From contig JAYKKT010000040.1 of assembly GCA_036023115.1 (NCBI GenBank), forward strand, positions 5,233,501 to 5,297,500: a stretch of DNA of 64,000 nucleotides. The letters are read 5' to 3'. Of the stretch, positions 1 through 64,000 are shown in pieces (the first letter of the stretch is position 1; each line of letters begins with the position of its first letter). The translations under genes and the position numbers were made by a program. The stretch comes from Brasenia schreberi (lineage: Eukaryota > Streptophyta > Magnoliopsida > Nymphaeales > Cabombaceae). Below the pieces are notes generated by a model, which saw only the letters and a list, made by a program, of their open reading frames with translations, ran no database searches and was not told the origin of the DNA.

Positions 1-59
1 ATTTGGCATAACCAATTAATCTATTTTGTATTGTCCACTTTCTCTATGGCATTGACCAA

Positions 60-1380
60 TCACCTTTTCGATAGGTGATCTTGCACCACACAATGTTTGG
101 ATGAGAAAGTGACTATACAATCATTATCATAAATTTGAGCAACCGAAAGCAAGTTTAAATTTAGTTTAGGTATAAAGCTTACATTTTGAATTTTAAAATT
201 TTCCTTTTCGAAATTTTCTATTTTCTTAATTTGAAGTTTTGTACCATTGGTCGTAAAAACATGTTTTCCAACGGTATAATGAGATTCATTCAAGGAATTT
301 TCATAATGAGTCATATGAAAAGAGGCATCCGAATCTAAAAACCAAGACATACCTTGACAAGTGGAGAGAGCGTTCGCGGAGATGCTTTCTTTTTCTTTAA
401 ACATTTCTTCTATGTATGACTTAATGTTGTTGGATAAGACTCCTCCTTTTTCTTCCACAGCTCCCATATTTCCAAACTTTTTTCGAAGAGGACAAGTGAT
501 TTTGATATGCTCACTTTCCTTGCAATAGTGATAAATGATGTCCTTGGTTGGCCATGGGCTCATGGTTTTCTTTTATCCTTTATTTTTTGCATGCGGAGGC
601 TTGTATGTCTTCATGTTGGCTCCCGATTTGGAGGCGGTAAGAACGACTTTTTCAATATTAATATATGACAAGGTTGGCCAACAACGAGTCTCCTCTAGGT
701 CTAGGTTTTCTATGTATTAAATTTGATCTAATATTTTTGAATTCATCTCTTTACCCACGCATGAACAAAAAGAAATATTGATTGTCCAAAAACTCATGAA
801 ATTCATCTAATTTTTTAAGTTTCCCAAATTTATCAAAGCTCCTAAGTTAAGTCTATAATTCCGAAAACTCATTATGATAGTCTCTAATACTTAAATTTCC
901 TTGTTTAAGCATTATCATTCTTTCCATCAAATCGATTTGAAAAACAAAATCATCTTGATAGTGAAGTTTTTTAAAATATTCCAAGTTTCAAATGCATTTT
1001 CGAAAGCACTAATTATATTTCTAAGCTTTTCATCTATATTTCGATAAATAATCTAAGTAAATTTCGCATTCATTTTTTCCCATGATTTTAAGTCTGTTTA
1101 TATTTTTCATGAGCTTTAACAATCTCATCATCATTCAAATCATCAATATTCAAAATTGGTTCTTTTATCGTTCCATCAATATAATCCCAAAAATCTTTTG
1201 ACAAAAAATATTTTTTCATAGTCATTGCCCAACTTTGATAGCATTTTGGGTCAAGGATACATCTAAATGTCTCATTTTTGCTTTTCATTTTATGCAAAAT
1301 CAAAAGATTTAGACTAACCTCAAGTTTGGTATGATTTCTCGAAATTTGCACTCGTTGCACGCTTCCCAATGTGCTCAATT
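60..1380 (-). pseudogene. Copia-1 gag, zinc knuckle and protease, broken
   Basis: The gag N-terminus is at about 1090-1290, with the typical core 'DPKCYQSWAMTMKKYF' and 'DFWDYIDG' of the plant UBN2-type gag. A second open stretch at 60-563 holds a zinc knuckle in which the second Cys is already lost (CKESEHIKITCP). After it comes the protease start WFLDSDASFHMT, where the family has DSGASxHMT, so the catalytic DSG has become DSD. Frames change between about 560 and 1090. I infer an inactive polyprotein. Confidence 0.75.
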
Positions 1381-1393
1381 TCTTCAATCCGAA

Positions 1394-1405
1394 GCTCTGA
1401 TACCA
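1394..1405 (-). other. Primer-binding site of Copia-1
   Basis: The minus strand reads TGGTATCAGAGC, the standard plant Copia site complementary to the 3' end of initiator tRNA-Met. It abuts the LTR end with no gap. Confidence 0.85.
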
Positions 1406-1783
1406 TGTAAATTGTAGTCGATAATTAAAGGTTGAAGCGTCCACGAACCAATTTGTCAAAGCGCCAAGAACTCATATCATCCAAACACACAAATATCTCA
1501 ACACGAATGCGGAAGCAAGTCAAACACCAAACAAATGCTGTGCAATGACAGCATAATCTTATTGATAATAGAGTGTGGTATTTATATGGGAAGGGATATT
1601 ACATTAAAGAGTGCAAAAACAAATGAAAAAGCCCCTTAAAGGCTGGCTGCTGGGACTGTGCACAGCACAGTCCGTAACTAGCCGTTGGAGGCCAGCTGCC
1701 TCCAATGGCTAGTTGGTTGGCCCCAGTGGCCTGGGTCAGTCCTATCACAAACACGGGCCCTAATGGCTGGTGTACCTATTACA
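1406..1783 (-). repeat. 5' LTR of Copia-1 (378 bp)
   Basis: Read on the minus strand it starts TGTAATAGG and ends AATTTACA, so it has matching TGTAA...TTACA ends. It stops directly against the primer-binding site, as an LTR should. The partner LTR is outside the window, so the boundary at 1783 rests on the terminal TG...CA alone. Confidence 0.7.
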
Positions 1784-1859
1784 ATTAACAAGTTTTCTGT
1801 TCTGATAGAGTGCAAGAAACTACACGAAATTAGTTCAGGCAGTGTATCAGAAACCCTAC

Positions 1860-1976
1860 CTTTCCAGAATCACTAGGATTTTCAGCATAAATAACATGGA
1901 GGGGTGGCAGCGAACTTGTGTCCATGTTGGTGTACAAACCATGGCCTAAGGTATCCATATTTTGCTCGCTGAAATC
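1860..1976 (-). CDS. GLCAK: GLCAK exon 4
   Basis: 117 nt, 39 codons, separated from exon 3 by a 77-nt intron. It reads [15 protein letters not shown], then [19 protein letters not shown], with acceptor TTTTCAG and donor GTAGGG. It is intact. The next exon (starting with the VHS motif in this family) is not present in 1-1859 and must lie beyond the Copia-1 insertion. Confidence 0.88.
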
Positions 1977-4900
1977 CTGAAAATAAACTTCTCACATGAG
2001 AATCAACACTGCCTACATATGAACGCTTCAATTAGCATATTTCTCAAACATACCATATATACAAGACCCCCATACACCTGTGCTACTCGATCTTGGAGAC
2101 CAGCAACAATTCCAAGTTCTTTCTCCGCACTAAGAACTAAGTTCGGTCTGATCTCTACTTTGATCAAATGCCTGATTTTGTAGAAATCAAGCAAGCAATT
2201 CAATGCAGCACATACAATTGCACTAGAACCTGAAAGCCCTGTCTGGATGTTTGTTACAGTAAGTAATCCACACTTTTTTTCCATTTGATGGAAAGTAATA
2301 CACAGTCAAATACCATATATAATGCATGGTTAAGTCAAATTTTGAGAGTATGCACAGGATGCACTTCCGTTAATCTTTCTTTACTGACAGATTTTAAAAT
2401 TTGGAACAACTACAGCCATACAATGATGAAAATAAAGATTTCAGTTGTCATCTAAGAAAACCTAACCACCATAAACATGCAAGTGATTCTTTCTGTGAAG
2501 AAAACAGACACAGATGAGAAATGAAAAGATGCATTTGCGTGCCAAAATCTGTTAAGTTATGATAAATAATTTTATATTGAAAATGAACATCACCAGAAAG
2601 AACCAAAAAAAAGTTGCCCCTCAAGGTGTAACATTCTTGTACTGACACCACACATTGCTTTCACTAACCAAGGTGTGACAGTTTACTGCGTATCTTGTTA
2701 AAGACTTGCACAACTCTGTGTGCTTCTATAGGCCAAGATGTGAAACATGAACCCTTTTAGAGGGGTCCATCACCAAACAAATCAGTATTTTCTTCTTCGC
2801 CTTTGGTAACTCTTCACTAAAACCTATGGGGTAAACTTTCACAAGAGAACTCTGGGATAGGTAGGGGATGGAGGAAACCCAAAAGTTTTAATGCCTTGAA
2901 ACTGCTTTTTAAGCATGTGACGCAAGTGGTCACCTGTGTCTTATTCATGCACTTCATCCCATCCCCACTCGAATGTAAATTTAACCCAGCACTGGGTATA
3001 CTTGCTAGTCCTTCAAGGCCTGACATCTGGACATCATGAGTCACATCCCCGGGTACCTCAACTCCTAAAATTTCTGGAAATTGGGCTCAAAAGGATGGAA
3101 ATAGAGTAGAATCAGAGTTGAAGAGTGCAGAAGCCGTTCCAAATTCAAAGTTTTGGAATCAAGCACAGGCATGGTCAGGTTCAAATGAAGCCCAAAATAA
3201 GGTTTCACATATCACATTGTAGGTGGACAAGTATGCCAATATGTGTAAACAGAAAGTCCTTCAAGGAGATGCTTGGAATTATGTTGGTACACCTTGTGAT
3301 ATGTGGAATAATATGTTATACATATTAGGAAAGTGGCGAAAGATGTGTTAGTTAAATCTAAGGGAGGTGCACCGGCACAAAAAGAAGCTTAGTGGTGGAG
3401 TGAAGTAGTGCAAAATAAAATCAAGGCAAAAAAGACGTTACAAATTACATTATGCTAAGAAAACTAGTAAAACCTTAGAGGCTTAGTGGTGGAGTGAAGT
3501 AGTGCAAAATAAAATCAAGGCAAAAAAGACGTTACAAATTACATTATGCTAAGAAAACTAGTAAAACCTTAGAGGCTTATAAGAAAGCAAAAAAGGTCAT
3601 CAGTGAAGCAAAAACTAAAATTTTGGAGGATTTATATAAAAAAACTCAACTCAAAAGAGGGTGAAAGAGATATTTTTAGGATAGCTAAGGTTAGATATAC
3701 AAAAACTAAGGATCTTAATTTTGTTAGATGCATCAAATATGAGGATGACAAAATTCTAATAGCAAATGATGATATAAGAAATAGATGGAAACACTATTTT
3801 TATAAGTTTTTTAATGAAAATAAAGATGTTAGTATTAGCTTAAGAGAGTTAGTCAAATAAGAAAAGTATATAAACCACAATTTATACCAACATATTCAAA
3901 AGAATGAAGTCAAAGAGACTCTTAAACATATGAATGGTGGTAAATCGGTAGGACCAGACAATATTTCTATAAAAGTTTGGAAAATCTTAGGAGAAATATG
4001 AATCAGTTTGCTCATAAGACTATTTAATGAAATATGGAGAAACCAAAAGATACCCGAGGAACGGAGAGCGAGTACACTTATACCCATATATAAGAACAAG
4101 GGAGATATTAAGTATTGTGCAAATTATCGGGGTATCAAGTTAATGAGTCATACTATGAAATTATGAGAAAGAATTATCGAACATAGGTTAAGACAAGTAT
4201 CAAGTACAATAGAGAACCAATTTGGATTCATGCTAGGCTAATCTATTGTTGAAGCGATTTACCTTTTGAGACGTCTTATGGAACAATTTAGAGCAAAATA
4301 GAAAGACCTTCACATGATATTTATTGATCTAGAAAAAACATATGATAGAGTACCGAGGAAGGTTCTTTGGAGAACCTTGGAAAAAAAAGGTATCCCATTT
4401 ACATACATAAACCTAGTGTTGTCTGACGTGTATCATATCGCGTATCGCTGGGCTCCACGATACGGGCGTATCGTACTTTAATATTAAAAAAATACAAAAT
4501 TTATTTAAAAAATTAAGAAAAATTAGTAAAAATTCAAAAAAAAATCAAGAAAAATCTGGTAATTGCTTTAAATTCATATAATGCAAAGTTTAGTATAGAT
4601 TGAGCATTCAACATTGAATAATTACATCCAAATTTATATATTTTGAATAAAAAAATGAAATACATTTACATTTTACAAATTGTAATCAGGATCATCAATT
4701 AATTAATCTTGATCTTCTCCTTGCAGAAGATCCTCATCATCATTATAAGCAATACCTTTTGATTGGAAATCAAATTCTTCTCTCCTTAATACTGTTATTG
4801 CACTCCTTCCAAATTAATCCATGCAATGTCTTCTTCAGTTAAGAGGGCATTTTCTTCACTGTCTTCTATAATCCAGTCTTCTAATATATCAAAATTATCC

Positions 4901-7900
4901 AAACTTATTGGATCAAATTGGTTTTCTTGTCTATTTACATTTTTTAATTGCCTACAACAAAGAAAGATAAGCAATTAGTAAATAACATTAACAATTGAAG
5001 TCAAATAATTTATTGAATTGAACATTTAAGTACTAAGTAATACAACATTACCTTTCACGAAGGTGCATGTTACAACGAATAAAAACTAAATCATTCAGTC
5101 GCTTATGTTCAAACCTGTTGTGCTTTTTTGTATGGATGTGTTCTAAGACACTCCAATTCCTTTCACAACCAGTTGCACTACAGGTTTGACTCAAAACTTT
5201 GACTCCAAAATCCTTAAGGTTCAGACAATAAGTTCCAAACCTATTCCACCAAACATCTATAGAAAAAGACAAGATACATAATCCACAATAATATAAGACA
5301 AGTTGATTTAAGAAACTTAAATACGAAGATAAACAATTTACCTCGATGCATAGTAGTGCGGTTGCGAATTGCTATAGGCAAACCCATAAAGTGAAGAGCA
5401 TTATCATAGATCTCCATCTCTCGATATATAGCATCTGCTCTGCTCTCATCAGGTACTAATCTATCTATACAATCAATGATGCATGATTAACCTCACCGTC
5501 CATTTTAAAGCTGGCTGAGTACTGAATGATGGGTTTAGATAATATGTTGCTGCAAGAATAGGCTGATGCAATTGTTTTTCCATCTATTATCAATAATTTT
5601 CATACGGGTACATAATCTCTCTTTTTTCCATTAAAATTATTTCTAATGGCTTCATAAAGGTAGCTCATAGATGGTTTCTCCTCGCTATCAGCCAATCTTA
5701 AAACCTTCACTAATGGACATGTAATCCTCAACAGTCTAACACATGTATTCCAAAATGTACTCTTGAAGACGGTCACAGAAATCTCATTCAACTTTTGGTT
5801 TCTTCTGTTCTCAGGCAACTCTTCAAATTATTGCCACTCATCTAAGGAGAACATTCTCTTCAATGCTTTCTTCTGTCTTATAATACTCTGCACAGATAAG
5901 AAGTTTGTTGCAAACCGAGTTGCAACTGTTCGAAGAAGCTATACACCTTCTGTATATCTCCTCATCATACACAAAACAAATGCATGGTTGTAAATGAATT
6001 TTGTGATATCTTAGCAACACTCAGTTGCTGCCTTTATATCATCTATCTCATCAATATCCTAAAGGATAAGATCTAAACGATGGGCTGCACATGGTGTCTA
6101 ATAGAAAGTTCCATAAGTATCAGCTAACTCATTCCCAACTGATTTGTAGTTAGCTGCATTATCTGTAATTAATTCGACTACATTCTCTAGCCCAACCTCG
6201 CATATCACCTTATCAGATTCTTGTCGTAGGATCTCCGCAGTATGCCTCTCCTCTGACATGTCTAGAGATCTAAAAAACATAAGTCTTTTAGGACAGTAGA
6301 TAAGAAAGTTTAGCAAGGCCCTTCCTCGCCTATCTGTTCATCCATCTGCCATGATAGTGCAACATGTCTCCTTCCATGACTCTCTCAAAGTCGAACAGTA
6401 TTCTTACACTTTAGTGACGGTCTTATCTAAGATCTTTCCTCTCAACTTCTGATAGGAGGGCATTTTATATCCTACACCAATGTTAGCAATTGCATCTGTC
6501 ATTGCTTGAAAATGAAAATTGTTTAATGCATTGAATGGAATGCATGCATCATAAAACCATCTGCCCACTGCAAGGTCTGCCTAATCATGCAATTGTTCTG
6601 AAGCCATAACAACACGAATTCTAGGTTTAGCACCAGGTGTAGTGGTAAGAGGAAAAAATGAATGTATGCTAGAAGCAGCTCTTCCTCTACTCCTTCTTGA
6701 ACTTCCTCTTTTACCACCTCCAAAGTCTTTAGCAACCCTCTTTCCCCTGCTAGGTGATCGTGAACTGGTACTACCTATAGTTTTCATGCATCAAATCATG
6801 ATTAGTAAGATCAATGGACATTCATAAGGGAAATGAACAGACTCGAGACTGCAGTCACCCCTTTTTCTCTGGCCGCCAGTCCCTGCTGCTCCTTTTTATT
6901 AATCCATCTCATTACAAAATGGTAACCCTAATCAATATTTATACTAAGTACTGTTTTAACTTAAAAGACGATAATACCCCTACTTAAAGTACACGGTTCC
7001 TAATGAATCCAATCTGATTCATTAGGACCCAGACTTCTTAACTATTATATAATAAACTCAACAAACACAAAATCTACTACATCTACTTGAAGACGAGACT
7101 TGAACTTCCAATACGCCCCCTCAAGTGGAGTCTTGAAGCTTACTTTTCCAAGATATTAGGTTACCACAAAAAGGAACACACGATACACTGATGTAGAACG
7201 TCCTCGAATGGAGAACACGCCCAATGCTGCATCTGTGTATCCTACAATCTAACCTACAATGTCTAGCTGTCTTCATACAATAGGCCTTTTTCCAGGAGCC
7301 ACTTTGACATATCTAAGAACTCTAATAGCTGCGTCATCCCAATGTCCTTCACATGGTGAGTCGAGAAATTGACTAAGGATGCTCATAGCAAAGGATATAT
7401 CTGGCCGGAGTAACAGTCAAATGCAATTTAATCGGACGATCAACTCCGATATTTGGCTAGGATCGATAATAGTTCTCCTTGATCGACGGGCTGAGTTTGG
7501 CATTTGGGATCCATCGGTGTATCTATTGGCCTAGAATCCAACATCGACGATTTCCTTGAGAATGTCTAATGCATACTTTCTAGTTGTGAGATACAAATCC
7601 ACCGTTAGATTGTGCCACTTACTTCTATTCCTAGGAAATATTTCAACCTTCCAAGGTCCTTAGTGTCGAGAAATGATCAAATAGGTGTTGTTTTAACTTC
7701 TGACACCTTCTTGATCATCTCCTGATGATAACAATATCATCGACATAAACAATCATGATATATGGAAGTTCCGGAGGAGGAATGATGATAGAAAGCTGAG
7801 TGATCGCCTCACTTCCTTGACCGCAAACCACAAACTCAAGCAATGATCTTGCATCGAATCTTCCAAACCAAGCTCGGGAGACTATTTCAAGCCATATAAT

Positions 7901-10900
7901 GATTTGCGCATAAACGACAGACGAGCCGGACTCCCCCGAGGCAACAAATCTCGGAGGTTGCTCCATGTACCCTCTTCTTGGAGATCACCATGTAAGAATG
8001 CATTCTTAACGTGGTATTGCGGGGGCCGGTGATGAGAGGCAGGCCCAACGAGATGAATATGCGAGAACGAGAGGCCAATTTGGCCACGGGAGAAAAAGGT
8101 TTGAGTAATCAACACCATAAGTTTAAACGCAACCCTTGGCCACAGTAGGAGCCTTTAAACGAACAACGGTACCATCGGATTGACTTTAACGGTGAACACA
8201 CTTGCACCCAATGGCACGCTTACGGATGGAAGGAAACGAGATCTCGCGTCTGGTTATGTTCCAAGCAAGCATTTCTCCTCCATGGCATGGCACCACCCAT
8301 CATGAGCCGGAGCCTCGGCAACATTTTTCGGAATGAAAGTAGTATCAGTATTCATTGCGAAGATCTGGTATTCAAGGGGATAGTTGGAGTAGGATACAAA
8401 TTTCTGCAATGAGTATTGAGCTACTCCCTTTTTTCCTTTTCAAATTGCAATCGGAAGATCAGTATTTGAATTATTGGAGGTTACCTGAATTGTAGATGAG
8501 TCTGAGCTGGAGTGACTGCCTAGGTCTGGTAAGAACACCTCTCTATTACCTCTGGAATACACTTGCCAGTTTTTATTCTGAGTAGGTATAATCTCTTCAT
8601 CTTCCCTCTCATGCTGCACCTGATTTTCTGTTGGAGGAATAGGTAACACATTTGAAGCATCTGTTACAGACGATGAATCTTCCTGAAAATTATAAAACGG
8701 TATATCCTCATAGAACGTAACATCCATAGTAACATATAATTTTCTGCTGCTAGGATCATAACACTTGTAACTTTTCTGAGTAGAGGAATATCTCACAAAG
8801 ATGCATCTTCTTGATCGTGCATCTAATTTGTCTTTAAGACCATGATGAAGGTGAATAAAACAGGTGCATCCAAAAATTTGCGGAAGTAAATGAAATTGCT
8901 TTTGACGGGGCACAATAAGTGAAAGGGAGTATTACCATCGAGGACTCTGCTTGGCATGTGGTTTATGAGAAAGACTGCTGTTAACACTGCTTCACCCCAA
9001 TAGTATTTAGGAGCATTACATCCAATCAATAAGGTTCTAGCTACTTCCAGAATATGTCTGTTCTTTCTTTCAGAAATCTCATTCTGTTGAGGAGAATATG
9101 CACATGAAGTCTGATATAGTATCCCGTGTTCTAAGAAGTATGTATGAAGTGATGTGGACATAAATTCTCCACCATTATCACTGCGAAAGATTTTGATAAA
9201 ACTCTGGAATTGAGTACGTACAAATTTATAATAAATAGGTAGAATATTCTTTACTTCATCTCTAGTTTTCATGAGGTATATCATCGTAAATCTGGTGCAA
9301 TCATCTATGAAGGTTATAAAGTATTTAAAACCATGCAGAGAAGTAGTAGCACAAGGTCCCCAAATATCAGAATGAATAATTTCAAACGGAACTGATGATT
9401 TTTGTTCATTCAAAGGAAAAGAAGCACGATGATGTTTTGCCTTCTGGCAAGTCTCACAATTTAAATTCAAATTATTACATAAACTGAATTCAGGCAATAA
9501 TATTCTAATTTTAGATAAAGGCAAGTGTCCCAATCGTTGATGCCAGCGAGATATAGCTCTTTGTTTCTCTGTGATGCTGATAGACTGCATAGCTGCTCCA
9601 TTCTTTTCTTCATAGATGTAGAGACCTCTCCTTGCACTACCCTGACCATAGATCTTCCGCGTCCTTAGGTCTTGAAATACACATCCAGTAAAATAAAAAA
9701 TTATTCGACATTTCAGATCTTGGGATAAGGCAGAGACTGATAATAAATTAACTGATAGACTGGGAACATGTAAAACATTCTTTAGTACACCAATAGAAGT
9801 AATAATATTTCCTTTTCCCATTATAGGAGAATGTGATCCATTTGCCAAACGGATGTTGACTCGTTCTTGAATCTCCTCGTAACTATCAAACAGTTCCTTC
9901 CTACTGACCATATGATCAGTAGCTCCAGAATCAATAACCCATATCTGAGAGTAAAGAGTCTTTGAATTACCTTTGACCAAGAATGAAAAAGGATAAGCCA
10001 TAGTAGCCTGAGCTTCATTGCTGGAAGATGTAGATGGAGTTTGTGAATCAGCTAATCGGGCCTTGAGTAAATCTCCTTCTTCATGTCTGCTAGAGAATTT
10101 GTAGGGTCTTGAGTGGTTTGTTTGTCAGTCTTATCACTTATAAAATACGCATTGTTCGATATGTTTTGAAATTGAGGAGGTCTTCCAACTAATTCCCAGC
10201 ATGTCTCCTTTGTGTGTCGGGTTTTACCACAGTGAGAGCATGTTAATTTTGCTCGTTCATCAGAAATAGGTACAAATCTGCCTCTACCACGACCATATCC
10301 TCTTCTGCCATGGAAAAAAGACGAATTTGATGAGTTCCTTCCAACGAATGCAGTTGTATCAGTATTGATTTTTGTCTCCTTTTCCAAGTGTTTTCTGTCT
10401 TCTTCTCGAAGTAGAAGTGAGTAGACTGTGCTTAAAGCTGGTAGTTCTTCTCTGCTCAAAATATTATTTTTTACTGCTTCATACTCGGAAGAGATACCCC
10501 ATAAAAGATCAAATACCTTTCTTTCTTCAAGTTCTTCATTCCTCTCTTGGGTACACTTTTGACACTTGGTTTTGGTATAAAGTTGTAGCTCTTCCCAGAA
10601 ACCACGGAGTTATGCATAATATTCACTAACTGATCTGTTTTCTTGTCTGCATCTTCTAATCTTTTCAATAATATCATATTTCTTGGCTACGTTTTTCCTT
10701 TGGGCATACGCATCATGCACTGCTAACCAAATGTTTCGAGCAGTCTCTAGAAACATAAAGGTGCTGGCAATTGATGGAGACATAGACTGGAGGAGCCAGA
10801 CACTCACTAGTGCATTCTCTTTACGCCACTTGGTGTACAAAGAATCATTTTCTGAAGGTGGAACTGCATCGCCAGTCAGATACTCCTAGCGCCCCTTGGC

Positions 10901-13900
10901 CATCACTGCTAGCTCTATGGATCTGGCCCACTGAAGAAAATTTTTCCCATCTAACTTGAGGTTTGTTATCTGAAATCCCTCACTTTTATCTGCAGAATAA
11001 CTCTCAGTTGTATCACCCATTTTGTTTTTTTTCATCAATCACTTGAGTATAATATACCACACGATCTGAACTGAACCAAGACTTGAATAATAACACAATA
11101 TGAACTGAACTGACAAGTCAGACTTAACCACACGATTTTAACTGAAACGTACTAAGTAATAAACCTGATGGTTGTTTTTTTTCCCGTTTTTTTTTTCAAG
11201 ATTGAAAATCGCCTTTCAAGGCTCACCAACCTATATACCAATCAATGCTTAATCCTTCAATCCACGTTGCAAAAAAAACTGCATTTCACAAGGAATGCAC
11301 AGTTGCCGATTTCATGATTATACTGTTCAACTGATTCCTTCAAAGTCAGATAAATGAATCTTCACTTCCTTTAATAGTAGTTGGTAAATGAAATAGTGCA
11401 AATCAACCCTTTCAAAACCAACAAGATTCTGCTGTGAATATATCCAGCAAAGAACTAGAGTCTTTTGTCGTATTTGAATAAAACGTGAGCCAAACGATAG
11501 GTTATACTTACAGATTTTCCACCAAGCTATAATTAATGGCCTGTTAATGATCTACCATGGCCAAAAATATGAGTTTAGGCTCTAATACCATGTAATTTTC
11601 ATGCATCAAATCATGATTAGTAAGATCAATGGACATTCATAAGGGAAATGGACAGACTCGAGACTGCAGTCGCCCCTTTTTCTCAGGCCGTCAGTCCCTG
11701 CTGCTCCTTTTTATTAATCCATCTCATTACAAAATGATAACCCTAATAAGTATTTATACTAAGTACTGTTTTAACTTAAAAGACGATAATACCCCTACTT
11801 AAAGTACACGGTTCCTAATGAATCCAATCTGATTCATTAAGACCCCGACACTAGATTAGACCCAAACTTTGTTTTGAAAATGAATCAATTTTAGAGTCAA
11901 ACTAACTCATGGAACTAAGAAAACTTTGTTTTGAAAATGACCTATTTTTCAACTTATAGCTTTGTTCTATCGGCAATAAAGATATATGAGTCAAAATTAT
12001 TTCTTGTGTAACTTTCCAAAAGATTTTCTTTGTATGTCAAGTGAAAGGAGGCATTAAAATCTAGCAACTAAAATAGTCACACCTTGTGAAGAGTTCATAG
12101 ATCAAGCAGCACAGGAGATGGAGACTTTCGCTTTGAGTTGTTCTTCTAGTTGTTTCACCTTCTCTTGTAATGCTTGAAATGTGGAGTTTTGACCCATTTG
12201 CTCCGCCACTTCAACTAAAGCAACTCTTTTTCTTTAGTTTGGGCCAATTTGGCTTCATGTGTCCAACTTCCTTCCAATAGTGGCAAATGACCACTTTTCT
12301 TATAGTATTTTTTCTTTAATTCTTGAAGTGTGGAGGTTGATAAGGTTTCATACGTGCCTCGGGTCTAGAAGAAACAAGGATGAAGTCTTTGTGAATTTGT
12401 GCATCTCCAAGTCTTGTTTATGCTATAAGTAAATCTAGAAGAACCTCTTCCGGTGTAGGAAACCAATGTAATAAAGAAGATCTTACACTTTCAAATTCTC
12501 CTCTTAACCCTCTCATAAATTAGTAACAAAAGTTTTCATTTTGCTCATATTGTGTTATATCACAACAAGATGTACATTTTTTTTATAGCTCTAGTATAAG
12601 ACTCTTCAACTATTTATTTATTATAACAACTAAGCCTTTTTCCATACTAGATGGGGTCAGCTACATGGATTATTTATTTCCATAGGATCCTATTATGTGT
12701 CATGCTAGCAGTTAACTCGATATAAACTAGATCATTCTTTATTGTTTCTTTCCAACATTTTTGTGGTCGTCCTCTCCCTCTTTTAACATTTTCACAATCT
12801 AGTTTTTCATATTTTCTTACGGGAGCATCCTTGGGCCGTCTTTCTACATTCCAAACCATCTTAAATGATTTTCTCTCATTTTATCCTCTATTAATACTAA
12901 TCCTAATTTGTTTCTAATAACCTCATTATTATATTGTCATTCCTTGTATGACCGCTCATCCATCTCAACATCTTCATTTCTGCTAGACATCTTTTGCACA
13001 TGTTGATGATTAATTGCCCAACACTCAGAACCATAAAACATGACACATCTAATTGTTGCTCTATGCATAATACCTGAATCAATTTTTCCATCATTTTGAA
13101 AAATTATCCCTCCGTATTTAAAACTTTCCTTGTGAGGGATGCAATGTGTGTCAATCTTAATTTCTGTCCTTTGAAGTACCCAAATGAAAACCATCATTTC
13201 CCATGACAAACAAAGTGAAGTCTTCTTATCACCATAATGGTCCTGCCACCAACTATCAATAGCCAAAGAGGCCTCACGGTAAGACATTATTGGAAATAGT
13301 ACAAAACAACAAAGTTTATTAGAATTCACAGATATGGTTATACTTTTCTGCAATCGTTATTATCATCATTCATATATAACCATACCTATACAAAATTTTG
13401 CCCAAATTTTCAAATCCAACTTTAAATGTTACATACGTTCAAAAACACAAAAGCATAATGAAATAAACTAAATGAAACAATAAGCCCAATGATTATTATG
13501 TGCAATATACCTGGCGTGGGATATTAGTGTCATATGACAATGTAAAATTTTGACTTCTAAGTTTAATATTATTTTCTTTGCAGTAGTTGTAGAAAACCTT
13601 GCAGATTGCCATCAGCAGCGAACCCCACCATAATAACCTTCATGTTGCACTCTACTTGCCTGAGAAAATAACAACATGATATCAACTATACAATTTGCAT
13701 AGGCATTAATTACCTTTGAGTCATTGGGAACTTACGATTGCAAACATTTAAATTATGCACTTCCAACTTTAACGTCATGAAAGTACTTCTAAATAACATA
13801 AACAGTAATATTGCTTCTAGAATCGAATGTGAACAAAATCTTTAACATAAACTGGACATACTCTGTGAAATTTGTAAAGTTTTAGTAGCCTTGCTTCTAC

Positions 13901-15203
13901 TTTAAATTTCATAAACCAACGCAAAACTTACTTTTTACTCCTGTTGTAAATTGTATAATCCATGAATTCACAAAGTTCCGAATTGTGTTCTTATTCCTCA
14001 TTTCTGTGATGTCCTATATTGTATAATCTTGCACTTCAACCAGCTTGTATATATGTAGGAGATACAAAACAAAATACAACGAACCAGAAGAAGAGGAAAC
14101 ACTGAAAGAATAAAAAAGTTATGGATTCCACCAGAATTCATAAATGTAAAGGGAAAACAACACACAACCACATAAACACAACCCTGAACCGCAAATTATA
14201 TCTTGCCAATTGGGAGTTAAATGTAGGTATGACCCAACCATGGTGACTGCGAATGCAAGAAGCCAACTCCTTTTAGTGTGGTGAAAGACTTGATTTTGGT
14301 CGGTATAGGCGCCCACAGAAGGAATCATATTTTCATGAAATCTGCAAGACGCAGAATAACAAGTTATACCTGTTCTATTTTTATATGCCAATTGGGCCTA
14401 CAAACACATTGGTAGTTCCATGTCCAGGAATAAATCTAGTATAGTCCATATCTGGTCAGTTTAAGTAGCATGAATGGATGATCTCCACATGTCAGTCCAA
14501 ATCCATGTGTCGGATGTCATGAACTTCATAGCTTTCTGAAATGACAGCATTGATGAAAACTATTATTACTTTTTAGTCACGTCCTGCAAAAGTTTCATTA
14601 AATCTGATCCAGTGAGCGACAACAAGCCCCCAGAATCGACCAACGTCATTCTTCCAACAGCATTATTCCAAATTCTCTAAAGACCATGTGAATTCCGCAT
14701 TATGAGTCGCATTATCAAGAGAAAAATATCAAAATGACGACAAGACATTGAGAGAACAACCACATATTAAGAAACTCCACAAAAAGCAATCATCTTGGGC
14801 AGAACAAATTCTCAACTAAGCCTCATGCCCATAAAGCTACATCCAACTATTTAATGAAAACCAAGCAAATGAAGCCTTTACATGGATGTCTAGGCACTGA
14901 AAATCTCTATCACCCAATCAAAATCTTGAAGTAAAAGAAGAACAAGAAAACGAAAAGAGAGGAAAACCAAAGAAAGAAAAAGAGTGAGGAGAACTGAACG
15001 AAGTCGAAGATGGGGTGAGGTTCAATGACGAGTTGGTGAGACGGGTGAAGGCGGGCGGTGGCCCAGAAGTTGCCGAGGGTGAAGGAGATGGTACGCCCAT
15101 TGTACACGTCGCTTGGGTTACCCAGTAAACCGACTCGAGCATACGTTCTGTGCTCGATCCATCCATCGTCGCCCTCCCGCGAAACCTCTCCTTTGGCACC
15201 CAT
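1860..15203 (-). CDS. GLCAK: Glucuronokinase gene (GHMP kinase), split by TEs, possibly a pseudogene
   Basis: Glucuronokinase phosphorylates free D-glucuronic acid to glucuronic acid 1-phosphate in the myo-inositol oxygenation/UDP-glucuronate salvage route. It is a cytosolic GHMP-family kinase. Four exons are recognised on the minus strand: 15203 to about 14982, 13659-13511, 2242-2054 and 1976-1860. They give, in order, the N-terminal strand region ([10 protein letters not shown]), a middle helix region, the GHMP ATP-binding loop [14 protein letters not shown] and the [11 protein letters not shown] segment. Junctions between the last three are phase 0 with GT donors and AG acceptors. A short piece between exon 1 and exon 2 (about four residues) was not located, and the C-terminal exons are beyond the window. 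Exon 2 is 149 nt although both of its junctions read as phase 0, pointing to a 1-nt loss. With an 11.3-kb TE-filled intron and a Copia in the next one, the gene may be inactive, or exon 2 may carry an assembly error. Confidence 0.8.
2054..2242 (-). CDS. GLCAK: GLCAK exon 3, GHMP ATP-binding loop
   Basis: 189 nt, 63 codons, phase 0. It starts [20 protein letters not shown], which is the GHMP kinase motif 2 (P-loop-like GLSGSSA), and continues through [20 protein letters not shown] to GLVYM. The acceptor is CATCCAG and the donor GTATGTTT. No frameshift or stop. It is the best preserved part of the gene. Confidence 0.92.
2300..3230. other. Anonymous intron sequence
   Basis: No coding signal, LTR or inverted repeat was recognised. 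The short open frames here match nothing I know and lack domain motifs. Confidence 0.6.
3240..4418 (+). mobile_element. RTE-clade LINE fragment (linker and start of reverse transcriptase)
   Basis: Plus strand. [16 protein letters not shown] near 3250 is shared with the complete RTE at 46-49 kb. Then come the linker ([21 protein letters not shown]) and the RT start, where [20 protein letters not shown] and a GIPFTYINL end are readable across several stops. Homology stops at 4418, where the hAT remnant begins, so the palm domain and 3' end are missing. This is a dead copy. Confidence 0.8.
3387..3574 (+). repeat. Perfect tandem duplication of 94 bp inside the RTE fragment
   Basis: The unit starting gcttagtggtggagtgaag at 3387 recurs from 3481 with no difference that I can see. 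It duplicates part of the endonuclease-RT linker and is absent from the other RTE copies in the window. A recent local event. Confidence 0.9.
4419..6780 (-). mobile_element. hAT transposon remnant (DUF659-type transposase)
   Basis: Minus strand, many stops and frameshifts. The C-terminal hAT dimerisation region is at about 5050-5270 ([20 protein letters not shown]). The DUF659 core is at 6098-6316 ([29 protein letters not shown]). An Arg/Ser-rich N-terminal segment is at 6580-6790. The low-coordinate end has GTATCATATCGCGTATCG-like GATACG repeats, which also occur at the end of the related plus-strand element near 61.95 kb. It is cut at 6776 by Copia-2. Confidence 0.8.
6776..7035 (-). repeat. 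3' LTR of Copia-2
   Basis: Direct repeat of 11591-11850, starting (plus strand) with a decayed TATAG where the partner has TGTAA. It is near-identical through the tract ending cattaggacccagac. The outer edge abuts the hAT remnant. Confidence 0.88.
7100..8130 (-). pseudogene. Copia-2 reverse transcriptase / RNase H, degraded
   Basis: RT signatures survive in changing frames: [27 protein letters not shown] and the catalytic YVDDIVI near 7730. RNase H traces (GYTDAALG, then [10 protein letters not shown] and a degraded LISWKSK) lie at about 7120-7250. The normal AEAEYRA end of RNase H is missing before the 3' LTR. There are many single-base frame changes in 0.9 kb, in contrast to the open integrase frame upstream. 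Confidence 0.75.
8440..10001 (-). pseudogene. Copia-2 protease and integrase
   Basis: An open frame from 10001 down to 8823 carries the protease start [12 protein letters not shown] (catalytic DSG intact), the pre-integrase [14 protein letters not shown] zinc-binding region, and the integrase core with its D-D-E residues in [17 protein letters not shown] and [15 protein letters not shown] frameshift near 8900 moves into 8913-8440, which continues with [20 protein letters not shown] and the GKP-like C-terminal region. The enzyme core looks preserved, but the polyprotein is split. Confidence 0.85.
10052..11020 (-). pseudogene. Copia-2 gag with zinc knuckle
   Basis: Start ATG at 11020 (MGDTTESYS). 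Then come [19 protein letters not shown], an in-frame TAG near 10888, and [20 protein letters not shown] further on. Two frame changes lead to the zinc knuckle [21 protein letters not shown] at about 10230-10180, a complete CCHC (CX2CX4HX4C). The TAG and frameshifts mean no full Gag can be made. Confidence 0.82.
11591..11850 (-). repeat. 5' LTR of Copia-2
   Basis: Minus strand TGTCGGGGTC...AATTACA with TG...CA ends. The primer-binding site follows immediately at 11579-11590. Confidence 0.9.
11880..12620 (-). mobile_element. Older Copia gag/protease fragment
   Basis: On the minus strand the gag region is readable in pieces at 12550-12400, a decayed zinc knuckle at about 12260-12300 ([15 protein letters not shown], two Cys replaced), and a protease-like NASFHxTY motif near 12050. 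It resembles Copia-1 more than Copia-2. No LTR was found. It was probably present before Copia-2 landed beside it. Confidence 0.55.
12622..13175 (-). mobile_element. RTE LINE 3' fragment with internal deletion
   Basis: Minus strand. The 3' end ctaagcctttttccatacta at 12631 is the shared 3' tail of all RTE copies here. Upstream are [12 protein letters not shown], the [14 protein letters not shown] tail motif, [18 protein letters not shown], and [17 protein letters not shown] at about 13170-13125. Compared with the copy at 37-38 kb it lacks the LKWRGASGILYEKKIPLK segment. 5' truncated. Confidence 0.8.
13511..13659 (-). CDS. GLCAK: GLCAK exon 2, with a 1-nt frameshift
   Basis: A TTTTCTCAG acceptor precedes an exon that opens in frame as [13 protein letters not shown]. 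One nucleotide is then missing, and the rest, [16 protein letters not shown] followed by [13 protein letters not shown], is in the neighbouring frame up to a GTATAT donor at 13510. Exon length is 149 nt, whereas phase-0 ends on both sides predict 150. The break falls between the Arg of GGVR and the LLMA run. It is either a real frameshift or a consensus error. Confidence 0.85.
13670..14970. other. GLCAK first intron; no recognised element
   Basis: It lies between exons 1 and 2. A 90-codon open frame on the minus strand (14391-14119) has a hydrophobic middle but no recognisable family. I treat it as chance. The small missing GLCAK exon piece should be here, but I could not place it. Confidence 0.5.
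14982..15203 (-). CDS. GLCAK: GLCAK exon 1 (start codon exon)
   Basis: The start is the ATG at 15203. It is followed by a short variable leader and then [19 protein letters not shown], the conserved N-terminal motif of plant glucuronokinases, then [12 protein letters not shown] and a tail ending FDFVQFSSL near 14982. After that the reading turns into a pyrimidine-rich, Phe-rich stretch typical of intron. The exact donor is unclear. A candidate GT at 14967/14966 would not keep phase with exon 2. The 5' leader directly upstream holds (GT)n, (TA)n and (CT)n repeats. Confidence 0.85.
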
Positions 15204-15211
15204 GGTGAGCG

Positions 15212-15249
<38 letters not shown>

Positions 15250-15270
15250 GAGAGAGAGAGAGAGGAGAGG
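15212..15270. repeat. Compound microsatellite (AC)n(AT)n(AG)n in the GLCAK 5' leader
   Basis: (AC)n at 15212-15234, (AT)n to 15249, (AG)n to about 15270. On the gene's strand the (GT)n run ends 8 nt before the ATG at 15203, so it lies in the untranslated leader or the core promoter. Confidence 0.9.
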
Positions 15271-15474
15271 GGGGTTGACGTCCCATAGACCCGTACCTGT
15301 CATGTTCCACGATCTCAGCGTCTCATATGACGCATCAAGGTGACGCAGCTTTGTTTGCCCATGTTTGAGCGAACCCTCCCTAGGGATGGTTATGGTACCC
15401 GCCCGTCCCATATTACCCGTACCTCAAAATTCTGCCCGTTTATTACCCTCGCATCCCATTTGAGCAGGCACGGG

Positions 15475-15797
15475 TAGACATGGCTGGTTTGGAACCAGTC
15501 TGACAGTTTCAATCAAAACTGAACTGGATCAAGAACAGGATAAACCCGAATCGATCAAACTAAACTTAGAAACAAACCCAGAACGAGGGACCACTTTGTT
15601 CCATTTCAATTCCACCTTCCCCAGAACTGAAACCAACGATTTTATTTTTATTTTTTAATATTTTCTTGATTATAAATGATTTTAAACCCAAATTGGGACT
15701 GATGATTTATAACTGGAACCGGCTCGGTTTTAGTTTAGTTCCAGCTCTTAAAACCAAAACCAGCGGTTTGGCATTGCTAGTTCAAAACAGGTCATGT
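15475..15797. repeat. AACCGG-rich fold-back element, copy 1
   Basis: It opens tagacatggctggtttgg and closes aacaggtcatgtcta, which are inverted versions of each other (TAGACATGRCC type). The interior is full of gaacc, ggttc and aaccgg words in both orientations around an A/T-rich middle. The same ends recur in the copies listed elsewhere in this annotation. Confidence 0.6.
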
Positions 15798-15799
15798 CT

Positions 15800-16890
15800 A
15801 AGGACAGGCATGAGTTCAATACTTAGTTATATTTAATAACATACTTCCAACAGCAACCTTGATTACAGTTGAGGTTTTTTCTGCATCCACTGCATACACG
15901 GCCCAAAGATATTTAGTTTCCCGAACCAAAACCCAAACCCGATCAAAATGGGTAGTGCCAACTTGGGTCTGGTTCTCATGAATGGGACCAATATTGCCAT
16001 AGAGACCCCTTTCCCCACCAACCCCTGTTCTCCTATGGCATAGAGTGATAAACTCGATCTACAATGGATATGGGTTTGGGTTTCGACGTCAAATATTTCA
16101 TATGCCTTTAATGAGGTTTGGAACCAAAGCCTGACCCTTATTGGTAGCGGTGGATCTAGATTTTTTAGTGGGGTGGGGCGAACTGCCTATTTGACCATTT
16201 AAGATGAATCGAATTATGTATAATGGGCATAGATTCAATCATCTCCTCTAACTTTTTTTGTTGGTTTTTTGAATTTCAGGTGGAGATGCAGACCCATCGG
16301 AGCAATCGACCCTTGGTTAAGAAGCCTAAGATTCTACCTGTGGTTATTTGTGTTGAATTTAATAATTAATACCAAAAGTTGCCACGAAGACCTGAATTTG
16401 CTTCGTGTACGACCGTGGTTTGGACATTTAGAGACACACATGGATCTCTGGGTTGCAGGTGTAAGAAGAACATTTGGAAAAACAAAAGTGGGAGTTCTCT
16501 AAATCCTTCAAAGATTCAATCTTGCTTATTTAGAATGGTTGTTAGTGTCACAAAAAGATGCCATAATCTCAAGACTCAAATTGTGAAATTAATCAAATAT
16601 TAGAAATGAATTCTCATGTCCAAATCAGTTGAACAAGCTGACTTGACACGAACATTAGCGAAGTTGAACAAGTTCATGAGCTCATTAACGCTAGCCAAGT
16701 TGAACGAGCTGAAGATAAGCTGCTTGATTAAGTTAAAAGAACATAATCTTAACATCTATTATCATTAAAAAAATAAATTTGTGGAAAGGAATTATCTCAA
16801 TTATTTCATATAATTTTGATGTATAATTGAGAGATCAGATATTTAATTACATTATGTCCAAATTGCTTTTGTCAACTTGGTCAATTATTT
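15800..16890. other. Intergenic, no recognised gene
   Basis: Short open frames without domain content. At 16620-16740 there is a weak run of gttgaacaagct/gagctcatt words, a degenerate repeat that recurs near 40.5-41.1 kb. Confidence 0.55.
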
Positions 16891-16897
16891 CATACCA

Positions 16898-17166
16898 GAC
16901 ATGGCAGGTTCAACAGTCCAATGGTTCCACAGAACCGGAACTGAATAGGACCAAGAACCAGAAGCGGTGGAATCAGGAACCAGTCGGTTTGGTTCCGGTT
17001 ACATCTTTCATGAAACCAGAACCAACGGTTCCAAACCACATGTTCCATATACTTTTATTTTTTTTGAATTTTAAATGTTAAATAATTTTTTAGTTCCAGG
17101 TGTTTTCAGTCTCAATTTGGTTATGGTTATGTTCCTGGTTCCAGGATAACTGAAACCAGCCATGTC
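16898..17166. repeat. AACCGG-rich fold-back element, copy 2
   Basis: Starts ccagacatggcaggttc and ends gaaaccagccatgtcca, near-inverted copies of each other, with gaaccagaacc words and a tttttttgaattttaaatg centre. More diverged than copy 1. Confidence 0.5.
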
Positions 17167-17783
17167 CACACCATACTATCTTAATATCTAGGTGTTTTCA
17201 AACAACCGATTACGGTTTGGTTTTAAGTTCAGTTTTATAAAAGATAAAACTGGAACCAAACCGGGTCATCCGCAGTTTCACCAGTTTTGGTTCTGGTTGG
17301 AACCACTGGACTAGTTCAGAATGACTGTCTTCACACACATATCCATCTCCATTATTCATCCAGATAAAAAAGTACTATTTACTTTTTTGTATTTGGTATT
17401 TAAATACTTTTAAATTTTAAATTTTATTGTTAATCATGAAGATCAAATAGTGAATATGTTTAAATGGATGGTTGTGCACATTGGATTGTGCTCTCCCTCT
17501 CTCTCTCTTATATATATATATAAAGCAACGTCATACATGTTAACATGCCAGGATAGAGTATGATGAAATTCATTGTCCATCATCACATTATATGCTATTA
17601 TTTAACAAGCAACACCAGAAAGGAGAAAAGGAGAACACGCAATGGCAGCTAACACATGGTGTTGGCCATACACTCCAGCTAGTAGCTGTTATTGATCACC
17701 ACACAGAGTTTTAGTTTATTACACTATTGATAGCTATTGTAGTTCGATAGATCTGCACTTGGTATGGAAAGGATCAAGTGGGC

Positions 17784-23104
<5,321 letters not shown>

Positions 23105-23254
23105 TCCGATCAATCTGGTCTTCGTCTGCTTTTTTTTAATGTTTTTTAATTGGTGGGGTACAAGGAAAATGGTTGATTAACATAGCATTTTTTTTGTTTT
23201 TTTTTGGGAATTTATATTTTTTTGGGAAATCTAGAAGAGGAATCTGATAGGTGG

Positions 23255-23800
23255 TAAGAGTGAAGTTACATGATTCGATCGTTTTTTATAAAGTTTTTGC
23301 TATAAGAAATCTTCAATCATGTAAAAAGGATCTTACTGTATATATTCCTCTGCTAGACGATTTAACTTTTTTTTTTCTTTTTTGGAGGTGATAATTAAAA
23401 AAAACTTAGAGGCTAATTACATGATTTGTAGGTTTTTATAAAGTTTTCACTAAGGAATATGAAGAGAACAAAAATCCAGGTTAAATACCAAAAGATAAAG
23501 GGTTTCTCAATACATGCAATACTGAAGAAACAAGAAACTTTTTTTGGAGTATTTTCTTCAAAGATGATGATCGAAGCTGAAGTCCTAATTACATGATTCA
23601 GAGGCGTTTATAAAGGTTTTGCTAAGGAGCAACTAAAAGGAAGACAGCCAGCTTTAAACTATTAAGTACCCCAAATAGTAAGTTTTTCAAAATATAGAAA
23701 ATGCCTTTTTTCTATTTTTTTGTCAAAATAAAAGTTTAAATATCGAAATTACATACTGGGTAGGCTTTTCTAAAGTTTTCACTAAGGAATAGAGGCTTGA
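23255..23800 (-). promoter_or_regulatory. Four-unit AUG-UAA (AUG-stop) repeat array in the NIP-A leader
   Basis: On the transcribed strand ATGTAA occurs at 23271-23266, 23422-23417, 23594-23589 and 23754-23749, spaced 151, 172 and 160 nt. Each is the end of a conserved block of about 40 nt, on the minus strand roughly CTTAGTGAAAACTTTATAAA, then a variable stretch, then ATCATGTAA, so the array arose by tandem repetition. It lies between the TATA box (24071) and the start codon (23104). AUG-stop in the Arabidopsis NIP5;1 leader is known to stall ribosomes and trigger mRNA decay under high boron. That this array acts alike is inference, and a leader intron cannot be excluded. Confidence 0.65.
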
Positions 23801-24063
23801 AAACCCAGTTTCAGTAAGAAATAGTTCTTGTGTTTATCAACAAAGAACCAGAAGAACAAAGAGCAGGGAGAAGGAGAGCAGGGAGAAATTGGATGGATGA
23901 TACCGGCTTAATTACTTCAAGAGCACGAACAGATGAGCATCGTTTCAGCCGGAGGGGTCGGAATGCCCAAAGTCATGTATGCACGAACTGGAGATTCCGG
24001 ACACCGAAAAAGCAGGAGACTGTAAATCTAGAAGGAGAGGGAGAGTTGCCGCTGCAGTTTATG

Positions 24064-24071
24064 TATTTATA
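24064..24071 (-). promoter_or_regulatory. TATA box of NIP-A
   Basis: Minus strand CACTATAAATACATAAAC. It is conserved in unit B (33721-33714). It predicts transcription start near 24035 and an unspliced leader of about 930 nt. Confidence 0.6.
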
Positions 24072-24289
24072 GTGAAGAATGAAGGGAGGTAGGGAGAGTC
24101 AGTGACTCGCTTTTTGCAGAGTTGTATCTTTTTAAGAGTTTACTGTTAGTTTACCAAAATGTTTAGTTATTCAAAATTTTAAAATAATATCATGACATAT
24201 AACAAACTAGACTTCTATTCCCCTCCCCATAAAAAATTACTCAATTCTCAAAGCTGCCGCATGAGATAAATGAATATATCTAAATACTA

Positions 24290-24575
24290 CACATATATAG
24301 GGAGGCAGAGCAGAGTCTATGCGCACACTCATCTATGCTCTAATCTTCTTAAAAGTCTCAATAATTTGATATTTAAGATCAACGATTGAGATTTTAAAAC
24401 AAAAAGCAAATAATAGTAGATGCATTTAATGCACCTATAATTTTTTTTTTTACTTTTAAAATTTTAGTTTCAATTGTTGATCTTATCAATCAAATCAATA
24501 AAATCTTTGAGAATGTTTAAGCATAAATGTGTGCATGAACTAATCTCTCTATTTTTATATATATATAGAGAAATT
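24290..24575. mobile_element. MITE family 2 upstream of NIP-A
   Basis: Left arm (agagtctatgcgcacactc...agatcaacgattga) and the reverse complement of the right arm (agagattagttcatgcacac...gatcaacaattga) align over about 75 bp. The right end runs into ctctctatttttatatat. Unit B has the matching copy at about 33915-34180. Confidence 0.6.
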
Positions 24576-25194
24576 GGCATATGCATACATCCTACCATAT
24601 TCAAATGCGCTAAAAAATCTCCAAATATTTGATCAATAATGGATTGTGTATGATCAATAATTTAGCCTTAGGTTTGAACTTCTAATAACCTGGTCTGTGT
24701 TAATTGGATTCGTAAACAAATAAAAGTTGATTTATATTAACAATCATATTCAAGATCATATTTGCATTCAAATCATCATATATGACCAAATCTGATTGTA
24801 TTTGTATTACAACATGCAAAAAAGAACCTCACAATGGAATCCAGATTTGGTATTAAAGATTTGTTTGCACGAACCCGCTTTGTGGAGAATGGAGTTTTCA
24901 AAGATATTAAAAATACTTAGAATAGGAAGTTTTCCGAATACTGAAACTAATTAGAAGCAGTAGAAGAAAGTTCAGTGGGCCGCTTACGTCGTTGCAGGTG
25001 GAGAACATGGCTTCGTCATCTCCTCCTGTACGTTAGTGAGGTTTGGGCATGTCAAAGTGGGTCGGGTTTTGGGTCAAGAAATATAATAAGGAATTATACG
25101 TATCCAACATTTGATCCAACTCTAAATCAGAATAGTGTTTTGGTATCTGAAGGTTCAAAATATACCTTCTGATGAAACCTGATAAAGCTAAAAT

Positions 25195-25375
25195 AGATAA
25201 GGCCGGTTCTCCTTAAACCAAGAGCCATAATTAAATCAGGATCCTGTTGATTTTGGTTTCGATTATGACGGTTTTGGTTCGGTTTGGTTTTGGGTGAGGT
25301 TTTGTTTCCGATTTCTGCAAGTCCTTGGTCAGGTTTCATTTTGATTTTGGTTTTCGTTTAGGTTCTTGTTTCAAA
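25195..25375. repeat. gttttggttcggtttgg-rich repeat block
   Basis: A run of ggttttggttt/ggttcgg words of the AACCGG family, without clear ends. Present only in unit A. Confidence 0.45.
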
Positions 25376-25484
25376 ATATAATTAAAAATCAAATTAAACA
25401 ATATATATAAGTCTAATTGTTGCTCTATAATATTTATTTATTTATTTATTGTATTATATGGAGCATGGTATGGAGCAATTAATC

Positions 25485-25810
25485 AACGTGTAAGTCAGTG
25501 ACAATAATGAAGATGATAAGATGGATGTTTAGTCAGACAAGAAAATATCATGTTTGTAATGTGATTATTAGAGACAAATTAAGAGTGACACCAATAGATA
25601 ATAATATAAGGGAACATTATTCAAGATAGTTTGAATATAGAAGAAGCTCCAGTACAAGGATGTGAGAAAATAAGTGGTAAAAATATTTTTAAAAAACGAG
25701 ACATAAGGAAATAATACTGAATAATCTAACTTTTGTTAAGTTAACTACTAGCATGAAACATGATTGAGTTCTATGGAAACAAAGAATCCATGCAACAGAA
25801 CCAATGATTT
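25485..25810 (+). mobile_element. RTE LINE 3' fragment, present only in unit A
   Basis: Plus strand KMIRWMFSQTRKYHV and an NNIREHYS-like stretch resemble the RTE C-terminal region ([14 protein letters not shown] in other copies). It ends gagttctatggaaacaaaga. It lies in the ~700-bp segment (25131-25838) absent from unit B. Confidence 0.6.
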
Positions 25811-26715
25811 CAATTATAATTGGAACCATGAGTTCGTATAGGATTGTGTACATAAGGTTTTATAAGTCAATAAAGCTAACTCGAGTAACTTTTAAATCCT
25901 TGTGAATTTTAGACAATACAAGAATCGACTGCATGTACCATTTTTTTTGGTTTGGTAACATATAAGAATATATAAGTCATAAAAGCTGAGTCATATTTTA
26001 AACCTTATACACCTAAATAGTTTATCACAAGTTCTTCATCCAATTTCTTTTCTCTCTATATATAAAATTCTATCAACCATGGATGCTATTTATTCATATT
26101 CATTATGCATAAATATGATAATATTATTTTTAATCTTTTTTTTTTAATTTAAAAAAATTAAAGTATACTCATATTATTAAAAAACAATAAATATTCATAA
26201 TAGACATAAAAAGAAAGAATATATAAATATACATAAAGAGAGAGGAGATATGATAATTTAAACTGGTAAAACTTAAAAGCAAAAGGCCAGACATGTCTCT
26301 TCAAATTATTTTAGGCAAGCTTGATTGAAGGGTTGAGTGTACTTAATTCAATTGCATGCTTTTTGGTGTTAACGTAATCATCTTTCCCTAAAGCAAATGG
26401 TTTTAAGTTCAGTTTTATAAAAGATAAAACTGGAACCAAACCAGGTCATCCGCTGTTTCACCAGTTTTGGGTTAAGCCTGCTCTTGACCTGGTTTGGTTC
26501 TGGTTGGAACCACAGGACTAGTTAAGAATGACTGTCTGTCTTCACACAAATATCCATCTCCATTATTCGTCTAGATAAGAAAAGTACTATTTACTTTTTT
26601 GTATTTGGTATTTAAATACTTTAAATTTAAATTTTATTGTTAATCATGCCGATCAAATAGTGAATATGTTTAAATGGATGCTTGTGCACATTGGACTGTG
26701 CTCTCTCTCTCTCTC

Positions 26716-26771
26716 TCTTATATATACACATATATATATACATACATATATATACATATATACATATATAT

Positions 26772-26815
<44 letters not shown>

Positions 26816-27115
26816 ACGTCATACATGTTAACATGCCAGGATAGAGTATGATGAAATTCATTGTCCATCATCACATTATATGCTATTATTTAACAAGAAA
26901 CACCAGAAAGGAGAAAAGGAGAACACGCAATATACATACATATATACATATACATATATATATATATATATACATACATACATATACATATATATATATA
27001 TACATATACATACATATATAATCTATATACATATACATATATGTATATGTATATAGATTATATATGTATGTATATGTATATATATATATATGTATATGTA
27101 TGTATGTATATATAT

Positions 27116-27191
<76 letters not shown>
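26716..27191. repeat. TA-rich arrays with a 78-bp perfect palindrome and duplicated flank
   Basis: (TA)n/(CATA)n arrays at 26716-26811 and 26935-27191 flank one copy of a 120-bp unique block. 27001-27078 is an exact inverted repeat centred at 27039/27040. Unit A has one short (TA)n here (17509-17522). Confidence 0.85.
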
Positions 27192-27197
<6 letters not shown>

Positions 27198-27312
27198 ACG
27201 TCATACATGTTAACATGCCAGGATAGAGTATGATGAAATTCATTGTCCATCATCACATTATATGCTATTATTTAACAAGCAACACCAGAAAGGAGAAAAG
27301 GAGAACACGCAA
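26811..27312. repeat. 120-bp block duplicated downstream of NIP-B
   Basis: The block aaagcaacgtcatacatg...gagaacacgcaa occurs at 26811-26932 and again at 27192-27312, with one base different (caagaaac versus caagcaac). Unit A has it once (17522-17642), in the form of the second copy. Confidence 0.92.
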
Positions 27313-27453
27313 TGGCAGCTAACACATAGTGTTGGCCATACACTCCAGCTAGTAGCTGTTATTGATCACCACACAGAGTTTTAGTTTATTACACTATTGA
27401 TGGCTATTGTAGTTTGATAGATCTGCACTTGGCATGGAAATGATCAAGTGGGC

Positions 27454-27649
27454 CTAACGGCGGATGCTTCGGACCTGGCGAGGTGGATCGACCTCATCGT
27501 CGCGAAGGCGGACGGTGGAGTAGGTGGCTGCGCCCAGCACGGCACCTATGGGCTGCGCAACCATGTAGAGCCAGATCCCTTTGTAGTTGCCTGCTGCTAT
27601 GGCTGGGCCCAGTGTCCTCACAGGGTTCATTGATCCACCGGTTCCCGGC
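27454..27649 (-). CDS. NIP: NIP copy B exon 4
   Basis: 196 nt ending RSIRR and TAG. The protein is identical to copy A. At least one silent change (GGG to GGC in LGP). Confidence 0.95.
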
Positions 27650-28780
27650 CTGTTATTCATGAAAAACAAGATATATTTATGGGACACAACTTAGACCATA
27701 TTCATCACCAACATATTCTAAGCAATCAAATAAAGTTTTCCTTGGAATCTAGTTTTGATGAAGGCTGAACCATAATTGCATGTGTTCATACTCTCTCTCA
27801 CACACACACATGCCGCGCATGGACACACACAAACACACATAATGCGTCTGTGCAAAGGGATCCAAGGAAACCATGTGGGTGTTGTTTGGTACCTAGTTAT
27901 CATTTATGATGGCATTTGAGAAACTATGTAGAAGGAACACAAGAAATGCGAACTAACCCAGCAATCAAGATGTTGAGCATCACAGTTGCACCCACCGCAA
28001 TTCCAGCCAACTCTCCAACCTGATCAATATTCCAATGTGCGCATCATATCATTAAAATAACACATATTAACATGTTAGATAAGAAGGAAAATATATGTTA
28101 ATCCGCACGAGTACTTTGGTCAAATGGTTCCATTATCAAAAGTAATGGACTCTTCGAGTGTACCAAGCAAAGAAAACAATTTGTGATTTAAGGTGGCATG
28201 AAGCACTAATTGGCTTCTTTCTTTTCATTTGTTGGTGTCCATGAATAATGGATGCTTACCGCGCGCGTATCTGTGGCGACGGCAGTGACGACGAACATGA
28301 GGTTGAAGGTGATGATGAACTCAAGTAGAAACCCCTGCCAGTGGGAGACAGCAGGCACAGTGACTCCACCATGCATAAACGGGTGGAAGACTCCCTTGAG
28401 GAAGAAGGAGGCGCAAATGGAGCCAGAGACTTGAGCAGTGATATAGGCCGGCACCTGCATCCACGGGAAGTGGCGGAAGGAGGCGAAGCCCAGCGTTACA
28501 GCGGGGTTCAGGTGGGCGCCGGAGATGTGTCCGGTGGACAGTATGATGATCATAACGGCCAGCCCCGCCGATCCCGCATTGCCAATCAACGTCTCTGCAT
28601 GGTCATACTTCTCATTCACGATCGGCGCAGCAGTTGCAAAGAAGATGAGAAGGAATGTCCCTACAAACTCCGCACCTAGCTGCACTTGGGGAAGGAGAAG
28701 AAGGAAGAGCTTAACTACTATGAACAAACCATAAATCTTGATCTTTCCTTGTTAATTCTAATATGATACAAGAGGCAACG

Positions 28781-28845
<65 letters not shown>

Positions 28846-28970
28846 GTATATATGTATGTATATGTATATATATGTGTATATGTATATGTATATGTATATA
28901 TGTATATGTGTATATATATATATGTATATATATGTGTATATGTATATGTATATGTATATATGTATATGTG

Positions 28971-29035
<65 letters not shown>

Positions 29036-30219
29036 TGGTCACTGAATACAGATGTAGCCACAAGTTGAAGGTCATGACTTCAATAACCAAGCATGTATTT
29101 GGCTTCGGCATCTCGTTCTACTAAGAAAAAAAAATCGACACGACTCATCCATCTTAGTATGGGAAAAGACTTGGTTTGGTTTTTAGTTTGGTATTGTCTC
29201 CAACCAAACCCGCTCTAAATCTACATCAGATCCTAACACTTCTATCAGTTGCATTCTCAATTAATGATATTAGCCGAATCAACTCAAAATAATTTTGGAA
29301 TATTTCAGCCGGTATTTCGTATAATAACAACACAGTTGAGTTGTGTTTTGAAAAAGTTTTAAAAAAGGTGGCTAAATAACAATAACTCAACAATAGGGAG
29401 TTCTTTGTAATTAGTGATCAAAACGAACAACTTTCCCCTCAATTCTGAGAAATTTGGGAACTCCAAAGGTCTCGATAGGAATTTCCTACAATCATTTAAT
29501 AGACAAGGTAAATGGGCATTTCAGTCATTTCCATTTGCATAGCACAAGAATAGTAAGAAGAAGAAAATTTTAAAAACGTAATAAAATACATGAAAAGTTA
29601 AGAAAATTATAAGGGCAAATTGATCATGAAGCCGGAAATGACCGCCCACCCACTGTGATGCCTATTACAAGTAGATGGACGGCCGAAAGGAAAAGGATCG
29701 CTTCCTATCAAAGAGCGACAGTCCGATTTGGAAGTTTTAAACCATCATTTTCATTAGGGAAATACCAAATCAATGCTAACCATCACGATCCGAAGACATT
29801 CATCAGTTTCCTTTCAGTGAGATGCAATCCCACGGATAATTGGTAAGGATGAGTGGCCGGAATCGGATCGACACCGACATTCACCGAGTCCACCGTCGTC
29901 GTTCCACTGCCACCTGGTTAACATGGTGGAGAGGGTCTTTCGCTACTAGACAGAGACTGGAAAAATAGGTTTCTGTCCGTGGAGTTCGGATCTCTAATCC
30001 AAACCATTGACATCCGTGGAGTTCGGGTCATTGTATCGTTTGCCGGTCGTGGGATCCACATGGCTGCCTATACGACTTATTTCAATCAATATTACTTAAT
30101 CACAGAGCAGTTAAGGTTTTGATTAAAATATGAGACATGCATGTATGTGAAGTAGCAGTAAAGTTAAAGCATGCTGGTGTGCTTGCTTACACACACACAC
30201 ACACACGCACACACACACA

Positions 30220-30301
<82 letters not shown>

Positions 30302-30533
30302 TGATATATGTTAGCATGGTTAGGTACTGGTATAACTAAACATAAACAAATCTTAGCTATCAAATTTTGCAAGGTAGAGATTTAAATAAAAAAAATTATA
30401 AACATATTTTTACAAGTATATTTGATTCACAATCATATTCTTTTGTTTTTAAATTCAAATTTCAATAATTTATCTTTTAAATAAGATAATTGAGATTTGT
30501 TTGGATATGGTAGTACTTAAGATGCTAGCATAA

Positions 30534-30607
<74 letters not shown>

Positions 30608-32005
30608 TAATTTGGCTCCTAAATTTCTTAGTAGTTGGTACATGTTAACTCCACTGAATGAACCCTGAATTCTCTTGGCTGCTATCTTCAAATCATCAAT
30701 GTAAAAAAATAATAAATAAATCCTAAAAGGAATGCTCAAAGACGTCCTTTTAGGGTTTATAGCACCGGGAACCCATGGCTGAGCACAACTTGCTTGGCTT
30801 ACAAAGTTGTATGAACGCAATTTTTTAATGACAGAGCAGCTAGGGTCGAAATTAGCTATAGTTAATAAGTTGAATGTGCAGTTAACGCCATTTTTTCTTT
30901 CCGAAACAACAAAAGAAATATTTATAGATGTATTTTTTTAAAGCAAAAAGTAATAATTTATTTTTTGAGTGGGTGTACTCCTTTGTACTTTTTTATACCA
31001 GTTGAGGTATAAGTGTACGTCTACCAACCTATAATCCTACGCGTTTTGCTTAACTTTATATATGCTTGTGCGGAGGATAAAATGTACGTTTAATTGATAG
31101 TACCCCGGGGTTAGAAGATAATTACAATCAAATGAAAATTTTTGATAGGCATAAACTTTTGAATGATAAGATAGTGACCACTCGCAGAATTATAAGTTGA
31201 TCATTTTTTAACGGAATAATACGACACCAACAACAACAACCACACGGCACTCTGGCCACTCGGTTTTGTTATGATTTCACCTTTCATAAAACCAGAACTG
31301 ATCCAAAACCATCAATTCTAATAATTTTTAAGTTTTTAATTTTTTTTGTCAGTTTTTGGTGGCTTAGAACTCAGATCGGCAATGCCCCGAAACTGACGGT
31401 TCTGGAACCGGTCCTAGCCATTCAGGTTCTAGGGTAACCGGAACAGGTCATGTCTACTAGTAGTGTTGGCTAAATTGTTGAAGTCTTGGTTTTGATTATG
31501 AGTTGCTACCCCATGAATATGCTTTTTAAATTATTTGGAAAGTTAGTGGGCTTTCAAATGCATGAGTTTGGACGGCTAACATTAATCTAGATCGTAAAGT
31601 TTTGAACGACCATGATTTAATGTAGGATATCGACCATCATATGCCATATGACAAAATTCTTTCTTACACGGGTGAATGGAACAAAAGGGGGACTGTTGCT
31701 TGGTGAAACAGACAAGCCCACTCCAGTTGTTTCAGGTTGCATCAAATAAAAAATCTTAAATGGGGTTTCTTCATACATGGACGATGCACTCCTTAGAAGA
31801 ATTATTAAATGGGCTTCTTCCTAAAACAAGTAAAAAGTATAGTTATGGGTCATATATATATATATATGTTTATCTTATTATTCGGTATGAGTATAGTTTA
31901 AAAATTATTAAGAGTTTTGAAAGAAATATAAAAATAATATTACTATACTTATGCTCCTGGAAAAACAAAGATCAAATATGAGTAACATCTTCTGGATCCA
32001 ATCTC

Positions 32006-32090
<85 letters not shown>

Positions 32091-32731
32091 TCTTATAGTT
32101 AAGGGATTTACTTCCAGGAAACTTTCGAACCCACGACCCAAAGAATTGGCACACCATGTAAAAATGGATCAAAGCCGAACATTAATGCCTTCAACTTAAC
32201 ATACTTTAGGGTATATAAATGTTTTAGCAGAATGGAAGACTCGGCAAGCTCGCTCCAACAATCTTTTCTTACCAAAACCGACGCCCCACATTCCTCTTTT
32301 GTGGCAATCAAAGAGTGTTGATAATCTAGCAAAAGGTTTTCTTTTATTTTTAAAGAAAAGGTAGAAATGATGCAATGAATGACCATAAATTCTGCGATGC
32401 ATGCATCACCCTTCAGAAAAGTAATTCAGTTCCAAATTATACGCATCGTTGACTCATTGTGCGTGCGTGTGTGTGTATGTGTGTGTGTGTGAGAGAGAGA
32501 GGGACGGACCTTCTTAGTGAGAGAGACGGTGGGCTTGGGGAAGTCGGTGAAGCAGGTATGGTTGGGAGTCCATTGACCAACGGCGAAGCACTTGCAGTGA
32601 GGCATGGACTTCCGTTCATAGGACAGCGAATCCACCCGAATCGACGAGAACAAAGGTCCCCCTGGAGTCCCAGGAGTTTGCGGAGCCGAAGGTGCCGGCG
32701 TCACGTTCTCCAGTTCCGGCATTCTATCCAT
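27454..32731 (-). CDS. NIP: NIP5;1/NIP6;1-type aquaporin (boric acid channel), copy B
   Basis: Same four-exon structure and the same exon lengths as copy A: 32731-32510, 28679-28260, 28019-27958 and 27649-27454 (900 nt, 299 aa). All splice sites are kept and there are no stops. The protein differs from A at only four positions, all in exon 1: P7L, P18Q (next to the TPGTPG polarity motif), L28F and D39E. Exon 2 has four silent changes, exon 3 is identical and exon 4 differs silently. The NPA and NPV motifs and the pore Arg are unchanged. TATA box at 33721-33714, four AUG-UAA blocks at 33391-32895. I infer that both copies encode working channels and that selection or gene conversion has kept the pore identical. 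Confidence 0.95.
27958..28019 (-). CDS. NIP: NIP copy B exon 3
   Basis: 62 nt, identical in sequence to copy A exon 3. Donor GTTAGT. Confidence 0.93.
28260..28679 (-). CDS. NIP: NIP copy B exon 2
   Basis: 140 codons, amino-acid identical to copy A exon 2, with four silent differences that I can count. Donor GTAAGC. Confidence 0.95.
28782..29034. repeat. Large (TA)n/(TATG)n array at the NIP-B exon 2 side of intron 1
   Basis: (AT)n followed by two near-perfect tandem units of about 62 bp (tatgtatatatatgtgtata...gtgtatatatatatatg). Unit A has only about 45 bp here (19112-19143). Confidence 0.88.
30190..30604. repeat. Microsatellite-capped MITE, family 1, unit B copy
   Basis: (AC)n(TA)n(GA)n at 30190-30298, fold-back core 30299-30535, then (CT)n(AT)n to 30604. 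Both caps are longer than in unit A, and the core has gained about 45 bp (around 30425-30480). Confidence 0.7.
31255..31462. repeat. AACCGG-rich fold-back element, unit B remnant
   Basis: Matches 21555-21768 of unit A and keeps the right end aggtcatgtctac. The left part is lost by a deletion joining two ggcc sites. Confidence 0.6.
32010..32087. repeat. (TA)n microsatellite, NIP-B intron 1
   Basis: About 39 uninterrupted AT units. Confidence 0.9.
32510..32731 (-). CDS. NIP: NIP copy B exon 1
   Basis: [10 protein letters not shown] start at 32731, 74 codons, donor GTCCGTCC. Carries all four amino-acid differences from copy A. The following intron starts with only a short (CT)n(CA)n. Confidence 0.92.
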
Positions 32732-32889
32732 TCCGATCAATCTGGTCTTACTCTGCTTTTTTTTTTAATGTTTTTTAATTGGTGGGATACAAGGAAAATG
32801 GTTGATTAACATAGCATTTTTTGGTTTTTTTTTTGACAATTTATATTTTTTTGGGAAATCTAGAAGCGGAATCTGATAGGTGGTAAGAG

Positions 32890-33430
32890 TGAAGTTACAT
32901 GATTCGATCGTTTTTTATAAAGTTTTTGCTATAAGAAATCTTCAATCATGTAAAAAGGATCTTACTGTATATATTCCTCTGCTAGACGAATTTTCTTTTT
33001 TTTTTCCTTTTTTCTTTTTTGGAGATGATAATTAACAAAAACTTAGAGGCTAATTACATGATTTGTAGGTTTTTATAAAATTTTCACTAAGGAATATGAA
33101 GAGAACAAAAATCCAGGTTAAATACCAAAAAATAAAGGGTTTCTCAATACATGCAATACTGAAGAAACAAGAAACTTTTTTTGGAGTATTTTCTTCAAAG
33201 ATGATGATCGAAGCTGAAGTCCTAATTACATGATTCAGAGGCTTTTATAAAGGTTTTGCTAAGGAGCAACTAAAAGGAAGACAGCCAGCTTTAAACTATT
33301 AAGTACCCCAAATCGTAAGTTCTTCAAAATATAGAAAATGGTTTTTTTCTATTTTTTTGTCAAAATAAAAGTTTAAATATCGAAATTACATACTGGATAG
33401 GCTTTTCTAAAGTTTTCACTAAGGAATAGA
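32890..33430 (-). promoter_or_regulatory. Four-unit AUG-UAA repeat array in the NIP-B leader
   Basis: ATGTAA on the minus strand at 32900-32895, 33059-33054, 33231-33226 and 33391-33386 (spacing 159, 172, 160). All four, with their leading CTTAGTGAAAAC/TTTATAAA blocks, are kept after duplication, although the spacers have small changes such as poly-T length. Confidence 0.65.
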
Positions 33431-33713
33431 GGCTTGAAAACCCAGTTTCAGTAAGAAATAGTTCTTGTGTTTATCAACAGAGAACCAGAAGAACAAAGAG
33501 CAGGGAGAAGGAGAGCAGGGAGAAATTGGATGGATGATACCGGCCTAATTACTTCAAGAGCACGAACAGATGAGCATCGTTTCAGCCGGAGGGTTGTCGG
33601 AAAGTCGGAATGCCCAAAGTCATGTATGCACGAACTGGAGATTCCGGCCACTGAAAAAGCAGGAGACTGTAAATCTAGAAGGAGAGGGAGAGTTGCCCCT
33701 TCTGCAGTTTATG

Positions 33714-33721
33714 TATTTATA
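33714..33721 (-). promoter_or_regulatory. TATA box of NIP-B
   Basis: CACTATAAATACATAAAC on the minus strand, same as copy A, about 980 nt upstream of the start codon. Confidence 0.6.
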
Positions 33722-33914
33722 GTGAAGAATGAAGGGAGGTAGGGAGAGTCAGTGACTCGCTTTTTGCAGAGTTGGTATTTTTTTAAGAGTTTGCTGTTAG
33801 TTTACCAAAAAGTTTAGTTATTCAAAATTTTAAAATAATATCATCACATATAACAAACTAGACTTCTATTCCCCTCCCCATAAATGAATATGTCTAAATA
33901 CTACAAATATATAG

Positions 33915-34177
33915 AGAGAGGGAGAGCAGAGTCCATTCACATACTCATCTATGCTCTAATCTTCTTAAAAGTCTCAATAATTTGAAATTTAAGATCAACT
34001 GTTGAAATTTTAAAACAAAAAGCAAATGATAGTAGATGTATTTAATGCACCTATAAAAATTACTAAAAAACTAATTTACTTTTAAAATTTTAGTTTCAAC
34101 TGTTGATCTATTCAATCAAATGAATGAAATCTTTGATGATGTTTGAGGATGAATGTCCATGAAAGAATCTCTCTCTT

Positions 34178-34180
<3 letters not shown>
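33915..34180. mobile_element. MITE family 2, unit B copy
   Basis: Arms agagtccattcacatactc and the inverted agagattctttcatggaca, with agatcaac...ttgaaatt and aactgttgatct inside. It then runs into ctctctttatatatat. Confidence 0.55.
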
Positions 34181-34235
<55 letters not shown>

Positions 34236-34779
34236 TCAATAATTTAGGCTTAGGTTTGAACTTCTAATAACCTGGTCTGTGTTAATTGGATTTGTAAACA
34301 AATAAAAGTAGAATTATATTAACAATTATATTCAAGATCGTAAGAATACTTAGAATAGGAAGTTTTCCGAATATTGAAACTAATTAGAAGTTGTTGAAGA
34401 AAGTTCAGTGGGCCGCTTACGTCGTTGCAGGTGGAGAACATGGCTTCGTCATCTCCTCCTGTATGTCAGTGAGGTTTAGGCATGTCAAAGTGGGTTGGGT
34501 TTTGGATCAAGAAATCCAATAAGGAATCATACGTATCCAACATTTGATCCAACTCTAAATCAGTAGGATTGTGTAGATAAGTCATAAAATCTAACTCGAG
34601 TGACTTTTAAATCCTTGTGAATTTCAAACAATACATGAATTGACCATTACCATATTTTTTTGGTTTGGTAAAAGATAAGAATGTGTAACAGATAAGAATG
34701 TATCAGTCATAAAAGTTGAGAATCATATTTTAAACCTTATACACCTAAGTAGTTTATCACAAGTTTTTCATCCAATGTT

Positions 34780-34821
<42 letters not shown>

Positions 34822-35054
34822 GAATCCTCCCAACTATTGATACTACCTATTCATATTTGATCATTGTTTTTCAGAGGCATAAATATAATAATATTATTTT
34901 TAAAGAATTTAAAGTATACTCATACTATGAAAAACAATAAATATGCATAACAGTCGTAGAAAGAAAGGATATATAAATATAGATAAAGAGAGAGGAGATA
35001 TGATAATTTAAACCCGTAAAACTTAAAAACAAAAGGCCTGACATGTCTCTTCAA

Positions 35055-35063
35055 ATTATCAAA

Positions 35064-35137
<74 letters not shown>

Positions 35138-35146
35138 TTTGATAAT
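35055..35146. repeat. Perfect (TC)n(TA)n(GA)n palindrome
   Basis: attatcaaac (TC)n(TA)n(GA)n gtttgataat forms one hairpin of about 92 bp. The unique words on both sides (taaaacttaaaa...cttcaaattat) are repeated, so a local duplication accompanies it. Unit A lacks it. Confidence 0.85.
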
Positions 35147-35199
35147 TTAGAAGGTAAAACTTAAAAGCAGCCAGACACGTTTCTTCAAATTATTTTTAA

Positions 35200-36000
35200 C
35201 GGGTAGCCCCATAATACAACCTGACGCCCTTGCTAGGTTTAGGTCATAGAGCGTCTAAGTATAGACCTTAGATTTGTCAAGCTAGCCTATCCTTGCCATG
35301 TGCGGTCTAACTTTTTCTTGACGCTAAGACATTGAAATTTGAAGCGTTAACTTTTACTCAATCAAGTCTTGTTCTTGATACAAGTACATGTCCTTGGCTT
35401 TGTCATATAACTCAAAAAAATGGCTTAACATTATTTACATGAGTTGAAATTGAAATTTAAAAAGTAAAAATATAAGTTTGAACAAAATAACATGTATACA
35501 TATATATTATTTTTAAATTTAAATTTTAATCATTCATCACTAAAAATGAATTATTGAGATGTACTATCATATAACAATATATATATATATATATATAGTG
35601 ATTAAATTCTGTTTACCATTGACATTTGTCTACTCATACTAATTATTGTATTTTTAGAGTATCAATATAATAATATTGTTTTCCATCTTTTCTTGAAATT
35701 TTTTATTTTTTAAAATTATATTGATCATAAAAAGAAAAAGAAATAAGTAGGCATGAATATAATAACATAATGAAATTTTAAATTACAATTATATCATAAA
35801 AAAATAATAGGTAGATATGAGTACACATCTAAGAGAAAATGTGATCATTAGATGAGCTAATGCTCTATGTGCAATTTAGTCAAACTTAATCAAAAAATGA
35901 ATCTGATTTTAGCATATCTAGCACTTGAAACGGGATAGCTTGGAGCTAGCGGTGGCATCTCTTACTTTTGCTTCTAACTTGCTCATACCACCATCACTAA
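35200..36000. other. Intergenic, no recognised gene
   Basis: AT-rich, with a short (TA)n at 35578-35599. Nothing coding. Words such as aaatctcaat and attaaattt suggest old MITE remains. Confidence 0.5.
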
Positions 36001-36003
36001 ATC

Positions 36004-36213
36004 TGACAAAAAATCAAAATATGTAGAAGATCTAGACATGGCCAGTTCGAATTAGAACCAAATCGATTCAAAACCGACGATTTTAAATCATGTGTTAATC
36101 ATGTGTTAAATCATGTGTTGACAAAAAATCAAAATATGTAGAAGATCTAGACATGGCCAGTTCGAATTAGAACCAAATCGATTCAAAACCGACGATTTTA
36201 AATCATGTGTTAA
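36004..36213. repeat. Tandem duplication of about 115 bp
   Basis: The segment tgacaaaaaatcaaaatatg...taaatcatgtgttaa (36004-36098) recurs at 36119-36213, unchanged as far as I can see. It includes the left end (tagacatggccagttcg) of an AACCGG-rich fold-back element. Confidence 0.9.
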
Positions 36214-36219
36214 CATCTT

Positions 36220-36316
<97 letters not shown>

Positions 36317-36544
36317 TTTGCACATGTTGAGACATGGCTCAACGGTAGCTACCTAGGTTTCAGAGCGGTTTCGGTTCTGAAATCAAAACCGCCCTAAAAC
36401 CAGCTGTTCCAAAACTGAAACAGCCCTAAAACTGGGGGTTTCGAAACCGAAACCACAACGGTTCTTGGAGCGGTTCGATTCCGGTTCTGGGTTCCAGATA
36501 ACCCCAAATCGATGGTTCCAATTAAACGAGAACCGGACATGTCT
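36032..36544. repeat. AACCGG-rich fold-back element, copy 4, expanded by (TA)n
   Basis: Left end agatctagacatggccagtt, right end aaccggacatgtctgatct, which are inverted copies. A (TA)n array (36223-36314) and a 115-bp duplication lie inside it. Confidence 0.6.
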
Positions 36545-36965
36545 GATCTAATGGCTTGAAAATAACTAGCACTTTTTTGGTTCACATTGGTGTTGGAGCG
36601 ATTGAACGATGCTGACACTTCGAATTCAATGCATCCAAAGACAACTAATTTCGTTGTGTCCACTCCATAGAAAAATACGTTGGACTACATTCCAACCAAA
36701 TTTAAATTTATTGGATTCTACACCTAATTTTTTCTCACATCAATTTCATTGATTATCATCATTGTTTTTTCTATCGCATTATTGGCATTGATAATTGATT
36801 CTCTGCACGCATCACCAACTGGCGTTCAAGGCTTCTTGAAGGGTGACCCGGCATGATAAGATAGTATTTTTGAAGGCAGAGACCAAACATTTTATTATAT
36901 ATATACTTATACATAGACACATGTATATATAAACCGGATCCCAACATATGATATATCATTATGAC

Positions 36966-38175
36966 AACTACAACAACTACGCCTTTTCTCATACTAGACG
37001 GGGTCGGTTACATGGATTCTTTGTTTCCACATATCCCTATCGTGTGCCATGCTAGCATCTAACTCACAATAAGCTAGATCATTCTTTATTGTTTCTTTCC
37101 AACACTTTTGTGGTCGTCCTCTAGATCTTTTAATACTTTCCAAATTTAGTTTTTCATACCTTCTTATAGGTTCTTCTTTTAATCTTCTTTCTATACGTCC
37201 AAACCATCTTAAAAGTTATTCTCATTTTATCCTCTATTGGTGGCACTCCTAATTTGTTTCTAATAACCTAATTATGTATACGGTCTTTTCTTATATGTCC
37301 ACTCATCCATCTCAACATCTTCATTTCTGTCACAGACATCTTTTGTACATGTTGATGATTAACTGCCCAACACTCAGAACCATAAAACATGGCAGGCCTA
37401 ATTGCTGCTCTATAATATTTATCTTTTAACTTTAACGGTATCTTCTTTTCATAAAGAATACCTGATGCTCCTCTCCATTTTAAGTAACCAACAATAATTT
37501 TATGCGTAACATCTCCATCAATTCTTCCATCGCTCTGAAAAATTGACCCTAGGTATTTAAAACTTTTCTTTTGGGGGATACAATGTGTGCCAATTTTAAT
37601 TTTTATGTCCTCTGAGATAACCAAATGATCAAATTTACATTCCATATATTCTGTCTTTGTTCTACTAAGTCGGAAGCCTTTGCTTTGTAATGTTTCTCTC
37701 CATAGTTCCAATTTTCTATTAACTTTTTCCTTAAACTCCTCCACTAATACAATATCATCTGCAAATAACGTACACCAAGGTACTTCATCTTGAATATGTT
37801 TTGTTAACTCATCAATCACCCTTATAAATAAGTATGGACTTAAAGTTGATCCTTGATGTAACCCAATATTAACTTCAAAGAAGTCTGTCATTCCTTCATG
37901 AGTCCTCACACATGTTTTTGCACCATAATATATGTCTCTTATAAGGTTAATGAATGTCAATGGGATACCTCTTTTTTCCAAAATTCTCCAAAGAACCTCA
38001 CTCGACACTCTATCATAAGCTTTTTCTAGATCAATAAATATCATGTCAAGGTCTTTTTTTTTTGCTCTAAAATGTTCCATAATACGTCTCAAAAGATGAA
38101 TCGGTAGATCTGCCTGGCATGAATCCAAATTGATTCTCTGTTGTACTTATACTTGTATTAAGCTATGTTTGATAT
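36966..38175 (-). mobile_element. RTE LINE, 5'-truncated
   Basis: Minus strand. The 3' tail is the acaacaactacgcc end at 36966. The open frame 38128-37268 contains the RT core: [32 protein letters not shown], catalytic FADDIVL (YADD-like), RLSRTKTEYMEC and the C-terminal [38 protein letters not shown]. Homology with the full copy stops near 38175, so the endonuclease is lost. Plant RTE elements encode one ORF of about 1,000 residues. Confidence 0.88.
37268..38128 (-). pseudogene. RTE reverse transcriptase fragment, 286-codon open frame
   Basis: RT palm with the catalytic FADD box near residue 125 and the downstream RTE-specific region. Truncated at both ends by the loss of the 5' half and by a frame change after RWMSGHIRKDRI. 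The longest intact RT frame in the window. Confidence 0.85.
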
Positions 38176-38179
38176 TTTT

Positions 38180-38483
38180 TGATAGCGATTTTGAAAGATT
38201 TTAAAAAGGAACGAAGGACAATCACCGACTCAGGTTGAGCAGCGTCACTTGTGTAAGATGTGCACGATCCAATCTCTCACTTTGAGAGAGAGTGGACGTT
38301 GAGTTGTTTTCTTGTGCAAGTTTCTGTGGTGATTAATGTAGAGGGGGAAGTTGGGGAGGTGGGGAGTGGACACAAAGTTGATGAGTTGAATCTTTAATGA
38401 ATAAACGGTCAGGACTCAATAATGGTCACAGTCTCTCTTTTACCCAATAATGATAAGTCTCTTTCTTATTTTCTTACTGTTAG

Positions 38484-38544
<61 letters not shown>

Positions 38545-38990
38545 GTGCGCGCGTGAAGGGAGAAAGAAAAAGAGAGGGAGGGTCAGATACCTACTTAAAA
38601 GTTATGTTCTTGATCGGCCATCCACTTTGAAAACTTTGATCATTATTCCTCCCACCAAGAATATATATTTAAGTGGAAACCTTTCTCTCTCTCTCTCTAA
38701 GTGCAGAAAAAAAAGAGATCACATGGGCCAGCCATTGAAGAAAGTGAGAGTCGTGCTGAGAATGGGGAAATTTCATTTGTAGGCATGCTCCTTATAATAT
38801 ATGTAAGACAGATTCGATTGTCGATCGATGCACAATGTGAGGTGATGAGCTCACTTGTGCTCGATCGCTACCGCATTTGACTTGCAAAAGTTGGCAGCAC
38901 TAAACCTTACGCTCCTCTGTCTCCTCCGTCCCCTTCCAAAGAAAATTTTATTCAAACAAGGAGTTGGCTACGTACAATCATAAATTAAGG
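38180..38990. other. Intergenic with microsatellites; no gene seen
   Basis: (CT)n(AT)n(GT)n at 38484-38550 and a short (CT)n at 38682-38698. No coding motif. Confidence 0.5.
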
Positions 38991-39040
38991 CTACCAATCA
39001 ACCCGACGCCCAAATTATATACACTCTCTCTATATATATA

Positions 39041-39240
39041 AAATTGGTATATGCTAGCACAAGTGTTCGTAAATCTAAATAAATCTCAACCTTCGATATA
39101 GTGAATGATTAATATTTAAAATTTAAAAACCAAAAGTACTTATGTAAATAAAATATACACATGTATTTTTTACTAATAGATTCAAATCTTAACTACCTAT
39201 TATCAAACATGAATAATAAAGATTTGTTTGAATTTGTTAG
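39041..39240. mobile_element. Microsatellite-capped MITE family 1, intergenic copy 1
   Basis: Left arm attggtatatgctagcacaa, and the inverted right arm starts attgatatatgttattacat. Both continue into caaat/taaat-ctaaacaaatct words. Caps are ctctctatatatat on the left and tctctatatat on the right. Confidence 0.6.
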
Positions 39241-39261
39241 TACACCATGTAATAACATATA

Positions 39262-39507
39262 TCAATGTCTCTATATATGCTAGAACACTTAGGTACTAAC
39301 AAATTCAAACAAATCTCAATCATTTATATTTGATAATAGTTGATTGAGATTTAAATCTATAAAGTAAAAAGTACATGTATACTTTTTGCAGGCACACTTT
39401 ATTCACATGGATACTTTTGATTTTTAAATTTTAAATCTCAATCATGTATGATAAAAGAAAAATGGTTGAGATTTATTTAGATTTGCTAATACCTAACTAG
39501 CTTATAC

Positions 39508-39580
<73 letters not shown>
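39262..39580. mobile_element. Microsatellite-capped MITE family 1, intergenic copy 2
   Basis: Left arm tatgctagaacacttaggta then aacaaatctcaatc. The inverted right arm is attggtataagctagttagg then aaatctcaacc. It ends in (TC)n(TA)n to 39580 and sits directly beside copy 1. Confidence 0.6.
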
Positions 39581-39582
<2 letters not shown>

Positions 39583-39584
39583 TG

Positions 39585-39991
39585 AACTTATAATACTTTA
39601 AGATGGTAACCATTCTCCTTCACATGGTTCATGTCTTTTACTCTTTTATTTAATATATTGATTTGATTGCTTACATGTGTGCACGTACACACACAGAATA
39701 ATAGTTGCATAATATTTAGATTGCAAGATTTTACTCGATCTTTGAGATCAATGATTGATATTTAAATTACTTTTAATTAAAATCTCTATATTTGATCTCA
39801 AAGATATGAACGGATCCTCACATGTTCATTCATGCCACTCATTATCTTGTGGAGACATAAATATAATTTAATCTTTTTAAAGAGTTTTTGAAAGTGTATA
39901 AAAGGATCATGTTAATACACTCATGCCTTCAAAAAATAATTTTCGAACGTGAGTGAGCAATGTCAGTAGTGGGCATGATCCAGTGTCTTGT

Positions 39992-40028
<37 letters not shown>

Positions 40029-40740
40029 GTGTTTGAAAGTGCCTTTTTAGTATGTGTTTACCATGGTTATTCATTGCAAATACTTTTCTAGTTTAAACAA
40101 ACTCGATCATCGATGGAAAAACTTAAGTTTTAAACTATAAATTTGGAAGAATATACAGCTTTGATTTGTCACTTTCTCTGAATAACACTTATCAATGTAA
40201 AAAGTTACTAAAGCAACGGCTTTTAATGCAAACACATAAAGCACGAGGAACTGCACCTTTGTTGAGTACCTAAAATATGACCTGTGCCCATCAGGACCTG
40301 TGCACTTTCTAAAACTCACAGACGCAAGCTTGGTTTGACTACAATGTGACCCCACATATGCGTTAAAAACCATCCAATTTGCTAAAGAAGCACACTTTTG
40401 TTAGTCTGGTTTGACATAACATAGTGAAGTTATCAACTATATTTTTCTTGGGGATTCGCCGGTTACATATCAAGTTTTGAGAGATTTATTCTGGCAGTTG
40501 TTTTTATATTTTCGAGGGTCCAATCCTCGGGACGACGGTTCGAACTGCCTGAATTGTTCGGTTGTTGGTGAGTGACCTAAGCTACTCAAGATCAGCTTGG
40601 TGATAACCCAAACTTGTTTCAGTCTTATCGAACTGGAATCCAGCTTGATGTACGAGCAAGACGAGCCCAGGCTCACTGATAACAGACCCCAGTAGCTCGT
40701 AAGCTTAATGGAGCTTTATATATATATATATATATATCAA
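39585..40740. other. Intergenic, MITE debris and microsatellites
   Basis: Inverted words around 39725-39830 (agattttactcgatctttga...tttgatctcaaagat) suggest another fold-back remnant. (CT)n(AT)n at 39994-40027. No gene seen. Confidence 0.45.
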
Positions 40741-40754
40741 AATCGAGTTAACTG

Positions 40755-40845
40755 TTAACATGGCACATGATAGGGCTATGTAGAAACAAAGAATTCATGT
40801 AGCCGACCCCATCTAGTATGGGAAAAAGCTTAGTTGTTGTTGTAT
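40755..40845 (+). mobile_element. RTE LINE extreme 3' end
   Basis: gtagccgaccccatctagta then gggaaaaagcttagttgttgttgta is the plus-strand form of the RTE 3' tail with its TTG repeat. Only the last ~90 bp remain. Confidence 0.7.
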
Positions 40846-40849
40846 TAAT

Positions 40850-41500
40850 CTCAAAATCAATCCTTCTTATTTCTTCTCTACCTTTAACTTGGTTTTCTCC
40901 TGTGCTCTCTCGTTTCTCGTGATCCCAAATCCACTTTTATTTGTTTCTCAGTCTTCCTGTCTCTTTCTCATGTTTTGAGCCCAATGAACTTAAATGAGCC
41001 TAATGTGCTCGAGCCCAAGGCTCTTGAATATGGCTCGAGGCAAGGACGACCCGAGCATTTCTTAAAGGAGTTGAGTCGAGCTTGTCAGCTTCATATCGAA
41101 TCAATGAAGCCAAAGCTTAAAATTCTTCTTGGTGAAGGTGCCGCTAAAAAGTTCCAGCAATGTACTTGTCCCCAAAAGATAAAAAATAAAGAATACTATT
41201 TGATTTAAAGGGGAGTGATGAACCCAAAAGTTGGAGGGCAGGTGATCATCGAAGAGAAGGTTAGGAGAAGTCAGCCAACCACTCGTCAAACTCATATGGA
41301 GTGGTGCTACATTCGTGATGATATAGAATGCATTCCCAAGCTTTATTTGTATGTTATTCTTATATCATCATATTCATAATACATTCTAGCACCAAAGAGG
41401 AACAAGATGATGCTTTGTATTGGCACCAATTATGCATTTTATTTTGAATAGCTAAAAAGAAGAAAAAGACTAGAATCATATGAGAAATGACATCGGATGT
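40850..41500. other. Intergenic, degenerate gagctcgag-type repeat
   Basis: From about 40975 to 41100 words such as gagcctaatgtgctcgagcc and gctcgaggc recur. The open frame across them is compositional. No known domain. Confidence 0.45.
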
Positions 41501-41504
41501 CATC

Positions 41505-41638
41505 CATCGAAAAAAAATTTTGAATGCAAGAGGAGGCCGAAGCCTAACACACGTGCACCCTTTGAGAGTCGAACTCCCCACCAGCAGCAATAGTTCTAGA
41601 GCACCCTACCGTCGTTGAGCTAACACTCTAGGTGCCCA
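41505..41638 (-). mobile_element. tRNA-derived SINE candidate
   Basis: On the minus strand it begins GGGCACCTAGAGTGTTAGC. Box A (TTAGCTCAACGACGG, 41623-41609) and box B (GGGAGTTCGACTCTC, 41578-41564) are placed as in a Pol III-transcribed tRNA-like head, followed by an unrelated tail (AGGCTTCGGCCTCC). It cannot fold as a normal tRNA, so it is a SINE rather than a gene. Confidence 0.5.
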
Positions 41639-42179
41639 TCAAATTATATTTGTTGAAGGATCTATATGATTCGCATTAAAGTCGACTTTTAAGATGCTAT
41701 CTATCTCATTTGAAATCTATCCTCTTTCAGTCAAGACCAACGATGCTCTATGGTGCAAACTACCCACCCTACTTGGGCAAGATGACTTAATTTATACCGA
41801 CCAACATATTGAGCATCTAGGAAATCATCTTTCATCATTACAAGGGAGCCGAGCATGTTTAAACCATTTGATTTAGGGTCATAATCGAGCCAATTTTGAG
41901 CTCGAGTACTTTGATGAGTAGAGCTGGGATGGACAACTCCCAATCAATGGAATTGATAAGAATAAAACTTTCTAGGGTTTCTTTTGAGGGTTCCCATATG
42001 GATGCCTTGTAATTCCAAGAAGGTTAAAATAAGTGAGGCAAGATATTTATATTAACAAGTGGTGAGTCCTGTATGTAATCACTGCAAGATTAAATTTCAA
42101 ATCAAGCTTTATTAGTAGGGTTGAGTTACATTTATTCTAAGTTGGAATCACGTTCGATCTTGCATCATATTTGTATTAA

Positions 42180-42830
42180 ATTGAAAAAAGTAAATAGAAT
42201 GTAGTCCTCTTCCAACACTTTTGAGGTCTTCCACCGCCTCTTTTGAAGTAATCGATATTCATTTTTGTTTAATAACCTCACTACAAATGCAATATATCTT
42301 TTGAAGTCTACATGGATCCATGGTGTATTTTTCAATGCTTGATACTATGAAGCATGGTTTTCTTTCGATATTTTTGTATTTTGCTTTTTCTTTTATCATT
42401 TTTACAGTCTAATTTCTCGTGCCTTCTTACCACAGCTTCATTTGATTGTCTTTCTCTGTATCAAAACCATTTTAGACATTTTTTCTTTATTTTATCATTT
42501 ATTGGTACCATCTCAATTTGTTTCTAATAACCTCATATTTCTTGTTACATGTTGACGATTAACTGCACAACACTCATAATCATAAAACTAATGGGTCTAA
42601 TTATCGTTCAATAATATTTACCTTAAAACATTATGTCTCAATAAATTCTTCCGTGTCCCATAATCTTGTAAAACCAGCACTAAGAATTTACAGTTTTTTT
42701 TCATGAAATGTTTGTCAATTTTAATTTTATATTATGTAGTTGATTAAGATGTTGAACTTGTATTTCACGTACGTTAAGTAGAAAGTTGTCTATAAAAGTG
42801 ATATAATGTAAAACACGTTTTTTGTGATTA
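42180..42830 (-). mobile_element. Old RTE LINE fragment
   Basis: Minus strand matches to the RTE tail and RT C-terminus: gacctcaaaagtgttggaag (GRPQKCW region) near 42210 and the NHQHVQ region near 42560. Heavily decayed, with no open frame left. Confidence 0.6.
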
Positions 42831-42874
42831 AGCAATGGCAATACAATATTAAGTTGATTTTCATGAATATATAC

Positions 42875-42882
<8 letters not shown>

Positions 42883-42937
<55 letters not shown>
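42883..42937. repeat. (GA)n microsatellite
   Basis: About 27 GA units, preceded by a short (TA)n. Confidence 0.9.
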
Positions 42938-42938
<1 letters not shown>

Positions 42939-42939
42939 T

Positions 42940-43880
42940 AAAGTAAGTTGAAAAAGAATTGCCACGTTTTGTGCTGCCACTGCGTCTAGTGGCTAAGTCA
43001 AGGCAGGCCTTTCTAGGGTTTAGTTAATCCACAGGGAGCAACTTGATAGTGCACGCATGACAGAACCACTTATGTCTCCCTTGACTTTTTACCCATCGTC
43101 GGGTGGCCTATGTGGAAGAGCACTCAGTGATGAGTTTCTTCGTCTCTCAATATTTAACTATAATAAGCTTAGCTAATCATCATGCATCTCGAATTCCTGA
43201 ATATATTGTTTATTTATTCACGTCTTGAAGAAACAAATAGAATAATATGAGGTAAAACCAACGATCTTTAAACTCTGAGATTAGAGTTTAATAGATAAAA
43301 CCAAAATGGAAGCAAGTCTTCTCTTGTTTGAGTTTGATTTGGAGCGTTATTCACTCTTTCTAGCATTCATGCGAATACCCAAAATATACCATTTTGATAT
43401 TGAGTTTTGTATTATACATTATTGTTCATCAACCTCTGTGCAATGTTCATGAATGTAAGAGATTCTCTGAACCATGTAAATTAGCTTGCACTGCAGTCTT
43501 TAATGCTGTCATAATCGTTTTCTCTAATTTCAACCAATTCGATTCAAATTAATCAGCCGAGAAGATGAACCCAACGATTCCATGTCGAGATTAATCGGGA
43601 AAGAGAAAGGGATTGCAGTGGTGTCACTTCTCACACAGGGAAGATGTTCAATGTCATCATATTCGAAGAGAAATCGATGAATATAGATACATTTGTATGT
43701 GAAAAGAAGCTCTCCTTTAGATGTACAGAGGAAGACATGATTGGAGGCATGCACCGAGTTAGACCCTCTTGGGCACAGCACAGGGTTTCGTGGGAGACAC
43801 TGTGGTCGTGTCCTACTGCGGGATTACCTCAATGAGATACCAGAACAGCAACAAAAGTGACACCTTTTCAAGAAATCCAA
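42940..43880. other. Intergenic; possible decayed gene piece not identified
   Basis: The plus frame near 43769-43860 reads GDTVVVSYCGITSMRYQNSN, which looks non-random, but I cannot assign a family and the flanks do not continue it. Confidence 0.3.
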
Positions 43881-43882
43881 CT

Positions 43883-43885
<3 letters not shown>

Positions 43886-43945
<60 letters not shown>

Positions 43946-44006
43946 CCTGTAAGAGTATTTTTTTTACACTATACCGTAGACAGTAGACAGGTGTGGTATG
44001 ATCCAA

Positions 44007-44052
<46 letters not shown>

Positions 44053-44056
44053 CATA
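43886..44056. mobile_element. Short microsatellite-capped element
   Basis: (TA)n(GA)n (43886-43943), an 65-bp core from tatcctgtaagagta to ggtatgatccaatc, then (TC)n(TA)n to 44056. The same architecture as the MITEs, with a very small core. Confidence 0.45.
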
Positions 44057-44099
44057 TAAAAGCTTAAAAAATCCAATTTAAAAAAATTGGATTTTAAAT

Positions 44100-44215
44100 T
44101 GGAAAGGTGGATTTGGTAGACCCCTACTAGATTTGCATATCCAGGGTATGGAACTTGTGACCTTGTAGTTGAAGGCTCTATTAGTCTACCCATCAGCCAG
44201 GAACATCTTGGCTCC
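44100..44215 (-). mobile_element. Weak SINE-like head
   Basis: Minus strand box A-like TGGCTGATGGGTAG near 44200 and box B-like ACAAGTTCCATACCC near 44150. The B box is degenerate. Confidence 0.28.
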
Positions 44216-44359
44216 TTTGAGCATCGGGCCCGACTATACAGATTCACCCTAAGTGTGTGTGTGTGTGATTTGATAGGCACCACGGGTGTTCGCAGTCCAA
44301 TTTGGTTCCATTCTAGGCTCAACATTGAACTGAACCAAACCAAACCAGGTTCAATGATT

Positions 44360-44548
44360 TTTTTTATTATGCTAATATATGGCAGTTGCATATATGATTG
44401 TATTGTATAACAAATAATCATTATGAAGCAACTCCATATCCAAATTATATTATGATAGATATACATAGAAAGTTATAACAAATGCTATATATATATATAT
44501 ATATTGTCTCCCACTTTCTTCATAACCAAGAAAACGGTGTATCATTGG

Positions 44549-44602
<54 letters not shown>

Positions 44603-45136
44603 TAGCCTTCCAAGTGGATGAGCCCCACCCATCATGAGACAACAAACATTGAAAGCCCAACATGTTAGGCCTAAATACTCGAGTCATTTGTGGATATTTA
44701 CGGGTCGGGTTGTAAGTGGATTCTGTATGGTCGGGCTGCGGTTCCGTTTGCATGGCAAACTTCAATACTGAACCCAATCCTGCATTGGATTTTAATAATC
44801 TGATAAATGCAATCTCTGCATTCTTCCACTGTTAATCTGGTTGTGCTTTGATTAACAAATCCAACTAAACGGTTCCGGTAAGCAGACCTCATAATCCAAG
44901 CCCGTAAGTTGGCATACCCACGCTCTCACTTTTATTTTCCTTTACGTCCATATTATATTATAATGAAGTAACTGGATATTTCGTGCCACCTAAAAGTAAA
45001 CGAAAGCAGAATTAAATTATACCCGAATGTGCAACAAATAAGATTCGGTTCCTCGAATTATGGACAGTTTAGATGCCGATGAAAAGAATCACAGCATAGA
45101 AGAAAAGGTGCAGGGGGAGAAGCTCGAGGTGGTGAT

Positions 45137-45207
<71 letters not shown>

Positions 45208-46110
45208 ATAAATTACTCAGATAAGTATATGTATATATTAGTCAAGGAAGATGCTCGAGGTGCTGATTCTTACGGACATCCCTGTGAACAGTTCTATATT
45301 CCTATGAAGGCACACACATGTTTGTGTGTGTGTAAGAGAAATATACCTACCCATAAAGGACTTGCCTACTAAAATATATATACATGCGGAAGATCTTTAA
45401 ATTTATAATATTTTTTGGTACAAAATCTTATATAAACATTTTCATCAACAATTGAGAATTGAATTTAAAAAGTAAAAAAATACAGTTAACTTTTATAAAT
45501 TACATTTAATGTGCATTAAATGCTTTATGTTTTATCATCTTAATTGATCTCAAATATCGAATGGTGAAAATGTTTATAAAAGATATTATGCATTTACTTA
45601 TATATATACCTATATATGTATATACGTACATATATATACACGTAAAGATACATTTCATTTTACAATGATTACATAACATACTTACAAAATATAAACAATA
45701 TATCTCCCTTCATGCTCTCTCTTTCTCTTTCTATCTCTATATAATGTTTATTAGCATATATAAGCTTAATATATATATGCACATATTTCAAAGAAGCCTA
45801 ACACTACCGGAATACCTCCCCGCGAGGAAGAGGGCAGACAAGTTGCTCACTGATGTCTCGAGGTGTTCAAGAAGTACACAGTCACAATGCACCAAGTAGA
45901 ACTTGCTCTCGTGAAAAGCACTTATTGGGGGCGACGAACTCGGTAATAGAGCTCAACTTTTCTCGTTATCCGTGGTGACCAATAAATACAATAGGATCGA
46001 CAAACCTCCGTTCATGCGTGAAAGGGGTTGGGAGGTTTAATGGAGAGTGTGGAGCATTTGCAAATCAAGTCGTATCTCCCTTATCGCCACGAATAGCCTA
46101 TATTATACTT
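44360..46110. other. Intergenic; microsatellites and MITE remnants
   Basis: (CT)n at 44551-44599, (TC)n(TA)n at 45140-45205, and an inverted pair around 45400-45590 (ataaacattttcatcaac...gtgaaaatgtttataaaag). No gene recognised. Confidence 0.5.
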
Positions 46111-46362
46111 GTGATGCTTGCTTACTTACAACAACAACAACAATTAAGCCTTTTCTCATACTAGATGGGATCGGCTACATGAATTTTTTGTTTTCACATA
46201 GCCTTATCACGTGCCCAACACTCAGAACCATAAAACATGACAGGTCTAATTGCTGCTCTATAATATTTACATTTTAAACTTTAACGATATCTTTTTATCA
46301 CAAAGAATACTTGATGCTCCTCTCTATTTTAACCAACCAGTATTGATTCTATGGGTAACATC

Positions 46363-46977
46363 TCAATCAATTCTTCCATCATTCTCAAAAATTGACCCTA
46401 GGTATTTAAAACTTTCTTTTTGGGGGATGCAATGTGTGTCAATTTTAATTTTTATGTCCTCTGAAGTAACTAAATGATCAAACTTACATTTCATATATTG
46501 TGTCTTTGTTCTACTAAGTCGTAAACCTTTACTTTCTAATGTTTCTCTCCATAGTTTCAATTTTCTATTAACTTTTTCTTTAGACTCCTCCACTAACACA
46601 ATGTCATTTGCAAATAACATACACCAAGATACTTCATCTTGAATATGTTTTGTTAACTCATCAATCACCATTATAAATAAGTATGGACTTAAAGTTGATC
46701 CTTGATGTAACCCAATATTAACTTCAAAGATGTCTGTAATTCCTTCATGAGTCCTCACACATGTTTTTGCACCATCGTACATGTCTCTTATAAGGTTTAT
46801 GTATGTAAATAAATTACCTTTTTTTTCCAAGGTTCTCCAAAGAACCTCCCTCGATACCCTATCGTAAGATTTTTCTAGATCAATAAATATCATGTAAAGG
46901 TCTTTCTTTTTTGCTTTAAAATGTTCCACAAGACGTCTCAAAAGGTGAATCATTTCAATAGTAGATCTGTATGACAT
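46363..46977 (-). pseudogene. RTE reverse transcriptase
   Basis: 204-codon open frame: [56 protein letters not shown]. The usual catalytic FADD reads FAND, an Asp-to-Asn-type loss at the active site, so the RT should be inactive. It ends at SIFENDGRID, followed by decayed 3' sequence. Confidence 0.85.
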
Positions 46978-47765
46978 GAATCCAAATTGGTTCTCCGTTG
47001 TACTCGATACTTATCTTAACCTACGTTCGATAATTCTTTCCCATAATTTCATAGTATGGCTTATTAACTTGATGCCTCAATAATTCGTACAATTCTGAAT
47101 GTCTCCCTTATTCTTATATATGGGTATAAGTGTACTCGCTTTGCATTCCTTGGGCATCTTTTGGTTTTTTCATATTTCATTAAATAATATTGTGAGCCAA
47201 GTGATTCCTTTTTCTTGTAGGATTTTTCAAACTTCTATAGGAATATTGTCTGGTCCTACCGATTTATCGCCCTTCATATGTTTAAGAAGCTCTTTGACTT
47301 CATTCTTTTAAATACGTCAGTAGAAATTGTGGCTTATATACTTTTATGATTTAACTAACCCCCCTAAACTAATACTAACAAGCTTATTTTCATTAAAAAG
47401 CTTATAAAATAGCCCTAACTCTTCATTCTTCATTCTTCATTCGTCTTTAATGCATCTAACAGAATTAAGATTTTTAGTTTTCTAATCTCTAGCACTAACT
47501 ATCCTAAAAATATCTCTTTCACCCTCTTTTGAGTTACGTTTTTTATATAAATCCTCTCAAATTTTAGCTTTTGCTTCACTAGCGATCTTTTTCGCTTCCT
47601 TCTTTGTTTTCTTATAAGTCTCTAAAGTTTCACTAGTTTTCTTAGCATAATGTAATTTATAATGTGCCCTCTTTGCCTTGATTTTATTTTACACTACTTT
47701 ACTCCACCACCAAGCTTCTTTTTGTGCCAGTACACCTCCCTTAGATTCACCTAACACATCTTTCG

Positions 47766-48974
47766 TCACTTTCCTAATATGTATAGCCATATTGTTCCAC
47801 ATATCACAAGGTGTACCAACATAATTCCAAGCATCTCCTTGAAGGACTTTCTATTTAAATATATCTTCTTTATCGCTTTTGAGGTTCCATCATTTAGTCC
47901 GAATAACTCGATGCACTCTTTTCTTCTTTGTCTATTTTTTTTTTGTAAATCCATAACTAAAAGTCGATGTTGGGTGGTTAAGTTTTCTCCAGTAATTACC
48001 TTGCAATCTTTACAACACACTCTATCTTTTTTTTTACAAATAAAGTAATCAATTTGTGTTTGTGATAGGCCACTCTTATAAGTAATTAAATGTTCATCTC
48101 GTTTTCTGAATATTGTATTGACAATAAAGAGATCAAATGCCATAGAAAAATTTAAAATCTCCATACCTTCCTCATTTATATCCCCAAAACCAAAGTTTTC
48201 ATGAATACCTTGATATCCTAATGCCTCTTTACCGACATGTTCATTTAAGTCTCCTCCTAAACAAATCATCTCCCTTTGTGGAATTCTTTGAATCACCTTA
48301 TCTAATTCTTCTCAAAAAACCGTCTTTATACTATCTTCTATTTATACTTGGGGTACGTAAGCACAAACTATATTCAAAACCTCTGCTTCTAACACTAATT
48401 TCAATGTCATAATTCAATTACTATATCGTTGTATGTCTACTACACTATCCTTTAAATCTTTATTTATGATAATACCAACTCCGTTTCAAGCATTTTCTTT
48501 ACCTGAGTACCATAATTTAAAACTTGTATCCTCTATCTCATTTGTTTTCTCTCCAACCCACTTTGTCTCTTGTAAACATAGAATATGAATCTTTCTCTGA
48601 GTCATAGTATCTACCACCTCCATTAGCTTACCGGATAATGTTTCGATATTCCAAGAATCAATACGAATCTCATTATTTAGGACTAGTTTTCTTTCCCCCT
48701 CCCTCCCACGCACTTGTCCATATTGAAAATGTGGAGACCCTCTCTGTAATTTATTCACTACATTCGGTTGACAATGTGGCGGGACTAACTTCTTTACCCA
48801 CATCCGTCCATGATGTGGAAACCCTCTCTGCAATTGATTCACTACATCCGAGCGAAAATGTAGTGGCCCTTCATTACTTTTCACTGCATTCAGGCTCTGC
48901 AACGTGTTGCTAGGCGGGGACGCCCTAAAGCAATGCTCATAATTTGTGTAATCCATGATATAAAAATCTAACAA
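47766..48974 (-). pseudogene. RTE 5' region and endonuclease
   Basis: 48974-48486 opens with a repeat-rich leader, then the endonuclease start IRIDSWNIETLSGKLMEVVD, ILCLQETKWVGEK and FKLWYSGKENA. After a frame change 48296-47766 continues with LGGDLNEHVGKEALGYQGIH (catalytic GDLN), FGFGDINEEGMEILNFS, YKSGLSQTQIDYFIC (catalytic QIDY) and VITGENLTTQHRLLVMD (catalytic H). Endonuclease motifs are complete but split over two frames. Confidence 0.88.
48720..48905 (-). repeat. Tandem repeats in the RTE 5' region
   Basis: Two to three diverged units of about 80-90 bp (tgaatcaattgcagagaggg and its variants), giving DVVNQLQRGFPH and NVVNKLQRGSPH in translation. A 5' VNTR of the element. Confidence 0.7.
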
Positions 48975-49089
48975 AGTTTTACGCTAGCTATCGGAAGCCT
49001 AACACAACCCTCCTCCTTTATCTGGACTTGGGACCGGCCATGCAAGGGTGATCCCTTACATGAGGAAGTTTCATGCTTGCTTACTTAAA

Positions 49090-49218
49090 CCATTAAATTA
49101 GTTTGAGAAAGACGAGCTCAAGCTTTTCTTGGGGCTGCACATTCTTTTGAGCCACAATACGCTTGTGTCTCGTTAAAACTTTGCTTTTGTATTAAAGTTG
49201 GGACAAGCCAATTGTTGT

Positions 49219-49275
<57 letters not shown>

Positions 49276-50050
49276 GGAGTTGCTAGATTTCCATTCGATC
49301 TAGACCGATCGGACCGGTGGTTGGATAGATATATGATCTTGATCAAAAAAGTGAAAAATGGAAAAGTTGATGTACATGATACTTGTTTGTTATTTTAAAA
49401 GCAACTTCATTATATACTTTTTCTACACCAACCATCTCCTCAATCTAACGGTTTAAATCGGTATAAATGGAGTTTAACAACTATAATTATATATATTATA
49501 CATATATAATATAACATATATGTTTGTGTGTACATACATACGCTGGAGAAATCACTTCTAGTCTTCAGACATTCCAAGCTTCTCTCTCTCTATGTGTGTG
49601 TGTGCGCACAGTTACGAGTTTCTGTCAGTTGCGGGAATTTATTTAAGCGAGCCGAAGAACCCATATCTAAAAAAGTGGGATATAGTAGTTTTATTGGAAT
49701 TATTTTAGGTAAGCATGATTTTATGCGGACTAAAAACATATAATCTACATGTAAACTATCTAATTTAATTATAAGTTACTCGTTTAACCATGGAGTAATC
49801 AAGATTGGGTAAGGCTGCTCACTTAATTGTGGGTCCGCCACCGATTGCAGTGACAAAGGAGTGACGATGAATTCGGAGAAGAAAGCTGTTGCTAAAGGGA
49901 TCAATTACTATACCATGCCTCAATCATCTGGTTTACATAATGAAATCGTTTAGAAAGAGAAAATAAAAGAGAAATGCACACCAAAAACAGGCATTAGCAT
50001 GTTTTTGTCATTAAAAGCAGAAAGCAGCTCTAGTAAAACAACTATATATA
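49090..50050. other. Intergenic; (TA)n(GA)n at 49221-49272
   Basis: Nothing coding recognised. Confidence 0.5.
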
Positions 50051-50059
50051 TATATGACA

Positions 50060-50201
50060 GAACGAAGCATCCAGTCCTGCTCCAAAAATGGGTTAGAAAT
50101 GTCTGACTGACACTGTATTTTTCTAGGACTGGGCCGGGTCATGCACATTTTGACATCTCCAACTCCAGTGGCGGATCTAGAAAAAATTTTGGGTGGCCAT
50201 G

Positions 50202-50256
<55 letters not shown>

Positions 50257-50425
50257 GGTCCTGCGGGCAGGCACACATTAGCCTCCAGAGCCCGACAAAC
50301 CGAGGCATCCAGCCCTGCTCCCAAAATGGGTTAGAAATGTCTGACCCGATACTGTATTTTTCCAGGGCTGGGCCGGGCCACGCACAGCTTGACATCTCCA
50401 ACTCCAGTGGCGGATCTAGAAAATT
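50060..50425. repeat. Direct repeat pair of about 125 bp around an (AC)n(TA)n core
   Basis: 50062-50180 and 50297-50420 share catccagycctgctcc, ggttagaaatgtctgac, gggctgggccggg-type words and ctccagtggcggatctagaa. They differ at about a dozen sites. Between them is (AC)n(TA)n (50199-50247). Confidence 0.75.
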
Positions 50426-50429
50426 TTCT

Positions 50430-51080
50430 AGGTGCGGCAAAGTTTACTTGTAGGAAATTAAGTTTGGGAGGCGGTTGCCTCATCTCACCGCCATATATAG
50501 GTACGCCACTGGTTGAGTCCACAATCTCTTTGAAATGAACAACAATACCTACCAAAATTTCCTAGTTTCTATTGAAGTGCTGAAGTGTTGGGGGCTGAAT
50601 TTCTTCTCCACTGTTTTGAAGAAGTGTCACTATCCTTGCATACCTGATAGCTCAAAAAGTAATACCCCTTATAATAGTCTCACATTTGAGGAGTCTGTCA
50701 AAAGGGGAGTATATTAATATTGGATCTCATTGTACAATTGGGAGACCTACACCAGGATGGTGTTTATTTAAGATATTATTGGAGAAAGGAAAATTATATT
50801 AATACCGTCAGTAGCTCGGGTTAAACATGCTCGGCGATCAAGTTTAAATCGAGCTGGTGCATTAATTGAATCTGATTTCTTTCCAAAGAATGAGCTTAAG
50901 AAAGTTCATCTACATGCTGTATGGGTGTACCCGGTCCTCGCCCCGCCCCATTGCCATCTTCACCTGTGATATGATCGAATTACCGAAAAGCATGTCGTCA
51001 TCTAGCATATAAACATTACACCAAGAGAAGAGAGCCAGATTCAAGTTCCTCAAGTATATTGAGAAAACTTGTTATTCAAA
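50430..51080. other. Intergenic, no gene seen
   Basis: A ggtacgccactgg word at 50501 is part of the repeat family above. Otherwise unremarkable. Confidence 0.45.
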
Positions 51081-51084
51081 TCAT

Positions 51085-51490
51085 ATATCTTCTTAAATAT
51101 TAGTCAAACCCAGGCAACAATTAGACTTGCCATGTTATATGGTGTTGAGTGTTGAATAAGTAATCATCAACCTCTCTGATATAGATGTATGGTTATATAA
51201 GAAAAGACCATATTCGTGGTGTAATTGAAAATGTTACTAACAAATGATAAAATAAAAGAAAACCATTTAAGATTGTTTGAATACATAGGAAGGCAAACAA
51301 AAGAAGCTCCAATAAAAATGTGTGAGAAACTAACAGTAAAAATGTTAAAAGAAGATAAAAAAGTGTGGAAAGAAAATAATAAGAAAATCTAGCCTTTGTT
51401 GCGTTAACTATTTATAGCACAAGATGGAGCTCTATGGTAACAATGAGTCGATGTAGCGGATCTCAACTAGTACGAGAAAAGATCTCAACT
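51085..51490 (+). mobile_element. RTE LINE 3' fragment
   Basis: Plus strand, decayed: tatatggtgttgagtgttg corresponds to FYGSECW, agaccatattcgtggtgtaa to IRKDRI, and gaagctccaataaaaatgtg to the KAPVRK-like tail. It ends with two degenerate copies of the ctagtacgagaaaa 3' tail. Confidence 0.6.
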
Positions 51491-51639
51491 GGTACAAGAA
51501 AAGGCTTAAGAAGTCGTCCTTTGTAGGGGAGTCATCTCTGAACCAAACCCGAACTGGTTCAAATTCAGTTCCGATCCCCATTCCAAAAGAACCGGAAATA
51601 TCCAATGCAACCTGTGTGGCTTCTTGAAATTTCAGGGAC

Positions 51640-52140
51640 CTCTCTCAAGGGGATTCAACCGAAGCCTTTCAGCTTTTCTTAAAAAATATTTAAAAATAAA
51701 TCTTCACACCAAATATTCAACGGTCTCACGTTGAAGCTAATCTTAGCGAGCGGCAGATAAAGGAACAGCCCAGTGTGCCTGGTTTTCACCAAATAAAGGC
51801 ATTGTTTCCATCCCTAAACCGGGTGGAGCCAAGTTGGTGGGTGGCACCATGAGCCATCAGATCAACATGACCAACAAAATCGGGAGCCCACAAGCTCAAA
51901 ATGAGAAGGGGTTCAATTCAAATCTCACATACCCCAGATGAAAATCTTACCGAGATTAGTTGTTCACCGGAGCAGATGAAATATTTACTGTTATTGCAGC
52001 ACAAATCTCCCTGGCATTCTTCACTCTTCTTGGCAAAAGCCTCCTGTTAGATGGAGATTTCGTCCTTTTGTTTCTCCATCTCTCCTCTCACGTCACACTT
52101 GCATCAAGCTTGTGTGTGTGTGTGAGAGAGAGATGCTTAC
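51640..52140 (+). promoter_or_regulatory. Upstream region shared by the two CHX pseudogenes, copy 1
   Basis: Words such as taatcttagcgag, ccaaataaaggcattgtttc, catccctaaac, gtggcaccatgagccatcag and caaatctccctggcattctt recur in order at 59500-59900. The duplication therefore took the promoter with the coding part. Confidence 0.6.
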
Positions 52141-52334
52141 TTAGTGAACCAGAGGGTGATCAGCAATGGAACGTTTTATGGGGATAACCCACTGGAAGCG
52201 ATATTGCCTTTGTGGAGCGAAATCTCTCCCTCACACGTCGCACAGTTGCTGGTTGTCACTAGCCGCTCCCTCCAATTACTTCTCAAACCCTTCGTGGTCG
52301 CTAGATCTTCCATAGACATCATGGTATATATCCA

Positions 52335-52339
<5 letters not shown>

Positions 52340-52396
<57 letters not shown>
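52340..52396. repeat. (CT)n(CA)n microsatellite in the CHX-1 intron
   Basis: Begins 17 bp after the donor at 52324. Confidence 0.85.
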
Positions 52397-52584
52397 TATG
52401 TACAAACAAAAGAACACAATCACCAAGATCGTCCACAAACATAAAGTTCATGCATGAACATGGTGGTGCCGGAGAACATGCAGAGCCAAGTGGGTCCCTT
52501 CATCATTGGGTCATATATTGGCATGCCCCAGATCTCGGTGATAGCAAGCACACTGCTGCAGCACAAGGCCCTCGGCATAGAGAT

Positions 52585-53380
52585 GTCAATACAGGACTGC
52601 CCAGCCGAGCTCGGTCCTGGCCCTGGTGGGCCGAGGAAAATATGGGCCAGGCAGGGCAGGGCCACGGGCTGGGTCCGGTTGGCACACATACTATTAGGCA
52701 TTGTAAAAAAAAAGTTTTTCAAGCTGTAAAATGCAACACGACACTCGCTAGGTAGCGCTCCATTCTTCTACAGTTCTGTAAGCCGCAACAATTTACTTCA
52801 TAAGCTCTACCGCTGCATTACCGCTAGCATTATAGTAGTGGGGGAGTTGTTGGGCCAGAGCTGTTTAACAATCACAATTTCATGGCATTCCACATTTCTT
52901 CACAATATAACATTACACAAATACTGGTATAATCTCATAACTTCAACAGAAAATTAATACAAATACTGCAAAACAAGTTCCTCAAGCTCTACAATAACAT
53001 AGCAGTTAGAGAGAGAAATTTCAAAGATATTCTATGATGTTTAGCATCACAATATGGGACCTATTTCAATTCAAAGATAAGATCCATAGAGAAAATTAGC
53101 TACACAAAAACAAGAACATAGACAAATTTCATGACATTCCATTTTGTTTAGTATCACAATTTCATATCATTCCACATTTCTTCACAATATAACATTATAA
53201 TTATATGCTATAATCTCATACGTTCAACAAAAAATTAATACAAAAGCTGCAAAGAAGAAGCTCCTATGCAAATAGATATTTACAACCCACAACATAGGGA
53301 TTACAACTCTTAGTTTAGTCAAAATATAAAACAAAAAACTATTAGTTTAGTCAATAAGAAAACAAAGAACAAAGATTATC
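52585..53380. other. GGCC-rich repeat then AT-rich sequence
   Basis: 52590-52685 holds ggcccaggc/gggccgag words like those at 50.1-50.4 kb, cutting off the CHX frame. 52760-53380 is AT-rich with internally repeated words (ttcacaatataacatta, aaaattaatacaa). Probably hAT terminal region. Confidence 0.5.
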
Positions 53381-54850
53381 AATTAAAAATAAAAAATCAC
53401 CAAAAGGGTTTGTATCATCAATCACATTTGAATCCATTGTTTCGTCTTCATCTAAAAAGGTAGAACAACTAATTAGTAATTGAATCAATAACAATATACT
53501 TAAAAAAATAAAAGAAATATTTATAAATGATCATGAAATTTAATTAAGTTATGGCATAATACATGTGTGAACTGGATCAAAGTCATGCAACCAATTTCTT
53601 ATGCAAATTAAAACTTGAATATGCTTAGGAAGGATGCGACTTATATACTTAGTGAGAACATGACTACCAATACTAAATTACAATTTTGAAACAACTGTAA
53701 TAATTGGAATACTTAATACATCATATGCCATCAAAGAAAGATATGAAAATCGCTTTAAATGATCTTTCTAATAGGTCATAACATCTAAATTAGAATATTA
53801 ATCATATTTAAGCTTTGACTGTCCCAAATACAAATCCAATTGTGACTTGCCCTCACTAGTATTACTTTCACATTCATACATTTTGAATTCCTACAAAGCA
53901 TATAAAATTATTTCATTTGTAACACAATAAAAATTAATAAAATCATAAGTTTAATATTTAAAGAAAGTAAATATTTTCAACTTACATTGAAAAGTTTTGA
54001 TCCTTTGAATTTGCTTCATTCATTTACTTTTCCCAAAGTTGATTGAGATTGAGAGATCGTCTTTCTAGAATTGCTTTTGTAATGTTCAAAAAGCTTGTCC
54101 ATATTATCCATCACGGAGTCAACCTTATATTATGCACAACTAGGGTCCAACTTTGTGTAACAAAACTTCAAAAATTGCATCTTCATACATGGGTCAAGAA
54201 CAACCCCAAATGCAAGTATCATACTATACTCACTCCAATATTTATCAAACTTCTCTTTCATGTTAATAACCATCTCTCTAATAGCATCATCATCACAATT
54301 GAAATAATCATTTAACATAAACTCAAATTTCTAAATTTGTAAAAAATATAGATTAGAAGTTGGGTAGGAAATTAGTTGTCTCATCACGTCAAGATTTAGA
54401 TATCTCACTCAAGCTCTAAGCTTGTCATACTCAACAAAACAAAATGATAGATCGTTCTTAAGAACAACTTTTGGTAACATTTCACGGTAAACCAGTTGAT
54501 CTATCTTTTTACATCTTAATTTATCATCTTGATTCATAATCATTGGTTCCACATGTCGAAAAGCTATTTTTTTACAAACTTGAATATGCCGTTTTAAATG
54601 TGATGTCCCATAATTTTCAACCTTCGAACCAGGTTTGACACCAATTTTATATTGGATGCTACAAGCATTATAAGTTGCTCTTTCTATACCGTCATCATAC
54701 TTTTCAAGTTTTGAAAGAAATCGCCACACATCCGATGTCAATTCTTTTAATTTCTTATTTGGAGGGAGTTCAGATTTATCAATTGTAGAGGCAATAATAG
54801 GTGAAAGTAAAACAATGTGGTTGTCATCATCATTTGAATTAATTTCCATA
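53380..54850 (-). mobile_element. hAT transposon, BED-finger RICESLEEPER type, internally deleted
   Basis: Minus strand. The N-terminal region is 54849-54409, with WRFLSKLEK leading into a BED-finger stretch (CSIQYKIGVKPG, TSHLKRHIQVC). After a large internal gap the RNase H-fold end follows at 54318-54130 (MKEKFDKYWSEYSMILAFGV, VLDPCMKMQFLKFCY). The hAT dimerisation domain is at about 53860-53560 in broken frames (YLSLMAYDVLSIPI then SIGSHVLT). Most of the catalytic domain is missing, so it is non-autonomous. Confidence 0.82.
54409..54849 (-). pseudogene. hAT transposase N-terminal (BED) fragment, 146 codons
   Basis: Start ATG at 54849 (MEINSNDDDNHIV). BED zinc finger: the first Cys pair is seen only as ACSIQYK, where the family has C-x2-C, so one Cys is lost. 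The H-x4-H/C part (SHLKRHIQVC) is intact. Confidence 0.75.
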
Positions 54851-54899
54851 ATCTATATTAAAATTTCATATAAAAGAGTCAAAAATCATTTGTAGACAT

Positions 54900-55850
54900 G
54901 AAAAAGATATTGTATACAAGACAAATAAAAAAAACTAGTAAATAAATAAAGTAAAAAACATAATATCCATAAGAAAAAAATGTTATTCATAGATAAATGA
55001 CAATCCTTAAAACAAGCCAGTGCTAAAAGAAAAACTTAATTATTATTCACTACAAAGGCAATGTTTACTATTTGATCAACTATAATAAAGTGATGAGAGA
55101 TAAAGAAAAGAATACAACAAAAAGCATATAAGAGTAGAAATTAACCCAAAGAGAAACAAAACACGGGAAATGAGAGCCAAAGAGAAAACATCTCTCAGCT
55201 TAGTCTTCGTGGTGACGCACGAAGGTTACCTTGAAGAGTTTCTCGATTAGAACAACCAAAGATATCATGAAACATCAAAAATCAAAGCACTACTGCTTTC
55301 CAAGTGTCCAAAGACGAGATAATACAGTAGCTATGAGATCATGATTTCTCCCTGTAATGCAATTGGTAATTGGTAAGAAAAGAAAAGAAAACACAAATAA
55401 GATGCAATGACAATCCCAATTTACTTGAATTCATAACAAGTGAAGCCCGTATTTATGTTTTAAAAATGATACTAAAGTGTTGTAAAGATCATAAACATTG
55501 AGGAAATCATTTGGCAGTTTCATCATCCCTACAAACCGTAGAGCACAAAGCAGTAACAGCCATGTAAATAAACCTAATGATCAAAACCTCAAGAATGGTA
55601 TATCATGTAAAAGGCTCATTCCTCCTTTTCTAACTACCATTAAAGATAGACAAGCAACAAAAGGTTTAGCTGGAATGGAGACCAAAAGCACTGTCCTAAC
55701 TCAAAAACTTCCAAAACGAATTTGACTTAAAATAATACAAAAAAGAACTGAACGGAATACATTTCTGCTGCTGCTTCCAAACGAATCTCTGAATTTCTTT
55801 CGACTCCTCTGAATCTGCGAGGCTAGTTTTTAAAATATAGAAAACCCACT
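54900..55850. other. Between hAT and the CHX tail; no gene seen
   Basis: AT-rich. Short open frames only. Confidence 0.45.
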
Positions 55851-55861
55851 TGATAAAAGAA

Positions 55862-56036
55862 GAGAGGAGAAAGAAGCACGTGCTGCAGAAGGGAGGTGGA
55901 CTGTTGTTAGTAACAGATGCTGAAAGTGGAATAGCTATAGAATCGGTTTCAGAGGTGGTCATCTTGGAGAAAATTGGCAAAAAGAAAAACAAAGAACCGA
56001 CTAAAGATTTTTACACATTCCAAAGAAAGGAAGTCT
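55862..56036 (+). pseudogene. Possible RRP7-like exon fragment
   Basis: Plus-frame TDAESGIAIESVSEVVILEK, then GKKKNKEPTKDFYTFQRKEV and a TAG. The TD-x-ESG, KKK and DFYxFQ-R series resembles the C-terminal half of plant ribosomal-RNA-processing protein 7, which continues with a basic RR-rich helix not found here. If correct it is a captured or decayed fragment between pieces of the CHX pseudogene. Identification is from memory of the family only. Confidence 0.35.
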
Positions 56037-56969
56037 AGAGAGATGATAGGTGAATCAGAAAGCAATTGTACAAAGAGTAGAGAGAAATAGAGAGAGACGA
56101 TTACCTTAGACGCTTCGTCGGATTGCAACTGGATGGAGGTGGAGATGAGAAGAGAAGGCGGTGCCGGTGTCCGTGTGAGTCTGTGAGATGTGAGATGCTG
56201 CGGCCTGCGGTAAATGACGAGGGTTGATTTTGTAATGTGTAAATCCTAGCTAACCAGCTAAGGCTAACCCCTTTTAGTTTATAGGATAACGCATCTCATA
56301 TTTTGGCAGACTCCTTGACAAAAAGGCATAACAGCAACAACAAACCGTCAGGTAAAATCCAGCATGTCAGATTGCTTAGTTCGAACGGTTAAGTGAAAGA
56401 TGTAATGGAAATTATAGTAATTGTCGGCTTTAAATTTGTACGTTCATAAAAAAATGTATGTTATATGAAATAAATAGAAAAACGGCTTGTAACCAAAATC
56501 CCAAACTCACTGCATGAGAATACATAATGAATCAATTTCAAACAAAAAAAGTTACCTGAAAAAAGTCGTATGTGGATGACCGTCAAATCCATCCATCTTC
56601 TTCTTTCCCAATCTCACTTGGAACCTATTTTTGGCCGTCGCCCGCAACGAACCCGAGCGAGTCTTCATCCATCACTTATAAGGAAAAGCCAGTTAGCAAT
56701 GGCTGCGAAACAGTGGCAGCATCGCGAGAGATCATGAAACAGGCTCATGACCTCTTCATAGTGGGAAGGCATCAGGTGACTGGAAATACTACGATGATGG
56801 CCGGGATGGAGGAATGGAATGAGTATCCTTAGCTGGGTTTGATTGGAGATTTCTTGGCGTCGCCAGAATTTTCGACGGTGTCGGTTTTGGTGGTCCAGCA
56901 GCATGTGTGGAGGAGGGATAACTTGCCTGAAAGGAAGATGAAATCTAACAGCTTCACAATATGAGCTAT

Positions 56970-58878
56970 ATAATTGAATCACTATTGGACATTTCTCTCT
57001 CTCTCTCTCTCTCCACATGAACACACATGTTGTTGCAAACGAAGAGGAATTTAAAAAAAACACCAAAAATAAGATACAAGATTCTTTGGTAGATGAAAAC
57101 CAAAAGAATCGTTTCTTCATGAAAATTACCATTTTCATTTTTCAAGCACAAACATATTGAGGAGAGTGAAAACTTTGGGCTTTAATATAATATACATGCC
57201 AAAATATCCAAACCATGTTAATTGATACAACAATACGTTACCGTCGATAAGATTAGGATTGCATGTTGGAATGTGATTGTTACTGTGTACTGCACCATAA
57301 AAAGATGAGCTTTGGACACGCAGTCTCTTTTTTTTTTGGTTATAATGTGATCATTACTTTGTGTTCTACACCATAAGGAGATGAACTTTGGACTTGTATA
57401 GCTTGTGCCATTTTTTATGATCTAACAGATGGGGCTTATCTCCTGCTGAAGCCTCCTACTTTAATTGTTCAAACTGCTAAATGTGAATGGAATACATCAC
57501 AGCATATTGCTAATGTATATCAATGAAAGTAAAATTGAGAAAACAAAAGAATCTATAGTCATGGTAGAATCGTAGAGGCTATCATCATATATATCAGGAA
57601 AACGTCAGAGGTTTTCTCAGAGTCCATATGTTTTGCATGTGAAACGCACAATCGGAATCCGAGATTGTCAAAGGTTGTAATTATTAAGTATATGTTTTTC
57701 CAGACTTCCATTAACTTACGCTTCAGACCCTTCTTTTTCTACTATAAGTCACTTATTTCATGCATGTGGACTCTGTTAAAATATTTCGAATGCATAAATG
57801 TTATTTAAATTTCTAAGATGATTTAGAATCTACAAGTTTGTGCATAGCAAGTGTCTTGCGGCCTTACCTATTAAAATATTGTCCTTGATCGTATGTTCTC
57901 TGAAGCTCATTCACGTAGAGTGTGTTTCTCTGTCAAACTATATATGCTTTGGTATCTGTATATATTATGCCAAATTATATATACTCTGGTGCATATTTTC
58001 TGTTAAACTACATGTCATCCGCGTGTTAGATTCTTAATGTTCCATTATAGTTAGCTCAAGTTCATGTTCTGTTTATCTTTTTGGTATGTTAAGAACGATA
58101 GCTGTCTGTAGGCTCTAATAATCAATGTTAACATACGCATTATGTTTGTGGAAGGGAATCCTCTATGTCTCGGAAATATGATTATTCATGGGCTTAACAA
58201 TCAATCTATTACATCTGATAATTTCTGTTAACGCCTCAATGAATGTCATTCCAGTGTTTAGAATATGGAGAGTAGTTCTTAACTAAGATCTTCTTAAGGT
58301 CACTGCAAAATACTTGGGTTCCGTCATTAGTTAAGGTCTCAATGGATCCCAGATTCTAGAAATTTGCAGCCAAATAGAACAAGCGAAAGAATAAAAGATG
58401 TAGCAATATGGTGATGGTGATGCAGTTTTAACATTCATCTCTTTTTATGTTGTTTAGTTTCATTACCTTTTAACTTGCATAAGATTATTAATGGCCATGC
58501 GTTGAACATTAATATGTTAGAAGAAGTGATGCAGCTTTAACATTTAGATCTCTTCTCTGCTGTTGCAAAATTGCTTGTAGAAGCGGAGAGTTTGTTCTTG
58601 GCATAATTCTCTTACAGATTTAGATCTTGTTTTGATGTTTGGTACTATACATGTATGTATTCGATCGGACTTTCCTTCTGGTAGTACATGTCTTTATCTG
58701 CTAATATTATCCTAAACAAGTGATAAACATCTCTGGTGTCAGTTTCATTGCTACATCTTTTCTTTGTGTTTATTAATTTGTCTTTTTAAGAAATTATCAA
58801 ATTGAGACTAGAAAAGTCTGCCTGCTTTTATCGCCATTTGAAATGAATATAATTCATAACGAGCATTCACATGAACGA

Positions 58879-58916
<38 letters not shown>

Positions 58917-59450
58917 AAATTTCAAGTTCTTCTAAAGCGATATTTCTTTTCAACATGAGTTCTGGTTTTGCGTCATTCTGGCACCACTGTGGCATAGTTT
59001 CGCGACATACACAGGACCTAAGGGCGTGTTTCAAACAAGGTTCCACACTAGAACTAGATATTAATTTTTTTCCGTGACAATATTTTTAAGTTTTATTGTG
59101 AATCAAACACAAATTTCATCATTATCTCATCATTAGTATATTAGTATACAACTAGAACAATGGTTTTATAGACACACAACATTTCAACACTAGGGAAGAG
59201 GTGGACGACAGGACCTACCAGTTTCACAGGAAAATCCAACACACTAAGAAAGAGGTAGGAGACAGAACCAAAGAGCTTCACACGAAAACCCAAAGCATGA
59301 CCTTCTCCCATGCTGCTACAAACCTTACACAAAAACTTAAGTACCGCTAACAAATCACCAATGTTCCTTGTAAGCGTATGCAGGTTTAGACCTCTAGGTA
59401 CAGTATCAGGAGGTTGACACCACCAATCAAATACACCCTAAAAAGCTCTA
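56970..59450. other. 2.5 kb without recognised gene
   Basis: (CT)n at 56994-57012 and 58882-58912. At 59200-59300 two diverged direct repeats of about 60 bp (aggtggacgacaggacctac / aggtaggagacagaaccaaa) are seen. No domain-bearing frame on either strand. Confidence 0.5.
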
Positions 59451-59499
59451 TTTAAATATTAAAAGTAAACTAATGAAATGCATCTGGGTTCCAGCCTTT

Positions 59500-59990
59500 C
59501 CTAAAAATTATTTTCTAAATAAAACTTCATTATACGCATTTGTCAAAAAAGCAGATTTCTGGTGTAGAGTTTCATCCGACTCAAGATAATCTTAGTGAGA
59601 ACAAGACAAATGACTAATGTGCCTGTCTTTCTTCAAATAAAGGTGTTGTTTTCATCCCTAAACTGGGGAAAAGTCAGAGCTTGTGGGTGGCTAACTGAGC
59701 CATCTTCATTAAACAACATGACCAAGAAAATCGAAAGCCTGCCAGCTCAAAATGAGCAAGGATTCAATTCAAACCCCACGTACTTCAGATGAAAATGTTA
59801 CAATTATTAGTTGTTTGACGACCGGATGAGATATTTACAGTTATTACAACTCCAATCTCCCTGGAACTCTTTACCCTTCTTGGGGAAGGTTCTCCTTATA
59901 TATTGAGATTTATTCCATCCTTTTGTCTCACCGTCTCTCTCATACCTGATCGCTTCAAGCTTCTGACGGAGAGAACTAGAGAGAGAGAGA
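59500..59990 (+). promoter_or_regulatory. Upstream region shared by the two CHX pseudogenes, copy 2
   Basis: Collinear with 51640-52140 (ataatcttagtgag, tcaaataaaggtgttgtttt, caatctccctggaactcttt). Ends in a short (GA)n directly before the ATG at 59992. Confidence 0.6.
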
Positions 59991-59991
59991 G

Positions 59992-60780
59992 ATGGGTTCC
60001 TTAGAAGAGCATAGTTGCTTTCTGAACCAAAATGTGATCATTAATGGAACGTGGTCTGGAGACAACCACTGGAAACGGCATTGCCTTTGTGGTGCACGCA
60101 GCTGCTCGTTGTCACCCTCACCAGCCGCACTTTGCAATTCTCAAACCCTTCATGGCTGCCCGAGCCTCAGTAGACATCATGATATATGCCTATGCTCTGT
60201 TGTGTGTGCGTTTGTGGGCATTGCCTTTGTTGTAGTGAGCATGGTTTTAGAAATCACACACCCGATGAGATTCAATATAACTCCTCCTACCTTATATACA
60301 GAATATAATCGCTTTGGCAATGTTTAAAACAAGCCCATTTAAGTATATGCACAAACTCATGGTGCCCAAGTCACTCTGCTTTCTTCTAATAATTGAATGA
60401 ATAATAATAGTGATGATCATCATCGCATACACAGACGAGCTTGATTCTTGGTCCCTCACTTTTGGGTCGTGTGGAGCCAAACGCGATGAGCACCCTCTTC
60501 CCCCCAGAAAGCCATGTGATTTTGTCAACAACCGGGAACTTTGGGTTGATATATTGATTCTTCTTCTTGGGGATTCAGTTAAATGTTGGTTCCATGACGA
60601 AGAGCATAGACAGGAAATCCATGGCGTTGGCTGTAGCGAGCCTTGCTTCCTCTTACATTTTTGCGTATGCCATCACTTTTGGGGTGAACATGGTGGTGCC
60701 GGAGAGCATGCAGACCCAGGTGGATCCCTTTATCATTGGGTCGTATATGGGCATGCCGGTGATGGCGGTACAAGGTTTGG
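59992..60780 (+). pseudogene. CHX: CHX-type cation/H+ exchanger pseudogene, copy 2
   Basis: ATG at 59992 (MGSLEEHSCFLNQN), then INGTWSGDN. A base is missing right after GDN (copy 1 keeps the following Pro), and a second frame change follows after RTLQF. The first exon ends SVDIM at 60181, where copy 1 has a GT donor but this copy has AT. The second exon from about 60433 reads SLILGPSLLGR (the CHX GPS-LGR signature), LFPPESHVILSTTGNFGLIY, an in-frame TGA at 60555, FFFLGIQLNVGSM, DRKSMALAVASLASSYIF and VDPFIIGSYMGMP. It is then cut off where the hAT at 60.8 kb starts. Four independent lesions make it a pseudogene. Confidence 0.8.
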
Positions 60781-60799
60781 GAAGCTCGTCATGCAAACC

Positions 60800-61995
60800 T
60801 TGATGCATACATTCTATTTAATGGAGCAAATTCTTTTTATTTTCAAACAATGCCAAATGTGATTGCTAACATTGGTCCACGGTCTTATCAAAAGTTAAGA
60901 GAGAAACTATTAGATAAGATTGTCCTTGAAGTCAAAGATTATTGTTCGATTTTGAGAGAGTCATGAAAGAGGACATGATGCACTATTAAGATAGACGAAT
61001 GAAAAAATAGGCGAAGAAAGACTTTATTAAACTTTCTTATCTATTGTCATAAAGAACTTATGTTTTTTAGATCCCTAGACATGGTAAAAGAGTAGCATAA
61101 TGCAGAGGTTCTAAAGCAAGAACTTGATAAGGTAATATTGGAGGCTGAACTTGAAAATGTAGTTCAATTAATTATAAATAATACAACTAACTATAAAGCA
61201 ACTGAAAAGGAGTTAGCTAATACTTACAAGACTTTTTATTAGACACCATGTACATCTCATTGTCTAGATCTCATCTTCGAGGATATTGGAGAGATGGATG
61301 AGGTAAATACAACAACTGAGTGTTAAGATATCACAATATTTATCTATAAACATATTTTGTATTATGTATGATGAGGAGATATACAAATGATAGTTTATTC
61401 GTATAACTGTTACTAGGTTTGCAACTAATTGTTTATTAGTATAGCGCATTATTAAACAAAAATAAGCTTTGAAAAGAATGTTTTCCTCAGGTGAGTGATA
61501 ACGGTTTGGAGAGTTGTCTTAAAATAAGAAGGAGAATCAATTTGATCCAATAAATGTGGACACTTTTGATATCTTAGATGAGTGGATTATGAAAGACATT
61601 AAATGGATTAATTTGGAAGGAGTGTAACATCAAGGCTATGATTTTGATTTTAGAGTTGAAGGTGGTGATGATCTTGAACAAGGAGGAAAAGATGAAGATT
61701 ATTTAGTTATCCTCGTTATAATATGTAATTCCTTTTTAATTATGAAAGTTATAATTTTACTAAGGATGTACTACTTAAATGCTTTATATATTGAAAATTG
61801 AATGATTGATTGATGAATATTTACTCAACTTATGCATTATATGGATTGTTTTCAATTATCATGATTTTTCAGAACTTTTTCAATTTTTTCAATTTTTTAG
61901 TATTAAAAAATGATACGGAAAGATCCGATACATATCATATTATGAACTAAAACGATATAAGATACAATATGCATTGAACAACACTCCTCAACTTT
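60800..61995 (+). mobile_element. hAT transposon remnant (DUF659 type), plus strand
   Basis: Same family as 4.4-6.8 kb but opposite orientation. It reads YQKLREKLLDKIVLEVKDYC, SLDMVKE (stop) HNAEVLKQELDKV, LIINNTTNYKATEKELANTY, TPCTSHCLDLIFEDIGEMD and, at 61550, NVDTFDILDEWIMKDIKW. The right end has GATACG-type repeats and finishes gaacaacact, where the first copy begins agtgttgt. Short (1.2 kb) and full of stops: a deletion derivative. Confidence 0.75.
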
Positions 61996-61999
61996 TATG

Positions 62000-62830
62000 T
62001 ACCCTGCAAAACATGGATGAAGTAAAACATTTACATTAATAAGAATAAAAAGTTACATACTGGAGATGAATAAAAGGATGAAGGTAGAGAATTCCCATAC
62101 ATATTGCTGTATATACTACCATTTTCCAGTTTTTCCCTTTTTGGTTGGATCAGGAACACCCTTCATTGACTAGAAATGTGAGCCCTTTTGCCATACTTTA
62201 CAATACTGACCATACTCATATGATACGTGTTGTGTTTTGATACTAAGGACATTCTTCTAGACCATCGAATATGCATGAATTGCAAGTCAACAACTGTTAA
62301 CTATCTTAAAAAATGAGTCTCATAATTCTGAGATGGTTAGACAGACTAGCATTACAGTTAAACAATGCCAAAGACATCTGTATAGCTAATACAACAGGAT
62401 ATAATACTGTGGTCTCAAACTGCTGCCGCGATCGAAGTCTTTTACTGTTTAGGATCCTTATCATTGGAATCACTTTTTCCCATTGAATTTCCATCACTAT
62501 ATTATGAAATGCCAGACAAACCGTTCTTAGAATGCAAATCTGTCCTCACAATAGGTTCATATGGGAGTCGGACAAATCATCATAACTGAGATTTATGCTC
62601 GCGAGAGAGAGAGAGAGAGAAGAAATTTTGAAAGATTTGCACCAAAGCGCCAAACCCCATCTACAAAACAAAATCAAAGAGTGAAATTTTCAAAGATCTG
62701 CACCGAAGTGTCAACACCCAGCTAAAAAACAAAAAAAGAAGAATAGATTTACACCTAAATCCAACACCTAAGAAAACCAAAATGAGAGAGTGTGTGTATG
62801 TGTGTGAGAGAGAAAGAGGGAAGCGGCTGG
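62000..62830. other. No recognised exon; intron or flank of the kinase gene
   Basis: A (GA)n at 62600-62621, then short open frames without motifs. The second exon of the minus-strand kinase (GRTGKEW motif) was looked for and not found here. Confidence 0.45.
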
Positions 62831-62840
62831 CGTGTATCAC

Positions 62841-62988
62841 CCTTTGGATTGACGACAAAGACGAGATTTTTAAGTGGGGAAGAAGTAGAATGGCTTCCCT
62901 CCATGAAATAAGGCGCTGCTGATGACCATTCCTCTCCTCCCCTCGCCATGAACGCGTTTGAAACAGAGAGAGCTGCACTTGGACGCAT
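62841..62988 (-). CDS. Exon 1 of a probable sphingoid-base/diacylglycerol-kinase-like gene
   Basis: ATG at 62988 (MRPSAALSVSNAFMARGGEE), a Ser/Ala-rich leader of about 40 residues that could be an organelle-targeting sequence, then LKNLVFVVNPKG. This is the first strand of the DAGK catalytic domain (LVFxVNPxGANGRTG in plant LCBK2-like lipid kinases). The donor GTGATAC falls after the first base of the Gly codon, where the family continues GANG. Only this exon is seen. The rest is missing from the next 2 kb downstream and may be displaced by the hAT or lost. Confidence 0.5.
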
Positions 62989-62999
62989 CACTAATCACT

Positions 63000-63300
63000 T
63001 CTTCTTCGTCTCCTATCACCACTCTATACTACCCTTTTCCTCAATCGGAGACTTCGGCGGAAGGAGTCGTCCTTTTTCTCTTTCAAAAACTCTTCCCAGT
63101 ATTCAACTCTCCGCTTCACTGACGCGCACGCACGCTCTATTCTCCTCCCTTTGCTTTGTTGATTCGTCTATGACGTCACCGGTTTATCCGACCGCTCTTG
63201 TTATTTTCCGATATAAATAAGCTCAAGAAGACCGATCAAACGGCACACACATAGAACTCGCAGGTTGATTAAGCGATGTTATGATGATATATAAGATGAT
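63000..63300. promoter_or_regulatory. Upstream region of the kinase-like exon
   Basis: C/T-rich leader-like sequence. A TATAAATA at 63213-63220 is on the plus strand, so it would serve a plus-strand transcript. No matching minus-strand TATA is clear. Confidence 0.3.
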
Positions 63301-63309
63301 TGTGATCTT

Positions 63310-63990
63310 TTCCCCTCGCCGGTTTCGAGTAAACCGGGGATTGCCTGTTCTAAACAGGCGGTTCTGGTTCCACCAAACCCCGAAATCAAAACCATCCCTC
63401 GTGTCCAAGTTTGATCTGATTCAGTTCCACTAGTTTTTATGTTTGCTTTGGAGTTCGATTTCATTGATAATTTCATGAAATAAAGGTGGCATTTTAAAAC
63501 CTGAGCCAAAAAAAATGACGTAGAACTGCACGTTGAAGATCACCAATTTCGATTTTCGTTTCTATCATGTTTTTCGATAGTCGGATTGTTAAACATTTTA
63601 TTGTTTTGAAAATATAAATGGCATTAAATGCTTATTTAAAATGATGTAAAGCCATCATAAACAACGTACGCATGATGGAGAGTGGATCTGTTCGAAAGTT
63701 TTAAAATTTTAAAATTTTATTTTTGAAAGTATGAAAACACAAAGAGGAAAAATTTTAAATCTTAAAAGTTCTATAAATTCTTAGAACCGACCATCCTTGG
63801 GTCGTATGAAACAACTAGAACCAGCTTTTTCACTTATAAAATTCTAACCAAAACGAGGACTCTCCGGTTTGGTTTCAGTTTGATTGCTGCTTTCGTTTAA
63901 GTAATTATTCTGAAACCAGACTCAATGGTTTTAGGTTGATTCGGTTTCGGTTTAACCGTCAGATCGGTTCTGAATCGGTCATGTCTAGCT
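63310..63990. repeat. AACCGG-rich fold-back element(s), copy 5
   Basis: Two blocks of the family: 63310-63420 (ggtttcgagtaaaccgg...ggcggttctggttccacc) and 63783-63990, which ends atcggttctgaatcggtcat gtctagc, the common right end. Between them is AT-rich sequence. Confidence 0.5.
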
Positions 63991-64000
63991 CGAAAAACAA

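Follow-up and report, generated by a model that had tools for sequence, protein, structure and literature searches.

Four AUG-stop elements in series in each leader of two tandem NIP5;1 genes: a candidate arrangement for tighter shut-off by boron

An AUG that is directly followed by a stop codon (AUG-stop) is the smallest possible upstream open reading frame (uORF), and in Arabidopsis it is responsive to a nutrient. According to the available passages of PMC12666852, the leader of Arabidopsis NIP5;1 carries two such AUG-stops. At high boron ribosomes stall at these sites, which leads to loss of translation and to mRNA decay, and a conserved region 12–19 nt upstream of the AUG-stop promotes decay but not stalling (PMC12666852 and PMC7503886, passages). 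A preliminary description of the 64-kb stretch of DNA analyzed here (the window) proposed that this unit has been multiplied to four in a single leader. A natural series of four units, present in two paralogues of a probably early-branching angiosperm, raises two questions: do threshold and range of the boron shut-off depend on copy number, and did repetition of the element precede the diversification of flowering plants? The reading that we consider probable is that two tandem NIP5;1 genes with leaders of ~0.95 kb each carry four boron-responsive AUG-stop elements in series, resulting in tighter shut-off.

ATGTAA occurs four times on the minus strand in the leader of the first gene (gene A), with 5’ bases at 23754, 23594, 23422 and 23271, i.e. 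at spacings of 160, 172 and 151 nt; positions and spacings given previously are exact to the base. As likewise proposed, the array is located between a TATA box (24072–24064) and the ATG at 23104 of an intact channel gene. The idea of a single array holds for gene A, but a second array of four units escaped the preliminary description: it is located upstream of the tandem paralogue (gene B) with ATGTAA at 33391, 33231, 33059 and 32900. All 8 hexamers are identical and intact. When transcription is assumed to start 30 nt below the TATA box, the leader of gene A comprises ~936 nt. The elements are as follows:

24064–24072, minus strand: TATA box of gene A, CTATAAATA; same sequence in gene B
23105–24040, minus strand: leader of gene A as deduced from the assumed start 30 nt below the TATA box
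23749–23754, minus strand: AUG-stop 1 of gene A (ATGTAA); context CCCAGT, A at -3; TAGA at -18
23589–23594, minus strand: AUG-stop 2 of gene A; context TGAATC; TATA at -18
23417–23422, minus strand: AUG-stop 3 of gene A; context CAAATC; TATA at -18
23266–23271, minus strand: AUG-stop 4 of gene A; context CGAATC; TATA at -19
33714–33722, minus strand: TATA box of gene B
32732–33690, minus strand: leader of gene B as deduced from its TATA box
33386–33391, minus strand: AUG-stop 1 of gene B; TAGA at -18
33226–33231, minus strand: AUG-stop 2 of gene B
33054–33059, minus strand: AUG-stop 3 of gene B
32895–32900, minus strand: AUG-stop 4 of gene B

Each of the two leaders contains ten upstream AUGs, and none of the corresponding ORFs overlaps the main ORF. 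An A at position -3 is present at 4 of 4 AUG-stops in gene A, as compared to 2 of the 6 remaining upstream AUGs. Since the spacings of 151–172 nt by far exceed a ribosome footprint, each site could be occupied independently.

Comparison of the window with itself revealed the tandem duplication, consisting of gene A and the neighboring gene B (27454–32731), both of which are intact:

22883–23104, minus strand: exon 1 (coding) of gene A
18588–19007, minus strand: exon 2 of gene A
18287–18348, minus strand: exon 3 of gene A
17784–17979, minus strand: exon 4 of gene A, to the stop codon
32510–32731, minus strand: exon 1 (coding) of gene B
28260–28679, minus strand: exon 2 of gene B
27958–28019, minus strand: exon 3 of gene B
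27454–27649, minus strand: exon 4 of gene B, to the stop codon

Both proteins comprise 299 amino acids, match the MIP domain (PF00230; E 9.6e-55 in each case) and differ from each other by four residues, all of which are among the first 39. They share the N-terminal motif TPGTPGG; a TPG repeat at the N-terminus has been tied to polar localization of NIP5;1 (PMC8279314, passage). The tree was calculated from 22 rows (2 from the window, 13 NIP5 and 7 NIP6, without Amborella or Austrobaileyales), which were hand-picked from two lists of the best 120 matches. It places both proteins inside NIP5;1, separated from NIP6;1 with support of 100/100, and pairs them with NIP5-1 of Nymphaea colorata (100/99), to which identity is 82%; this pairing makes an early-branching angiosperm the probable host. 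The former designation as “NIP5;1/NIP6;1-type” can therefore be narrowed: NIP5;1 stands, while NIP6;1 identity is ruled out by the 100/100 split. The top-scoring match among those listed, a hypothetical protein of Brassica cretica (390 residues, 74% of the query), was not used. By sequence, genes A and B are NIP5;1 boric-acid channels with predicted transport activity. Tandem duplication of a boron transporter gene has a precedent in BOR1 of Cape Verde Arabidopsis (PMC13037888, passage). Minor features of the gene segments include a long GT/GA repeat (CT/CA on the gene strand) in intron 1 of gene A at about 22760–22872, which is far shorter in gene B, TA-rich microsatellites, likewise long, towards the two ends of the gene segment (26700–27200 and 28760–29080), and a 3’-flank segment at 26797–26931 with near-repeats at 17509–17643 and 27179–27313.

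Each AUG-stop lies at the end of a repeated block, which had been estimated at ~40 nt. The block is indeed present and sharply bounded, with a length of about 45 nt (-36 to +8), and the four copies in gene A, listed here as they were used for pairwise identity, are:

23746–23790, minus strand: repeat block 1 of gene A
23586–23630, minus strand: repeat block 2 of gene A
23414–23458, minus strand: repeat block 3 of gene A
23263–23307, minus strand: repeat block 4 of gene A

Their mean pairwise identity is 76%, as compared to 54% upon shuffling (maximum among 300 shuffles 60%), whereas the 45 nt flanking the blocks on either side are at chance level (53% vs 51% and 54% vs 53%, respectively). These sharp edges suggest either old duplicates that have retained the block while their flanks decayed, or a short element that was copied separately.

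Could the array have arisen by chance? Four or more ATGTAA hexamers were obtained in 1 of 20,000 dinucleotide shuffles of the deduced leader of gene A and in 5 of 20,000 for gene B; for four or more AUGs followed by any stop codon these numbers were 32 and 62 of 20,000, respectively. Across the 64-kb window ATGTAA is not enriched (75 observed vs 70 expected on both strands), and the minus strand holds one further cluster of four within 600 nt at 4399–4940, which lacks the block; no such cluster was found on the plus strand of the window. Because of the missing enrichment and this second cluster, the hexamer count alone is unconvincing. More specific is the pattern CTTTA[T/G]A followed by ATGTAA 13–17 nt further on, which occurs 7 times in the window, every time inside the two arrays; unit 3 of gene B is one base short of it. 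When leader A was shuffled 2,000 times, one shuffle contained the pattern once and none contained it twice. Chance was rejected as the origin of the array by context and not by count. A block pattern with fixed spacing and up to 3 mismatches had 2 matches in the window as compared to 0.92 expected, and caught unit 4 alone of each gene since spacing was fixed. When the block DNA pattern was compared with genome contigs (at least 80 matches, bacterial or archaeal by title) and with viral contigs (10), the matches were taken as chance.

The block contains, in addition to the AUG-stop, a TATA/TAGA motif further upstream. TATA starts 18 nt above the AUG in units 2 and 3 and 19 nt above it in unit 4, while TAGA is found at 18 nt in unit 1; TATAAA is present in 3 of 4 units. 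In Arabidopsis, UAUA is at -139 and AUGUAA at -122 according to the name of a construct, i.e. 17 nt apart, and decay or cleavage ends map 13–14 nt above AUGUAA (PMC11915504, passages). Since the block thus holds AUG-stop and TATA/TAGA at the place of the Arabidopsis decay element, it is reasonable to regard it as the boron element of Arabidopsis, present four times. Agreement in this additional feature, which has been described independently, provides the strongest evidence for the identity of the element and relies on the published position rather than on alignment. The proposed multiplication of the Arabidopsis unit is therefore supported by AUG-stop and motif position, but the units are not equivalent, as unit 1 has TAGA and folding is predicted for unit 4. 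They also differ in the STOP1-type motif GGNVS, which in Arabidopsis precedes the two AUG-stops by 60 and 52 nt, as far as the available text tells; this holds for Arabidopsis only and the motif is perhaps not defining. Within 80 nt upstream, GGNVS is present for unit 1 at -9 only and for unit 2 at -76, -49 and -36, and there is none within this distance for units 3 and 4.

Comparison of genes A and B provided information on how the leader has been kept. Leaders differ by 26 substitutions in 936 aligned bases, as compared to 188 in 3236 for intron 1 (512 bases unaligned, 129 in gaps; p = 1e-4 vs leader) and 75 in 837 for the upstream flank (140 unaligned, 81 in gaps; p = 2e-8 vs leader). Leader B carries four insertions with 23 bases in total, none of which is inside a block. 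The blocks are not better kept than the remaining leader (3/180 vs 23/756; p = 0.45), indicating that the leader is maintained as a whole, be it by selection or by gene conversion, and that the blocks are not singled out. Divergence between the two genes is patchy, ranging from about 1% to 18% per 250-nt step, and gene conversion may have taken place.

Folding predictions set unit 4 apart:

23266–23324, minus strand: predicted hairpin over unit 4 of gene A; TTACATGATT (23324–23315) pairs with AATCATGTAA (23275–23266)
32895–32953, minus strand: unit 4 hairpin of gene B; sequence identical to gene A
23300–23320, minus strand: uORF of 6 codons (MIEDFL, stop TAG), the start of which lies in the 5’ arm

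The 5’ arm TTACATGATT is the perfect complement of AATCATGTAA, which holds AUG-stop 4, and an inner helix is predicted to cover the TATA motif. For the 69-nt region a free energy of -11.4 kcal/mol was calculated (z -2.85), which was reached by 3 of 200 shuffles, whereas nothing unusual was seen in the corresponding regions of units 1–3 (z +1.07, +0.70 and -0.53, respectively). Shuffling of the spacers alone, with the blocks left unchanged, gave a perfect 10-nt complement at any site in 4 of 1000 leaders. The 5’ arm is complementary to unit 3 to the same degree. Upon folding of the whole leader, hexamer 4 has an unpaired probability of 0.03 in A and B, as compared to 0.61, 0.71 and 0.41 for hexamers 1–3 of gene A. 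Pairing of hexamer 4 may weaken initiation at this site, so that the hairpin, if real, may render unit 4 weak or gated, which counts against four equal checkpoints. As four units were tested, we regard the hairpin as a lead and not as a finding.

How might four units in series act? In the mechanism that we favor, stalling, decay and reinitiation are carried over from Arabidopsis. A scanning ribosome would reach AUG-stop 1, initiate and encounter the stop at the next codon. At low boron it would move on and could restart downstream; at high boron it would stay, and the upstream part of the block containing TATA would promote cleavage of the mRNA. With four checkpoints, the fraction of ribosomes that arrive at the channel ORF would drop approximately with passage per site raised to the fourth power, and a single stall could be enough to destroy the message. 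Compared with leaders that have one or two sites, shut-off would be expected to become tighter, to set in at lower boron and to span a wider range. A 2024 paper reportedly describes that the 80S ribosome migrates away from the AUG-stop and that, through eRF1, boric acid keeps it in place. As an illustration and not as evidence, we calculated a toy series model for 1, 2 and 4 sites. At 20% leak per site, the range is 5-, 25- and 625-fold, the half-point is at 1, 0.54 and 0.25 K and the 10–90% span is 81-, 57- and 36-fold, respectively; with a leak of 50% the changes are less pronounced (range 2, 4 and 16). We infer that transcription passes through all four sites, that these act serially and that, following the toy model, the response of a four-unit leader would be steeper or wider. 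The array itself is real, well-formed and duplicated and represents a known regulatory element, with a function that is presumed from homology.

A more elaborate version, which we regard as a long shot, is a gated four-step checkpoint, in which the open AUG-stops 1–3 would act serially, while AUG-stop 4 and its decay element would be locked in the hairpin. The 5’ arm, a copy of the AUG-stop in antisense, would also provide the start of the 6-codon ORF that ends within the hairpin. Ribosomes translating this ORF would unwind the stem, with termination 28 nt above AUG-stop 4, and consequently the upstream flow of ribosomes would decide whether AUG-stop 4 is exposed and seen. As the two leaders are nearly identical, cross-silencing of the tandem genes is conceivable: decay fragments of one gene might silence the other through the Argonaute route that has been reported in Arabidopsis.

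Several points speak against four equivalent units in series, namely TAGA in unit 1, the predicted pairing of hexamer 4 and the lack of GGNVS above units 3 and 4, and gene conversion could account for part of the similarity between A and B. The inequality of the units would fit a simpler scenario, in which one or two AUG-stops work as in Arabidopsis, where two are sufficient (PMC12666852, passages), while the others are weak, masked or relics and the boron response is ordinary. We consider this rather unlikely, because all eight hexamers are intact, all four sites of gene A have A at -3, and the blocks have been kept while their flanks are at chance. Far less credible still is a neutral repeat or chance cluster devoid of any regulatory role, for which the cluster at 4399–4940 could be cited; the rarity of such arrays among the shuffles, the identity of the blocks, their retention in two paralogues and the placement in a NIP5;1 leader make this explanation barely tenable.

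The remaining alternatives concern the transcript. A leader intron or alternative acceptors could leave the mature mRNA with fewer AUG-stops or none at all and perhaps thereby set their number. The best acceptor-like site in the leader of gene A (3.71 at 23521) scores inside the range of the gene’s own acceptors (-0.27, 3.69 and 4.38), units 1–3 open with the pyrimidine-rich CCTTAG and a donor-like GTATGT overlaps unit 1. However, the best donor in the leader reaches 1.75, as compared to 1.3, 3.0 and 4.8 for the gene’s own donors (all scores from a consensus scan), and Arabidopsis constructs amplified from genomic DNA have a 5’-UTR that is numbered continuously from -558 (PMC9208793, passage). 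The scan neither revealed a leader intron nor spoke clearly against one, and we regard removal by splicing as improbable. The block might also act as DNA: as it holds the TATA-like stretch CTTTATAAA, alternative promoters are possible, and the choice of start would set the number of AUG-stops per message. In agreement with this idea, TATAAA recurs in three units and GRO-seq peaks are present over both Arabidopsis AUGUAA sites, but the authors interpret the latter as pausing (PMC11915504, passages). Moreover, unit 1 has TTTAGAAAA instead, the TATA box above all units is kept in both genes and the similarity of the blocks extends through ATGTAA, which makes a promoter function very improbable.

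Serial action of the four AUG-stops, which remains our preferred reading, can be compared with known systems as far as the accessible passages of the respective papers describe them. The likeness to Arabidopsis NIP5;1 includes the gene family, the AUGUAA hexamer, a UAUA-type motif 17–19 nt upstream and a long leader. In contrast to the two sites there, both tandem genes have four, unit 4 is located in a predicted hairpin and units 3 and 4 have no upstream GGNVS. NIP5;1 leaders of Brassica napus likewise contain conserved short uORFs or AUG-stops; the passages mention two conserved uORFs in BnaA3.NIP5;1 and a minimum ORF in 6 of 6 BnaNIP5 promoters, but report no array (PMC8279314; PMC6852077). 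In rice, the leader of the NIP5;1 orthologue OsNIP3;1/DTE1 confers a boron response in protoplasts (PMC12666852, passage). Hoxa11 also combines a start-stop with RNA structure, but there a very stable downstream stem stalls the 80S ribosome, unlike the modest AU-rich hairpin around the last AUG-stop here (PMC8172242, passage). We found no NIP5;1 leader with more than two AUG-stops in the literature as represented by titles, abstract openings and passages, with Tanaka 2011 and 2016 outside this scope. Four AUG-stops in series, kept in two paralogues, represent a new form of a known control, and it is possible that the number four has been described earlier.

Elsewhere in the window, the minus strand carries retrotransposon ORFs in several frames at 8440–10885, which we take to be of the copia type; one of these (8823–10124) contains Pol_BBD, GAG-pre-integrase and integrase core domains. 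Reverse transcriptase fragments (RVT_1) are present on the minus strand at 37268–38146 and 46363–47010, with related copies elsewhere in the window. The segments at 51734–52527 and 59583–60757 form a similar pair with 68% and 90% identity in two pieces, and three ORFs tested from them had no Pfam match. Finally, an ORF at 2003–2305 on the minus strand matches the N-terminal domain of GHMP kinases (E 4.5e-07).
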